Shown here piece after piece: positions 1-64,000 of a stretch of DNA of 64,000 nucleotides. Each line of letters opens with the position of its first letter. Positions within the stretch are counted from its first letter, which is position 1. Made by a program: the position numbers and the translations under genes. The DNA is taken from contig WFMF01000015.1 of NCBI GenBank assembly GCA_011033025.1, positions 372,001-436,000 on the forward strand, read 5' to 3'. Under the pieces are notes generated by a model. That model was not told where the DNA came from. It was given only the letters and a program-made list of their open reading frames with translations, and searched no databases. This DNA is from Beroe forskalii. Its lineage: Eukaryota; Ctenophora; Nuda; Beroida; Beroidae.

Positions 1-2319
1 ATCACCATACAACCTATCGCAGTTCTGTATTGTGTATGATGACAATTTAATAGTCGTCCTTTATTAGAAATTCATGTGTGGGGAGAGCTAACAATAAAAT
101 TAAGCTATTAAAATGAAGCTATAAAACGAAGCTTACAACAGAATGAAGCTTACTATGAAAGTAGAAAACGAAGCCTAACAATATCACGGAATTTGATAAA
201 TTCCGCCAATCCTCCCCTCAATAGCTCAATGTGTCTCGGCGTGAGAAACATTTCCCTTCCTCCCTAATCCCGCACAGTTATTAGATTAGAGGGTTGTGTT
301 ACGGATAACGGATTAAGGAGAGGATTGTAGTCTTGCAGTTACTCACATATTGTGTAACAGACATGTAACACTCCATTACAACCTTATTGTAATCTATAAA
401 ACACAGTACAAAGTTGCAGCGAATAGACCATGTCATGTCTTGGGGGTTTAAGGTAAATTTATAATTAAAATATAGGTATAAATATGCAAATTAAAATCAT
501 GCATTCAAGAGTAACAAAAAATCTAAGTTAATTTTTACATATAGGTCAATTTTTGTCATTCATACATTCAACTAGCAAGTAATTTATATGAGTTTAATAA
601 TAATTTAAGGCCTGAAAAGGTATGAGATGCTCTGGGCTAAAAACGGGTCATCAGTACTGACAGCTTTGAAACGAACTGCTTACCATTTCCCAAGTAAATA
701 AAGCCATAAATACCTCATGAATATTATACATGCCATGATATTAGTGTACGATGAATTTCAATACTTTAATAATAGCGTGTCCTATTTTAGGATTGTCATT
801 AGGACTCACGAAGTCATTAATGTTAAGAATGTTAACTTCATAATAGATTCTAATGAACCCACATAATCACTCCAGCTAATATAATTCATAGTTTATGCCA
901 TGGATAATTCCACGAAATATGGTATTTAACTATTTACTTATAGTCATAGATTGAATTGAGCCGGTGTACAGATCTATAAATACCGCTATAATCTGTCAAT
1001 GCTATGCCAGGAATCTGATAATGCGTGTAGTTGGTATATAAATAGCTCGGGAGTAGAGCATCAGCGCGTCAGGGACACTCCACCGGGTGTTTGGTATGTA
1101 GATGTAATGTCATGTTAGAGCAACTCATTTTCCAGAAGAAAACTATTGCGCTTAAATCATTGGTCAATATTGAGTGTTCAAATACTGAAACTCAGTAGGT
1201 ACATTGGTTGTCGGTACTGATGTCGACATGAAGTAACGAATCACTGTCTGATCAAATTCAATTTTACCGTGTACTATGCATATTGTATGGTAGAGTGCGT
1301 ATTGTACTTGAAGAGTGTATTAGATTAATTAGTGTCCTACATTATTATGTAGGTATAGCTGTATAGTACCTACATAATTCACATTCCAGCACACCGCCTT
1401 GTATTAGCTCAAAGATATGTCAAACATACATTAGGTACATATAATGCACTCATGATGAATTTTTATCCGTGAGATTCAATTCACACTGGCAAAATCATGA
1501 AAACTGGGTCATAATTGAGGAAAGTTTCAACTAAGTCAACGAGACTCTCGTTGACTTAGTTGAAACTTTCCTCAATAAAGACGTTTGGCAGAACCAACCT
1601 ATTCAAGAAGCCCGACTACCCTCGATAGAAATTTCTACAGAACTCTTCAGTCTCAAATAGATGAGGGACGCAGTTGTACACTAAATATAATATAAGCACT
1701 ATATTCGGTTCAAACCATCCAATCCAATCTAATCAATGGTAATATACATGAGTGGTGAGTAGTTGAGGCTTGAGTGTTTTCAGCACTGCAATGTGTGAGA
1801 CTCTGAGAGTGTAGATCTTATCATAATATGATAAAGTAATAAAGACATGCACTTGGATGTATACTATATAATATCAATATAGTGCGCTGTATCACTAGAT
1901 GTTAAGAATACAATCAAGTAATCGGAACTGTTGACAGGCTTGTTACAGTATTATCCATGACTAGAAATCTAAATTCTCATCACTAAGCTTCTAAGCAAGT
2001 CAATATGATACAAGCCACACTAATCACCATTTGAGTTAAAGGATCCTGGTAGAAGTTGAAAGATTTAAATTTGATTTTTTTTGATAAATTTTACCTATTT
2101 CAATTTGATAAGTGACACTTATTCTGGCGACTTTTTGAAACCAATGGGTTCACTTCTAGATATCTTATTCAACATGACAATTAATCCCTCTAAATATCTA
2201 TCATATAATTTCGTAAGAGCACGTGAATAATGTATGTCTGTGCTTCCGTACACAATTAAATTTGAGCTTGCCAAGGAAATATCAAGAGAAACGAAGGCTT
2301 AACCGGGCTAAGTCGCGCC
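1..2319. other. Gene-free AT-rich stretch
   Basis: I find no supportable exon in this stretch on either strand. It holds short degenerate repeats of an 'aatgaagct'-type motif near 100-170 and one perfect palindrome at 1515-1575. Open frames are short and show no recognisable protein. Confidence 0.6.
1515..1575. repeat. Perfect 61-bp palindrome
   Basis: Two 30-base arms (1515-1544 and 1546-1575) are exact reverse complements around one central base at 1545. The arms begin TTGAGGAAAG and end CTTTCCTCAA. A palindrome this perfect, with almost no loop, is either young or maintained. It could be a minimal terminal-repeat element or the product of a local fold-back replication event. I see no target-site duplication beside it. 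Confidence 0.85.
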
Positions 2320-2350
2320 GTTGCTATGGAAACCAATTTTTCCGCACGTG
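2320..2350. promoter_or_regulatory. Candidate promoter: X-box, CCAAT box and E-box
   Basis: GTTGCTATGGAAAC at 2320-2333 fits the loose RFX-family X-box (RYYNYY, spacer AT, RRNRAC). It is followed at once by CCAAT (2333-2337) and CACGTG (2345-2350). X-boxes commonly mark promoters of cilium genes in animals, and with CCAAT they form compact promoters. No convincing gene starts next to it in this window, so the regulated gene is unknown. The match could also be chance. Confidence 0.35.
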
Positions 2351-2470
2351 CAGATTATAATCAGTGCTATGCGAGAGCTTTCTATTACTGTTAAATGCTT
2401 TGCTGTAGCTTTTTGAAAATTTTTGACGTTTCCTTAACTTTTTTACGTTTCCTTAAATTTAAGGATCAAG

Positions 2471-2548
2471 ATGGAGAAAGGACATAACTTGAATAACAGA
2501 AGATATTCCAGATGGATTGCTTTTATTGAGGCAGAGGTTGGTCGATAA
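2471..2548 (+). CDS. Possible first exon or orphan 25-residue ORF
   Basis: An ATG at 2471, about 120 bases past the X-box/CCAAT cluster, opens a 25-codon frame (starting MEKGHNLNNRR) that ends in TAA at 2546-2548. A possible donor (GAG before GTTGGT) lies just before the stop, so this could be the first coding exon of a spliced gene. I found no downstream exon in the next 1.5 kb. Reported only because of its position behind the candidate promoter. Confidence 0.12.
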   Translation: MEKGHNLNNRRYSRWIAFIEAEVGR

Positions 2549-2869
2549 TCAAAGTTGAGTCGGTGAAAACAGTAGTAACTGCAGTTGTGAAATTAACCGC
2601 TATGGTTACAAGGTGTGCACAATTCAATCGAGTCGAATGTAGGTGTAGCAGATTTCGAAGACAGTTCCTGGCCTGTGAACAAAACAAAATTATCCATATC
2701 AGTTTCAGTATGAGAATCAGTTGTCAGAATTAACATCATTTTGCAATCAAAACGGAACGCTGGAACAAGACTCACATGGTTTAGCACGTCTAAGACTAAC
2801 TGACGAATTCGATCTATTTTCCACTCTGCTTCTTCATAATTTTATTTTGAATATTTGATTTTTTGCACA

Positions 2870-3005
2870 TAAGTTTTGACTTCCGATCTAATTGGAATTT
2901 TTTGATGCAGTAAAAAGTATCCAATCAATTTGAATGGCAGTGTTTAAAACTTGCGAACGAAGTGCTACGTAGCAGCGCCGAGTGAGCTGTGTGTTTGCAG
3001 GCCCA
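2870..3005. repeat. Dispersed repeat, copy 1 (related to 42520-42630)
   Basis: About 110 bases, from 'gatctaattgg' through 'gtaaaaagtatcc', 'tcaatttgaa' and 'gtgctacgtagcag' to 'gtgagctgtgt', align in the same order with 42520-42630 at roughly two-thirds identity by eye. This is probably an old SINE-like or MITE-like family. No tRNA-like promoter boxes were recognised. Confidence 0.4.
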
Positions 3006-3977
3006 ACGGGCCCGCTAGTTGATAATATTTTAGATGGCATTTTGAGTTGTGCATCATGGTGCAGTTGGTATGTACAGTACACTTGACTGGTGATGGACGT
3101 AGTTACGACTGAATACTGAATAGTTAAAAATTTTGAATAGTATGACATTTGACTTACGACCATTTAATGTCTTCTGCTTCTACTGGTGCATTGACAAAGA
3201 AGTCAATTTATATACTTTATCGGTACATATTTTCACAGATAATTGTGCCGAAAAAATAAAGGGCTCATTTTAATCATCAATAAACTAATAAAGTTACTTA
3301 CAGAAGCAAAGTAGCCTGTACTCCTGCAGTTGAAGTCAAGAAATGTAGATATACTGCAGACTTAAAATAATTCATATTCTATACCTACCTGAAATATAAA
3401 TTGTTAATCATAATTATAATCTCACACACTGTTGGGGCAGTAGTTCATTTACTGGATCTGTGAACTGCCCACATGGAATAAATTTCATTCAATTGCAGTG
3501 TTTGCAAACAAGGTGCTACAAATAAATTTGTATTGTATGAGGAGGCACCTGGGAGTGCTAGTATTTAGTAATATATAAACAATTACATCAAAAATACATA
3601 ACATATGATATGAAGACACTTGATTTTGATTTATTCACTATGATTACATGATAAGAAAGCTCCACATAATCGCATATATATGCTTATTGCTCATTTGATT
3701 AACATATGAATAATAATACAACAATTTGGACTTGAATAAAGTTTTACATTAATTGAAAATAATTATATACAGTATAAAAAATGTTAGAAATAATTTCTAA
3801 AAGACTTACACAATTTGAAAAAAGTTTCTATTTACTTATTTACAAAAATATTATACCTAAAAATCAAATATTATAGAGGTACATATAACAAATAAGTGTG
3901 AAGTAACATGATTTACGCCACAAGTGATGCAAGTTGCATGAATCGCATTATTCACAAAAAACTCAAAATAACACGTT

Positions 3978-3983
3978 TTTATT
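3978..3983 (-). terminator. AATAAA polyadenylation signal of the F-box gene
   Basis: Reading the minus strand, AATAAA occurs about 135 bases past the stop codon of the F-box gene, a usual 3' UTR distance. Confidence 0.4.
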
Positions 3984-4115
3984 CAACCTGTAAAACCCCA
4001 ACACATGGTTAATAATAATGAGAAACAAAACATAGAAATGGTCAATTGTTGCAGAAGAATAGAAAAAAAGAAAAAAAAGTCAGAACCAATGATCTAGAAT
4101 TGAATAATTTGGCAA

Positions 4116-4907
4116 TCATTCACAAAATAGCGATTCTAGACCAAAGTTTGTGCTAGGATCTTCCTCCTCATGATCTGATGTTAAATAGGATCTTTTTCTA
4201 ATAAATCTGCTCAATGGAATGACTGGGTCAATTTTTGTAGAATCTTGATGAGGGTCAAATAATGTTTTGAGACAAGCTGAATGATACATAAGGTGGCCAT
4301 GATTATTCAAATAACAAAATGCTTGACAACGGTTATTCAGTCCATGGCAGAGTAAACACTCAAGAAAAACATGGTTTCTTGCATGATTAATAACATTTAC
4401 ATCATGAGTGTACATGGCATTTGCTTCACGATCAATTTCATATTGCTTGGTAGATTCATAGGCTTTACAAGTTGCTGGAGAAAGACTGAACAAATTGAAA
4501 ATAGTATAGTGTGATCTTCTAGGTTGACAAATCATGAGGCTCCAATACAAATGTGGTATGTTATCTCTGAGCTTAACATAAGTGAGGAGAACTCTAGAGC
4601 CACGCCTTTTATTAGTATCTTCAATGTACTTCCAGTACTTGGTTAATATCTTCAAATGGAATATAAGATACTCATTTGCAAATAAATAACTATGATTCAC
4701 TTCATCATCTGAATAAAGGTTATGTTGATTTTCAGCTACCTTATAAGCATAATCAGTATAACAATATTTTTGCCAGAGATTTTTAGATGATGTGATTAAG
4801 TTGAAAAATCTTTTGCAAGTAAAGCTGAACTGAAGGGCAAGGTATCCATTGAAATGTATGCAAATTTTCTCAACGATTTCATCAGGAAGATGACAAATAG
4901 TACACAT
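4116..4907 (-). CDS. F-box protein, single exon
   Basis: 263 residues from an ATG at 4907. The F-box lies at the very N-terminus (about residues 6-50): the run LPDEIVEKICIHF is followed by FTCKRFFNLI and LWQKYC, the classic leucine-proline start and tryptophan of the Skp1-binding helix bundle. The predicted role is substrate receptor of an SCF ubiquitin ligase (family knowledge). The rest matches no substrate domain I know. Residues about 183-215 are rich in Cys and His (CLLCHGL, CQAFCYL, YHSACL), suggesting a small metal-binding module. There is no intron, unlike most neighbours, so a retrocopy origin is possible, but the frame is intact. An AATAAA lies 135 bases downstream. F-box identity is fairly sure; the subfamily is unknown. 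Confidence 0.75.
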   Translation of the reverse strand: MCTICHLPDEIVEKICIHFNGYLALQFSFTCKRFFNLITSSKNLWQKYCYTDYAYKVAENQHNLYSDDEVNHSYLFANEYLIFHLKILTKYWKYIEDTNKRRGSRVLLTYVKLRDNIPHLYWSLMICQPRRSHYTIFNLFSLSPATCKAYESTKQYEIDREANAMYTHDVNVINHARNHVFLECLLCHGLNNRCQAFCYLNNHGHLMYHSACLKTLFDPHQDSTKIDPVIPLSRFIRKRSYLTSDHEEEDPSTNFGLESLFCE

Positions 4908-5545
4908 AGTTGTCCTTCAAATTGGATGTACCTATATTTCTTGTGACCATATTGTACTGTGAATAAAACAAAACTGATCAATGATTTCAAATTTCAATGA
5001 TTCATTGAGTAAAACACAATGCCGCTTTTAGATGCATCATTGATGGTATGGGGGGATTCATAAACATAAACTCATACAGGTACTATCCATAAAGGATGTC
5101 CACAAAGCAGGGGAGTTAATAAGACAATACATATTTCTAAAATTTTGGTGAATTTATTGGTTATTTCACAATTTTGTGGATCCAATGTTAAAATCCTGAA
5201 TTATTGACAATGTTTTACCACATACTATATACCAAAATTACTGAACTTTGCAAGTCCTTGATGGGAGGCCCTTGATGGGAGGCCCTATCAACAGATTTTA
5301 GATTTGGCTAGGTCTAGGTGCCTTCCCTCAGCACATCCCAGATGCCTCATAATATAACCCAGAGAAAAATATATGTGCCAAGTTTTGTGCTGTAAAAATT
5401 TATGATTGAATTTAATTGAATTGAAGAAGACCAGATAAACATATCAACAGGTGAACCCTCTTTAAGTGAACTAATTATGTCACTTTCTACTGTGTCTAAC
5501 AGGTTTGATAAGCAGGACTTATGGTGAACAAAACCATGTTTATAA
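4908..5545. other. Intergenic; solo terminal-repeat-like motif
   Basis: No gene seen. A short copy of the end sequence of the next element ('ctatccataaaggatgtcc', near 5086-5104) occurs here alone. Just after it, near 5262-5285, the words 'cttgatgggaggccc' are repeated twice in tandem. Confidence 0.5.
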
Positions 5546-7931
5546 GGGGCCATCCATAAAGGACATCCACAATATTTTGGCCATTTCAGACCACTCCCTC
5601 CCCACTTGTCCACAAACGTCCGCAATCGAGAAACCCCTCCCTCCCCCTGGACGTCCACATGTTTCTTGATTGAAAACCCATGAGGGGCACCACTAAGGGC
5701 TTCAAAAAGAAAATAAATATAAATCGGATTCAAGATAAGATCCCTTTGTAAGGCACAGCACACCAATTGAGATTCAAAAAATGGTTAAAATTAAACGAAG
5801 AGAAGTAGATAGAGTCCAATTGATCGTGAGGACTACCAAGTCCTGTGTACTCACAACGAGAAACTAAAAACACATGAAACTAAAACAACCACATTAAGAA
5901 TCAAAATATCACCATACGCGAGTCTCATACTGATACCACATAAAACATTAACCACTATGTAGCACTCTTTGGGACGCTACAAACTTTTCCGTTTCTGATG
6001 TAGTGTCGTCTGTCCTTTTCTTCCTCTGATAACCGTTTAACCTCCTCACCAGCTCCCTCCGATGTTCCCTTTCCTCGGACCTCGGGTGACCTGTCAGGGT
6101 TGATGTACACTTTCTTGTATCTCTCCAAGAACGAAAGCTTCCTCGAAAGCCAGGATCTGTTCCACAACTGTTGAGGATGATGTAGAGACGTTTATAGGTC
6201 TTGCAGCTCAACCGCTCGGCTTCTTGAAAATTTTATGGGTCATCATTTTTTCCCTCTCCAATTGCGTTTTTGTTTTACAAAAAGGCAAATGAGTGGGTTA
6301 GCAGAGATCGTGGTTTGGAGGATTTTGGGAGAATTTGTGTATACTACCTTTATCAGTACTGTTAATTCTGAAAAGTGCCTGGGTGGGGGAGAAATCTCCA
6401 CAAATGGGGGAGAAATCTCCACAAATGGGGGCGAAATTTCCACAAATGGTGGAGAAATTTCCATATTAAATGGTGTAAGATATCATGCAACTGCTCCTTT
6501 ATAATATCAGTCAAGTCGGGGTATTTTGGAGTTTTTTTTGGTGTAGTGGCATCGAGTGAAACTGTACACTGTAGTTAGCTGACAGGAATTTGGGTTCAAT
6601 GCTCAGGCCATTCTAACGTTGAAATTGATTCTTTTTAAAACCCTGCTAGATCGATTTCATCAAATCTTTTCACTATAAAATAATGAATTTAAAATATTTT
6701 TTTCACAGTTTCCATTGGAGTTTGAAACATTTAGTCTTTTCTCAGCTTGAGCATCTTGATCTAACTGACAATGAATTAATGATTTGAGTCTTGGGTGCGA
6801 CAATGGATCATGATGATTGGTCCAAGGAATTGAGTAGAAGTTATCCCCGTAGTCTTAGTCTTAGTAAAACGGCCGCAGTCAGTTTAATCAACCAGGCTGG
6901 CAGCCATGCTGAGCATGGGGACTATCCCCAGTACGCTAGGCTAAGGGTGTGCACTCCTGGGTGGTTTTTCAGGCCACCCGACTGCCAGGGATATCCTGGG
7001 CTGAGAGTAGCCTACCCGTCCAGGACCTCACTGGACCAGCAAGCTACCAACACCCGGTGGCTTCAAACAAACTGCAAGTCAGTGCTTGCCTGCAGATTAA
7101 GTTGGAGATCAGCCGGAGGTGGCTATGTACCACCTACTTTCGTCTGACTGAGCCACAGGGAGGTCTGACCCAACCAGACTATATATATTCCCATTGATTG
7201 GAGTTATGCTGGGATCAATGGGCAAAGCCCAGCTATGGGGTACTACCTGGAAAAGAAGAGAGGGAACTGATTGTTAGTATTGGTGATATCTTTGGTGATG
7301 TTTTTGGTGTTGTATTATTGTTCATTGATCTTGGCAATGTTGCTAAATTTGATTTATTAGGATGGGACATCCTTTCGAAATTAGTTGCAGTTTATAGTAT
7401 TTATTTCTATGGGTCTAGATGTAAAGAAATTTGTTGCCTGACGGAAGTGGTGAGGTAATGGGTAATATGGGAGAATTGGACAGTGGGCTAAGTTTTAAAG
7501 CAGTAAGAGGGTTGATAATGCAGGGGTTGCCAATGTAACTACTGCTTCCAGAATGAGACAAAAATTATTCAATGATGGTGCTGAGGAACCTTGGAGGGTG
7601 ATTGCGCGCATGTGAAGATTTTGCCACATGCATCCGGACCGATCATTCGCCCATGTCCATGCGCACACTAAATCAAGCACATAGGAGAGGGAAATTAAGC
7701 GCCTGCATACAGGAACAACGGAAAACAAGAAAAGCACCAGCGGGCACAATTCTTGTTGCCCTCGAATTTAATGATTTTTTAGTGAAAAAGCTGCCCAAAA
7801 TTTCCATGAATCGTGACACCCGCATTTGGCCAAACATCCCCCTCCCCTCTTTGTCTGCAAATGTCCACAATAGCACAATGGCCAGACTCCCCCCTCCCCC
7901 CTCATTGTGGATGTCCTTTATGGATGGCCCC
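5546..7931. mobile_element. Non-autonomous DNA transposon with GGGGCCATCCATAAAGGA ends
   Basis: The left end (from 5546) reads GGGGCCATCCATAAAGGAC; the right end, read on the opposite strand from 7931, gives the same sequence for about 27 bases. Both ends are flanked by TAA (5543-5545 and 7932-7934), the expected short target duplication. No transposase frame is visible inside, so the element would have needed a helper. It carries a 21-bp minisatellite (6381-6470) and a GC-rich stretch (about 6790-7260) unlike its AT-rich surroundings. Superfamily not assigned. Confidence 0.65.
6381..6470. repeat. 21-bp minisatellite
   Basis: Four to five tandem copies of a unit resembling tgggggagaaatctccacaaa, drifting toward aaatttcc in the last copies. 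Each unit contains the small palindrome GGAGAAATCTCC. The open frames across it on both strands are by-products of the period being a multiple of three. Confidence 0.8.
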
Positions 7932-8029
7932 TAAGCACAGGCACATAATTCCTGGGGAGACAGGGGACATATGCCTCAGTTTCTTTTGTTGATTTCTGGA
8001 AAAGTGCTCAAAATTCATAGAAGGTCAAT

Positions 8030-8620
8030 TCTCTCCCAGGATCAAGAAGGCTCTCTCAGGATCAAGGAAACTCTTCCAGGATGAAGGATTCTTTGAACTC
8101 AGGATCAAGGAGACTCTTTCAGGATCATTGGGTCTTCCCTGGGATCACTGAGACTCTTTCATAATCATAAGTTCTTATCTAGGATCAACATGACTCTCTC
8201 AGGATCAAGGAGACTCTCCCAGGATCATGGAGACTCTCTCAGGATCAAGGAGAATCTCTCAGGATCAAGGAGACTCTCTCAGGATCAAAGAGACTCTCTC
8301 AGGATCAAGAAGACTCTCTTAGGATCAAGGAGACTCTCAGGATCAAGGAGACTCTCTCAGATTCATTGAGTAATGGGTCTTCCCAAGGATTATGGAGACA
8401 CTCTCAGGATCATAAAGTCTTCCCTGGGATCAAGGAAACTATCTCAGGATCATGGAAATACTCCATGGATCAAGGAGACTCTCTCAGGATCAAGCAGACT
8501 CTCCCAGGATCAAGGAGACTCTCTCAGGAGCTAGGTCTTACCTAGGTTCAAGGAGACTATCACACAATCAAGGAGACTTGCACAGGATCAAGCAGACTCT
8601 TCATTCAGGCAGGTGGTCAC
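8030..8620. repeat. 20-bp minisatellite (aggatcaaggagactctctc)
   Basis: Some 25-30 imperfect tandem copies of aggatcaaggagactctctc. Copies near the middle are almost identical; edge copies vary in length and sequence, as usual for an array that expands from its centre. Confidence 0.85.
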
Positions 8621-9009
8621 TGCACTTGATGGTGGTATACCCTGGCACCAGGGGGTGACTGCTGGGGGCCTACATCATAAAAAGCTCTCACATTTTAAAT
8701 AGTGAGGTAGGTACTGCACACCACTCATCTTGGTGTGACTCACTTACTACTTAGGTCCTGCTGATCTCTACATTGGATTACCTAAAGGGATCATGTTGGT
8801 GTTCAAGTACGGAGTTGGAGAAAAGTCTTGCAGATTGATGTCTTGAAGAAAGATTCAAATATTGTCATCATGAAATTGAAAAAAGGGTTACACATAACAT
8901 GCTATCATCATCAGCTTAGATAGCGGTAAAAACATTTGAATGATTGAATTATACAATTTTAAACTTAAAACAAGGTGAGGTATTTGAGGTAATTGATTAA
9001 ATTGAAATG

Positions 9010-9043
9010 AAGTTGCTAAAATATGTACATATTTTAGCAACTT
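9010..9043. repeat. Perfect 34-bp palindrome
   Basis: The arms aagttgctaaaatat and atattttagcaactt are exact reverse complements around gtac, itself a palindrome. It lies in AT-rich non-coding DNA. Confidence 0.8.
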
Positions 9044-9416
9044 ATAAATAATAATAATAAAAGTGTAATGGTATTTAACCATCACAATTAACATAAGCAA
9101 TATATGAATAACAATGGTAACTTTCTTACGCACCATTTAACTCAGGTGCCCATTTCCAATTTCAATTGGCAAAATTATTTTATTTATTTGAATTTAATAC
9201 GTATTTAATACAAATAATAAAAGAATTTTATCGTTCTTCAATGCACCTAATCATTTGATTATGTTCCTCATTCCTTGACATGGCACTTAGAATTAACAAT
9301 GCAAATTCGATCAACTTTCATCATTGAAAATATAGGCAAACTAACTAGAACTAAGATTTCAAATATCTTTCATGTTTTTAAATATTGATTTTTTTAATAT
9401 AATTGACGAAACCTTA

Positions 9417-9488
9417 CCCTAACCAGGGCCCTGGTTACGCGCACGAAATGCGCGGCGCGGCAAGCGCTAAACCACCCCTGGTTAGGGG
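9417..9488. mobile_element. Short palindromic element, copy 1
   Basis: Begins CCCTAACCAGGG and ends CCCTGGTTAGGGG, with a GC-rich centre (gcgcacgaaatgcgcggcg) that folds on itself. With the flanking TT/AA included, the nine bases on each side are GACGAAACC and GACGCGACC, matching at seven of nine, consistent with an old 9-bp target duplication. The same family occurs at 44190-44263, 61230-61298 and 61642-61688. Confidence 0.65.
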
Positions 9489-11160
9489 AAGACGCGACCG
9501 CGACGCGCGCAAGACTACAGTTTAAAACACGGCGCCTGGTTAGAAGAAGGCGCGTGGTGCATGGTGGCCTGCTGCACTACTGGTATTTGGCCCCTGCGCG
9601 CTCTGAAAAATACCCAATTCGCTAAACGTACCCAATTCGCTAGACGTACTTCTGACTTTCATACTTCTTTCTCAGTCCTTATTTTTAATTTCCCATGAGC
9701 AAATTAAGACTGAGGAAGAAGTACATTTGATTTGAATGAAAAATATTCATTGGGTTCATCTTTGCCTGTCGATACCAGACCCACTGATGCATTTGCTTTG
9801 AAGGGTCTATCATTGCATCAATAGACAAGGTTTATAATTATATTTGCAATCTACCTGTGCAGAATTTTAAGGCGCCTGTAATGTTCGTCAGTCGATCGAA
9901 TGGAAATGGTGGATCGATCAACTTCATTTGACCGACTGATGTGTTTTGAAAAGAAAATCTTTGAGCTTGTAGGGTAGGGTGCACCAAAAAAATTAAATTT
10001 TTGGTGCTCAACCCCTGAGCGATAGATCTCGGTGAGACAAGACCGAGGATATCCGGTTTTTTGAAATTGGACCCCGGGAACCCCTGGAGCGTTGACGATT
10101 TGTATCGGCCATACTTGTATGGAAGGCGCGGTATGGCGTGACCATCCACGGATTCTACGCGCGCGCTTATATCCGCGCGCGCAAGATTCTGCTGCAGTTC
10201 CGCGAGATATAGATCTAGATAGAAGTATTAGGTGTACTTGACCTATATTTGCTAGATCAAAGTAGGGTGTACTTGACCGTTATATCAAGGAATTTTCAAA
10301 TATAGTTTACAACAAAGACCGTGTTTATTATTGAAATATCACACACTAGCTCCGAATGTTGAACTTAATGAGGTTGAAGTGGTGATGATGCTGAGCATTT
10401 GATAAATTGATCGACATAGTATGGGCTGTTGGGGTGGGATGAAGCAAATGACAGGATCAGTATGATATGCTGCTGTGCATGTAGAACGACAGGGGACAAT
10501 CCTGCTCACTAGGGGACAATGTACATTGTACTCCCGTGTGTAGTGTCGGTGTGTAACTGTGTAGGTCGGATGTAATCAGAAAATTTATAGGTTTATCGCA
10601 AGCACACATAACATATAAATAACACCCAAAGGAAGCATCATCAATGCTCAACTTCGTCTTACCCGCAGAAGTTTGAAGACGGGTGAACTTGAAGGCGCGG
10701 GTTGAGGCTGAGCTGTCCCGGAACCTCAGCTCAACTGCGAGGGGGAGCAGCAGCTGCAGGGGATGATGTTGATGGTCAGTACGTCATCGGAGGTGAAGGG
10801 CCGGCAGTTATGAGAGGTGATGGGGGAGGAACCTCGAGGTAATCATAGGCATAACTTCAGTGCTCGTTACTGACAGGACGAAATGTGATCTGAGAGCTTA
10901 TTCAGGCTTAGAACTTCAGGTATGTCAGCGGCACTAACAGGGTTCGGATATCCTACATGATATGGAACAGATCACATGACCCATGATTGGGTCATTCGTG
11001 TGAATCGACTCGTGATACAGTATGAATCGAATAATATTGCGTATTTCGTCCATGTTGTGCTGAAATTTAATTTTCTTAACACTCTTTTAATTTTCTTTCG
11101 CTCAGTACTCAGGTAATAAACCTCGCGCTGAACTAATCGTAAGAGAACTACCGATTTGCG

Positions 11161-12790
11161 TTGCTTTCACTCACGCTTTATCCATCTACCCATACACTGA
11201 TCACGCTACATCCATCTACCCATACACTCACGCTACACTCGTCTACCCATACACTCACGCTACACTCATCTACCCATACACTCACGCTACACTCATCTAC
11301 CCATACACTCACGCTACACTCATCTACCCATACACTCGCGCTAAACTCATCTACCCATACACTCACGCTACACTCATCTACCCATACACTCATGCTACAT
11401 CCATACACTCAGGCTACACTCATCTACCCATACACTCACGCTACACTCATCTACTCATACACTCAGGCTACACTCATCTACCCATACACTCATGCTACAC
11501 TCACCTATCCATACACTCACGCTACACTCATCTACCCATACACTTGCACGCTACACTCATCTACCCATACACTCACGCTACACTCATCTACCCATACACT
11601 CACGCTACACTCATCTACCCATACACTCACGCTACATTTATCTACCCATACACTCACGCTACATCCATCTACCCATACACTGATCACGCTACATCCATCT
11701 TCCCATACACTCACGCTACACTCATCTACCCATACACTGATCACGCTGCATCCGTCCACCCATACACTCACGCTACATACATCTACCCATACACTCACGC
11801 TACATCCATCTACCCATACACTCACGCTACACTCATCTACCCATACACTCACGCTACATCCATCTACCCATGCACTCACGCTACATCCATCTACCCATAC
11901 ACTCACGCTACATCCATCTACCCATACACTCACGCTACACTCATGTACCCATACACACACGCTTCATCCATCTACCCATACACTCACGCTACACTCATCT
12001 ACCCATACACTCACGCTACACTCATCTACCCATACACTCACGCTACATCCATCTACCCATAAACTCACGCTACATCTATCTACCCATACACTCACGCTAC
12101 ACTCATCTACCCATACACTCACGCTACATCCATCTACCCATACACTCCCGCTACATCCATCTACCCATACACTCACGCTACATCCATCTACCCATACACT
12201 CACGCTACATCCTTCTACCCATACACTCACGCTACACTCATCTACCCATACACTCACGCTACATCCATCTACCCATACACACACGCTTCATCCATCTACC
12301 CATACACTCACGCTACACTCATCTACCCATACACTCACGCTAAACTCATCTACCCATACACTCACGCTTCATCCATCTACCCATACACTCACGCTACATC
12401 CATCTACCCATACACTCACGCTTCATCCATCTACCCATACACTCACGCTACACTCATCTACCCATACACTCACGCTACACTCATCTACCCATACACTCAC
12501 GCTACACTCATCTACCCATACACTCACGCTACACTCATCTACCCATACATTCACGCTGCATCCGTCTACCCATACACTCACGCTACACTCATCTACCCAT
12601 AAACTCACGCTTCATCCATCTACATTACCCATACATTGACGCTACACTCATCTACCCATACACTGATCACGCCACACTCATAACCCACACACTCACGCTA
12701 CATACTCATCTACCCATACTCACACTTCATCCATCTACGCTACCTCATCTACCCATACACTCCGCTACACTCATCTACCCATACCTCAGT
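11161..12790. repeat. 27-bp satellite, left array
   Basis: About 60 tandem copies of a unit like ctcacgctacactcatctac plus ccataca. Variants alternate between 'acactcat' and 'acatccat'. Because 27 is a multiple of three, every frame stays open on both strands and yields a 492-residue THTLTLHSS repeat. I regard this as non-coding. Confidence 0.9.
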
Positions 12791-13149
12791 CCCCACTGTT
12801 TGTACTCAAATCCGTTTAGGTAAATTTTCGCAGCGTGACCCCAGGGGACTCCTGCAATGAAATTCGCTCAAATCGGTATTGCTAAGACTTAGTTGCTAAG
12901 CCCATTATCATCATAACTGAGCGAAAATTATATCAGTTGGATGGACTTGCTCAATATACCTTATCCAATGACGGGGTGACACCGTTTGCGAGACTCTCGA
13001 AATCCATTAAGAGTCTAACAGAGCCTGCTGAGCTTACATATATACTTCTATAGAAATAGCATTGCAATTGGGTCACACTTAAGCAATAGTCGATTCACAC
13101 TACTTGATTAATCTATAACCGATTAAATCTGTATCGATCTGCAACATTC

Positions 13150-13325
13150 ATCATATATTTAAATTTGAATCATCTGTTTCCCAGAATGGGGACAATCTCC
13201 GAGGATGGGGGGACACTGAGTGAGCCGAGAGCGTGAGAGTTCTCACGCTCTCTCGACCTCCCTCAGTAATTGTCCCCACCTTTGTCCCTCATTCTGGGAA
13301 TTCAAATTTAAAATATATGATTTCA
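13150..13325. repeat. Central hairpin of the fold-back element
   Basis: 'atatatttaaatttgaat' and 'cccagaatggggacaat' on the left are mirrored by 'attgtccccacc', 'cattctggga' and 'attcaaatttaaaatatat' on the right, with GAGAGCGTGAGA/TCTCACGCTCTC at the apex. This is the symmetry centre, near 13235. Outer core matches (ccaatgacgggg at 12966; its complement near 13442) continue the symmetry outward. Confidence 0.75.
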
Positions 13326-13589
13326 AGCATGAGATTTAATGTTGAGATTACTCGTAATGAGCTATCATAGATTAATTTCAATAAAGTATAGATAATATCA
13401 ATAGAGCTATCAGTATCAGTCACCAGTCAGTTGCACTCACCCCCGTCATTGGAATTCATAGCTAAATGTTGCGTCCTTTTGTGCTTTAGACACTGAAATG
13501 GGCTTTTCAAGAGTCTAAAGCGCTGGTATTCAAATTCTATCCCAGCAGTATATTTTTAAACCGTCATTTTACCGTCCTTTGAGCGAATT

Positions 13590-14330
13590 ATTGCGGGAGT
13601 AATATGGTTGTATGGGTAGATGAGTATAGCGTGAGTGTATACGTGTATGGGTACTGGTAGATGAGTGTAGCATGAGTGTATGGGTAGATGAGTGTAGCGT
13701 GAGTGTATGGGTAGATGGATGTAGCATGAATGTATGGGTAGATGAGTGTAGCGTGAGTGTATGGGTAGATGAGTGTAGCATGAGTGTATGGGTAGATGAG
13801 TGTTGCGTGAGTGTATGGGTAGATGGATGTAGCATGAGTGTATGGGTAGATGAGTGTAGCGAGTGTATGGGTGATGAGGTGTGATCAGTGTAAGGGTAGT
13901 GTATGGGCATGAGTGTATGGGTAGATGGATGTAGCATGAGTGTATGGGTAGTGTAGCATGAGTGTATGGGTAGATGAGTGTAGCGTGAGTGTATGGGTCG
14001 ATGAGTGTAGCGTGAGTGTATATGGGTAGATGGATGTAGCGTGAGTGTATGGGTAGATAGTGAGTGTATGGGTAGATGAGTGTAGCATGAGTTTATGGGT
14101 AGATGAGTGTTTAGTGAGTGTATGGGTAGATGGATGTAGCGAGTGTATGGGTAAATGAGTTTAGCGTGAGTGTATGGGTAGATGGATGTAGCGTGAGTGT
14201 ATGGGTAGATGATGTGGCGTGAGTGTATGGGTAGATGGATGTATGTGAGTGTATGGGTGCAGCGTGATCAGTGTATGGGTAGATGAGTGTAGCGTGAGTG
14301 TATGGGAAGATGGATGTAGCGTGAGTGCTG
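13590..14330. repeat. 27-bp satellite, right array (inverted)
   Basis: About 27 copies of the reverse complement of the left-array unit (tgagtgtatgggtagatgag followed by tgtagcg). More indels than the left array, and less than half its length. Confidence 0.9.
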
Positions 14331-15655
14331 CAAATCGGTAGTTCTCTTACGATTAGTTCAGCGAGGTTTATTACCTGAGTACTGAGAAAGAAAATTAAAA
14401 GGGTGTTGAAAATTAAATTTCAGCACAACATGGACGAAATACGCAATATTATTCGATTCATACTGTATCGAGTCGATTCACACGAATGACCCAATCATGG
14501 GTCATATGATCTGTTCCATATCATGTAGGATATCCGAACCCTGTTAGTGCCATGACATACCTGAAGTTCTAAGCCTGAATAAGCTCTCACATCACATTTC
14601 ATCCTGTCAGTAACGAGCACTGAACTTATGCCTATGGTTACCTCGAGGTTCCTCCCCCATCACCTCCCGTAACTGCCTGCCCTTCACCTCCGATGACGTA
14701 CTGACCATCAACATCATCCCCTGCAGCTGCTGCTCCCCCTCGCAGTTGAGCTGAGCTTCCGGGACAGCTCAGCCTCAACCCGCGCCTTCACCCGTCTTCA
14801 AACTTCTGCGGGTAAGACGAAGTTGAGCATTGATGATGCTTCCTTCCACTAGTTCAGGAAGAACCAGAACGGAACAGTTCAGTGCTCTTCCGCTGTTTGA
14901 AGAAGAAGAAGTGATGTACATCCTCCTTCACCCTGACAGCAAACCTGGAGCGAATCATTCGCAGTAACCTGACTCACAAGAATCATTAATTTTGAGTGTT
15001 ATTTATGTTATGTGTGCTTGCGATAAATCTATAAATTTTCTGGTTACATCCGACCTACGGCTACACAAGTCTAACAGTTACACACCGACACTACACACGG
15101 GAGTACAATGTACATTGTCCCCTAGTGAGCAGGATTGTCCCCTGTCGTTCTACATGCACAGCAGCATATCATACTGGTCCTGTCATTTGCTTCATCCCAC
15201 CCCAATAGCCCATACTATGTCGATCAGTTTATCAAATGCTCAGCATCATCACCACTTCACCCTCATTAACATTCGGTCATTCGGAGCTAGTGTGTGATAT
15301 TTCAATAAACACGGCCTTCCGCCTTTGTTGTAAACTATATTTGAAAATTCCTTGAAATAACGGTCAAGTACATTCTACTTTGATCTAGCAAATATCGGTC
15401 AAATACACCCTACTTCGATCTTTATCTCGCGGAACTGCAGCAAAATCTTGCGCGCGCGGATATAAGCGCGCGCGTAGAATCCGCGGATGGTCACGCCATA
15501 CGGCGCCTTCCATACAAGTATGGCCGATACAAATCGTCAACGCTCCAGGGGTTCCCGGGGTCCAATTTCAAAAAACCGGATATCCTTGGTCTTGTCTCAC
15601 CGAGATCTATCGCTCAGGGGTTGAGCACCAAAAATTTAATTTTTTTGGTGCACCC

Positions 15656-16862
15656 TATTATAAAGGTATTTCTTTATCATGTCGTATTTTATGATAGACT
15701 CGCACTTTGTAAAAGCGTACGCATTAATTTTAAAGTGTTTATCATGACAAAAGCATGATAAGCTTATCCCTTTCGCCTTCCATTTATACACTTTATTGAT
15801 TAATTATCACAGTTTTTGCGAACCTCTACCAGCACTTATGCTCCTATGACCCCGAATTACCCAAAAAGGTGTGATCGTGGCCCATCGGCTCGCTGACATC
15901 TGTGTATTACGAATGAACTGTATATTATGAACAAACAGTAAAAATCAACATACCTTTATATTGCTTCATTGAGAAGCAGTGTCTCTGAAGTGAGTACAAG
16001 GTGGTTTCAGGGGAGGTTGCTTCCTCAGCAAGAGGACCAGAACGACTTCATCTAGAATCTGACAGCATTGGTTTCAGACGGAAAATCCTTACATTCAGCC
16101 ATTGCATTGCTAAAGTATTGGTGGATTATTAATGAATTGTTAATAAGTTAATGATAACAATAACGAGAAAAATTATTTTAATCAAAAACAATATTATAGA
16201 TAGTGATAATGTTCATTTCAAAGATTCGAGCCCCAAAATCAATCAAATAGAGCATTAAAAATCAATGAATCGAGATTGCTGATGAGTAATAAATATAATG
16301 AATACAGATCATCATAAACATTTCAAAGGATTACATTGAGTAAAATCATTAGGTCTGTGAATAATAAACAATAAATTTCAATAGTAATAGCAATTAAATC
16401 AGTGAAATCAAAACTCTGCGCCTAAATAGTAAATACAATTCAAATCAAATAATAAATAACTATTCATCAGCCAGATAGATTGTACAGTATAAGAATATTG
16501 AATAAAGTAATAAATGAAATGTTCATTGATTTTTGAATGAACGATTTTTGTCCTAATTCTGAGTTATAAGCGAGCCATGCACGCCCGATTCTATTCCGGC
16601 CTACGGCCAAAAGGCAAAACCGCCAAAAGTTATCAAATTTGAAGGCGATCTCGAGGGCAGTAGCAAATACTCAACTATAGGACGTAAGCCGGTGTGAAAT
16701 CGGCCGTATCCTGAAGTTCAACTTCGAATCATGAATCATAACAGCAGGGAAAGTTCAGCAAATATTAATTAAGCAATAGCATCTCAGAAAATTTGAGATC
16801 TGAACAATTGGGGAAATGGGGGCGCCAAACTCTACAGCTGCACCGCGTGGATGGGATGTGGA
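15656..16862. other. Gene-free AT-rich stretch
   Basis: No recognisable exon or repeat. It covers the sequence beyond the annexin stop codon, so part may be its 3' UTR. Confidence 0.5.
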
Positions 16863-19800
16863 TCAAGTTGAGCTGGATTGGGAGAGAGTGATGAGAAGAG
16901 TTTTACATTCCGGAGAAAGCGTCGAACTCTCGATGAGGATCGGAATGGTGGCATTGTACTTCTGTTCGTACTCCTTGGAGACTTTGTCCAGATCAATCTG
17001 AAATTGTAATCACAGGCTGTAGCGCTCATATACTCAAACCAATGACATTGGTTTGAATCTATACGATTTGGACCTGCAACCTGTTACAGTTGGTCCAATG
17101 TAGCGCGCGATGTTCTAAACTCTTTAACTCTGTTTTCCCTAATATACTACATATTAACAGTGGCAGTTCAAACTGCAGTTTTCTGTGCGCGGCGTAAGTT
17201 TGCGCAGCGTAGAGACATGTACGCTGCGCACAAAAAACTGCAGTTCGAACTGTCACCGTTTTTATATAATTTCCTAAGGCAGCAAAGCAAGTAGCAACGA
17301 TTTGATCAGAGAAATTACCCAAAATAGTATGTTACGACACTTACACTGTAATGAGTAGCAATTGTCCACATGAGCACAGAGTTGAAGTGTGACTTCCACT
17401 TAGCCTCGTATAAGAACTTGGCTAAAAACTTCACCAGCCCATTGTTGGCAATGTAAACTGAAATCATTTCTTGAGATACAAAAATAGATGCTTAGATGAT
17501 AGGTACTGTGATACAATTGGATTAAAAAATAATAATCAATCCTTCGCATTTTAATCTTTTTAGCTGTCTATAGGTAGGTAGGTAGGTAAAATGCGCTTCC
17601 GCGGAGGCGCTGTGCCATACGACATGGCCCCTCATAGTCTGAGAGGCAACGGTCGCGGTTTGGCTGATATGTTGGCATAACTAATAATCTATATAGTAGA
17701 GGACAGATATCTATACAGAGTATTGTTCGCTTATCTATATTCTCCAATTGGGTAATAGACCCCAATGGCCCCAGCTCAAGCAGTTATCTGTCTGTTCAAC
17801 TTGAGCCGAATACATACGGTTTGCTTCTTTTTGAGGCGATGAAGCAACCAAATCTTCTCCTCCCATTCTTCTTTATTTCTAGGACAAGTAATGGGAAAGA
17901 ATGTCCTGTGTCATGTTCCTCATTATTGGGCGAACAGAGTGAATAACCCTTTTTTGGTTTGTTTCTATTTCTTGGTTTGTTTTTTGTGTATTCCTGCAGG
18001 TAAAGGTCCTGTCCTTAAGGTCCTTTTAGCAATCGAAAAAGTGTGTTTTGTTCAGGCTCAAGAATGAGGCAGTTTACTACGTTATTAATAAAGTGTCTCT
18101 GAGCAGTGTTCTCTGGTCGACTATCATTAGCATCCACGTGCTTATATTATTTTTGCCTACCTTTCACATAACTTTGATGGTTTAACAATTTAGTTATTTC
18201 TTGTTTCATTTTCGTTTTATCCATTGTTTACCTAATAAAGGATGGATTTCCGTCAGTACTTCCATATTTTATGGCTGATGTTTAGTATACTGTATTATGA
18301 GTTACCTTGTTTTTTCTCTGTTAATTTATGATTTGAGCAGTTCACAGATTACCTTGACGGTAGGGTGTGGTAAATTGCATTAGATTCATGAATTCTTGTC
18401 ATAGTTATCCATGGTGTTACTACTGCATGTGATGAGGTATCCACTATCAAAGTCCTTTTCATATCTTTTTTTGGCGTGTATGGCAAGCTTTTTGTGTTTC
18501 ATTGATGTACTCTTAACTTCTTAAGTAGGTTTCATCGCAACATTTATGTCTGATATCTATAAGAATGGCTTTTCGATTGACTTTAATGCTGGGACAGCTT
18601 AAAATTTTGTGGTTTTTCTATAAGTGATGGCGTGCTATTCGTTTCTAAAAACTGCATTTTCATTATCCACTGGATACAAGGGAATAATTAGTCTAAAACT
18701 TCCCAGTTTAACGAAGTTGGTGTGCAATGATTTTTTGTTATATCAATAAAGTTAGTGGTCTTTTTCCATTGACAAAGTAGTTATAGTATTCATGTTGATT
18801 TGGTAAATTGGTTTATCTGGTAAATTTGTAATGTATTTTTTTTAAATTTTGTACTACTACTAGGTTGGAAGCAAATTTTGGTGCAAGCATTTTTTGTTAA
18901 ATGCGTGAAGTTACCACGTAAATTTCATATGGTGTAACAATGTTGCATTTAGCTGTCTATACCTCTATACAGAAGAAATTTTGAAACAAAGGAACAAAAA
19001 GTGAGCATAATTTAAATTACTTGATAAGATGGTTCTTAAATCTTACCGATACTTAGGAGAGCTTTCTGAAGATGAAAGGAAAACTCTTGTAAAATAAGTT
19101 CTGTTATGTCACTCCCCGACTCCTAAAAAAGTAGTTTATCACCGCTGCAAAGTGCAAGTTCAAGAAGCAAGGAATGCAATGCAATCTGTGCCTTATAAGG
19201 GGCGCAGCTCTTTGTCGATTACTCATCCATGAACTATTCAACAAGTGATGATAATTAAAGGGTTTATCATCCGGGGTGTATGCGTTAATCAGTGCAATTA
19301 GCAATAATTTCGGTCGATATACACTATTTAACCATGAGCCAAACTCGTAGATGGACTTAAACCACGAGATTTTGTCGATGTGTACTATACGGGTGAATGT
19401 AATCACTTTTACAGAAAATACTACAATAAATTTCAGGTTTTGAGTTTCCAATTTATCCAGGAACTCACGTTTAGGTAGTGCTGGAAGGTGAGTGCGAGCT
19501 GGCCCATGCTCCGGTTCACGAACACCTCATTAAACACGTTGTCCTCCCCGTCCCACGTGAAGTCAGTCACCTGATAATAGACGCCAAGATACTCATTGAG
19601 GAATACATTCGGCAATCAGCATACAATTTAGGTCAAAAATTCAAATACCCAATCTGACTTGAGCACAATATTATAAATGGAAAAAGGCGTATTATTCATC
19701 TATTATCCGTGGTAACTCGTAGACGCCTTGCTTTTGCTAGTCTAATGACAAGGGTGGAGAAGTGAAATCAACATACCTTACTCAGATTCTTGGCATCATG

Positions 19801-22800
19801 AATTGCAAGCTCTGTCTCAAGGGCCGAACTCATTTCATCTCGACCACCCTGGGAGGATTGGGAAATCTTACTATCTTAGTATCTAACTATCTTAGTATCT
19901 AACTATCTAAGTAGCTTAATGACAAAGTACAGGTAAGTGCTTAATTGTATACTTTTATAGGGTGGGTCATAAAATCATAAATCTCTGAGCCCCCAACATA
20001 TGTACCTAACTGGCAACTGCCCAGATGTCAAGAAGAATGATATTACCTGAATAAGAGCCGCCACGAAACGTTGGAACTCCCCCAGGAGATTCATTGCTAA
20101 AACATCGCCTAAACTCCTGCTTTCATCTGCAATTATCAGACATCCAATTACACAACTTAAAGTCTTCAATATACAAATTTTGACGGATGAGAGTTATAAA
20201 ATTACAATATAAAGCACGAAGACTGCTAGTTCATTTAATGAACTAGCAGTCAAATAATCAAATACTCAAATAAGATAATGAGCTCAAAACAAATGCTTCA
20301 TTAAACGTTTTACATACTGGTAAGACCGGTGAAAGCTAGATTGATCTCATTTATTTGCTGTGGTGTTGAACATAGCAATACCATGATAATCAGGTCCACT
20401 GTCGTGTTGTCATTATCCTGGAGAGAACATAATTCAAACCATTCTAATATAGTATATACAATATACATATATACATCGGTAATTTTAATAAGTTAACAGA
20501 TCAGCTTAACTACTGTAACATCTCAGTTAGAAGTTCTGCCATTAGTTCAGCAAAGGGACTGAAATATATGTGGACACCTGTATTGTTTTATCAAGGAGGA
20601 TAGCAGAAGCTTTGGCGTAACCAACTAGAATATACTGGGCCGCTGAGAACGCATCCCAAGTCATTTTCTCTTTCAAGCTACGCAGCAAATCCTGATCAAA
20701 GCAACAATTGACAGTAAATTCCGATCGAATAACTAAAAGGATCTCCACTAGACATTATTCAAGTTCAATTTAAAGCGAACAGTAAATATTAGGCAGTGAT
20801 ATTAATCTCAATAACAATTAATTCGTAATAATATAATACCGGTTTGTAGACACCCGACATGACAAACCTCTTGGTAAAGCTCCGAATAAGACTTCATGAC
20901 ATCCTTGTCATGAGATCTGGCTATGGCTACCAGCACATTGCAAACCTCTTCCATCTGAAATGCGTCCTCTGCAAGCAACCGACGCAGAGTCTGCATTGCA
21001 TCTGCGAGACAAAGAGTAGTGATTAGGGAGTGGTGGTGAGGGAGTAGTGATTAGGGAGTAATGATTAGGGAGTAGTGGTGAGGGAATAGTGATTAGGGAG
21101 TAGTGATTAGGGAATAGTGATTAGGGAGTAGTGATTAGGGAGTAACACTGCAAGGTACACGTCCACATTAGCTCTTTCTGGGTTCCAACTCAGCTAGTAA
21201 GTTCTAGATGCCATACCAAATGCAAAAAAACTAATAAGACACTAATAAAAACTAATATGTTGCTACATATGAAAAGAAAAAAGCAGTCTCTAGTCATAGA
21301 TCATCTAGATTGGGTCCAAAATAAATTTCATGGTCCAAATTTCCATGTCAGCCCGTAAAATTGGGATTTTTAAGAGGTTATGATATTGAAATTGGCCACG
21401 AGTCAAAATTTTGAATGCAGCATTTTCTTATTTGGATTACACTAAACTGGCACACAAAGCTTCTTTTCTACTTTTCTAAGTTTCAAGTGAAATAATCCAG
21501 ACGGCTACATCAGTACACTAATTACACCCCTGTCAGAATTCAGAAAATTATCTTCCATACTAAGATACTAGCTTATTTTGGATTTTAAAGGAAAACAAAG
21601 GAAAACTGGCGAATATCATTGGTTCAGTGGTTTCAGGCGAATAATTTATGACCAGGTACACTTCTATTTGACCACCCATGAGACATCTACGCCCAATAAA
21701 GAAAAGGAAGTTTTCAAGCCCAAAAACGCGATTTTAACCCCCATAACAGACAGAAAATGGCTGATTTCGGGATTCTGAAGTATGGTATGTTTTTCTTAGG
21801 GCGTCCATGGATGGCGTGCAAATTTTCAGCTCAATCGGCCAAAGTTTTTCGATTTTGGATCTTGGGTGCCTCAGAAATGAAGAACGTCCTGGATCACTGT
21901 TTCAAGGGTACAAATAGGGTTTTTTGGATTTTACAGGAAAACAAAGGAAAACTGGCAAATATCATTGGCTCAGTGGTTTCAGGCGCATAATTTATGACCA
22001 GATACACTTCTATTTGACCACCCATGAGACATCTACGCTAAATAAGGGGCGAAAAAAGGCAGTTTTTAAGCCCAAAAACGCGATTTTAACCCCCCATAAC
22101 AGACAGAAAATGGCTGATTTCGGGATTCTGAAGTATGGTATGTCTTTCTTAGGTCGTCCATGGATAGCGTGCAAATTTTCAGCTCAATGGGCCAAAGCTT
22201 TTCAATTTCGGATCTTGGGTGCCTCAGAAATGATTAATGAAGACACTCATTCCATTTGGCTTCACTTTTTCCCTAACTTAGGATTCTTGGCAGTATTTTT
22301 CAAGCATTTTCATCCCTCGCAATCTTATTCTTAGTATGAGCGATTTCATTTTGGTAACTTTCAAGACTTTACATTTGGGAGCATCCTATTTTCTGCATAT
22401 GGGTTAATCTTTTTGAAACTTAGAACACCTTATTTGATAAGTTTGCTTGGCTTTTTCATTTCATACGGGTTTAGAGTAGGACAATTCAAGTTTTTTTTGG
22501 TCTGACATTACGAGATATACGGAGTATAATATGTGATTAAACTGTAAATATTATTTCTATTTCTATTTCTATTTCTATTTCTATTTCTATTTCTATTTCT
22601 ATTTCTATTTCTATTTCTATTTCTATTTCTATTTCTATTTCTATTTCTATTTCTATTTCTATTTCTATTTCTATTTCTATTTCTATTTCTATTTCTATTT
22701 CATGGATCACTGTTTTGAGAGGTAAAAATTGGGTTTTGGATTTTACAGGAAAACAAAGGAAAACTGGCGAATATCATTGGTTCAGTGGTTTCAGGCGAAT

Positions 22801-25800
22801 AATTTATGACCAGATACACTTCTATTTGACCACCCATGAGACATCTACGCCCAATAAGGGGCGAGAAAAGGCAGTTTTTAAGCCCAAAAACGCGATTCTA
22901 ACCCCCCATAACAGACAGAAAATGGCTGATTTCGGGATTCTGAAGTATGGTATGTCTTTCTCAGGTCGTCCATGGATGGCGTGCAAATTTTCAGCTCAAT
23001 CGGCCAAAGCTTTTCGATTTCGGATCTTGGGTGCCTCAGAAATGAAGACACGCATGGATCACTGTTTTGAGAGGTAAAAATAGGGTATTTTAGTACTAGA
23101 TAACAGACTATTAAACTAATAGAAATGATTGAAATCAAGCCAAAATAAAGCAGGTGACCAGGCGATACCTCTAACTGACGGGGATACATGGACTTCTTCA
23201 ATGGAGTCTGCAAATGTTCCTTCTTCGTCAACAGATTGAGGAATCGTCAAGTCGGTAGTTGTGTTGTTCATTTCGTAGATATCATTCACTTGCTTTATGT
23301 CAATAAGTCCAGGGATATCATTAGATTGGCTGTAATCCTTCATCATAGCCCTTATTTCAGGGTGATCAGGTAGGCTTTGAATATCACAAGCTCTCTGGAG
23401 GTCAGCTGTTCTTAGTTCTTCTCGTTGGTGTTCATAAATAGTATCTTTTGCTTCGGAGAAGTCATCATTTTCATGGTAAATGATCTTTGCATCCATGAAA
23501 CTTCCTGAAAACCATGATGAAGCAATAAAGTCATATTTTATGAAGCTTTCGTCTATTTTAAAAACTAATCTTCAATGACAGTAAATTCAAAATTTAAAAA
23601 AATTGTGAGCAGACTGAGACAACAGCAGAATATAGTATAGTATATCATACCATGCTTTGATAAAGGAGCGTGCTTTAAAGGGGAAATATCGTTTGAATTG
23701 GACTCTTTTTCATCCACCTGTGATAAGTTTCTTTGAAATTCCAATATAACTTTACAAGGTTAATTTTTGTAGTATAAGGCAAATACTCAAATAGAATTTT
23801 CACGTTTTTCACGACTGATACCAATGATTGGAGTTCATTGTCGAAATAATTTGAGAGAGAGATTAACCTGGCTTGGAACAGTGTGATCCAGGAGCTTGAT
23901 GTGCGAGTATAAAGACTGGAGTTTCGACCAAAAGCTTTCTGATGACAGTGACTCATATTCAACGGCAATGTCACCCAGATCAACCTAAGGGGTTACAACT
24001 AATTATTTGGACATATTTAATGCGCTGCTAATTTGAAATTTTTAATACCATTAGGGTAATTATTTTTCATGAGTAAGAAATAAAGATGCACAGCTTTTAA
24101 AATCGAAAAAATCGGCTTTTGAGTTTCATGGCTGATTTTCGATTTTCTGACCACTTGCAATTGATTTTTTGGCTAATTTTACTACAGCGTACATGCACAT
24201 CGAATCAGCTAATCAGACTCCACAACACTTCCTGAGACCTGAATTCTTGTATCCTAAAAACCCCTTGTATCCTAAAAACCCTTTTCTGCAACTTAGTAAA
24301 TTTGTCAATTTTTCAATCGTTGGCATTTTAGCAGGATAGACTGTCGACTTGGAAAAGGGACCATCAACCGTGAAGTGACTGGTAACCGACCAGTACCTGA
24401 TCGTCGACCGATTACCAAATTAGCAAGTCGAATAAAATTTACGACTTTTATCCTAAGACTCGTGATCTTTCTGTCCTGATGATCACCATAACGCTATTTA
24501 CCCAAACCAAAATCCAGCAGCAGCCCTTGGTGAAACATTAAATGTCATGTGGTCATGCACCAAATGGGAACCCTCTCACAAATCTAAACTTAAAATGAAT
24601 TTTTTGAGCCCACTTTTTTCATACACCAATTTCGCACTTTCGCTTATAGTCGAATCAGAGTGTACAAAATGACAATTAAAATTCAACAGATTGCAGATAA
24701 TTTTATTGATTTCTAATCACATTTCACATTTTCTTCAATATACTCAATGTTATTTTTCAAAATAATTGAACTTAAGAGTGGGAAAAAAGTCAATGATCTT
24801 GTCCTACAATCTACAGATTCCACTCAGTACACTTTGCACGGAAGTTGATTATCCCATAGCCACTGGCTTCAATCAGCTCCATCCCTGTTATAACATAGCC
24901 CTTAGGACAGGAGTACGCCTTGTTCCAGGAACCATTTCCATTGCCACTGGAGCGGGTACCACTTGTAGCACCTGTGCACTTCATCTCTACATCCACTATG
25001 CCATACCAAGGCTGCTCTCTTCCTCTTACCACCTGGAAGCCGTAGTTGTCTGTTGACTTGCATGTTCTCTTTGGGTTTCTAGATCCTTCAGTGTTGCGAG
25101 TGAAAGGAATTTCGTCTCCGTATCCACAGTCCATGTAGAGCTCCACCAGTCCGTAACCACCTTGTTCTTTCCACTGCAGACCTTGGACTGCGTAGTTCCG
25201 AGGACACTCCTCTTTCAGTGTGGTGCCATCATGGTTTCCATTAGACCAGGAAGTCCAGAGAGATTTACGTTCTATCACGGGGGGAGTAGCAGGAATCTCA
25301 GACTGAACTAGTTCAGAACACCGAGGTCTGAAGTTTATTATCCCATATCCGTATGACTCAATTACTTCAAGTCCTGTTATGACTGACTTACTAGGACAGT
25401 GACTGGGTGAGTTCCTGAAACCATTGAAGTTAGTACCGGATGTAATCCAGGCTGAACTGCCAGTGTCAAAGCAGAGCATTTCCACATTGATGATACCATA
25501 CCCATGATCTTCCCGTCCCTCCAAGGCACTGAACCCGTTGAATTTTCCTGTGTCTTTACACTCTGTTTTATTGTTAGTGAAGCCCTCCTGGTTCCCAGTA
25601 AAATCTATCTTTGTCCCACCACAGTCCATCTCAACTTCGATGAGCCCGTACGAATGCTGCTCCGTCCACTGCAAGGCCTCCACCGCTTGGTTCAGTGGAC
25701 AGATGTGCTCTATGGTGTGACCCTGATGATTACTGTTTGACCAGCTCCCAGGATTTACCTCACTCAGCAACCTGCTGACTGCATTTTTCGTAGAAAGTGT

Positions 25801-28800
25801 CCTTATTGGTTTTCAACCTGTCGTAAAGGCTGCCTTGTCAACTTCTAGTTTATCGCCCTTATCTCCACTTGGCAGTGAATGCTAGAATTTGATCCCTGAA
25901 CTTTCTAAGGGGTTCAGGTCGTGAGTTTTGGGGAAAAAAGTTTTAAAAACCTTAGTTTATTTAAAAGAGGGGTGCTTTCCTGCTTGATGGGAGCACCCCC
26001 CCACCCCTTTCATCGATTTAAATTCCCGTGCTCCCCCTGCAGTTGTCCCCAAACTCCCCGCACATCATCTGCCCAACCCCAACCCATTTTTTTTTCACCC
26101 CCATAACCCCGATTCTGGAGGACATCCACATCTCTCTTTGTGCAGCTCGGGGTTTTTTATTCAATTTTTAAGAACCCCGTTCCCAAAGCCTTTTACAACC
26201 CTTTTTAACCTTCCCTTTTTATCTAAGAAGTCGATGATTCCCCTCCCCGTTTTCCGTATCTGTTTATCCTTTGGGCCGGGTTTTATCTCCCCGCAAAGTT
26301 TTAAGGTGTAAATCACCCCTTTCAAAACACACCCTTCCAAAACAGTGGGCCCCAAGGTCCCCCTGGGCAACAGAGGCAAAGGTTTTTGTCAACAGGGTTT
26401 GGTTTGAGAGCAGGCCGGGGGATCCCCAGCTTAATAATTTCCAGCCCTATCCCGTTTTTTAGGCCTCATTTTTGTAACCATAAAATTTTGCTGGGCGAAC
26501 AATTTTTTGTGGGTTTGGGGTTTGATTTGTGAAAAAAGTTTTGGGAAAATTTTTTTAACATTAAGCCGAAAGGGTAATGATATATTATGCCCAGAAATTT
26601 TTCCGAGTCGCCAGTATCAAGCCCCAAGGCCGGTTTTCAGTTTTTTAAAAAGGGGAAAAAGGGAAAATTTTTTAAACTTTTCCCCATGGAAAATCTTAAA
26701 AAACAGCCCCATTGAAAATTGGTCCAACCCAGAAGTAATTTTGAGGGCCCCTTTTGGGTGCTAAAAAACCCCAAGCCTGCAAATTTTTTCCCCAAATTTT
26801 AACTAATTTCTTTTTACCCCACGAAAAATTCCCAAACAGTCAAAATTTTTAAAAATATAAAAAATTTGAAAATAAAAAAAGATTAAACAGAAATTTTTCG
26901 CGCGGGACGTTAATTTCCCCCAAGCGCGCGTTGCCATGGGGGGTGACTTTCAGAATTTTAAAGATTTTATAAAACTAAAGGGCCCCTTGGGTTTAAATCA
27001 AAAAATATTTTACCGCACTTTTTTCCAAAAAAAATTTTCAACCCCTTACCCAAAAGTTTGGGTCCCAAAATCAAAAAAAACATTAAACAGGTGAAAAAAG
27101 AAAAAAACTCACCCCAAGGAAATTTATAAGTAAAAATACCGGTTTTGGGGATTTCCCTGGCTTTTTAAAATTATAAAATTAATAAGGGGGTTTCTTTTTT
27201 TTAATCACAAAATCAAATTTCCCCAACATTTAGGACAGACTAAACAAATTTTTTTTAAACTAAACCTTTAAATTTGGCCCCCAAAAAACCCTTTTTTAAA
27301 CCCCCAACGAAACCACCCCAACTCCCCCCCCCTAACTTTAATTTTAATTTTTTTTTAGGGGATTTCCCTTGTCTAGATAAAGGTTTTCCCCTTATATGGG
27401 GGGACTGACCCCCAAAAACGGGGGAAAATTAATGAAAAAATTTTTACCCCATCGAAAATTTAACGAACCAAAGGTTGTTCAGTGGGTAAAAGGGAACAAA
27501 ACGACCCAAAACAAAAAATGAAATTCCCCACACTTCATTTCCGCACAACGCAAAGCACTTTTCCCCACCGTATGCCGACACAAACCCCCAATCGATTTAA
27601 ATTTATTAAAAAAGTTTTCCCATTTCCTATGATGGACACAATAATTTTTACAACCAAAAACTTTTAAATCCAAATTATAATTAAAAACTTTTTAATGGTG
27701 TCGAGTATTGAAACCCCAAATTTGGGGACGAAAACATGAGTGCCGGGTTGGGCCCAAACCTCTTTACCCGAAGAACACATTTTTCTTTTGCACGACTTTC
27801 CAAAATTTTAACCAATTTTTGTAGTTTTGGGAGAAAACTTTTAAATTCCTTAATTTTTGGCCAAAAAAGGGGAAAATAAGTGGGTTCCTGGTTTGAATGT
27901 CGGGTATTATTATTAAAAAAAATTAAATTTTATTTTTAAATCAAATGTTTTAAATTTTTAACTTAATTAATGTAATCCCCTCGTCCGGAAAAAATCTCTG
28001 TGTTTAAAAATTTAAAATTTAACAATTAATCAAATTTTCAAAGTTTATTATTGGAAAGAGTCATTAAAGGGTTTAAACAAAAAAAATTTGGTTTTGGGGA
28101 AAAATTTTAAAATTATTCAAATTTTAAACCTCCCAAAGATGACTGTTTTGTTCTCCGAAGATAGAAACCTCCCAACATTTTTTAAATTTAAAAAAATCTT
28201 TTCACCAACCAAATATTTTTTCAATAAATTTTAAAACAACTTTGTTTCCAAAAAAAAATCCAAACCAATTTTTGATTTTTTTTAAAATATTTTATAATAT
28301 TCCTTCCTTAAAATTTTTTCTCATAAACCCCGGTTTCCACCTTGAGGGGGGCAAATATTTTTTTGGTTAAAAATTTTGGGTGATGTGGTTTCCCAAAAGG
28401 GGGCACAAAAAATATCCAATGACCCCTTTATCCCCTGGGTTCTTTTATCTCAACTTCCCCCGCCGAAAATTTAAAACCGGGGAAATTTTAAAACTAAAAT
28501 AATATTAACATTTAGAAACCATCTTAGCATCTAAAAAAAAATTTAAAAATGTACAAAACTTGAGAAAAATTTTCCGTGTTTTTACATCAGTCTCTGAAGG
28601 CTGGGGCCTTTTTGACTATTTTTGGCCCAAAAGTTTCCCTTATAATTCCCTTCCCGCACACTGGGGGCCCCGAAAAAGGGGAAATTTGTACCCGATGGGT
28701 AAAAGTTTAGAACATTGTCCTTTTTAAAAAATCCAAAGCGATCTTTTTGCCCCCAATTTTTTAATGTGAGATTCCCGATGGTTCCCGGGAAAAACCTTTT

Positions 28801-31800
28801 TTCCCCTTTATCTGTGCTTTAGGGGTGGCCTTTTAGTAAAGGGGCCCCCGAAGAAAGGGATAAAGTAGTCCTTTTTAATAGATATCACCACCTAGGGGGT
28901 TTGTTTATGGAAAAGGGTTTCANNNNNNNNNNNNNNNNNNNNNNNNNNNNNNNNNNNNNNNNNNNNNNNNNNNNNNNNNNNNNNNNNNNNNNNNNNNNNN
29001 NNNNNNNNNNNNNNNNNNNNNNATTTGGGGGTTTTTGGAAAAAATTCCCTTTTTCCCCCATGTTCAAAAAATTATTATCATAATAAAATTTTTAAGTATT
29101 TTTGGGAAAAATCCCCAAAGAACCCCAAAAATTTGTAAAACCAAAAATTTTTTCTCCCAAAATAAAAATTTTTAAAAAGATATCACCCTTTTACTTCCCT
29201 TCCCTATTTCCTAGTTATTAGGGTTTTTGGGGCGTGTTTGGCCCAAAAGGCCAAATAACCTTTTCAAAAATTTACATGCGTCATGTTTAAATTTTTTCCT
29301 CAACTTACCCAAATGGGTGTAAAAAAAACCATCGTAAAGAAATAAAAAGATGGGAGCATGGTCAGAATTGGGAAAACATCATCCAACCCTGGAAATTTGG
29401 GCGTGAGACCGTCCCTTTTCAATTTTTTTAGGCGGAAATTTTTTGCCCAAAAAATATCGTAGGCCGAAATGTTTTTTTTTGGTTTTGAACTTTTCCCCAA
29501 AAATTTTGATTTGACCTTTGGGGAACCCCCAAAAAAACAAAGGAGCTTTAAAATTTAAAAATTTTAAACTTTCAAAAAAAATCAAATTTCGACTTCAAGG
29601 GGGGTAAAATGGCCCCCTATTAGCCGAAAAACCAAAATAATAAACGTAAAAACCGGGGTTAAAAAAAAATTTCATTTAAAAATTTTTTCCCAAAAAGGAA
29701 AGCCCAAAATTTACCCCAAGTCCCAAATTTTTCCGGTTTAACTGACCAATAAAGATTAAAGGGAATGGAAATTGTTGGGGAAAGGGAAAAATGGAACATT
29801 TTAAAGAAAAATTTTTAAAAAAAAACAAAATTTTAGTTCCCCAAGAAATTGAAAAAAATCCCTCAAGGGCCCAAAAGAAAAACCCCAAAAATTTAAAAAT
29901 GGTTTTTTTTAGGTTTTTTTAAAAAATTAAAATGTTATAAAATTTTTAAAGGGAAAAAAAATTTTAAAAATTTTTGGAAAATAAAAGAAATTTTGGGTTT
30001 GGAACCCCTAGCCATCACTGTGAACCCATGCTCTCTCGCTTTCCGTTTTTGCTTATTGTTCCATGCAACTGCTTACCGCTTGTGCCGAAGGAAAATAGAA
30101 TTGTTGAAGACTTTGAAGAACAAGAAGAAATGTTTCAGGACTAAAAAGAGTGATCGTGTGTACATCTACGATGAGGAGGTTGAGACATATAGGAGATCTA
30201 GGTTTGCAAGGTTCTACGGGGCACTGCATGGAGCTAAAGGAGTCTCCACTCCCGTCCCACAGCATCAGTGTGAATGGGGGGGAGGGAGGGAGTGAGGTGA
30301 AGTTCTGCTCCTCTCCCTGAGGACTTGCCACCCCGAACAGAGAGGGAACAGTGGAGCCTCTCCCTGTCATCATAGCTTGGGGGACATTTGTCTACATATT
30401 TGGTCAGTCAGATAAACTCATCGATCAGTAAAGCCCCCAATAAAATGATTTGTTGGATAGCTAGAAATGTTATTTTACGTGATAGAAAAACAATGATTGC
30501 TTCTTTATAAATCATTGATAAAAGGCCACATATTGAATATTGTGTTCAGTTGTAGAATCCAGTTGCTGAGCATGGGAGTTGGAATTTGATTTTAAGCTGG
30601 AAAGTGTACAAGAAGATTTACCGGGTTAATTGGTGATGAGATAGGAACCCTCCTTATTCTCAACGACTGGATATACTCAACTTAACTACATTAGCGGAAC
30701 GTAGAAATCGTGGAATTTAATCGAGACGTTTAAGGCTTTAAATGGTGAGTCATGTATAGGGAAGTATGTATAATGTGAGTAGGTCAGGATTAAAACTTGT
30801 TTCTGATATGAGGTTAGTAAGGGAAGTGTTAAAGTACAAAATTTATCTAAACATTTTTAACTAATAGGGTAATTAACTTTTGGAACAAACTTCCTTATGA
30901 AGTAAAGCTATCGAATTCAGTCAATGATTTTTAAGGTTAACTTGGAAGAGTTTAAACTGAAGAATAAAGATAGTATAGGAAGTGGGAATTTTTGGGAAGT
31001 GTCGAGTGAAGTTTTGTCAAAGATAGAGGGACCTAGCTATTTGGATAATAAAGTCCGGCATAATAAATTTTTAATGGAAAATCCATTTGTTGCTAGAAAA
31101 AAGTTCATAAATTTGTGTTCTACTGGGATTTATACGGGATAATTTAGACTTTTAGAATCGTGAATAGTTGATCTTTCGTAGAATTAACAGGGAAAGGATA
31201 TTTTAGATGATTATTGTCATTATACATTTGATTTGATTTGATTTGAGCACCCAGAAGAACAGATGCCTGTTTTTCTGGATTTCCACTATTTTGACAGGGA
31301 TTATTTACTACTACTAGGTTGGTTTAGCGACCATTTAGTGGATTATCGTTCATAATCCAGGGAGACGACAACACAGGAGAAGAGTTATGGAGCTATGAGG
31401 GTACAGTACAAGGGTACAGTACAGTACAAGGGTACAGTACAGTACAAGGGTACAGTACAGTACAAGGGTACAGTACAAGGGGATAACTTGGGGATGCACT
31501 TCTACTGCTTTGGCAGTTGGCACACTTCCTCTCATAACACGTCTCCATCATCACTGAAGGAAAACGTCACCTTGGGGCATGTATCGGTAGCGACTCGTAT
31601 CGAAAGGAATATTGGGATGGTATTGTTGTGAAAGAGTGGTGTGAGGAGATCGGAACCTCTGTGATATTTCTAGGTATCATCCACACGCTGCATATTGCTA
31701 ACTTTATCCATAGCTATCAGCATAAATTCACATACTTTCTGCGGACTATTCCTGGTTTTTAGCACTTTGTTAAACCACTGGTGATCTTATCACATATGGA

Positions 31801-33648
31801 TTCCTCCCCACGTTGTTCGGCGGCCCTCTGACTTATGTTGAAAGGAAGATCGTAGCCCTTCCAACCAGACACGGTGGTTACGGTATGTAGATTCTTGGCG
31901 AGAGAGCTCAGAAGGACTTTGCTACCTCAACATTCAACAAAGGTGACGAGCGAACTTACTGCAGCCTGATAGCACAAAGCCTGTTAGCACAAGACATCTA
32001 TCATGAAAGTTAGCGAGGCAAAAGTGTCTAAAGAGACTGAATTTCGCAGCACCCGGGTTGGGTCAATGAGAGAAGTTACGCCCCCAAAGTAGACCTGGAT
32101 TTTACCATCAATCATAGTTATTCATATCATCATAATTTACTGCTGTTTTACTGCTTGGATTTGTAAAATGGAGTAACATATTCCAAATTTTCAAAAACTA
32201 TTCTTTAAATGACTTTTACTGTGTTCGTCATCTTATTTGAAGCAAAATTGTGAAAAAGTTAGGATTTAAGAAGTTTATAGGACACAAATCACTCGGTCAT
32301 GGTCACATTTAACAATTTACATTTTTAATACATTTTTAATACATTTTGCTTTTCTGCGCTTATAGAATTAAGAGGTTACTTCAGAATAGGAAATTGGTCA
32401 GTGGGTCACTTGAGTGGATGAGCTCTGCAATAATATAGTAGGATGCTTTAGCATAGGGAATGAAACACTGAAACAGTGGGTCACTCGAGTGGCATAAAGT
32501 ATTAGAAATAAATAAGTATGTATTCACTAAAGCAGTAAGACCTAAGGAACTATCTAACAAGAAACCTTCTAGAAATGATTTTCTCAAGGCTACGGAGGCT
32601 TCCAGGTTCAACTTACCGTCACCAGATTGAGTATTTCCTGTTCTTCTCCAAAGTGCTTTTGCAGGAAGTCAACTGCCTCTGAGGTAGAGAGGTAAAGCCT
32701 TCGAAGTCTTATAACATAGAATTTCCCTACGTAGCATAATTTATCAAGAAGAAATGGAGTTGCTGTAGTTAATCGGACTATGGTCTAGTGTAACATTGGT
32801 ATCAAAAGAACATACCCTGAAATAGTATCATCACTGACATTACATTAAAATCATCACCACCGTACTCAATACTGAATTCTTGTGGGCAAATGGTTGTAAT
32901 AAGAATTCATGAATCCTAGTATGTTTTCACTTACTGCTATCAAAGACATCAGTAGGAATCATGGGAGGCTGGAGGGTGGCAATGATGTCCAACACTTGTC
33001 TCACATCGATCATAAACCCCTGAGAGTTGTTCCTTGTTACACCAGTGTGGATGCTTCCCCCAGCGGGCAAGTTTAGAATCAGCGTGTAAGGTTAGAGGCT
33101 CAATAGGTTTTAGGCAGTAGCATGTCAACACACATTCAATATCAAAACATAAAAGTTTGCTTCTTTTTCACGGTGGTTGAACATTGAAATTTAATTGATA
33201 ACATAAAGTCATAACCGATTCACCCACCAGTTTAACAAAGTAGTCTATCTGGTACTTGGGAAGGTTCTCTGCAGTTAACATGCGCCAGAAGAAGTCCTGG
33301 GCCAGCAGGGTACAGGAACTCAGGTTGACCTTATACAGAGCCCTGTACTTGGCATTGAGCGAGCAGTGCACAGCACGGGGAAGCGGGAATATCAGTTTCT
33401 GTAACAAGTTCCGGTCCTCACTCGTTACTGCTTTGTGAATTCCCCTGAAACAACCGAGCGCGTCATTAAACTGGTCGGGCAACTTGGATGCTGCCCAAGA
33501 TATTATGAACCATTATGAAAGTCTGCACGCACTACTCCAACCAACATCCCCGACGGTTACAGAAAGATTGTGTAATTTGCTGTTACCTGCAACACGTGAG
33601 GGCTATGGATATATTGCTTTTTTGAGAGACATCGCGACGAGATTGCAT
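16863..33648 (-). CDS. Divergent annexin with long internal linker, at least 16 exons
   Basis: I read these exons (minus strand): 33648-33587, 33444-33228, 33019-32935, 32678-32617, 23984-23868, 23717-23651, 23504-23169, 21001-20868, 20691-20578, 20417-20318, 20126-20047, 19848-19777, 19570-19469, roughly 19395-19270, 17457-17345, 16997-16863 (TGA). Phases agree except around the 19.3-kb exon, where I could not fix both borders. The product would be about 640 residues. The second half shows four annexin repeats: ELYQEDLLRSLKEKM, LLCSTPQQINEI, GGRDEMSSALETELAIHDAK and DLDKVSKEYEQKY match the helix pattern and the typical GGRDE linker. The first half is more degenerate, followed by an acidic linker of about 130 residues. 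The GxGTDE calcium loops are mostly lost (for example DNDNT, TWDGED), so calcium-dependent membrane binding may be weak. Start codon tentative. Confidence 0.7.
17158..17265. mobile_element. Small inverted-repeat element in annexin intron or flank
   Basis: 'ggcagttcaaactgcagtt' followed by ctgtgcgc is mirrored by tgcgcac and 'aactgcagttcgaactgtca'; an inner pair (tgcgcagcgta / tacgctgcgca) flanks gagacatg. This looks like a MITE-type hairpin of about 100 bases. Confidence 0.55.
20221..20251. repeat. Perfect 31-bp palindrome
   Basis: gactgctagttcatt and aatgaactagcagtc are exact complements around one T. It lies in an annexin intron (20127-20317... boundary region) close to an exon, so it would form a hairpin in the pre-mRNA. 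Confidence 0.75.
21010..21150. repeat. 14-bp minisatellite in annexin intron
   Basis: About nine imperfect copies of gattagggagtagt immediately upstream (in gene direction) of the exon starting at 21001. Confidence 0.75.
21574..23085. repeat. Three copies of a 320-350-bp unit
   Basis: Copies at about 21574-21907, 21918-22237 and 22731-23085 share gattttacaggaaaacaaag, the tail gcctcagaaatga and most of the sequence between. The first two are adjacent; the third is separated by unrelated DNA ending in a hexamer microsatellite. Each yields a look-alike plus-strand ORF (KQRKTGEYHWFSGFRR), but the frames break and the array lies inside an annexin intron, so I treat it as a non-coding repeat. A retained coding origin cannot be excluded. 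Confidence 0.75.
22551..22700. repeat. (ATTTCT)n microsatellite
   Basis: About 25 uninterrupted copies of the hexamer atttct, directly abutting the third copy of the 350-bp unit. The perfect purity implies recent expansion. Confidence 0.95.
24811..25770 (-). CDS. Secreted VMO-I-like protein with six repeats (5' exon missing)
   Basis: A 319-codon open frame ending at 24811. Six repeats of about 50 residues each close on the same motif: SYGLIEVEMDC, GYGIINVEMLC, GYGIINFRPRC, GYGLVELYMDC, WYGIVDVEMKC and GYGIINFRAKC; four contain a CP(x)nV(I)TG-type turn before it. Three such repeats per unit, in two units split near residue 165, resemble the three-fold beta-prism of vitelline membrane outer layer protein I; dermatopontin is a weaker alternative. 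Evenly spaced cysteines suggest an extracellular, disulphide-bonded protein. No signal peptide or ATG is visible: a first exon should lie upstream, where the assembly is corrupted. AATAAA occurs about 105 bases past the stop. The gene is nested in an annexin intron, same strand. Confidence 0.65.
   Translation of the reverse strand: MLSEVNPGSWSNSNHQGHTIEHICPLNQAVEALQWTEQHSYGLIEVEMDCGGTKIDFTGNQEGFTNNKTECKDTGKFNGFSALEGREDHGYGIINVEMLCFDTGSSAWITSGTNFNGFRNSPSHCPSKSVITGLEVIESYGYGIINFRPRCSELVQSEIPATPPVIERKSLWTSWSNGNHDGTTLKEECPRNYAVQGLQWKEQGGYGLVELYMDCGYGDEIPFTRNTEGSRNPKRTCKSTDNYGFQVVRGREQPWYGIVDVEMKCTGATSGTRSSGNGNGSWNKAYSCPKGYVITGMELIEASGYGIINFRAKCTEWNL
25880..29990. other. Apparently corrupted assembly around a scaffold gap
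   Basis: Base texture changes abruptly near 25,880 and returns to normal near 29,990. In between, runs of three to seven identical bases follow one another almost without break (aaaatttttggggaaaa style), unlike either flank. This looks like failed gap filling or error-rich consensus rather than biology. I do not annotate any gene here, although the first exon of the VMO-I-like gene probably belongs in it. Confidence 0.8.
28923..29022. other. Assembly gap of 100 N
   Basis: Exactly 100 N, the conventional size of a gap of unknown length. Confidence 0.99.
29993..30295 (+). CDS. Open frame of unknown status just after the corrupted region
   Basis: A 100-codon frame with normal base composition, basic in the middle (KNKKKCFRTKKSDRVYIYDEE). 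It could be a real exon cut by the bad assembly to its left. No family recognised, and no clear splice site at either end. Confidence 0.15.
   Translation: MGLEPLAITVNPCSLAFRFCLLFHATAYRLCRRKIELLKTLKNKKKCFRTKKSDRVYIYDEEVETYRRSRFARFYGALHGAKGVSTPVPQHQCEWGGGRE
30440..31240 (+). mobile_element. Decayed 3' part of a non-LTR retrotransposon
   Basis: Read through stops and frame changes, the + strand gives fragments of the conserved region after the reverse transcriptase: RPHIEYCVQL, NPVAEHGSWN, YSQRLDILNLTTLAERRNRG and a final FWNKLP-like segment. It ends in a short (gattt)n tail near 31215, the kind of 3' end used by CR1-like LINEs. It is inactive. It lies in the long annexin intron. Confidence 0.65.
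31395..31490. repeat. gggtacagtacagtacaa tandem repeat
   Basis: Five or so tandem copies of an 18-base unit built from gtac and gtacagtac, itself rich in short palindromes. Confidence 0.8.
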
Positions 33649-35232
33649 TGCTCAATAACTCGGCAAAATGACACAATTCAAATACTTTCTACGTTATTGA
33701 CGCATGAAGGCAACGGATACATTACAACGTCGATTTGGCCAAAGCCCAACTGATTACGTAAGGAACTGAATTGGTACAGGATACGTTTCAGGATACGTTT
33801 CAATAATCATTTAGTTCTTTTTCCGTGATTCGGTCACGGGACTCACTTGATAAGAGCTAAATCTGATTTATCTTTAGTCAAACTGTCAGTGTGCTTTATT
33901 GACTTAGTAGAGCTCTGAAATAAGAAGGGTGAAATGGTTAAACCTCAATCGAGTCAAATCAATCACACTAATTTCAGAGCTGTAGAGTGTAGGTATTGTG
34001 TCATTGAGACTCTATGGATTGCTCACAAAAAGCTAAGCAACTACTAGCTAGACATGCAGGGGGTTCTCCCGTACCAAGCTAGGAATGTGAATATTTCTAC
34101 ACTAACCGTGGTGGAAGAAGCACCGCAGCCCATAGAAAAAGATCTTCTCCTCTACTAGGTCATGTCAGATGATGCTAGAGCTAAATGGGATTGCTGGATC
34201 AGTCAGTATGTAAATGGTTGATTGATGAAGGAAACGAACTAAATCAGTTAAAAACAAACCCCACACAGTACAAACCCCATATAGTATGTCATCAAACCCA
34301 GGCATAATAGAAAACGGGTCGAACGAGCAAATTTCGCCGAAACAGCTGCGGCACGCCTACAAAGTAACTGAGGCACAAGTTTTGCAATTGAAAAGGACAC
34401 ACTTGCGACACACCTGCGTCACAAGTACGACACAGTTGTGGCGTACTGTTCTTGTGCCGTAGGTTTGTTGCAGATGGGTCAGCGACATTAACTCGTACGC
34501 ATTAGAAACGAATCAAAAGACTACGAATATACGAATGTCTTATAATATCTTGATATGTAGCTATAGCTTGATTTGAAGTCAGCCCCTTACGTATTGATAT
34601 TAGCTCATGAGGAAACAAAACAAAAAAACTATAAAAGTACACAAAGGACTGATGATCTTAGGCGTACAAGTGCAATACGTCACAATTTCAATAAGCTGGG
34701 GCATAATCTAAATTGAAACGCTTACCGAAAAAGTGCAAATTGTTAAATCACAAATCATAGGGGCGTATGTACAGTAAAAAGGGCGTAACAAGATAGATTT
34801 CTGGCTGCAGACCAATTCTAAATTCTCCCGTTATCAGTACTCCTGAGCCCGTGGGCACTTTTATACAACAAAAAAACTTTTCTTAATTTTTTGCAACACA
34901 AAACTGATAAAATTTAGCACAATTATATTGAAAATAACGATTTTTAACTTACCAAAAACTATAAAGTTATTCTTCCAGTCTGTTGACTTGTTTATGTTAA
35001 TAAAATAGTTTTACAAATAAGATTGAAGATAAAATTGAAGATTAGCGTAGCGAGATTGTATGATACTTTATTATTAAGTAAGAACAAAATGCAATTCCAG
35101 TTAATTACTGCAATAACTTATAAAAACCAATTCAATTAAAAACATTATATCTGAGATAATCGTTGATCAGCTATATCTGACACTGTGTTAATGATGGATG
35201 TGATCCATCACATGATCCACTGATCCAGTCTA
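33649..35232. other. Spacer between two minus-strand genes
   Basis: No exon recognised. This should contain the promoter of the annexin gene and the 3' UTR of the gene ending at 35233. Confidence 0.45.
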
Positions 35233-38200
35233 TCAAGATTCCCGCTGTGATAGAGGTGGCACGGCTCCCCCTAACTTGGCAACCAACTGCAGCATGTCTG
35301 GATTCTTGCAGTTTTCTGGATCCAGAGCTGCCTCCACTACCCGCCTCAACATCAAGTTGTAAACCACTTCCTCTGCCTTACTGGTATCTAGTGCAGCACT
35401 TATCTAAAGGAGGGGTAGAGAATGCAGTGCACCTAGCAAGCTTTCAATAGCGATTATAATCTAATCATCAAAGCATAAACTCATAAAATATGAACTGTAG
35501 CGTTACGGCGTTCAACTCCAAAACTCCAAACTGCCATTGTTTTATTGGAATACTCATTCCTCAACAAACCCGCCACTGTCAAGTTTCATGCCTACATCAT
35601 AAATGCAATGATTCGTACTGCTTCATCAAGAGAGCAAGAGTAATTTGTCAGTGAGTATTAAAGTACTGAGTATGATGGTATATTTACCTTCTGAACCCGT
35701 TGTCTCTTGGGGGCCTCCTCCACCTCCAAGTTTACCATGTCCTCCTCCAATAGTGGGGTGAGGAGCTCCCGGAGAGGGGGAACCACGGAGTGCCCTATGA
35801 TGTTACCTGACAGGAAGAAAGTAGAAAAACGACGAGTTGGGAGTATCTTCTTACTTCATTAGGGATAGCATACGGTACTGCAGAAGATGTTACGGAGGCA
35901 ATCGAAAATTATACGAGTAGATTTAATTGAGATTTCAGAGTTCGGTCAGAAGATTTATATTTTGTTGGGATCATAATTCAAATATTGCATCATAATCATA
36001 CGAAAATAGGATGGCAATTTAGTGGTCCTCTGAGCAACACAATTCAAAAGTTCAAAAATGAAAAGCACTTCATAACTATTAACTTATTAATAACGAAGGA
36101 AATTCATTCAGCATTCTCCAGTAATAATAACATATGGGGATCTTTATTGATAGTCACCGAGCTACTACTGTCAATAATATATTATTGGCTCGGTGATACC
36201 ATGATTGGTTTTGGTGCGGGAAAGCACGCCTCAGAGAAGAAATGAAAGTTCACCATTGATTTATGATTTCTCCTGATTTCTATCTTACAACTTGAGGGCA
36301 CCAAGACTAGTTCATAGTGTGACGTCATCAAGTTATGAAACAGTAATAAATATTTGATAATGATTATTTCATGGCGAAAGATGATTTCATGGTGGTCGGA
36401 ATGGTGAATATCACGTACATTCAGGCTTCAAGCAATCGATCATTATACTATTATAGTCCATTATCCTAAATTGTGAAATAATGAACTGATGATTGCTTGA
36501 AGGTACGTGATATCCATCATTCCAAACACCATGAAATTGGCTTCATCCCTGACACTAAACTAACAAACCTTCCACGTCGTACATTCTGGTGAGTTCCTCG
36601 TCTGTTTTCTTGGGCGGCTCACACCGGAACTTCTTACGGAACTCAGCGTCAGTGAGAAACATTGGACCGGAGCCAGGGCATGATTTCATGACAGGTGTAA
36701 CTCCTGGCTTCGCAAGATGCCTTCCAGTATACTAAAGGAGGGAGCAAATCAATTGTTAAACGTAATATCAGAATTGATTTGTATTAGAAATTAGGTTCTG
36801 TTCCAAACCTCACAATATTTTACAAAAAGTGCTAGCTTCGTTTCCATAAACGATTAGCACGGTTAGCAGTGCTAATGGGAGGAATTTTTTTGATTCTGGG
36901 AGGATTTTGTGAAATTGCCAACAAATATTATTTTTAAAAATTTGCCAGAAAATTTACAAGAAGTTGCGTTCTGAGAAATGATCCGGCAGTAAAATGCATA
37001 CAGTAGTTACCTTACTGATGCACGTGTGAACTGTGAAGTTATTGAAGCTATGAATGAAATATTGATGATTAGAAGAGTACTTCCTATATGATTTAAATCA
37101 TCATCCCATCATTACTTCCATATTAGAACATGAGCGAAATTTGATGTTGCAATTTTTGTGTAAAATTACAAATCTATCGAGGCTACAATTCAGTTCATTG
37201 TTCAAAATGCCTGGCTTCTGGGGGCTGCTGCCCAGACCCCTGCTCAATAGCTCACTAGATTTAATTTTCATCTCTGCAGACATTTTCCATCATAGATAAG
37301 GGTCAAATACTTTGGAATTAGACTTAAATGAGAGTTAAAATCTTATTGAGATGACAATAAGATTTGCAGCATTTGACACAGTTGATCATAGTAAGCTACT
37401 TGAAATTTTGAGCAAGGAGATTAAAATCCGAGGGGTTGCACTGAAGTGGTTCAAGAGTTTCTTGACAAGCAGAACTCAGAGAACAAGGCTTGGCCATGTT
37501 GTGAGTGAATCAATCACTCTTCAGTTTGGAGTTCCTCAAGGCTCTGTATTGGGTCCTATTTTGTTCAATATCTACATACGATCCCTTTACGGTTGTATAA
37601 AAAAGAGTGGATTCACAATTCACGGCTATGCAGATGATCATCAAGTCTATAAAAGCTTTAAGCCTAGTGAACAAGCAGACACTCTTACTATTAGAATACT
37701 AAACTGTTTTAAGACCATTCATAATTGGATGATAAGCTTCTTTTTACAACTTAACCCTGGAAAGACTCAAGTCATTGTTTTTGGCCCCAAAACATATTGA
37801 ATCAGATTAACATTGGGGGTATAATCTTACCTGGAAATGTATGTGTGAGATTTGTCTCAAGTGCCAGAAACCTTGGAATCACACTTGACAGCAATCTCTC
37901 CTTCAAGACTCACATTTTAGCTCTAAAAAAGGACTGCTTTCGCCTCATCAGAAATGTTGTCACAGCGTTTTATTTTCACTACAGATCAGATGAAACTATT
38001 GGTTAACAGCATCATTGCATGCAGACTAGACTATTGTAATGCATTATACTTGGTGTTAATGAACAACTTATCAAACAACTACAGCTCATTCAAAAATGCA
38101 GCTGCAAAAGCTGTTGTTGGACTATATAAACATGATCATCTTGGAGATACTAAAAGAGTTACATTGGCTTCCTGTACAATTTTTCGTATTCATTTTAAAA

Positions 38201-41200
38201 TTCTCCTAATAGTATACAAATGTTTGAATGGTTTTGCTCCAGAATATTTGGAATCAATGTTTAAGTATGTAGATTTTAATCACTCAATCTCCTATATGAA
38301 CCTAGAGTTTTATCTCATATGGGTGAAAGATCTTTCCAGAAGTCTGGTCCCAAACTATGGAACTGTTTACCTTTAGAACTTAAAACTTGTTCCTCCATAG
38401 AATCTTTCAAATCAACTCTTAAAACGTATTTATTCAAAATAGCATTTGATATTTAACTTATATTACTTAACTTATTGCAATTCATTTTTGTATAAATTAT
38501 GCTTTGTGTTTTCTGACAGTGCTTAATCTCAGCATGACTCCAGCTTTTTAGTTAACTTTTAATTATTTGTATATTAAGTTATTTGAAGCACTGTCATTGC
38601 TTTTATTGTTGAATCTGTTCTCGTGGCACAGCTGTGCATTAATTTAAGTTGATGTGCCACTATAATATAAAAGTTTAAATTATTATTATTATAAGGTCGA
38701 AAACGTCCAGCTTCTGGGGGCTGCCGCCCCCAGACCCCTGCTTACTGGATTCATTTTCATCTCTGTGAAAGTTCTTCATTTTAAAACGGGCTAAATACTT
38801 TGGAACTATTCAGAATTTTTAGTCTAAATTATTTTATCTAATCTATTGAAAACGTCTGGCTTCTGGATAATTTGATTATCATCTCTGTAAAAATTTTTCA
38901 TTTCAAGTACGGTCAACGGGCCAAGCAAATGCTTTGAAATTAGACTGAAATAAGAGTTAAAATCCTATTGATATTGCAATTCTATTCAGTTAAGATCGTC
39001 CAGCTTCTGTGGGCTGCCGCCCCAAGACCCCTGCTTACTGGATTTCATTCTCATCTTTGTGAAAATTCTTCATTTCTAAAACGAGCTAAATACTTTGAAA
39101 TTATTCAAAATTTTTAGTCTAAATGAGAGTGAAAATCCTATTGAGGTGAAGATTAAATCTATTGAAAACGTCTGGCTTCTGGGGGCTGCCGCCCCCAGAC
39201 CCCTGCTTACTGAATTTCATTATCATCTCTGTAAACATTTTTCATTTCAAATATGGCCTACGGGCCAAGCAAATTCTTTGAAATTAGACTGAAATAAGAG
39301 TTAAAATCCTATTGATACGACAATTCTGTTTGATTAAAAACGTCCAGCTTCTGGGGGCTGTCGCCCCCAGACCCCTACTTACTGAATTCATTTTCATCTT
39401 TGTGAAAATTCTTCATTTTAAAAACAGGCTAAATACTTTGAAATTATTCAGAATTTTAAGTCTAAATGAGAGTGAAAATCCTATTGAGGTGAAGATTTAA
39501 TCTATTGAAAACGTCTGGCTTCTGGGGGCTGCCGCCCCAGACCCCCGCAATCCCGCCGACTGATACTGGATTTAATACTGAAGTATACTGTGAGTTAAAA
39601 TCCTGTTAGTTATGAGGGCTGTCGCCTCCAGACGTCTGTTTCACTAGTTGGAAATTCAATTTAGATTTACTGGGAGGATTTTATATGCTGCTAATGGGAG
39701 GAAAAACCTTTTTGGAAGGCAAGAGTGCTAGATAAAACACTAGTTTAGATCAATCTACCATTCACTGCTTTGAGAATGATGATCAAGTCGATAGTAGGTA
39801 TGTAGACTCCTCGATTAAAATCATGTCAAAACTGAGCGAAAAATCGTCTGTTACCGGAATTCTCATTTTCTTGAATTTCTCCCGGTAGAAGGGAGTGAAG
39901 GCGTGACTGTCCAAGTCGTTTAGCATGTGCTCCGAAATAAAACGTAAGTACTTCACGATTATCTGAAAATCGTGATTTTAGGATGTTGGCAATAAAGAAT
40001 AAGTTCTCGAAAAAATATATGCATATCTCAACTAACATAAATGGACCCAAGTTCCCATTAAAGTCTTATTCAATAGCTCAGATATCAAGTATCGAAAACT
40101 TGAGTCAAGTTTTCGAAAAGCTGATAAGAACTTAAGAAGACTTGCGTCGACTGGCAGGAAATATTAATCTAGGAAATTGATACATGTAGGTATATACGAT
40201 AAACATACCGGCTTAGCCTCAGGAAACCAGTGCTGAGCCACACATATTTCCGCAAGGGAATCAACGTTGTCTAACACTTCCTCAACGGACATAACTTTCG
40301 CATTGGCAAGCAAACGGAAAAGGGTCTCGAATATGAAATCTGAAGGAAATCATTGATGAGCTCAAGCTTAACGAAAGCGATAACATCAAAGCTGAAACCA
40401 TGATTTCAAGCATGAACAATAAACAAGAGCATTTGATAGGTAGTTACGTAGTTAGTTAGTTAGTTAAACCTTGACGGTTGAAAACTTTAATTCTATAGTA
40501 ATAGTGGTTTTAGTTTAAACTTTGATCACGCTTAAATGGCTAAAATATTTCCTCCTCTGATAGTTATTTGATAATTTATAAGCATGTAGGAAATGTATCC
40601 ATTTATCATTTATCTATATTTTATCCAAGACAGAATAAAACTTCGACGCTCTAAATAAGAGTTTGCTCATCAGTGAAAATCGCTCACCATCCAATTTTTG
40701 GTTTCTGCTAAGGAACTTGACTCTGAATGCTCTGAGCAAGCCAGCTACCTTACAAAACCGCCGTTGGATTGTCCTCTTCACTTTGTTGAGATGGAGAGGC
40801 CACCTCCGACGCATTTGCATTTCAATACGGACGGACATTTCGTCAGGGGGATATCGACCATGACACGCTTTCATTATCAACCAGGGACTGAGGTTGGAAA
40901 TAGATTGAAACTTGAATCTTTCACCGCTTCAAGGTGAGAGTTATAGAAATCAATAAATGGAATATCAAAATGGGGTGGTTATCCAAGTTTAGAATAACTC
41001 AATCATAAAATAGCGTTATTTCAACAATCACTAGAGCACTTGGGACAAGACATTTTAAATATTTGCAAGCTAGTAAAAAGTAAACACAAACCAAACAGGT
41101 GGCCCAGGAGAATGATATCTCGCTGATTGGATCTCATTTTCAGTGTACTTCGGGTTGATTACAATGGGTAATGGTGGAGGCATGACCCAAGCACATTTAC

Positions 41201-42913
41201 CATCTGTACCCCAAGCCCTGAAAAATAACCAATTTCATGTACCTATAGTAACAACTCAGTACTAAAATCGTGATAATAGATTTACACCTCAGGATTCAAA
41301 ATACTTCAAAGATATAAAAAATAATTATACATGTCTGTTAAGTCTATATAAACTCGATACTCTCGATTTCCCACTCACTCAATTAGACAGTTTAGACAGT
41401 AAACGATAAACTGATACAGAAATGTTTGTTATTTAAGAATTGATTTGCAACGAAAATCATAGTAAAGAGAGGAACTGAGGAAAATATTCAAACATGTAAT
41501 TTTTGGAATGATGTTATCATGTTTCACAATTCTCAGGTCATATACCCATATTGTAGGATTGTCATTATCCCAGTGCAATTAACAATTATAATGCCATCTT
41601 GATGCCATCATGAAGTTTAGAGAAGTTTAAAAATTTGAATGTTACTCTAAACAGGTACCTGTTTTTAGCAAGTTCTGGGTGGTACAAGACTTGGTCGATA
41701 TTCAGTGAAATTTCTTTGTCTAATGCATAGGGGTTGACCTGCAAATGATGGTTATAACTTCTTTGCTGGGTGGTGCGGCTATGAGGCACAGTATGATGGT
41801 GAAATTGGTCTGAAGAAGTGGGAGGATCAGACTTCTCCTTTTTTATAACAGGCAGGGGATTACTTGGCTGCTTTTCTGGCTCTGTAACATCCATTATCAT
41901 ATGCACTTCGCTGCTGTTTTTGACATCACCATAAAATGTTGTTTGTTTTCGACGCCGTTTTGCTTTTCCTGGAATTTTACAGTTTTGATTTACATCAATC
42001 TGAAGAGTAGATGATTTTAAGGTCATAAGAAATCAATAGCTGTAATAACTTTCCTTTGCTAAGCCAGTATTCAAATTTCTACAACCCTTCAACAATTTAA
42101 TCATTGACTTGATTATGATAAGGTACCAACTACCATGATTAGGCTGAGAAAAAGCATCTTGTCCATCAGTTCCAGATTCAGTTTGAATTGCAGTTGATTC
42201 ATCAAAAGATTGGACTTCCTTTTTTATAACCCTGAAGAATAAAGATTCTTATCAAAAATAATATAGTTATCATATTTAATGGCCACTCAGAAGACAAATG
42301 AGTATATGGGTAGCAAGTAGATATATACATTGTAGCTAAGTACTAAGTATGTAACATGAAATCTCTAATAAAAAGTTGTGCTTTGTTTATGTTTCCTGTT
42401 TGAACATCACAGTCATGGCAATACATGCAGAAAGAAAATTGCATGTTCAGATGAATTGCACTTGTGTTCATTTATGTTTAATGCTGTTTTTATTTCACTG
42501 CTCACAATTTTTGATCTGATCAGATTTTTTGGATTTGTGGTAAAAAGTACCCAGTCAATTTGAACTATATAACTTAAAAGTTGCAAAAGAGGTGCTGTGT
42601 AGCAGGGCAAGTGAGCTGTGTATTAAAATAAAGGCAACTGCTATACTAGAGTGCTGCAGTGCTGCTACTATTTTGATCCCTATTATACTCACACATCTGT
42701 TGGGGGAGTTTCGCCAAGGCTGTCAAAATCTCTCTTTCCAAGAGATACAGGTGTCTTTCTTGAACTATGAGGATGTGCTAGAGCTGGGGTTGATTGAATC
42801 TCAGGAGTCTTACCCAAGCTATCAAAGTCTTTGTTATCTTGAGTAGTACTTTTCAAAGGAGTGATGAAACGTTTTGACTTCCGAAGCACAGTAGGAGTTT
42901 TGAAATTTGACAT
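35233..42913 (-). CDS. Unrecognised 548-residue basic nuclear-type protein, 10 exons
   Basis: Exons: 42913-42693, 42231-42134, 41968-41659, 41217-41092, 40887-40688, 40339-40209, 39962-39855, 36731-36569, 35806-35688, 35403-35233 (TGA). All nine junctions are GT..AG and all phases agree, giving 1,647 coding bases. The first 190 residues look disordered, with threonine/proline sites (KTPTVLRKSKRFITP, LGKTPE, LGETPP), two VIKKE sites of SUMO-acceptor type and a basic patch KAKRRRKQ. The rest is mainly helical and basic: WPLHLNKVKRTIQRR, then FIFETLFRLLANAKVMSVEE and KYLRFISEHMLN. I recognise no family. The TP sites and KRRRK patch suggest a nuclear, cell-cycle-regulated protein, but this is inference. 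A LINE fragment and GC-rich repeats occupy the intron between 36732 and 39854. Confidence 0.7.
36384..36537. mobile_element. MITE-like hairpin
   Basis: 'tttcatggtggtcggaatgg' and 'tcacgtacattcaggcttca' on the left are matched in reverse by the right end near 36480-36537, with about 60-base arms at roughly 80 percent identity by eye. It lies in an intron of the unrecognised 548-residue gene. Confidence 0.6.
37190..39640. repeat. Tandem repeat with GC-rich GGGGGCTGCCGCCCCC core
   Basis: Seven or eight units of about 160-170 bases, each with 'cttctgggggctgccgcccc' followed by cagacccctgc and an AT-rich spacer. Cores lie near 37205, 38708, 38860 (deleted), 39002, 39172, 39345, 39518 and 39620. 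Alternate units begin cgtccag and cgtctgg, so the array is really of dimers about 330 bases long. The core is a near-perfect hairpin. A LINE fragment interrupts the array between the first and second unit. Confidence 0.8.
37345..38690 (+). mobile_element. 5'-truncated, frameshifted non-LTR retrotransposon (reverse transcriptase)
   Basis: The frame opens at reverse-transcriptase block A (AAFDTVDHSKLLEIL), continues with GVPQGSVLGPILFNIY and the catalytic YADDHQVY, then TQVIVFGPK. After a stop and frame change near 37797 it resumes with ARNLGITLDSNLSFKTHI and later YKCLNGFAPEYL, the standard order of a LINE of the Jockey/CR1 type. The endonuclease is missing, so the copy was probably 5'-truncated on insertion. 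A short tta repeat near 38680 marks its 3' end. Dead, but less decayed than the copy at 30440. Confidence 0.85.
42520..42630. repeat. Dispersed repeat, copy 2 (related to 2870-3005)
   Basis: Collinear with 2870-3005 over about 110 bases. It lies in the first intron of the unrecognised gene. Confidence 0.4.
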
Positions 42914-43804
42914 CTGAATTCTAATTAATTAGATGAAAAAGAATGCTAAATTAGCTGGACTTTAAAAGAAAAAATACATTGAATACCACGTGATAACTTC
43001 CAGTATGCAATTAATAATGAATAAATTTTGAGATAAAATTGTCACACTATCAATGATTCACTGTGCATTCATTCAGCAGGATCTAGTTAATCTACTCAGT
43101 ATGTTGAGGATATTCTCTAATCACAGATATGACTTATTGCAGTTAATACATAAAAAGTCCCAACATAAATTGTATACCATCTAGGTAACATTATGGTAGC
43201 ATCAATGTTACCAATTACGTGTATGTGTGCACATGGATCGATTGAAAGACCCATCGAAAGAACGCGCAAATTACAGTGCACACATTTGGCATAATATACA
43301 TCTTACTATATATAATTCTTCATCATATAATATTTATCTATGTAATTATGTTTGTCTGGCGTCTGTCCGGTCTGACACCACTCCATTATGTATCAGAAGA
43401 CGTGAAATTAACCCTTGACATCAGTTAACTAGACTATATGGATTGTTAAGTACTGTCTCATCAGCAAATTCACAGTATGTTATGAACGTTTTGAAATAAG
43501 GTCTCAGGTACTGCTTTTTAGCAGGACCCAGTCTGTCCAGTCCGACATCACTTGCAACCCAATCGAGCACCCGACCGGAGGTCGTGGGTTTTGCTTGTCA
43601 GGCGTTGCCTGACCCCCTTATTAAAATAATGGGTCTGACGACGTCAGACAAGGTTTTGCTAGTACAGGTGAAAGCGTGCATTCTGCCACAAAATTTCCTT
43701 TTCTGCTATTATAAAGTCATAACATATCAATTTTAAAAAATACAAGAAACTATAAACTGAAAAAAATAATCCCAGTATAGGACTATATTAATGAATATAA
43801 ATTT

Positions 43805-43916
43805 CCCTCTAACCAGGGTTGTCTCGCGTAACCAGGGTCCTGGTTAGGGCAACGAAACGCTTGCCGCGCCGCGCACTCCGTGCACGGATTGCACAACCAG
43901 GGTATTGGTTAGGGCA
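43805..43916. mobile_element. Palindromic-element fragments
   Basis: 'ctctaaccagggttgtctcg', 'aaccagggtcctggttaggg' (around 43830-43849) and 'aaccagggtattggttaggg' (around 43895-43914) are end pieces of the same family as 9417-9488. Between them is the GC-rich centre (cttgccgcgccgcgcactc). They lack matching flanks, so they may be rearranged remains. Confidence 0.5.
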
Positions 43917-43952
43917 AGGGTCTATCAACGATTGACAAACGCTGCAGCCGCA

Positions 43953-44010
43953 AAGCGCGGCGCTGATTCTCGAGAGGGCCAGCCGGCCAGGGTCTGTCAA
44001 CGTCAGACAA
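43953..44010. repeat. Dispersed repeat, inverted copy of 61017-61075
   Basis: The segment gcgcggcgctgattctcgag ... ggtctgtcaacgtcagacaa is the reverse complement of 61017-61075, except for a 14-base GGCC-rich insertion here (near gccagccggcc). Confidence 0.65.
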
Positions 44011-44189
44011 ATAATGAAGGCTCCCGTTTACATGAGAGACTGACCAACGCGAACGCAACATTTGTGCTCTCGTCCGAATTAGCCATTCAGTCGGAAGAAA
44101 TAATCGTGCTATGTCCGTTGAAGGCCAAGGTTTGATCTGATTTTGATCTGATATCATAGGACAAGCACTGCACGCTTACATTTACAAGT

Positions 44190-44265
44190 TGCCCTAACCA
44201 GCGCCCTGGTTTCGCGCACAGAGTGCGCGGCGCGGCAAGTCTCGCGACACCCCTGGTTAGGGGAA
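44190..44265. mobile_element. Short palindromic element, copy with 9-bp duplication
   Basis: TTGCCCTAACCAGCGCCCTGG begins the unit (44189 on) and CCCTGGTTAGGGGAA ends it, with gcgcacagagtgcgcggcg in the centre. The flanking nine bases ATTTACAAG are identical on both sides (44180-44188 and 44266-44274), a clear target-site duplication. About 77 bases; no coding capacity. Confidence 0.75.
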
Positions 44266-44911
44266 ATTTACAAGGTCTACCATTCTTTTTGCTCTGTCAT
44301 TGTTGAATGATTTTTTGCAGCGCTTTGTTCCTGCATTCAGAGCAAAACATTTCCTTTTTGAAGTCATATAACCAAAGTTTTTCTTTTTATGATATTTCAT
44401 TCTCCTTGGTGAGACTTTTGCATCAGCCATCAAGATTTCAAATTCTAGGACCTATTTCTTAATAGTTGCTGTTCCTGCAGTCCATAGATTTGAAGCCTCA
44501 ATATTTCATTAGACTGTGATTCCTCTTTCTGTTGGTTGATAATAGAAGTTTCTAGGTCTTCTCGCAACATCATCCGAAATATTCCATATTGCATATCATT
44601 TTTGTGGATAACTAAATTTTTAAAGCTACTCTTATCTCTTGAAAACAACTGATATTGCCATTTATATTTTTTCTTATAATCTCAATCCTTGTGAATATGT
44701 GATTTATGGGAATGTTTTTCTTGGGTTACAATTGACAGACGTTGCCTGTCTATTTCTTCTGACTGGATGGGTCGAGCACAAAATATGTGACCGTCCAAAT
44801 TTGGAATGTTGCGCACACACAGGGTAGGGTATCATCCTGTGAGGGTTTCCTCAAAGCACTTTTGGAAAGCAAAAAGTTGATACTTGATAAGGAGAGAGAG
44901 AAATTGCAATA

Positions 44912-45502
44912 CCTTAGTACAAAATATTTATACATCACAATATTTATACGAATTTTGATTTTTTTCGTATAAATTTGATGTCGTATAAAATTTATGAGGT
45001 ATAAATTATGTGTCGTACAAATTTTCCATTCTTGTATCCACTTGATCTGACTGTCGACCGTGCATTAAAAAATATTGAACAGGATTCTAGTGCTGAGATT
45101 ACTCATCTATGACCTAACTTTTCTCCAGAAATAGATGACATCTAAGTAAATACAGGAAAAGCTGTTCTTCGAACTCTACATGCGAAGACAATATCCAACG
45201 CTTTCACTTACTTTAAGACACGAGAAGGAAAGTCAAATATTTTACAAGGATAGCCTGCAGCAGGTATTGCTTATAAAGCACTAAGCAGTGAAAAGAATAC
45301 ATGATACTCAAAACATAAGGGATACTGATGGCTTAGTGGACCCATTCTCGTGTCTCACATTGAATAATTGATATCAAAATTTTTACTGAATTCATCAAAC
45401 CGAATAACTTTTTTCTTGGTGGCTGATAAAATTGTATAAATTTAATGTCGTATAAATAGTATCCGTATAAAATTCGTTACATACAAATATTCTGTACTAA
45501 GG
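44912..45502. mobile_element. 591-bp MITE with CCTTAGTACA ends and TA flanks
   Basis: The left end CCTTAGTACAAAATATTTAT matches the reverse complement of the right end (aatattctgtactaagg) with one or two mismatches. Both ends are flanked by TA. Subterminal blocks repeat gtataaatttgatgtcgtat-type words on both sides. No open frame longer than about 40 codons inside. TA duplications are typical of Tc1/mariner-related families, which is the likely helper group. Confidence 0.75.
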
Positions 45503-46230
45503 TATATGGGTTTACATTCCTCTACAATATAAATCTATTAAATCAGACATTGGCAACATCAAATTTAACTGCCTGATTGGTCGTTTTGGTATCATACACA
45601 ATTGAGATCATATGATAGGCAGTGGATTGACTGAGCATTGTGCCAATTCAAATGTAGGAACTTTAGATCCCCTAAATGGGGAGGATGTATGAGAAGTGAA
45701 CTGGAGTGATGGGCTTTTATTCCTCCTTGCCAGTAATTAGTCACTGCTGAGTAATTATGGAATCTACCCAGTGAATTAATATGTTCATATACCCAAATTC
45801 AAATGTTGACTGCCTAGTGCAAACCTAGGTACAGTTCGATATATATAACTGCAATGCCATCACCCTGAATATATGTTTGTAAAATTATCCTTGCTTTAAA
45901 TGATGGTTCATTAAGGGGAAAAACAAGCCTCAAGCCCATGGATTCTGCCCTCATTTTAGAGCTCACCTGTAATGCCCAGTGGATGGTCCTTGTTTAGTTT
46001 ATGAGCTGAGCCTTAGAAAATGAAGTATCTTGTTTACAAACTCCGATGGCAACCACATCAACACCCCTATGCCCTCTAATACTCTGCAAGACAAGATATA
46101 TTGTTCTGATATATTTTCCAGTATGTAGGAATGGTTAATTGAATGTCGATAGGAAATTTTTTGTTCATTCTGAAAATTTTGTTTCATTCTAGGTATTTCA
46201 AGGCAATGGTTTTATGAATGCACCATTGGA

Positions 46231-47198
46231 ATGGAAATAGTAAACCCGTGTTCTGCTTTGCTATCAAATTATGAGGTGTATAAGATTCTGAAAGAAACAA
46301 GGTTAGTGTTATAATTATGATGCTTTCTAATCATTTCAGCATTCAAAAGTATGTAAATTTTTTAGTTATAGAAATATATAGATGTAATTAATATCCTTTT
46401 TTTTTCAGAGAAGACCAGAAGAAAATAAGGAACAATATTGTTAGATCTAATCTACGAAATCTCAATACAATTGCATATGAAACTCTGAAATATTTCGAAA
46501 ATGTTTCTCCTTGTCGATTTTCTTCTGATACAACGATCCCAGGTTTTCATTGTGCCTACTTTTAAATAGAAGTCTTCACAAATATAACACTCAATAGTCA
46601 ATTAATTTTTTGTCCCAAATAATCAAAAAAGCATTAGGTATGGAAGTTTTACCATATTGGTTGTTATTTAGCCAGACTTTTTAGCTGGACTTTTTGATAG
46701 TGACAAAAATTATAACTTTTTAGAACATTTCAACCAGCCATTTGACAAAAATTTTCGTTGACATACCTATTATATGTCTACCATGTAAATGATTTTTCAC
46801 TATGAACTATTTAATTGCATCGAAATACCCAATCTGAGTCTGGTGTCATGATTTAGGTCATTGTTTGTGTTATATATCTTGATGACTCTATAATTTGACC
46901 TAAATTAATTGACCTTAAGTTTAATTGGTTGGACTTGAACTGGCCTTTTTCAAATGGCAGCTTGGAAATAAATTAACCCCTTCATGGATGGTTACATAAT
47001 AAAGGTATTACAAATTCCACTTTTCAATTCAATTAATACTTACTTAAATAAATTGTGATTTCAGACTTCGTTAGTTCTGTGAAGGAGTATGACTTATCTA
47101 AGTCTGAGTTAGTGCAGTTGATTAACCTACGACCCAGCACGCATGTTGAGTTACATGCCATCATTGAAGAATGTGAGGAACGATACTCAGAAACTCAG
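46231..47198 (+). CDS. CRCP: DNA-directed RNA polymerase III subunit RPC9 (CRCP homologue)
   Basis: Three exons: 46231-46301, 46409-46542, 47065-47198, phases 2, 1 and 0, all GT..AG. The protein starts MEIVNPCSALLSNYEVYKIL and contains LRNLNTIAYETLKYF and LINLRPSTHVELHAIIEEC, matching the Rpb4/RPC9 family in order and spacing. RPC9 pairs with RPC8 to form the stalk of RNA polymerase III, which recruits initiation factors for tRNA and 5S transcription; vertebrate CRCP has also been linked to CGRP receptor signalling (family knowledge). The C-terminal exon, about 15 or more residues, is unresolved: a frame GCT GTT GAA CAG ATA TTA near 47297 fits the expected tail but is out of phase by one base, possibly an assembly indel. 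Confidence 0.88.
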
Positions 47199-48127
47199 GT
47201 ATTTAAAAAAAGGGAGATTGGAGAAACTTAGTAACCATTATATTCAATTATATATATTTCAATAGAACTAATACTTTAAAAACTTCTAACAGAGCCGCTG
47301 TTGAACAGATATTATCATACTGTGGTGTACATTAATAAGTGAGTCTAGGTTATCTATATCAGCACCATCAGCAATACTCGAATCATGAGAGATTTAGATT
47401 ATCAATCAGTGGATGCTTCCCTAAAACTTGAATTTTTGTTGTGCTTGCTCATATTATAATGCTTGGTAGCTCAGTGTGAATCTTAAGATCTTATGACTTT
47501 CACATCCCGAAATGCTAAGAAATATTTCAGAACAACATATATACTGCACCAAGATTTCGTTATATTATATGTAGTTTAGGAATATCTAACACACCTTGCT
47601 TAGAATCTATTAATCTAAGATAACCTTGATGTTTCGTCTCACGAGATTACGAGATATCGTATCTGCAAAGTGGATGATGAGAACATGAGTACAATTATAA
47701 CAATGTTGCAATGTCACAGTTACACATACTAACGTAGAACATCTTAGAATTCAACTTGAGTAGATAACGGTTGCCAGTTGAGCTGAAGATCACCTCAAGT
47801 ATGAAATCATGCGGTATGATGGAACAAATCGTTCTATATTTGGTACTGTTTGTTAATCAATTCTCGTGATCATACCTGAAGCATGATGTTCTCACTCATT
47901 AGACAATAGACACGTACTAACGATGCCCAAACGTAAAGAATCTGATTGAATTAATGAACACGCGAAGACTTATTACCTATATACTTGTCAGGTCACCTTG
48001 AAGCACCGGTATGTGGAGTTGCTATATTGAGGAGTGTGGTGTCCTGGTAGCTCCATGTTTTGCATAACTTTCCTGTCAGTGCGGTCATTGTGTAGCGGGC
48101 CATAATACATTTGTTTGTTTATTCGTT
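47199..48127. other. Spacer between RPC9 and the helical-repeat gene
   Basis: Apart from the possible last RPC9 exon near 47290-47335, no feature recognised. Confidence 0.45.
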
Positions 48128-49926
48128 ATGGATGAGGGCCGTGAGTCATTGTTTGGTATCAGAGCAGACAGTTGGAAAATAGAGCGAGTTGAGTGCAAGA
48201 TAAACTACCTGCTTACAGCCATCCCACCATCCCAGCACAAATATTTCCAGCCTTTGATACAGAAACTCCGATCAACCACTCCCGTGGCATCCCAGATATT
48301 TAGTGAAAATGTGAAGGAGAATGAAAGGTATGAAATGAGATTTGTGCCTCCTAAAAGGACAAAGAGTGTCAGTTACTTAACGAGTTCAAGTAGAACTAAA
48401 CAGACACCTAGAATCACTAGTGCACCTGCAAGTTTCATGAAAAGTAGGGGAGTGAAAGGAACAGAATACCTGATTATCGTTCTGAAAACTCCTCTGAATC
48501 AAATGGTTTTGAAGACCCTGAGGACTGTATAGAATTTCCGTTCTTTACCCCTGCTGTGAGCACACCTAACGTTCACTGCATAACAGAAGTGATAGCTCTG
48601 ACAGAGTTCGGACTTTACAACGGTGCCCTGTGTAAGATCCAGCAGATGAACATCCGCAACTCTCAGGAGGACATTTTGCTGTTCCTCATTGGGAAGTGCA
48701 GCTACAAACTCGGGAAGTGTGAAGCCAGGCCCGATGTTGCTGGTTGGTATCTCAACCAAGCAATCTGGGACACTACAACGTATCATAGCTACACGACCGT
48801 CACACATCGCTGCTCGAGTCTATCTCACCAAATCCCAGAACAGACTCTATGTCCTGACAAAGAAACTAGTTCCTCTGATCACAACCAAGTACACCCGGAG
48901 ATCCTTTCTTCAGGAACAAGCTACCAATCCTCAAGACTTCGGAGTTAAGGTTCAAAAGAGCAGTGGCAACAGCTTGGGAGTTCGAAGTCCGACGAAAGTC
49001 GAGACTAAAAACACATCAGCTGGTTATTCCTCCCGAAAACTTTCTCCAATTTCAAAATGAAGACAGTTCCAGAGGCTGTAGTGCGTGGGTCTATTTGGGG
49101 CATCATGAAGATTGCCGGGGACCTCCTCAGATACCAGCGTTATGTGCCTGCTCTGGAGCTGGTGATGAGGTGTCTGCAGAAGTCCAGTCTCTACACTCTC
49201 TACCATATGAGAGCACTGTGTCTGGTGGGGATCATGAACCATCAGCTCCTAGATTTGATGCCTGGGTTCTATAACATGGCCAACATGTGCGAGACTGCAC
49301 TAGCCACTTGGAACAAGGCTTGTCGGCTGAGTAGATGCTCCGATCACAAGGTGATGTGGCATTATGGGCGATTCTTGGGAGTGTGTAATAAGCTCAAACA
49401 GGCTGCTAGCTTCCTCAATATGGTGCTTCTGAGCGACAACAAGTTTCTGAGGAAAGATGCTTATTTGGAACTTATCAATGTCTATCTCAAATACGATGCA
49501 ATATATGCAGCTCAGACATTGCAGAAGTTTGCTCAAGAGTTCCAGCCTAAGCCAAAGTTGATCCTTAGTAACCTGAAAAGGATCCATGAACGTCTGGTTG
49601 CTGATGGTCAGCGTGGAGATGCCGCCTACTGGAACAACACTTTCGTTGGTTTGGGACTTGTTTCAGCGGAAGATGTCAAGAAATTCACCCTGCCTCAGTT
49701 GAGCATTTTCCAGAAGTTACGGAAAAGCAGTCTAGATAATATCGTAGCTGCACCTGCACCTGATATTGTGTCCTTATTGGCGTTCAAAGGAGGGAGTGGG
49801 AGTGGAGATTCGAAGTCTAGTAGCTTACTGAAAGCCCTGACTCTGACTGAAGTGGGGAGATCTGCAGGCAAAGGGAAAGGCTCCGTCCAGTTCTCCAAAA
49901 AACTTACCTTCAGTGCAGAAGACTGA
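48128..49926 (+). pseudogene. TPR-like helical-repeat protein, coding frame broken at least three times
   Basis: Coding-like sequence runs without introns but changes frame. 48128-48440 (MDEGRESLFGIRADSWKIER) shifts to a frame reading PDYRSENSSESNGFEDPED from about 48470. After WYLNQA near 48765 it shifts to a second frame (IAARVYLTKSQNRLYVLTKK). From 49057 a 290-codon frame runs to the stop at 49926 (MRCLQKSSLYTLYHMRALCL, AYLELINVYLKYDAIYAAQT). Pairs of helices with small residues at regular spacing suggest TPR-type repeats, as in anaphase-promoting-complex subunits, but I cannot assign a family. The breaks could be single-base assembly errors in a live gene (NPC1 nearby has one too) or genuine decay of a retrocopy. 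AATAAA follows at 50373. Confidence 0.55.
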
Positions 49927-50372
49927 CTGATGCACAAGTATGATATCGATTTTAGAATACTATTGACCGTACCTACTCTTGAAAGAGTGGGGAGAGTAAA
50001 AGATGAACATACGTATAAGTTTTCAGTTCACCAAGTGTGTACTGTAATATCACGCGTAAATTGTAAACGTGTTCGTGCACACTGCACAGCTAGTACTAAA
50101 ATACTAAACGTTTTATTGTTCTGTGTTACAGTATGTTCTTCCTATGTATTACATAGCTGCTCACAGCTGAAATTTGTTATTTCTTTGTGCTTTCGTCTAA
50201 GGTCTTACAACTTTGCGTATTGTATTGAAGTACTGTAAAATAATTCTTTCAATTTGAACTATCAAATTGGGTCACTCTTGTAAATATTCCACCATAGACT
50301 AAGTTATTAGACGTAGGTATTATGAGACTGCAACCTGAAATGGGTCTGCATTTTATGTGCTGATATCTTGCC

Positions 50373-50378
50373 AATAAA
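50373..50378 (+). terminator. AATAAA polyadenylation signal
   Basis: The hexamer lies about 450 bases after the stop of the helical-repeat gene. Having a 3' UTR with a signal argues mildly against a processed retrocopy ending at a poly-A tract. Confidence 0.35.
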
Positions 50379-50709
50379 TTGTCATTGTAATCATATTATT
50401 TCTGTATATTTCTGCTAACAGCTGCTTATCAATATCATAATGTTTTCCAAGCGGCTGCATATCAAATTGAAACTGATAAGAACTCAAACCTACAATCTGT
50501 TATTATTCAGTTATTCATGCTTTTTGCAGTATGGGAACTGTTATTAAACTTTAAACCGTCGTCTGACTGACTTTCGCTATTTATTACAAATGTGGGATCA
50601 TAATTTCTTTAAAAGTTTAATAAAGTAGAAATATTCTATAGTTTTTCCATAGAATGCCCCTCACCACCGAATCACCAACAATTTAGCATTACTTGTGAGC
50701 GTGTTTCAG

Positions 50710-52101
50710 ATCGCCTCCCTCCTGGAGATTATCGGATCGCATCTCCACACGCACACACGCCCCCGGACAAGTGACAGTGTGAGTAGCTTCCTTAGTGCTG
50801 GGGACGAAGTGATGGACATCGCGTCACTTGACGCTGCTGCCTCAGGGGCTGCTGCCCCGCTTCATCACACTGCTGCTATCAGGTAAATGACTGAATAAAT
50901 GCCAAAATGAGGTGATAAATGCCAAAATGAGGGGGTAAATGCCGAATAAGTTTGCCAAAGGTTCAGTGCACTTTGTGCTTTTGTGGATTTATGAATGATA
51001 AATGTGTTGGGAAATTCGAATTTTGTTTTCTGATTTTTTTCCTCATTGCAGTCAAATGAATTTGGGACAAATGGGACAAGGGTCAAATGGGACAGAGAAA
51101 AGAACAAATGGAAATCGTTTGGACTGGGACAATTGGGACCAAAACGGTAATTGGGACAAATGGGACAGAAAGTCTTTGAATCAAAAAAGTGAATTTTGGA
51201 CTTTACAAAAATTGGGAGGATTTCAAATGGGGCTCAAATGAGCTTGTTCGCTAAATTAGTAAATTGATACGGCATACCGACTACCGTGATCAATGCTGTG
51301 TACTGTAGTCAAGTCCTCGTTGCTTGAACTTTGAATATCAAGTTACCAATGTATCCATATGCTGTATCATCTGCAAGTTTCAGCTGAAATTATAATTCCA
51401 TGCGATAATTTTAACCCGTGATCCCATGATCTAGCAGAGTATTGTCATCATAAAGCGTATCGAGAAAACGTGTACAATTCATATTATGTACAGTGCAATT
51501 AATAAGTGTACTGTGTAACTGCAATATCTAATGAACCCACTTCCTCCCCCTTCAGATATCAGGTGGAGAGGTTGCGGAGGATGAAGTAATGGATGATGAC
51601 GAAGAAGAGGACGATGATGACGATGACACCTTGCTAGCTGTCCCTAACAGACCCCGCAAACCAGTAGTCCTTATCTCAGATGATGAGGAGGAAGGGAGGA
51701 GGGGGAGGAGGAGGAGTGGATGGTACCAACAATACACTTACATGTGTAAGAAATTCATCTGCTTCGATAATTAGTTGTCCTTCAATGATTTCTATATGTT
51801 TTAGATTTTGAAGATTTATGGAGATAATTTACGTTCTTTTCTGTTTGGTTAAGATTTAGAAAAGAAAGTTATACCAACTTAGTTTTCGTGCATGATTTGA
51901 GTTCATTCAATTTTATTTCAGGACGTTTTGCCAGACTCAAAGATAAAGTCACTGAAAGAAGCTACGAAAGATCCGAAAGTTAAACTGAAGATAAAGAATG
52001 TGTCTAAAGGCTTCAAGGAAAAGTCTAAGACTAAGAGTAGGACTAACGGGAAACAAAAACGTAAAGTTTCCATATCAGCCGATATAGACGTTCATACCTA
52101 G
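50710..52101 (+). CDS. Partial gene: acidic and basic nuclear protein with SUMO-interaction motif
   Basis: Three likely exons. 50710-50778 (phase 0; IASLLEIIGSHLHTHTRP) ends at a strong GTGAGT donor. An exon from 51556 (ISGGEVAEDEV, then a run of Asp/Glu) contains PVVLISDDEEE, a textbook SUMO-interaction motif: a hydrophobic V-V-L-I core beside acidic residues. The last exon, 51922-52101, is lysine-rich (KVKLKIKNVSKGFKEKSK) and ends in TAG. The join between the second and third exon is not solved: available donors (51723, or GTAAGA near 51745) give a stop or the wrong phase, so an exon or a base may be missing. The N-terminus is not identified. The composition fits a chromatin or DNA-repair protein; this is inference only. 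Confidence 0.45.
51050..51175. repeat. gggacaaatgggac-type short repeat
   Basis: Loose tandem copies of tgggacaaatgggac in the intron of the preceding gene. The translated frame (NWDQNGNWDKWDR) is a low-complexity by-product. Confidence 0.6.
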
Positions 52102-54044
52102 AAAATAGAAATTCGCTGCAAATATTTCCTCATAATAATTTATTGTGACAAAGCAGAAGTCGCGATAGTCGCAAAAATCAACATGGAGGCAATATTGGTT
52201 ACAGGGTTGCAAATTCAGAGGTCCGGTGGTTGCATGGATCGTGCGACATTGAATTCTTTGGATTGGTGTATCTGAAGCGAAGCACGATATGGGCGATAAA
52301 ATTTATAAGTTCCTATTGCAACCGGTTAATTTGTTCCTAATACATCTACTAGCAGCTCACGTACCTAATTTTTTCGAACTAGGTATCCAAATTACTACCA
52401 GCTCACGTATTAGTGATTGATTCCACCGGTGATTATATACCGATATATATGGCTCGGCCTTTAATCACTGGTGTATTGGTCTGTGTTTCCATTTATTCTT
52501 TTATTGAAGAAAAAGATATCTGTGGAAGATTTCTAACTATCATATCTATTTAAGGTCTAACTTTTGAATAGAATTTTCATAACGTATGCTACTCAACGTT
52601 CACATTTGGCGTTCATTTTAAATTTGTAAGTCGTTATATATTTTAAACAATATGTCAAAACGCTGATAACTTATGATTATGGGAGTTGAATGTTGGACAT
52701 GATAAGTACCGTCCATAATCGGGATAATCAAGTTTGAAATGTTTTAGTCTTTATCATATGTGTTAGTGTGAATAAGTTATTGCGTGATTACATCATCCTG
52801 CTACCTCACAGCAGCATAGAATCACGCCATTGTCGTACGACCAGTTCCAGATTTCAAGTAACTTATCGAGTATATAAATGAATTATTCATTTATTCAATA
52901 ATTCATCCAACCGTCAACGTGAATTTTCTCAAAAAGATAATCCAGATTCAATGAAGTCTGAAACCAGGATTAATAAGTGAGTAGGTGATGTCATTCGACA
53001 TTCATTTTAAAACCTTTCTCTACTTCTCTAGAAGTATCTCCATCCTACTCCATTACAAGCCTTTGCGTCATCACTTATCACCACACCCTGGGTACGTCAT
53101 CTTGTATCTCTTACGTCACTATTATCTCTGAACACTTTGCCCCCAAATCTTGCTTTAATTCCCTCTAAAAACTACGAAAAATCTTGATTAAATTTCTTGC
53201 AACGTATTAAAGTCTTGGCTGCTGCTAAATAAGGTGTTTCAAATTTCAAGCTCATCTCGCATAAATCGTTTTATAACAGGGAACTGGGACACGTGCATTA
53301 AGTTCATACCATGTACGAGTTTACAAGGCACGCAGGCAAGCTGTGAGTGGTGTACAGTTACATGTCTGATAAGGATCACCTCATTGAACGTACGAGTGGG
53401 CAATGTACTCTTATCTAGAATCTCATACACATTTCTTCCTTCACTCTTTCCATCATGCGCATCTCTTGGCATGGGCCTCCGTTCCCAGGCCTTTATTAAT
53501 TTCAAATTATTAATTTATTACTCCGGAATCTTATTCTCCTTTAGTCCTATTGTGCTGCCGTACCACTCTTAAGATTATGGGTATACACTCTGTCTTGAAC
53601 TAGGCGATCTCACAAGGCATACATTCAGTACAATGATTGCTGATAAGGATAAGAAATAATGTACTGTGATTTGTTCTTATCAACCAAGCGATTTCAGTTG
53701 CGTTTTATTCTGCAGTTTTCTTAATAAATTCTAATGTCTATCATCCACTGGGTGGTGATGAACTTCATCAATTCTTTTTGAACTAACCTTCAAAATTCGC
53801 TATTACGGCCTTTATAAGTCTGAAGGGTTGATTTTTCCAGTATATATCCAGACGGCTTGAATTTGGATTAAATGCTGTTCCTATCGGCCTTTATTTGATT
53901 GGCCGTTTCTTATTTTAACTTTTTAAACTGAACCAATGGGCAGAAGTGGAATCGTTTTTGTCCTTTTTAAAAAGGCTAATAAGTATCATAAGGTATTTGG
54001 TTCTAACTGAGCGACTAACGGATCCTCCATCTGCTGATTTGAGG
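52102..54044. other. Spacer upstream of the NPC1 homologue
   Basis: No exon recognised. AT-rich; the promoter of the NPC1 homologue should lie at its right end, where CCAAT occurs about 110 bases before the ATG. Confidence 0.45.
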
Positions 54045-57000
54045 ATGTCTCAGCCACCTCTCCTCTTGTGGCTCCTGTTGGTGCTGTGTTCGGTGGTGTC
54101 TGGGCAGCAGGAGACCTCCCCACACATCCACAGGCCGGGGTACTGCATGATGATGGGAAACGGGGACACTTCTACCTACCACCCGGTAAGTGTGTGTAGT
54201 GGGCTGTGTGTAGTGTGTAGTGTGTAGTGTGTAGTGTGCTGTATGTACTGTGTAGTGTGGTGTATGTAGTGTGTAGTGGGTACTGCATGATGATGGGAAA
54301 TGGGGATTGGGGACACTTCTAAATACCACCCGGTTAGTGTGTTAGTGGGTACTGTGTACTGTAGTGTGTACTGGACTATTTATATTGTTTGAAGTGGACT
54401 ATGGTGTGTGGTGTGTGCTGCGTTATAATACTATCATCATATTATGTTCCGTAATCTTTGTACTGTATTCAGAACCGTGGTCTGTGTATCTTTATTTCAC
54501 AGGTGTCACTGCATCTGAGCTTGATTCTGACATTTCCAATTTTCAAAGTCACGTCCCACCATAACGGTGGAGCACGACGTGCGAATTATTCTAATTTCTC
54601 AATATCGTGACGCATGTGACATGTTTTAGCCTGTCAATAATACACTGCATTTCAGAATGCGGAAACTTTGCTCAGTTTTACAACGGAGAAGCTAAAAGAC
54701 ATTGACATGGTAACCGCAGCAATACTCAAAGGTAATAACATTATCAACAAGAAAGACTTGTAATTTTCAGTGAACTCGTCAACATTTTCTCTATTCCCTG
54801 TCTATTCCTATATCTATCTCAGTACTCAGGATTGTCCCCCGGTAGAAATGTGACGACTGTCACGCTGCTCAATTCAAGCAATCTGCCTTTGAATCAACTG
54901 CACTCAAAAAGCTGTATGTCTGTACACAACAGTAAATTGTCTTTTTACTGGCGGTTTAAATTCCCTCTCAGTTTCATTGTCCTGACATTGTGTTTGGAGC
55001 CACCCTACAGGTGATTGGGCACAATTCCCATCTCAGAGCTGACACCTCCTGTCTTTCACTTGATTGAAATGTTTTACTTTAATAAACTCATTTACATTAT
55101 CTAACTGATGATTAATGTCATGAATTAATCGAAAATTCCGCAAAGACTCTGTCACTTGGTACTTTGTCTAGATTGCAATGATTTTTGTCTATTCTTCCTA
55201 TCAAAAGTTAATAGAGGAATTTAACCCACAATGTCATTTAGTTCATGTAGGTATACTACATGGTGGAAAATTAATAGTTGACATATTATCCTATGTATTC
55301 TATCCTGAAACTGGGACTTGAATTTGTGAGCTGATAATCGGAAATATCTTTGTTATTCAATTATAAATTTTTTTGGGATTTTAAACTTTTTATCTTTTTC
55401 ATTAAATTAGCCTCATTTGACAGTTGAGTCAAACGAAGGGACTGCTGAGTAAATGCGACGTCTCCTGGAAGAACTTTGCGGGTCATTTCTGCAAGTTCAC
55501 GTGTCATCCGGATCAGAGCCTGTTCCTCAACGCAACCAAAGTCTCTAACAGCACATGTACGTAGCTAACTGTCTAATTATTGTCTGTTGATTATCTTACT
55601 TGAGTATTTAAGTTTCTCTAGAAATGAAATCGCATCAATGTGTAACTATTGAGTTTTGGCTTTTTTCTCTTTGAGTTAAACAGTCAGCTACCTCTAGTTT
55701 TGTTTGAAAATGCGTACGGTACAGTTTACACAATACAAAAGATCGCATCATGCACTTATTCAATATTTTAGTACCTAATAATTCATGACCATGACATAGG
55801 TATCAGATTATGTAGTAGTTTATATCATTCTTGACGATCGCCAATGCTTTGCATCGCTAAATAGCTATATTAGCTAGTACCTGCCTGTTTTACCAAGTAC
55901 CATATCAGCATATCATAAATACTTTCATCTGGCTATCTGAACGTTGAAGCCGTGACGATGTACCAGAGCCAGGAATACTTCGAGAAGTTCTACGACTCCA
56001 TCAAGGACGTCTCCTTGCCCTCTGCCAATATGAAAGCCATAGTAGCGTTGTGTGGGTCCGCGCACTGTGATGCCAACAAACTGTTCAAGTTCCTTGGAGA
56101 CAACTCCCTCTCCCCCTTCCCTGTGCTATCTAGTCCTGACACGCCCCCCACCACTGACAACGGCACCATGGTCCCTCTGGAGGCTGCCGAACTGAAGAAC
56201 TGCTGGGAGAAGGAATCGGAAGACAGTTGGCTGTGTTCGTGTCAGGATTGCATCTCCAATGTGACCTGTGCACCAGCCCCCATCCTGCCTTCCCCCAAAG
56301 CCCCCTTCTTGCTCCTGGGATTTGACGGAGTCCTGGTCATTCTGCTCAGTGTCTACGTGGCTCTCTTCCTCCTGTGTCTGGTGCACCTCTCCATCAACCT
56401 CCACTACTCCAGAAGGAATGTCACGGACCCCCTGACCCGGTCTGCCTCCATTGTCAGTAACATCAGTGACACTAAGATAGAGTCCCTCCAAGGTCATGTG
56501 AACAAGGGGTGTAAGCGGGTGGATGACGTGTTGCTGCTTACCTTCACCAGCTGGGCTCGCTTTGCTCTCAACCACCCTATCATCGTCATCCTCTGTGCTC
56601 TGCTCTTCATTGGGAGCCTGCTCCGGAGGCATGTACTTCTTCGTCATGACCAGTGCCCCTATTGACCTCTGGTCTGCGCCCCATTCCCAGACCAGGATTG
56701 AGAGGGAGAAGTTCGATAAGAACTTCGGACCCTTCTACAGGAACACCCAGATCATCGTGACCGCTCCCAGACAGCCTTCCTTCACCTACATCGTCCACAG
56801 TCCGGACATTGACGAGCCTCTCAACCAGACATTCAGTGGTGTCTTCAACCCTGATATCTTTATAAAGATCTTCAAGTTACAGGCTGCTGTGATGGATATC
56901 ACTGCTAAGAACGGCAACAAGACCATTGGTGTCAAGGATGTATGCTTCATGCCACTCGATCCTGATGTTAAAGAATGTGCCCTGATTTCACCCTTCCAGT

Positions 57001-59474
57001 ACTTCCAGAACAGTGAGGACAACATCAAGTCTGTTGACAAGAGCTACTTCAACAACACCTACCTAGACCACATGTTCAAGTGCGTCGGTTCTCCCCTCTC
57101 AATTGCTGACGGAGGCTTTAACAGTATACCCTGCATTGCCACATTCCTTGGTCCTGCCTATGTCAATGTTGCTCTTGGCGGATACTCTGATAAAGGCGAT
57201 CCTTTGGAGGCTGATGCGATTGTGATCACAGTCCCTCTCAATAACCATGTTGATGAAAGCCTCAATAAAGACGCTGAGGCTTGGGAACTGGAGTTTATCA
57301 ACTACATGAAGAACTTCAGTGACCCCGACCTAGAGTTAGCATTCCAAGCAGAGCGTTCCATCCAGGATGAGTTAGAGCGGGAGGCGTTCCAGGACATCTT
57401 CACGGTGGGACTGAGTTACTTCCTCATGTTTGGTTACGTGGCCCTGATGCTGGGTAAAGTGAGCTGCTGCAGCGACAATGCTGCTACTTGCTACTGTCTT
57501 AAGCGGTGGTTTGTGGATGCTAAGATCTCCCTGGGTCTGGCTGGGGTGCTGTTCGTGCTGCTCTCAGTGGTGTGCTCTCTGGGGATATTCAGCTACGCGG
57601 GCTACAAGTCCACTGTCATCATCATGGAGGTGATACCCTTCCTAGTACTTGCAGTGGGGGTTGATAATATCTTCATCCTGGTACAGGCTCTCCAGCGAGA
57701 TGTGAGGAGGAAGGACGAGACAAGCAACGAGCAAATCATCAGGATCTTTGGCAAGGTGGCGCCTAGCATGCTCCTCTCAGCGTCCAGTGAAGCTATAGCC
57801 TTTGCTTGTGGCAGTCTCTCCACTCAGCCAGCTGTCCATGACTTCTCTCTGTACGCCAGTACAGCAGTTCTCATCAACTTCCTGCTGCAAGTCACTGTGT
57901 TCCTGGTCCTGCTAGCTTACGACAAACGCAGAGAGTTGTCAGAGAGGGCAGATGTCTTGTGCTGCATCACTGCCCCTTCTGAAGTACACATTTCTAATGG
58001 AGAAGTCCGGCCCTCCAGCCCTCTCTACCTCCTGGTCAGCAAGGTGTGGGTCCCGGCCCTCCTTAACTCCATAGTCGTCAGGTTCCTGGTCATGTCCTTC
58101 TTCGGACTGACCTTCTTCCTCTCCATAGCTGCCATCCCGCACATGGAAATAGGTCTTGACCAGCAGCTGGCCCTGCCTCAAGACTCCTACGTGGGTCCTT
58201 ACTTCGAGTACCTGAGCAAGTACCTGGAAGTGGGAGCTCCAGTTTACTTTGTGGTGGAACATGACTACTCTAACGGCACACAACGTCTCAACACCAGCAG
58301 TTTGGAGGGACAGAACCAGCTGTGTGGCTCCTCGGGCTGCAACATCGACTCAGTGGTGGCTATGATCAACATCTACTCCAACGTGTCGTTCTACAGCCGG
58401 ATAGCACAGCCACCTAACTCCTGGATTGACGACTACTACGATTGGTTGGAGCCCAGTGGGGATTCCTCCTGCTGCCGCTATTACAACTCTCCTGAGGCAG
58501 ATCAGGGCAAGTTCTGCCCCTCCTCGGACTTTGGAGGGGACTGCAGTGCCTGTGTGGAGTCTCCTGAAGACTACCCTCATCACCGACCTAACGCAGAGCA
58601 GTTCGAGAGGTATTTCCAGTGGTATCTCCAGGACAACCCGACACTCGACTTCTGCACTAAGGGTGGACATGCAGCCTACGGTAACGCTATCAACTACACC
58701 TCCACCACTACGCAGAACACTGTAGGGGCTACTTCCACCAACATCCATGCCTCCTACTTCATGACCTACCACACCACCTGTCGGAACTCCTCGGACTTCA
58801 TCATGGCGTACAAACGAGCACGGAACCTGACGGAGATGATAAAGACGGAGGTTAACGCTAACGTGTACCCCTACTCGGTGTTCTACGTCTACTACGAGAT
58901 GTACGTGACTATGGTGAACCAAGTGGCTATTAACCTGGGGGTGTGCATTGCTGCTGTCTTCGTTGTCTCATTCGTCCTCCTCAACTTCAACTTCATGTCC
59001 TCCATAATCACCACCAGTACCATAACCATGATCACGGTTAACATGTTCGGGCTCATGTACCTCCTGGATATCAAGATAAACCCCGTGTCACTCGTCAACT
59101 TGGTGATGTCAGTGGGTATCTCCGTGGAGTTCTGTGCCCACATCACCCGGTCCTTCTCACAGAGTCGCAAGCCCCGGAGAGTAGATCGTGCTAAAGAGGC
59201 TCTCTCAAAGACCGGGTCCTCCGTCCTCAGCGGCATCTTCATGACCAAGCTCATCGGTATCTCGGTCCTGGCATTCGCCAAGTCCCAGATCTTCCAGATC
59301 TACTACTTCAAGATGTACATCTGCATCGTGGCGCTGGGCATGCTGCACGGCCTCGTCTTCCTCCCTGTCTTCCTTACCTTCTTTGGTCCTGCTCGGAATA
59401 CCAAGCCTCGCACCACTACGGGATATAACAGGATAGACGTGGCGGACTCTGAGAATGCGCCCTTACTGGGGTAG
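54045..59474 (+). CDS. NPC1: NPC1-family intracellular cholesterol transporter, with one frameshift
   Basis: Exons read: 54045-54185 (signal peptide LLLWLLLVLCSVVSG), 54656-54731, a possible one near 54830, 55424-55556 (KCDVSWKNFAGHFCKFTC), and one very long exon 55950-59474. The last contains the luminal domain, SAPIDLWSAPHSQTRIEREKF, the sterol-sensing domain (VIPFLVLAVGVDNIFILVQ), IGLDQQLALPQDSY, SSWIDDY-type and LVMSVGISVEFCAHITRSF. The order matches NPC1 throughout, about 13 membrane helices. NPC1 moves cholesterol from the late endosome/lysosome lumen into its membrane after receiving it from NPC2. The tail ENAPLLG fits an acidic dileucine lysosomal signal. Around 56609-56616 the frame slips by one extra base (ATTGGGAGCC for ATTGGAGCC) inside an intact gene, so sequencing error is likelier than a null allele. 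The N-terminal sterol-binding domain is only partly resolved. Confidence 0.88.
54187..54385. repeat. gtgtgtagtg-type repeat in NPC1 intron 1
   Basis: Irregular copies of gtgtagt follow the first donor. Within it, 'tactgcatgatgatgggaaa' near 54281 duplicates the end of exon 1 (near 54140), including a second copy of the donor context. Part of the exon and intron was therefore locally duplicated. Confidence 0.7.
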
Positions 59475-61015
59475 AAGAGAGAGGAATGCTGTCAGAGGAC
59501 AAGCGTGAATAATGACAATAACCAATTCTGAGATGAAGACACTATAAGAGACTATGACAAGAGTATCTGAGTATTTGGATAAGGTGCATTTAGCCGAATT
59601 GGTGAACATTGCTTATTTATTGTGGATAGTAACGGATAGTAAGACTATGCTATACAACCGTCCAACTATTCAATGGCCCATACCTATTCGAGACTGCCTT
59701 TTGCAACACATCGTTCACATATCACGTTTTAATAATAAAAAATCATGTAAAATTGAATATTTTGATTAAGTTCGTTATCAACTGCCAACCTCCTCCCCCA
59801 TGATCCGCCGTAAATATTTACAACAAAAACAAAATCTCCTCTCATCTGATGATGCGTAATATGTTCCTTGTTCATATGTGAACGATGATGCGTAATATGT
59901 GAACGATCCTTAAAGATTCGATAGTACGATGCATCACCACTAATGACACGGGTGACCGTGTGAATAACCGTTTGAGTAGTATGAAATATATGAAAGGTAC
60001 ATCACCCTTCAGTGCTGTGGCCTGTGAATAAGAGAAAGTGGCAATATTCTGATATATTAGAATTTTATCGGTTTTTCAAGAATTCACTTGAGAGCTTGAG
60101 GCACGGTTCTGTTATATAGAACTTTTTGAATGCTATTTTTTAATGGAGACGAATAAATTTTTAATTTTCTTTTCCGTGGAGTCATCGAGCGTCTAGCAAT
60201 GTTGTGCTTTTCATTAGTCATTTTCTTTAGTTATTTAATTTGGAGTTGATCTTCAAGATTTTAAATCCTGAATTACAGTAATTCAGTTTTTTACGTCAAA
60301 GCAGAGAGGAATACGATATGAGCAGTTTAGAGCGTAGTTTTGAATTATGAGGCAGCATAGAAGCATAGAGAGTTGGACGTGTTTATTAAGAAGGGGTACT
60401 TTTTGTTGGTACCCAAAATGATGTACATATATTGTTCAAGACTTTATTTCTTCGCAAGATTTGATTTCAGATATAATCTCTAAAATCTGGTGTTTAATGA
60501 AGTATTGATGTTGATTATCAAATTGATATTATGTGTTTTAATGTTATCTTTAGCATTCGAATGTGTTAAATCAATAAAACTTCATATTAATTGCATACTT
60601 CATTGTAAGTGTTACGATTCAAATTTCAATAATATGCTTGTTTTGATATCGAGTCTTTTTGTACCGATCAAGTTTTAATATTTCACAAATAACTGCTGGG
60701 ATTTGCTTAGACCATCTTTGAATTTTCCAAATAAACCAAATAATTTCTCGTGAAAAGCGACTTGATTGTAGCTACTGAGCCATGCTTTCAATCACCAAAC
60801 TTGTGTCACGCGTGGGACTGTCCACAACTGTATTCACTAATCAGGAACACGCGCCGTTTCCTCATTACTATCACGCGTTTACAAATCCGCGCATGTGGGG
60901 AATTGAAGGATCGGAGATTCGTTTTAAATTTTGTCACGAGATCTTTCAATCCCGCGCGCGGAATGCTTCACTCTCTGCATAGACTTAGGTTGATTGAATA
61001 TCAGGTTAAATGTAA
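59475..61015. other. 3' UTR and gene-free DNA
   Basis: Presumed NPC1 3' UTR, with an AATAAA near 59731, then AT-rich sequence with no recognised gene. The long plus-strand frame from 60750 runs through repeats and is not credible as a protein. Confidence 0.5.
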
Positions 61016-61016
61016 A

Positions 61017-61090
61017 AACACGCACAAATGTTGTCTGGCGTTGACAGACCCTCTCGAGAATCAGCGCCGCGTGGCGGAGGGTAGGGTAAC
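61017..61090. repeat. Dispersed repeat, copy of 43953-44010 inverted
   Basis: gttgacagaccctctcgaga followed by atcagcgccgcg matches the reverse complement of 43953-44010, without that copy's 14-base insertion. Both copies lie within about 300 bases of a short palindromic element. Confidence 0.65.
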
Positions 61091-61229
61091 ATCCTACAAC
61101 AGAAACAAATGGAACCAGATTCTTGATTTACACCTCCAAAAATTTTTGAGCCCATTTAACGCATATTTTTGCCAAATTTCTGGCCCAAATGGGCTAAAAA
61201 AGTTTTATGGAGGCATAAAGAAAAAACTT

Positions 61230-61300
61230 TGCCCTAACCAGGACCCTGGTTACGCGCACGAAGTGCGCGGCGCGGCAAGCGACGCCCCTGGTTAGGGGAA
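61230..61300. mobile_element. Short palindromic element, near-consensus copy
   Basis: TTGCCCTAACCAGGACCCTGG at the left and CGCCCCTGGTTAGGGGAA at the right enclose gcgcacgaagtgcgcggcg. The flanks both contain AAAAAACT, an 8-base direct repeat in an A-rich context, so weaker evidence of duplication than at 44190. Confidence 0.65.
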
Positions 61301-61641
61301 AAAACTGTGAATCATCAGCAGTTACCATACAGTTGTAAGGTTTCCCTGCCATCTGCGATGTAGATGCCAACTGTACCCATCACAGATTATAACCGCAAGG
61401 CTGGGCCAGCCAGAACTTAACTCTGGAATTCTGAGCTTCACAGTTTAGAGAGAAGGGGGGATTGGACTTAAAGATCAATGGAAGTGGAAGACTAGAGACG
61501 AGTGATGATAAAATCAATATGATAATTTGACTGTTCTTGTGATAATTTAACTGTTCAATGCGATCGCGATATAATAGTTATAGGGCAGTTCAATGCGATA
61601 ATATGGCTGTTCAATGCAATAATTCAGTGTGATTTATTGAC

Positions 61642-61688
61642 TTCCCCTAACCAGGGGTGTCGCGAAACCAGGGCGCTGGTTAGGGCAA
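61642..61688. mobile_element. Short palindromic element, minimal 47-bp copy
   Basis: TTCCCCTAACCAGGGGTGTCG ... GCTGGTTAGGGCAA with almost no centre. The flanking TTTATTGAC is identical on both sides, a 9-bp direct repeat. This shows that the two ends alone can form a unit. Confidence 0.75.
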
Positions 61689-62304
61689 TTTATTGACCTC
61701 TGTTAATTATTTGCATATCACTCAGGAAAGGATAAACATCAGAACGTTCAAGCCATTGAGCCACGTCTACTCAGACAACAATTTCACTTCGTCCTCCACT
61801 GATGCTGCACTGTGTGAGCACTGAGCAGAGAGTGGACTGAAATCGTCAGATTCTTCTTGAGGTGCACTGGTGACGATAATAAGTATGTACATTAGGATTC
61901 AAGATCTACTGCAGATGTTGCTGACCAATTGGTTTTTAGATTTTTGATGTAATTAATTGATCATGAAAGTTTATAGAGATGAAATTTGGAAAGATTTTTG
62001 GGTTCCAAATTCACTATCATTCAGTTAAAAATTAGCTTTCCGAATTAACACATCTTTTCAAACTAACACTAATTTGGAGTTGCTTTTTATTATCAATTGA
62101 AGGACATCTATTTTCTGATTTTCATTCGAAGATAAAGATTATCAATTGAAAATCATAAAAAGACCTATTTTCGACCCCAAAGTAATCACAGTTATTTCAG
62201 CTCTTAAGATTAAAACCTGGAAAGTAATCAAACATAAGGTCCATCATAATAGTGCTTTTAGTGATAAAATGGATGGTCATCTTCTTCTATCAGCAAAGGT
62301 TCAA

Positions 62305-62694
62305 TCAGCAAATTCTGCCATTGCAGCACATAACAAAAAATGCATCGTATTTCTTTCTGCCACAACAACTGGGTTGAATGCCTGTTTTAGGTTGAACTGT
62401 GCCATCGCAGCACATATCAAAAGCTGCGTCGTAACTCTTTGTGCCACAGCAACTGGGTCGAATGCCACTTTTAGGTTGAACTGTGCCATCGCAGCACATA
62501 TCAAAAGTTGCGTCGTATTTCTTTATGCCACAGCAACTGGGTCGAATGCCACTTTTAGAATGAACTGTGCCATCGCAGCAAATATCGGAACTGCTGTCGT
62601 ATGATCGATCGCCACAAACCTCCTGCTGTGTATTTGCCACTGTGAGTAGTGAAGCGAGGCAAAGCAGGATTGCAATTCCTCTAATAGCCATCAT
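62305..62694 (-). CDS. Small secreted galaxin-repeat protein
   Basis: 129 residues from an ATG at 62694. Residues 1-22 form a signal peptide (IAILLCLASLLTVANTQ). The rest is four galaxin-type repeats of 28 residues: each has a CCG start, a K-x-Y-D-A-x-F-D-x-CCDGTV core and a GI(R/Q)PS end, with paired cysteines throughout. Galaxins were described from the coral organic skeletal matrix; relatives occur in other animals, some in host-microbe settings (family knowledge). The repeats are nearly identical in DNA over 84 bases, so the gene grew by recent tandem duplication. The last repeat ends early (FVMCCNGRIC, then stop), so the protein is short compared with coral galaxins. Extracellular, disulphide-rich; specific role unknown. 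Confidence 0.75.
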   Translation of the reverse strand: MMAIRGIAILLCLASLLTVANTQQEVCGDRSYDSSSDICCDGTVHSKSGIRPSCCGIKKYDATFDMCCDGTVQPKSGIRPSCCGTKSYDAAFDMCCDGTVQPKTGIQPSCCGRKKYDAFFVMCCNGRIC

Positions 62695-62956
62695 TAGCTC
62701 AATGTTTAAAAAGTAAGTGAGATTCTTCTGTCAAGGAAAATCAGTACAACTATCTTACAAAATCCTATTGAATGATCTTCATGAAAATGAAATTTGATAA
62801 TTTGTAGTTTAGTACATTTTTTTAACTTTTAGCTTATTAAAGTATTAAACTAACAATTCACAACATTGAATTCCTTGAAGTTCTACTAAAGGTTGAGTTA
62901 CAATATAAATATGGTCAATATTGGCTTTGTAGAATAATTTCATCACTTACTTACAC

Positions 62957-64000
62957 CGGGCATAGATCCGTTTGCCACTTTGTCCAGGCGCCAGTCTAAT
63001 GCAGGTCTTGCGCCGGTTTAATGCAGGTCTAACGCCAGTCTAGTGCAGGTCTAATGCAGGTTTGGCGCCAGTTTTGTGCAGGTTTAGCGCCGGTTTAGCG
63101 CGGGGCCAGCGCCAGTCTAATGCAGGTCTTGTGCCACTCTAGTGCAGGTCTAGCGCCGGTTTGGTGCAGGTCCAGCGCCGGTTGAGCGCGGGTACAGTGC
63201 TGGTGCAATGCAGGTCTAGCGCCGGTTTAATGCAGGTCTTGTGCCAGTCTAGTGCCACTCTAATGCAGGTCTAGCGCCGGTTTGGTGCAGGTCCAGCGCT
63301 GGTTTAGCGCGGGTGCAGCGCTGGTCCAATGCACCTCGGATGCTATCTCAATATCACTTATGCATTTTATACAGATTTGGCGCCGATTAAATTATGCAGG
63401 TTTGACGTCGTTTCATGCATGTTTGGCGCTGTTTTAATGCAGGTGCAATGCCATTCCAATGAAGGTTAGTTACCATCGTTAGCCATGGTAACGTCCGTTA
63501 GGGACCACCGGTAACCATGGTAACGTACGTTAGCTACCATCGGTAACCATGGTAACTCACGATTGTTACCATGTCGGTAACCATGGTAATGTACGTAAGT
63601 TACCATCGGTAACCATGGTAACGTATGTTAGTTACCACCGGTAACAATGATGAAGTACGTTAGTTACCACCGGTAACCATTATTTATTATTATTATGAAG
63701 AGTCATGGGGCATAGAATTGAACATGCCAAACCTGCATGAAACCAGCGCCAAACCCGCATTGGAATGGCGTTGCACCTGCATTAAAACAGCGCCAAACAT
63801 TCATGAAAAGACGTCAAACCTGCATAATTTAATCGGCGCCAAATCTGTATGAAATGCATAAGTAATATTGAGATAGCATCCGAGGTGCATTGGACCAGCG
63901 CTGCACCCGCGCTAAACCGGCGCTGGACCTGCACCAAACCGGCGCTAGACCTGCATTAGAGTGGCACTAGACTGGCACAAGACCTGCATTAAACCGGCGC
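62957..64000. mobile_element. Second fold-back satellite element (cut by window end)
   Basis: The left arm, about 62980-63460, is a degenerate 18-22-base satellite (aatgcaggtctagcgccggt type). From about 63720 the same sequence returns inverted: cctcggatgctatctcaata (near 63335) matches the reverse complement near 63870, and gcgccggtttaatgcagg (63219) matches the last bases of the window. The symmetry centre is near 63610. The design repeats that of 9977-15655, with unrelated sequence. The outer end of the right arm is outside the window. Confidence 0.8.
63460..63690. repeat. Central array of palindromic GTAACCATGGTAAC units
   Basis: Six or seven units of about 31-35 bases, each with ttaccatcggtaaccatgg and taacgtacgtta. 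The 14-base palindrome GTAACCATGGTAAC is perfect at 63511-63524, 63543-63556 and 63609-63622, with near-copies at about 63477, 63577, 63645 and 63672. It fits the strict RFX1 X-box consensus GTNRCC-(0-3)-RGYAAC. Confidence 0.8.

Follow-up and report, generated by a model that had tools for sequence, protein, structure and literature searches.

The window, a 64,000-nucleotide stretch of Beroe forskalii DNA, carries at positions 9975 to 15657 a fold-back element of 5,683 bp that consists of inverted-repeat arms, inverted satellite arrays and a core. The element starts with TAGGGTGCACC and finishes with GGTGCACCCTA. The original prediction recognised its complementary termini and placed them at 9977 and 15655; the true ends are each two bases farther outward, since the terminus includes a TA. 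The left outer arm (9975 to 10630, plus strand) opens with the terminal motif, and its first 33 bases are self-complementary. It leads into the left inner arm (10629 to 11160, plus strand) and an array of about 1.6 kb of a 27-bp satellite with the unit CACTCACGCTACACTCATCTACCCATA (11168 to 12788, plus strand). Beyond the core (12789 to 13608), the satellite resumes in an array of about 0.7 kb (about 13609 to 14327, minus strand), in the opposite orientation as had been predicted; the arrays contain 57 anchor matches on the plus strand and 27 on the reverse strand. The right inner arm (14332 to 14845), an arm segment present only on the right side of the window copy (14846 to 14990) and the right outer arm (14991 to 15657) follow, all on the minus strand. 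The element as a whole and its core are assigned no strand. Left arms of several other copies align unbroken through most of the one-sided segment; those of copies L035, L036 and L037, for example, align to about position 14945.

The arms of the window copy are about 1.2-1.3 kb long, in agreement with the predicted length of more than 1.1 kb. When the window is aligned to itself, the outer arms (9975-10630 with 14991-15657) pair at 91.3% identity over 680 columns and the inner arms (10629-11159 with 14332-14845) at 95.1% over about 530 columns, and self-comparison gives ungapped arm blocks that are 238-248 nt long and 97% identical. Outside the satellite, exact inverted matches extend over at most 103 bases, versus 10-16 bases in 20 two-base-block shuffles. 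The core, which is 78-82% conserved in the longer blocks that align to other copies, includes the predicted palindrome at about 13150-13321 (no strand), which is imperfect (70% over 194 columns). Its perfect 12-bp stem (13227-13238/13241-13252) was found by eye and is absent from the output of a palindrome scan that considered loops of only 0-1 base. The orientation of the core relative to the arms varies among alignments, and since the arms are near-symmetric, nothing is inferred from this variation. Folding of the whole 5.7 kb into one hairpin had also been proposed; the inverted arms agree with it, but the arrays are unequal, so that about 0.9 kb of the left array would stay unpaired in a full-length hairpin. 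An ORF listing in which frames with satellite-like translations are hidden shows no long frame belonging to the element itself.

The element is moderately repeated: a search of the 216-Mb host assembly returned 58 exact 15-base termini, versus none for a reversed control. Fourteen copies have two ends, comprising 13 pairs of exact termini and copy L033, whose left end lacks the TA; we dissected all of these except the copy at C580:961108-968001. Long inverted arms with internal tandem repeats, variable between copies, are present in 13/13 dissected copies. The termini are discrete and are accompanied by target duplications, which lie outside the TA of TAGGGTGCACC and are perfect 9-mers in eight of the 13 copies and perfect 8-mers in two. 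An intact duplication is absent from the other three dissected copies (the window copy, L033 and L042), which counts against insertion by transposition, as do the 32 of 58 exact termini that are unpaired and seven retrieved loci, outside the dissected set, that each have a single complete end. The flanks of the window copy match at 5 of 8 positions (chance about 0.03). Copies L035, L036 and L031 sit in tandem repeats, and neighbouring units display the empty site: the joined flanks align across the junction to these units, which hold a single target copy, one 9-mer, and lack the terminal TA. A subfamily member, L053, has an outer arm that is 79-82% similar across about 270 bases, and its other end was not found within the 4 kb examined. 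At the level of sequence, the exact shared ends, unrelated flanks, duplications and empty sites are established. These further copies support the original prediction of a repeated, non-autonomous-looking fold-back family, and the check that it had named as capable of refuting it came out in its favour, in that other copies end exactly at the termini in unrelated surroundings.

We consider it very probable that the family consists of non-autonomous fold-back DNA transposons that a DDE transposase moves in trans by cut-and-paste, and that conversion keeps their arms alike. The transposase would recognise the TAGGGTGCACC ends and make a staggered cut that yields the 9-bp (sometimes 8-bp) target duplication. 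The TA that adjoins GGGTGCACC in most copies might instead suggest a TA-target transposon, Tc1/mariner or similar, and TA flanks had been put forward as the target site. However, the duplications are 9 bp (8 bp in two copies) and lie outside the TA, no 2-bp TA target duplication of the Tc1/mariner type was found, and the three empty sites lack this TA, so that this reading is highly improbable. An equally small chance is left for an origin without any transposon, in which a palindromic segment of satellite was duplicated through breakage and fusion. The palindromic layout, the satellite content and the missing duplication of the window copy would be expected from such an event, unlike the empty sites, the target duplications of 10/13 copies and the occurrence of the same ends in unrelated surroundings.

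How fold-back elements maintain likeness between kilobase arms is a debatable question, and the 14 two-ended copies permit a direct test, with private substitutions present in both arms as the footprint of conversion. In the inner arm, 13 of 21 substitutions shared by two sequences link the two arms of a single copy, where 1.0 is expected (0/20,000 shuffles; 11 of 13 copies used, seven contributing). The corresponding figures are 5 of 6 for the outer 225 bases (0.26 expected; 6/20,000 shuffles; 12 copies used) and 10 of 13 for the middle block (0.69 expected; 61/20,000 shuffles; 10 copies used, only two contributing); copies without a block in both arms were omitted. A first test, covering 640 outer bases, gave no significant excess (23/64, 3.4 expected, reached by 551/10,000 shuffles), because it was dominated by a 24-column block common to the left arm of L035 and the right arm of L044. 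Identity is 96.6% within copies (range 92.1-98.0%) versus 95.6% between copies for the inner arm, and 98.6% versus 98.0% for the outer 240 bases. Private substitutions are thus found in both arms more often than by chance, and this statistical evidence points to conversion between the two arms of a copy, probably via a hairpin or cruciform or by template switching in gap repair. Arm likeness could in part be an artefact of assembly or polishing. Inverted repeats are difficult to assemble, and the many unpaired ends fit such a fault; that the reads of one arm polished the other is nevertheless improbable as the explanation, given that the inner arms of a copy are not identical, that L032 and L035 carry private indels in both arms, and that monomer variants and array lengths differ between the arms of one copy.

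The satellite arrays appear to follow a different course. The satellite is present in both orientations in every dissected copy, with unequal repeat numbers between arms, and slippage or unequal exchange may alter the array length of each arm independently. We rejected the arrays as conversion targets: of the 22 monomer variants that occur in two arrays and no others, none joined the two arms of one copy, which is weak evidence because only 0.88 was expected, and monomer spectra are no closer within copies (similarity 0.57) than between them (0.59). The idea that the family acts as a satellite nursery is without support in the assembly, where collapsed satellite may be hidden. The 58-bp satellite sequence has 119 exact matches there, at least 99 of them no more than 6.9 kb from a family terminus; among the 100 matches listed, the one at C358:279191 is the sole exception. 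This shows that a satellite inside fold-back arms need not turn into a genomic satellite.

The proposed transposase perhaps belongs to a group represented by P0001, a 770-amino-acid frame in a 3,351-bp element (L052) with TIRs of about 316 bp, an end, TAGGGTGTACC, similar to the fold-back end, and an 8-bp target duplication. A second, near-identical 770-amino-acid frame lies at C2:682488. Relatives at about 31-34% identity conserve motifs of P0001 (HWDGK, FDTTS, CRHH, ARWM and NDS-ER), which resemble DDE/CxxH. Neither a Pfam match nor, with P0001 and a two-sequence profile, a PDB match was found, a literature search for the motifs returned no papers, and four pattern matches in viral contigs were not confirmed. 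The fold-back family draws attention to a group of transposase-like proteins for which Pfam has no model. A search with the 23-base terminus, allowing up to three mismatches, reached the ends of the P0001-type element. No DNA similarity between the fold-back element and L052 was found beyond about 22 terminal bases, none of the 13 dissected copies contains a P0001-group match, and the duplications of P0001-type elements are 8 bp in 2/2 cases versus mostly 9 bp in the fold-back family, which counts against the link. P0001 is a candidate, unproven mobiliser. The hAT transposase carries a CxxH motif, and hAT ends have the consensus YARNG; the fold-back end TAGGG fits this consensus and P0001 has CRHH and ARW, but P0001 has no Pfam hAT match and, where the duplication is intact, it measures 9 bp in 8 of 10 copies rather than the 8 bp of hAT. 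The P superfamily is likewise disfavoured by the 9-bp duplications (7-8 bp in that group) and by the lack of a P-type match for P0001 in the Pfam and PDB searches. The fullest version of our proposal is speculative and rather unlikely to hold in every part: an undescribed DDE-like group (P0001; ends [TA]GGGTGYRC; 8-/9-bp duplications; not hAT, MULE or P) would mobilise the family, hairpin conversion would maintain the 1.2-kb arms, and the satellite would escape it.

A Mutator-like (MULE) transposase could also be the mobiliser, the end likeness to the P0001 element then being convergent; we regard this as a real possibility at somewhat less than even chances. The duplications seen here fall within the 8-11 bp given for MULEs in part of PMC6446971, and Mutator is where passages of PMC4079207 assign most fold-back elements. 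A MULE mobiliser is suggested for Tetris and demonstrated for Tm1. Of the 46 PF10551 matches in the genome, one falls within a different fold-back family, in a paired copy at C489:83422-89881. As a nearby partner of the present family, a MULE was tried and set aside, since all 46 are more than 10 kb away from any exact TAGGGTGCACCAAAA end, although a partner at a greater distance may exist; the 23-base terminus search also gave no recognised MULE-bearing element.

On balance the fold-back transposon described here looks like a new family of a known kind, represented by FB, Tetris, Galileo and Tm1. Foldback FB elements of Drosophila melanogaster likewise carry short tandem repeats within inverted arms and have a 9-bp duplication and, by description, a different repeat unit and sequence. 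Tetris of Drosophila virilis, also compared by description, shares long composite TIRs, internal tandem repeats, 8-10 bp duplications, the lack of a conserved reading frame and a genome in which no autonomous partner was found; its repeats are about 220 bp and spread into satellite arrays (passages of PMC4079207), whereas those here are 27 bp and no free satellite was seen in the assembly. In Tm1 of root-knot nematodes the TIRs are also composite and contain a varying number of short tandem repeats, the duplications are mostly of 9 bp, and nested insertions occur; Tm1 differs in having repeats of 13-15 bp close to its ends, terminal motifs that are asymmetric and, in some members, a Phantom-type MULE transposase (sections of PMC3169594). 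In the present family the array is set about 1.2 kb in from the end, and the copies yielded no MULE. The Galileo-type assignment originally made holds for architecture, as Galileo has nested transposons and TIRs that are very long and occasionally contain tandem repeats, but not for its 7-8 bp duplications, GTATTAC consensus and P-type transposase (parts of PMC4168063). Rehavkus shares a 9-bp duplication, TIRs and a minisatellite near one TIR, this one-sided placement and a PHD-finger transposase setting it apart (part of PMC6446971); the comparison takes Rehavkus by description, and P0001, without a Pfam match, is itself an unproven mobiliser.

In a 10.6-kb copy (L38_39), the satellite holds a nested transposon with the ends CAGGGGTGCCGAAGCC/GGCTTCGGCACCGCTG and an 8-bp duplication, CATACACT. 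This insert was rejected as the family's own transposase; its frame matches DUF4371, and we take it to be a hAT element.

The fold-back element at window positions 9975 to 15657 (5,683 bp) recurs in the genome, and its ends are fixed. The original prediction described an inverted repeat, a satellite in both orientations and a core palindrome, all of which are confirmed. The longest exact inverted match is 103, compared with 10 to 16 in 20 shuffled sequences, a structure far beyond that of shuffled sequence. In the assembly (216,145,372 bases, 1,134 contigs), where the window occupies C192:372001-436000, the element's first 246 bases yield 40 scored matches among 80 candidates, at 97-100% identity. 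The left boundary is visible in 16 of 30 cut-out loci, the other 14 being reverse matches that show inner sequence there, and TA precedes the element start in 15 of these 16 boundaries (other letters in L008). Copies with shared termini had been predicted, and the exact 15-mer TAGGGTGCACCAAAA indeed occurs 58 times (27 + 31), versus 0 for its reversed control. From these exact ends 13 plus/minus pairs within 12 kb can be formed; a fourteenth two-ended copy, L033, has a left end without TA, and its right end is among the 32 exact ends lacking a partner. This is a genuine new fold-back family, ordinary in kind and well documented.

Tandem repeats within fold-back arms are an already known architecture, seen in Drosophila FB. 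The window family shares it with the fold-backs Tetris, Tm1 and Galileo, as described in passages of PMC4079207, PMC3169594 and PMC4168063, respectively. We fetched 20 regions representing 19 loci (two are halves of one locus), 12 with both ends and 7 with a single complete end, and dissected 13 copies, namely the 12 two-ended loci and the window copy. These measure 3,084 to 10,590 bp and have a common core; each carries 27-bp units in the forward direction (15-70 anchor matches) as well as in the reverse (5-82). Nested insertions account for part of the extra length: a DUF4371-bearing transposon in L38_39, a different fold-back in L033 with ends GGCTATATACTGGGTGAAC and, by eye, an 8-bp duplication TGAGTGTA, and, in L031, an inverted array rich in GC. 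Excluding satellite-like frames and the DUF4371 transposon, the longest frames of at least 100 amino acids lie mostly in arms or simple repeats. Of three frames scanned against Pfam, one is the DUF4371 frame of the L38_39 transposon, that of L034 has no match, and that of L042 has a weak zf-RVT match below the cut-off.

With TA counted as element sequence, perfect target duplications of 9 bp flank 8 of the 13 copies and of 8 bp two more (L032, L044); the window copy, L033 and L042 have no perfect duplication. Three copies (L035, L036, L031) sit within tandem repeats; once joined, the two flanks of each can be aligned through the junction with adjacent repeat units that hold a single target copy and no TA insert, at ~80-85% identity and with small indels near the junction in some units. 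The proposal that TA is the target site therefore fails, as these empty-site units lack TA and the duplications lie outside it in 10 of 13 copies. Between the window copy's two flanks, 5 of 8 positions agree (a probability of ~0.03 by chance, with one length tried), so this copy may possibly have a decayed duplication. A ~353-bp tandem repeat lies at window 21576-22233 and 22700-23091, surrounding a perfect (TATTTC)25 at 22552-22701; by eye, L035 has inserted into the same repeat elsewhere in the assembly.

A single mutation would strike one arm, and an identical private base in both arms would point to copying between them. We considered sites where exactly two arm sequences have the minority base, and counted those in which both arms belong to one copy. 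In the inner arm, next to the satellite, 13 of 21 such sites fall within one copy (1.0 expected; 0 of 20,000 label shuffles), as do 5 of 6 in the outer 225 bases (0.26 expected; 6 of 20,000) and 10 of 13 in the middle block (0.69 expected; 61 of 20,000), to which only two copies contribute. An earlier test covering the outer 640 bases found 23 of 64 where 3.4 were expected, but owing to one 24-column block this value was also attained in 551 of 10,000 shuffles. Unless made by the assembly, private bases common to both arms would require inter-arm copying. Of 22 satellite variants shared by exactly two arrays, 0 pair the arms of a single copy (0.88 expected), and the spectra of arrays resemble each other no more within a copy than between copies; this is a weak test. 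On these results arms and arrays appear to differ in behavior. The term "gene conversion" does not occur in the main texts of the Galileo (PMC4168063) and Tm1 (PMC3169594) papers, and we claim no priority.

The element was also suggested to be a satellite nursery. A 58-base, two-unit satellite stretch has 119 exact genomic matches; in a listing of 100 of them, all but one (C358:279191) are no further than 6.9 kb from a family end. No free array is therefore recognized among these listed exact matches, and the nursery idea is not upheld in this assembly, although assemblies collapse satellites and the search covered exact units.

A candidate mobilizer is P0001, a 770-amino-acid protein. The 23-base family end has 66 genomic matches with up to 3 mismatches (control 1), among them TAGGGTGTACC..., which marks both ends of 3.35-kb elements with terminal inverted repeats (TIRs) of ~316-321 bp and 8-bp duplications (2 of 2). 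One of these, L052, holds the P0001 frame; another, L051, is decayed. P0001 has no match in Pfam or PDB and matches 31 genomic places, including two full-length frames (C2), decayed frames (C468, C580) and relatives of ~31-34% identity. At C279 (L054 together with L056 and L058), the TIR measures ~248 bp at 98.8% identity, and the outer bases are, by eye, ..GGGTGTGCAAGC. The motifs HWDGK, FDTTS, CRHH, ARWM and NDS-ER are present wherever relatives were read, and passages of PMC3706591 describe DxxH/CxxH after the second D as common to hAT, Kolobok, P and MuDR transposases; from these motifs P0001 appears to be a DDE transposase belonging to this broader group. Its element makes 8-bp duplications versus the fold-back's usual 9 bp, and 2 of the 31 matches lie less than 10 kb from an exact fold-back end, yet outside the fold-back element (C215). 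We give even chances to the P0001 group mobilizing the fold-back family.

Other fold-backs and genes were also seen. Locus L053 (C761:13760-17760) is a diverged subfamily, its outer arm 79-82% alike over ~270 bases; its interior differs, with a 10-bp repeat and no long frame, and two short frames have no Pfam match. An unrelated second fold-back (L057) runs from window 62958 to 64000 and on to C192:436261. It is 1.3 kb long and 84.7% self-complementary, with ends GGGCATAGATCCGTTTGCCA, an 8-bp duplication CTTACACC (by eye) and GC-rich 11/22-bp arrays in inverted orientation. When 1 mismatch is allowed, the 20-base end of L057 is present 264 times in the genome (control 0). A third family, with ends GGCTATATACTGGGTGAACTG, is nested in the satellite of L033 (C580:970000-979900, element bases ~3638-5927) and has 175 genomic ends at up to 1 mismatch (control 0). 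A paired copy of this third family at C489:83422-89881 encloses a PF10551 (MULE) match (C489:84214-84345, E 2.3e-5), and may be a coding member. Nearby genes include one for an NPC1-like protein, consistent with an animal genome, and a frame at window 24814-25812 matches, at E 1.4e-7, the vitelline membrane outer layer protein I family (VOMI).
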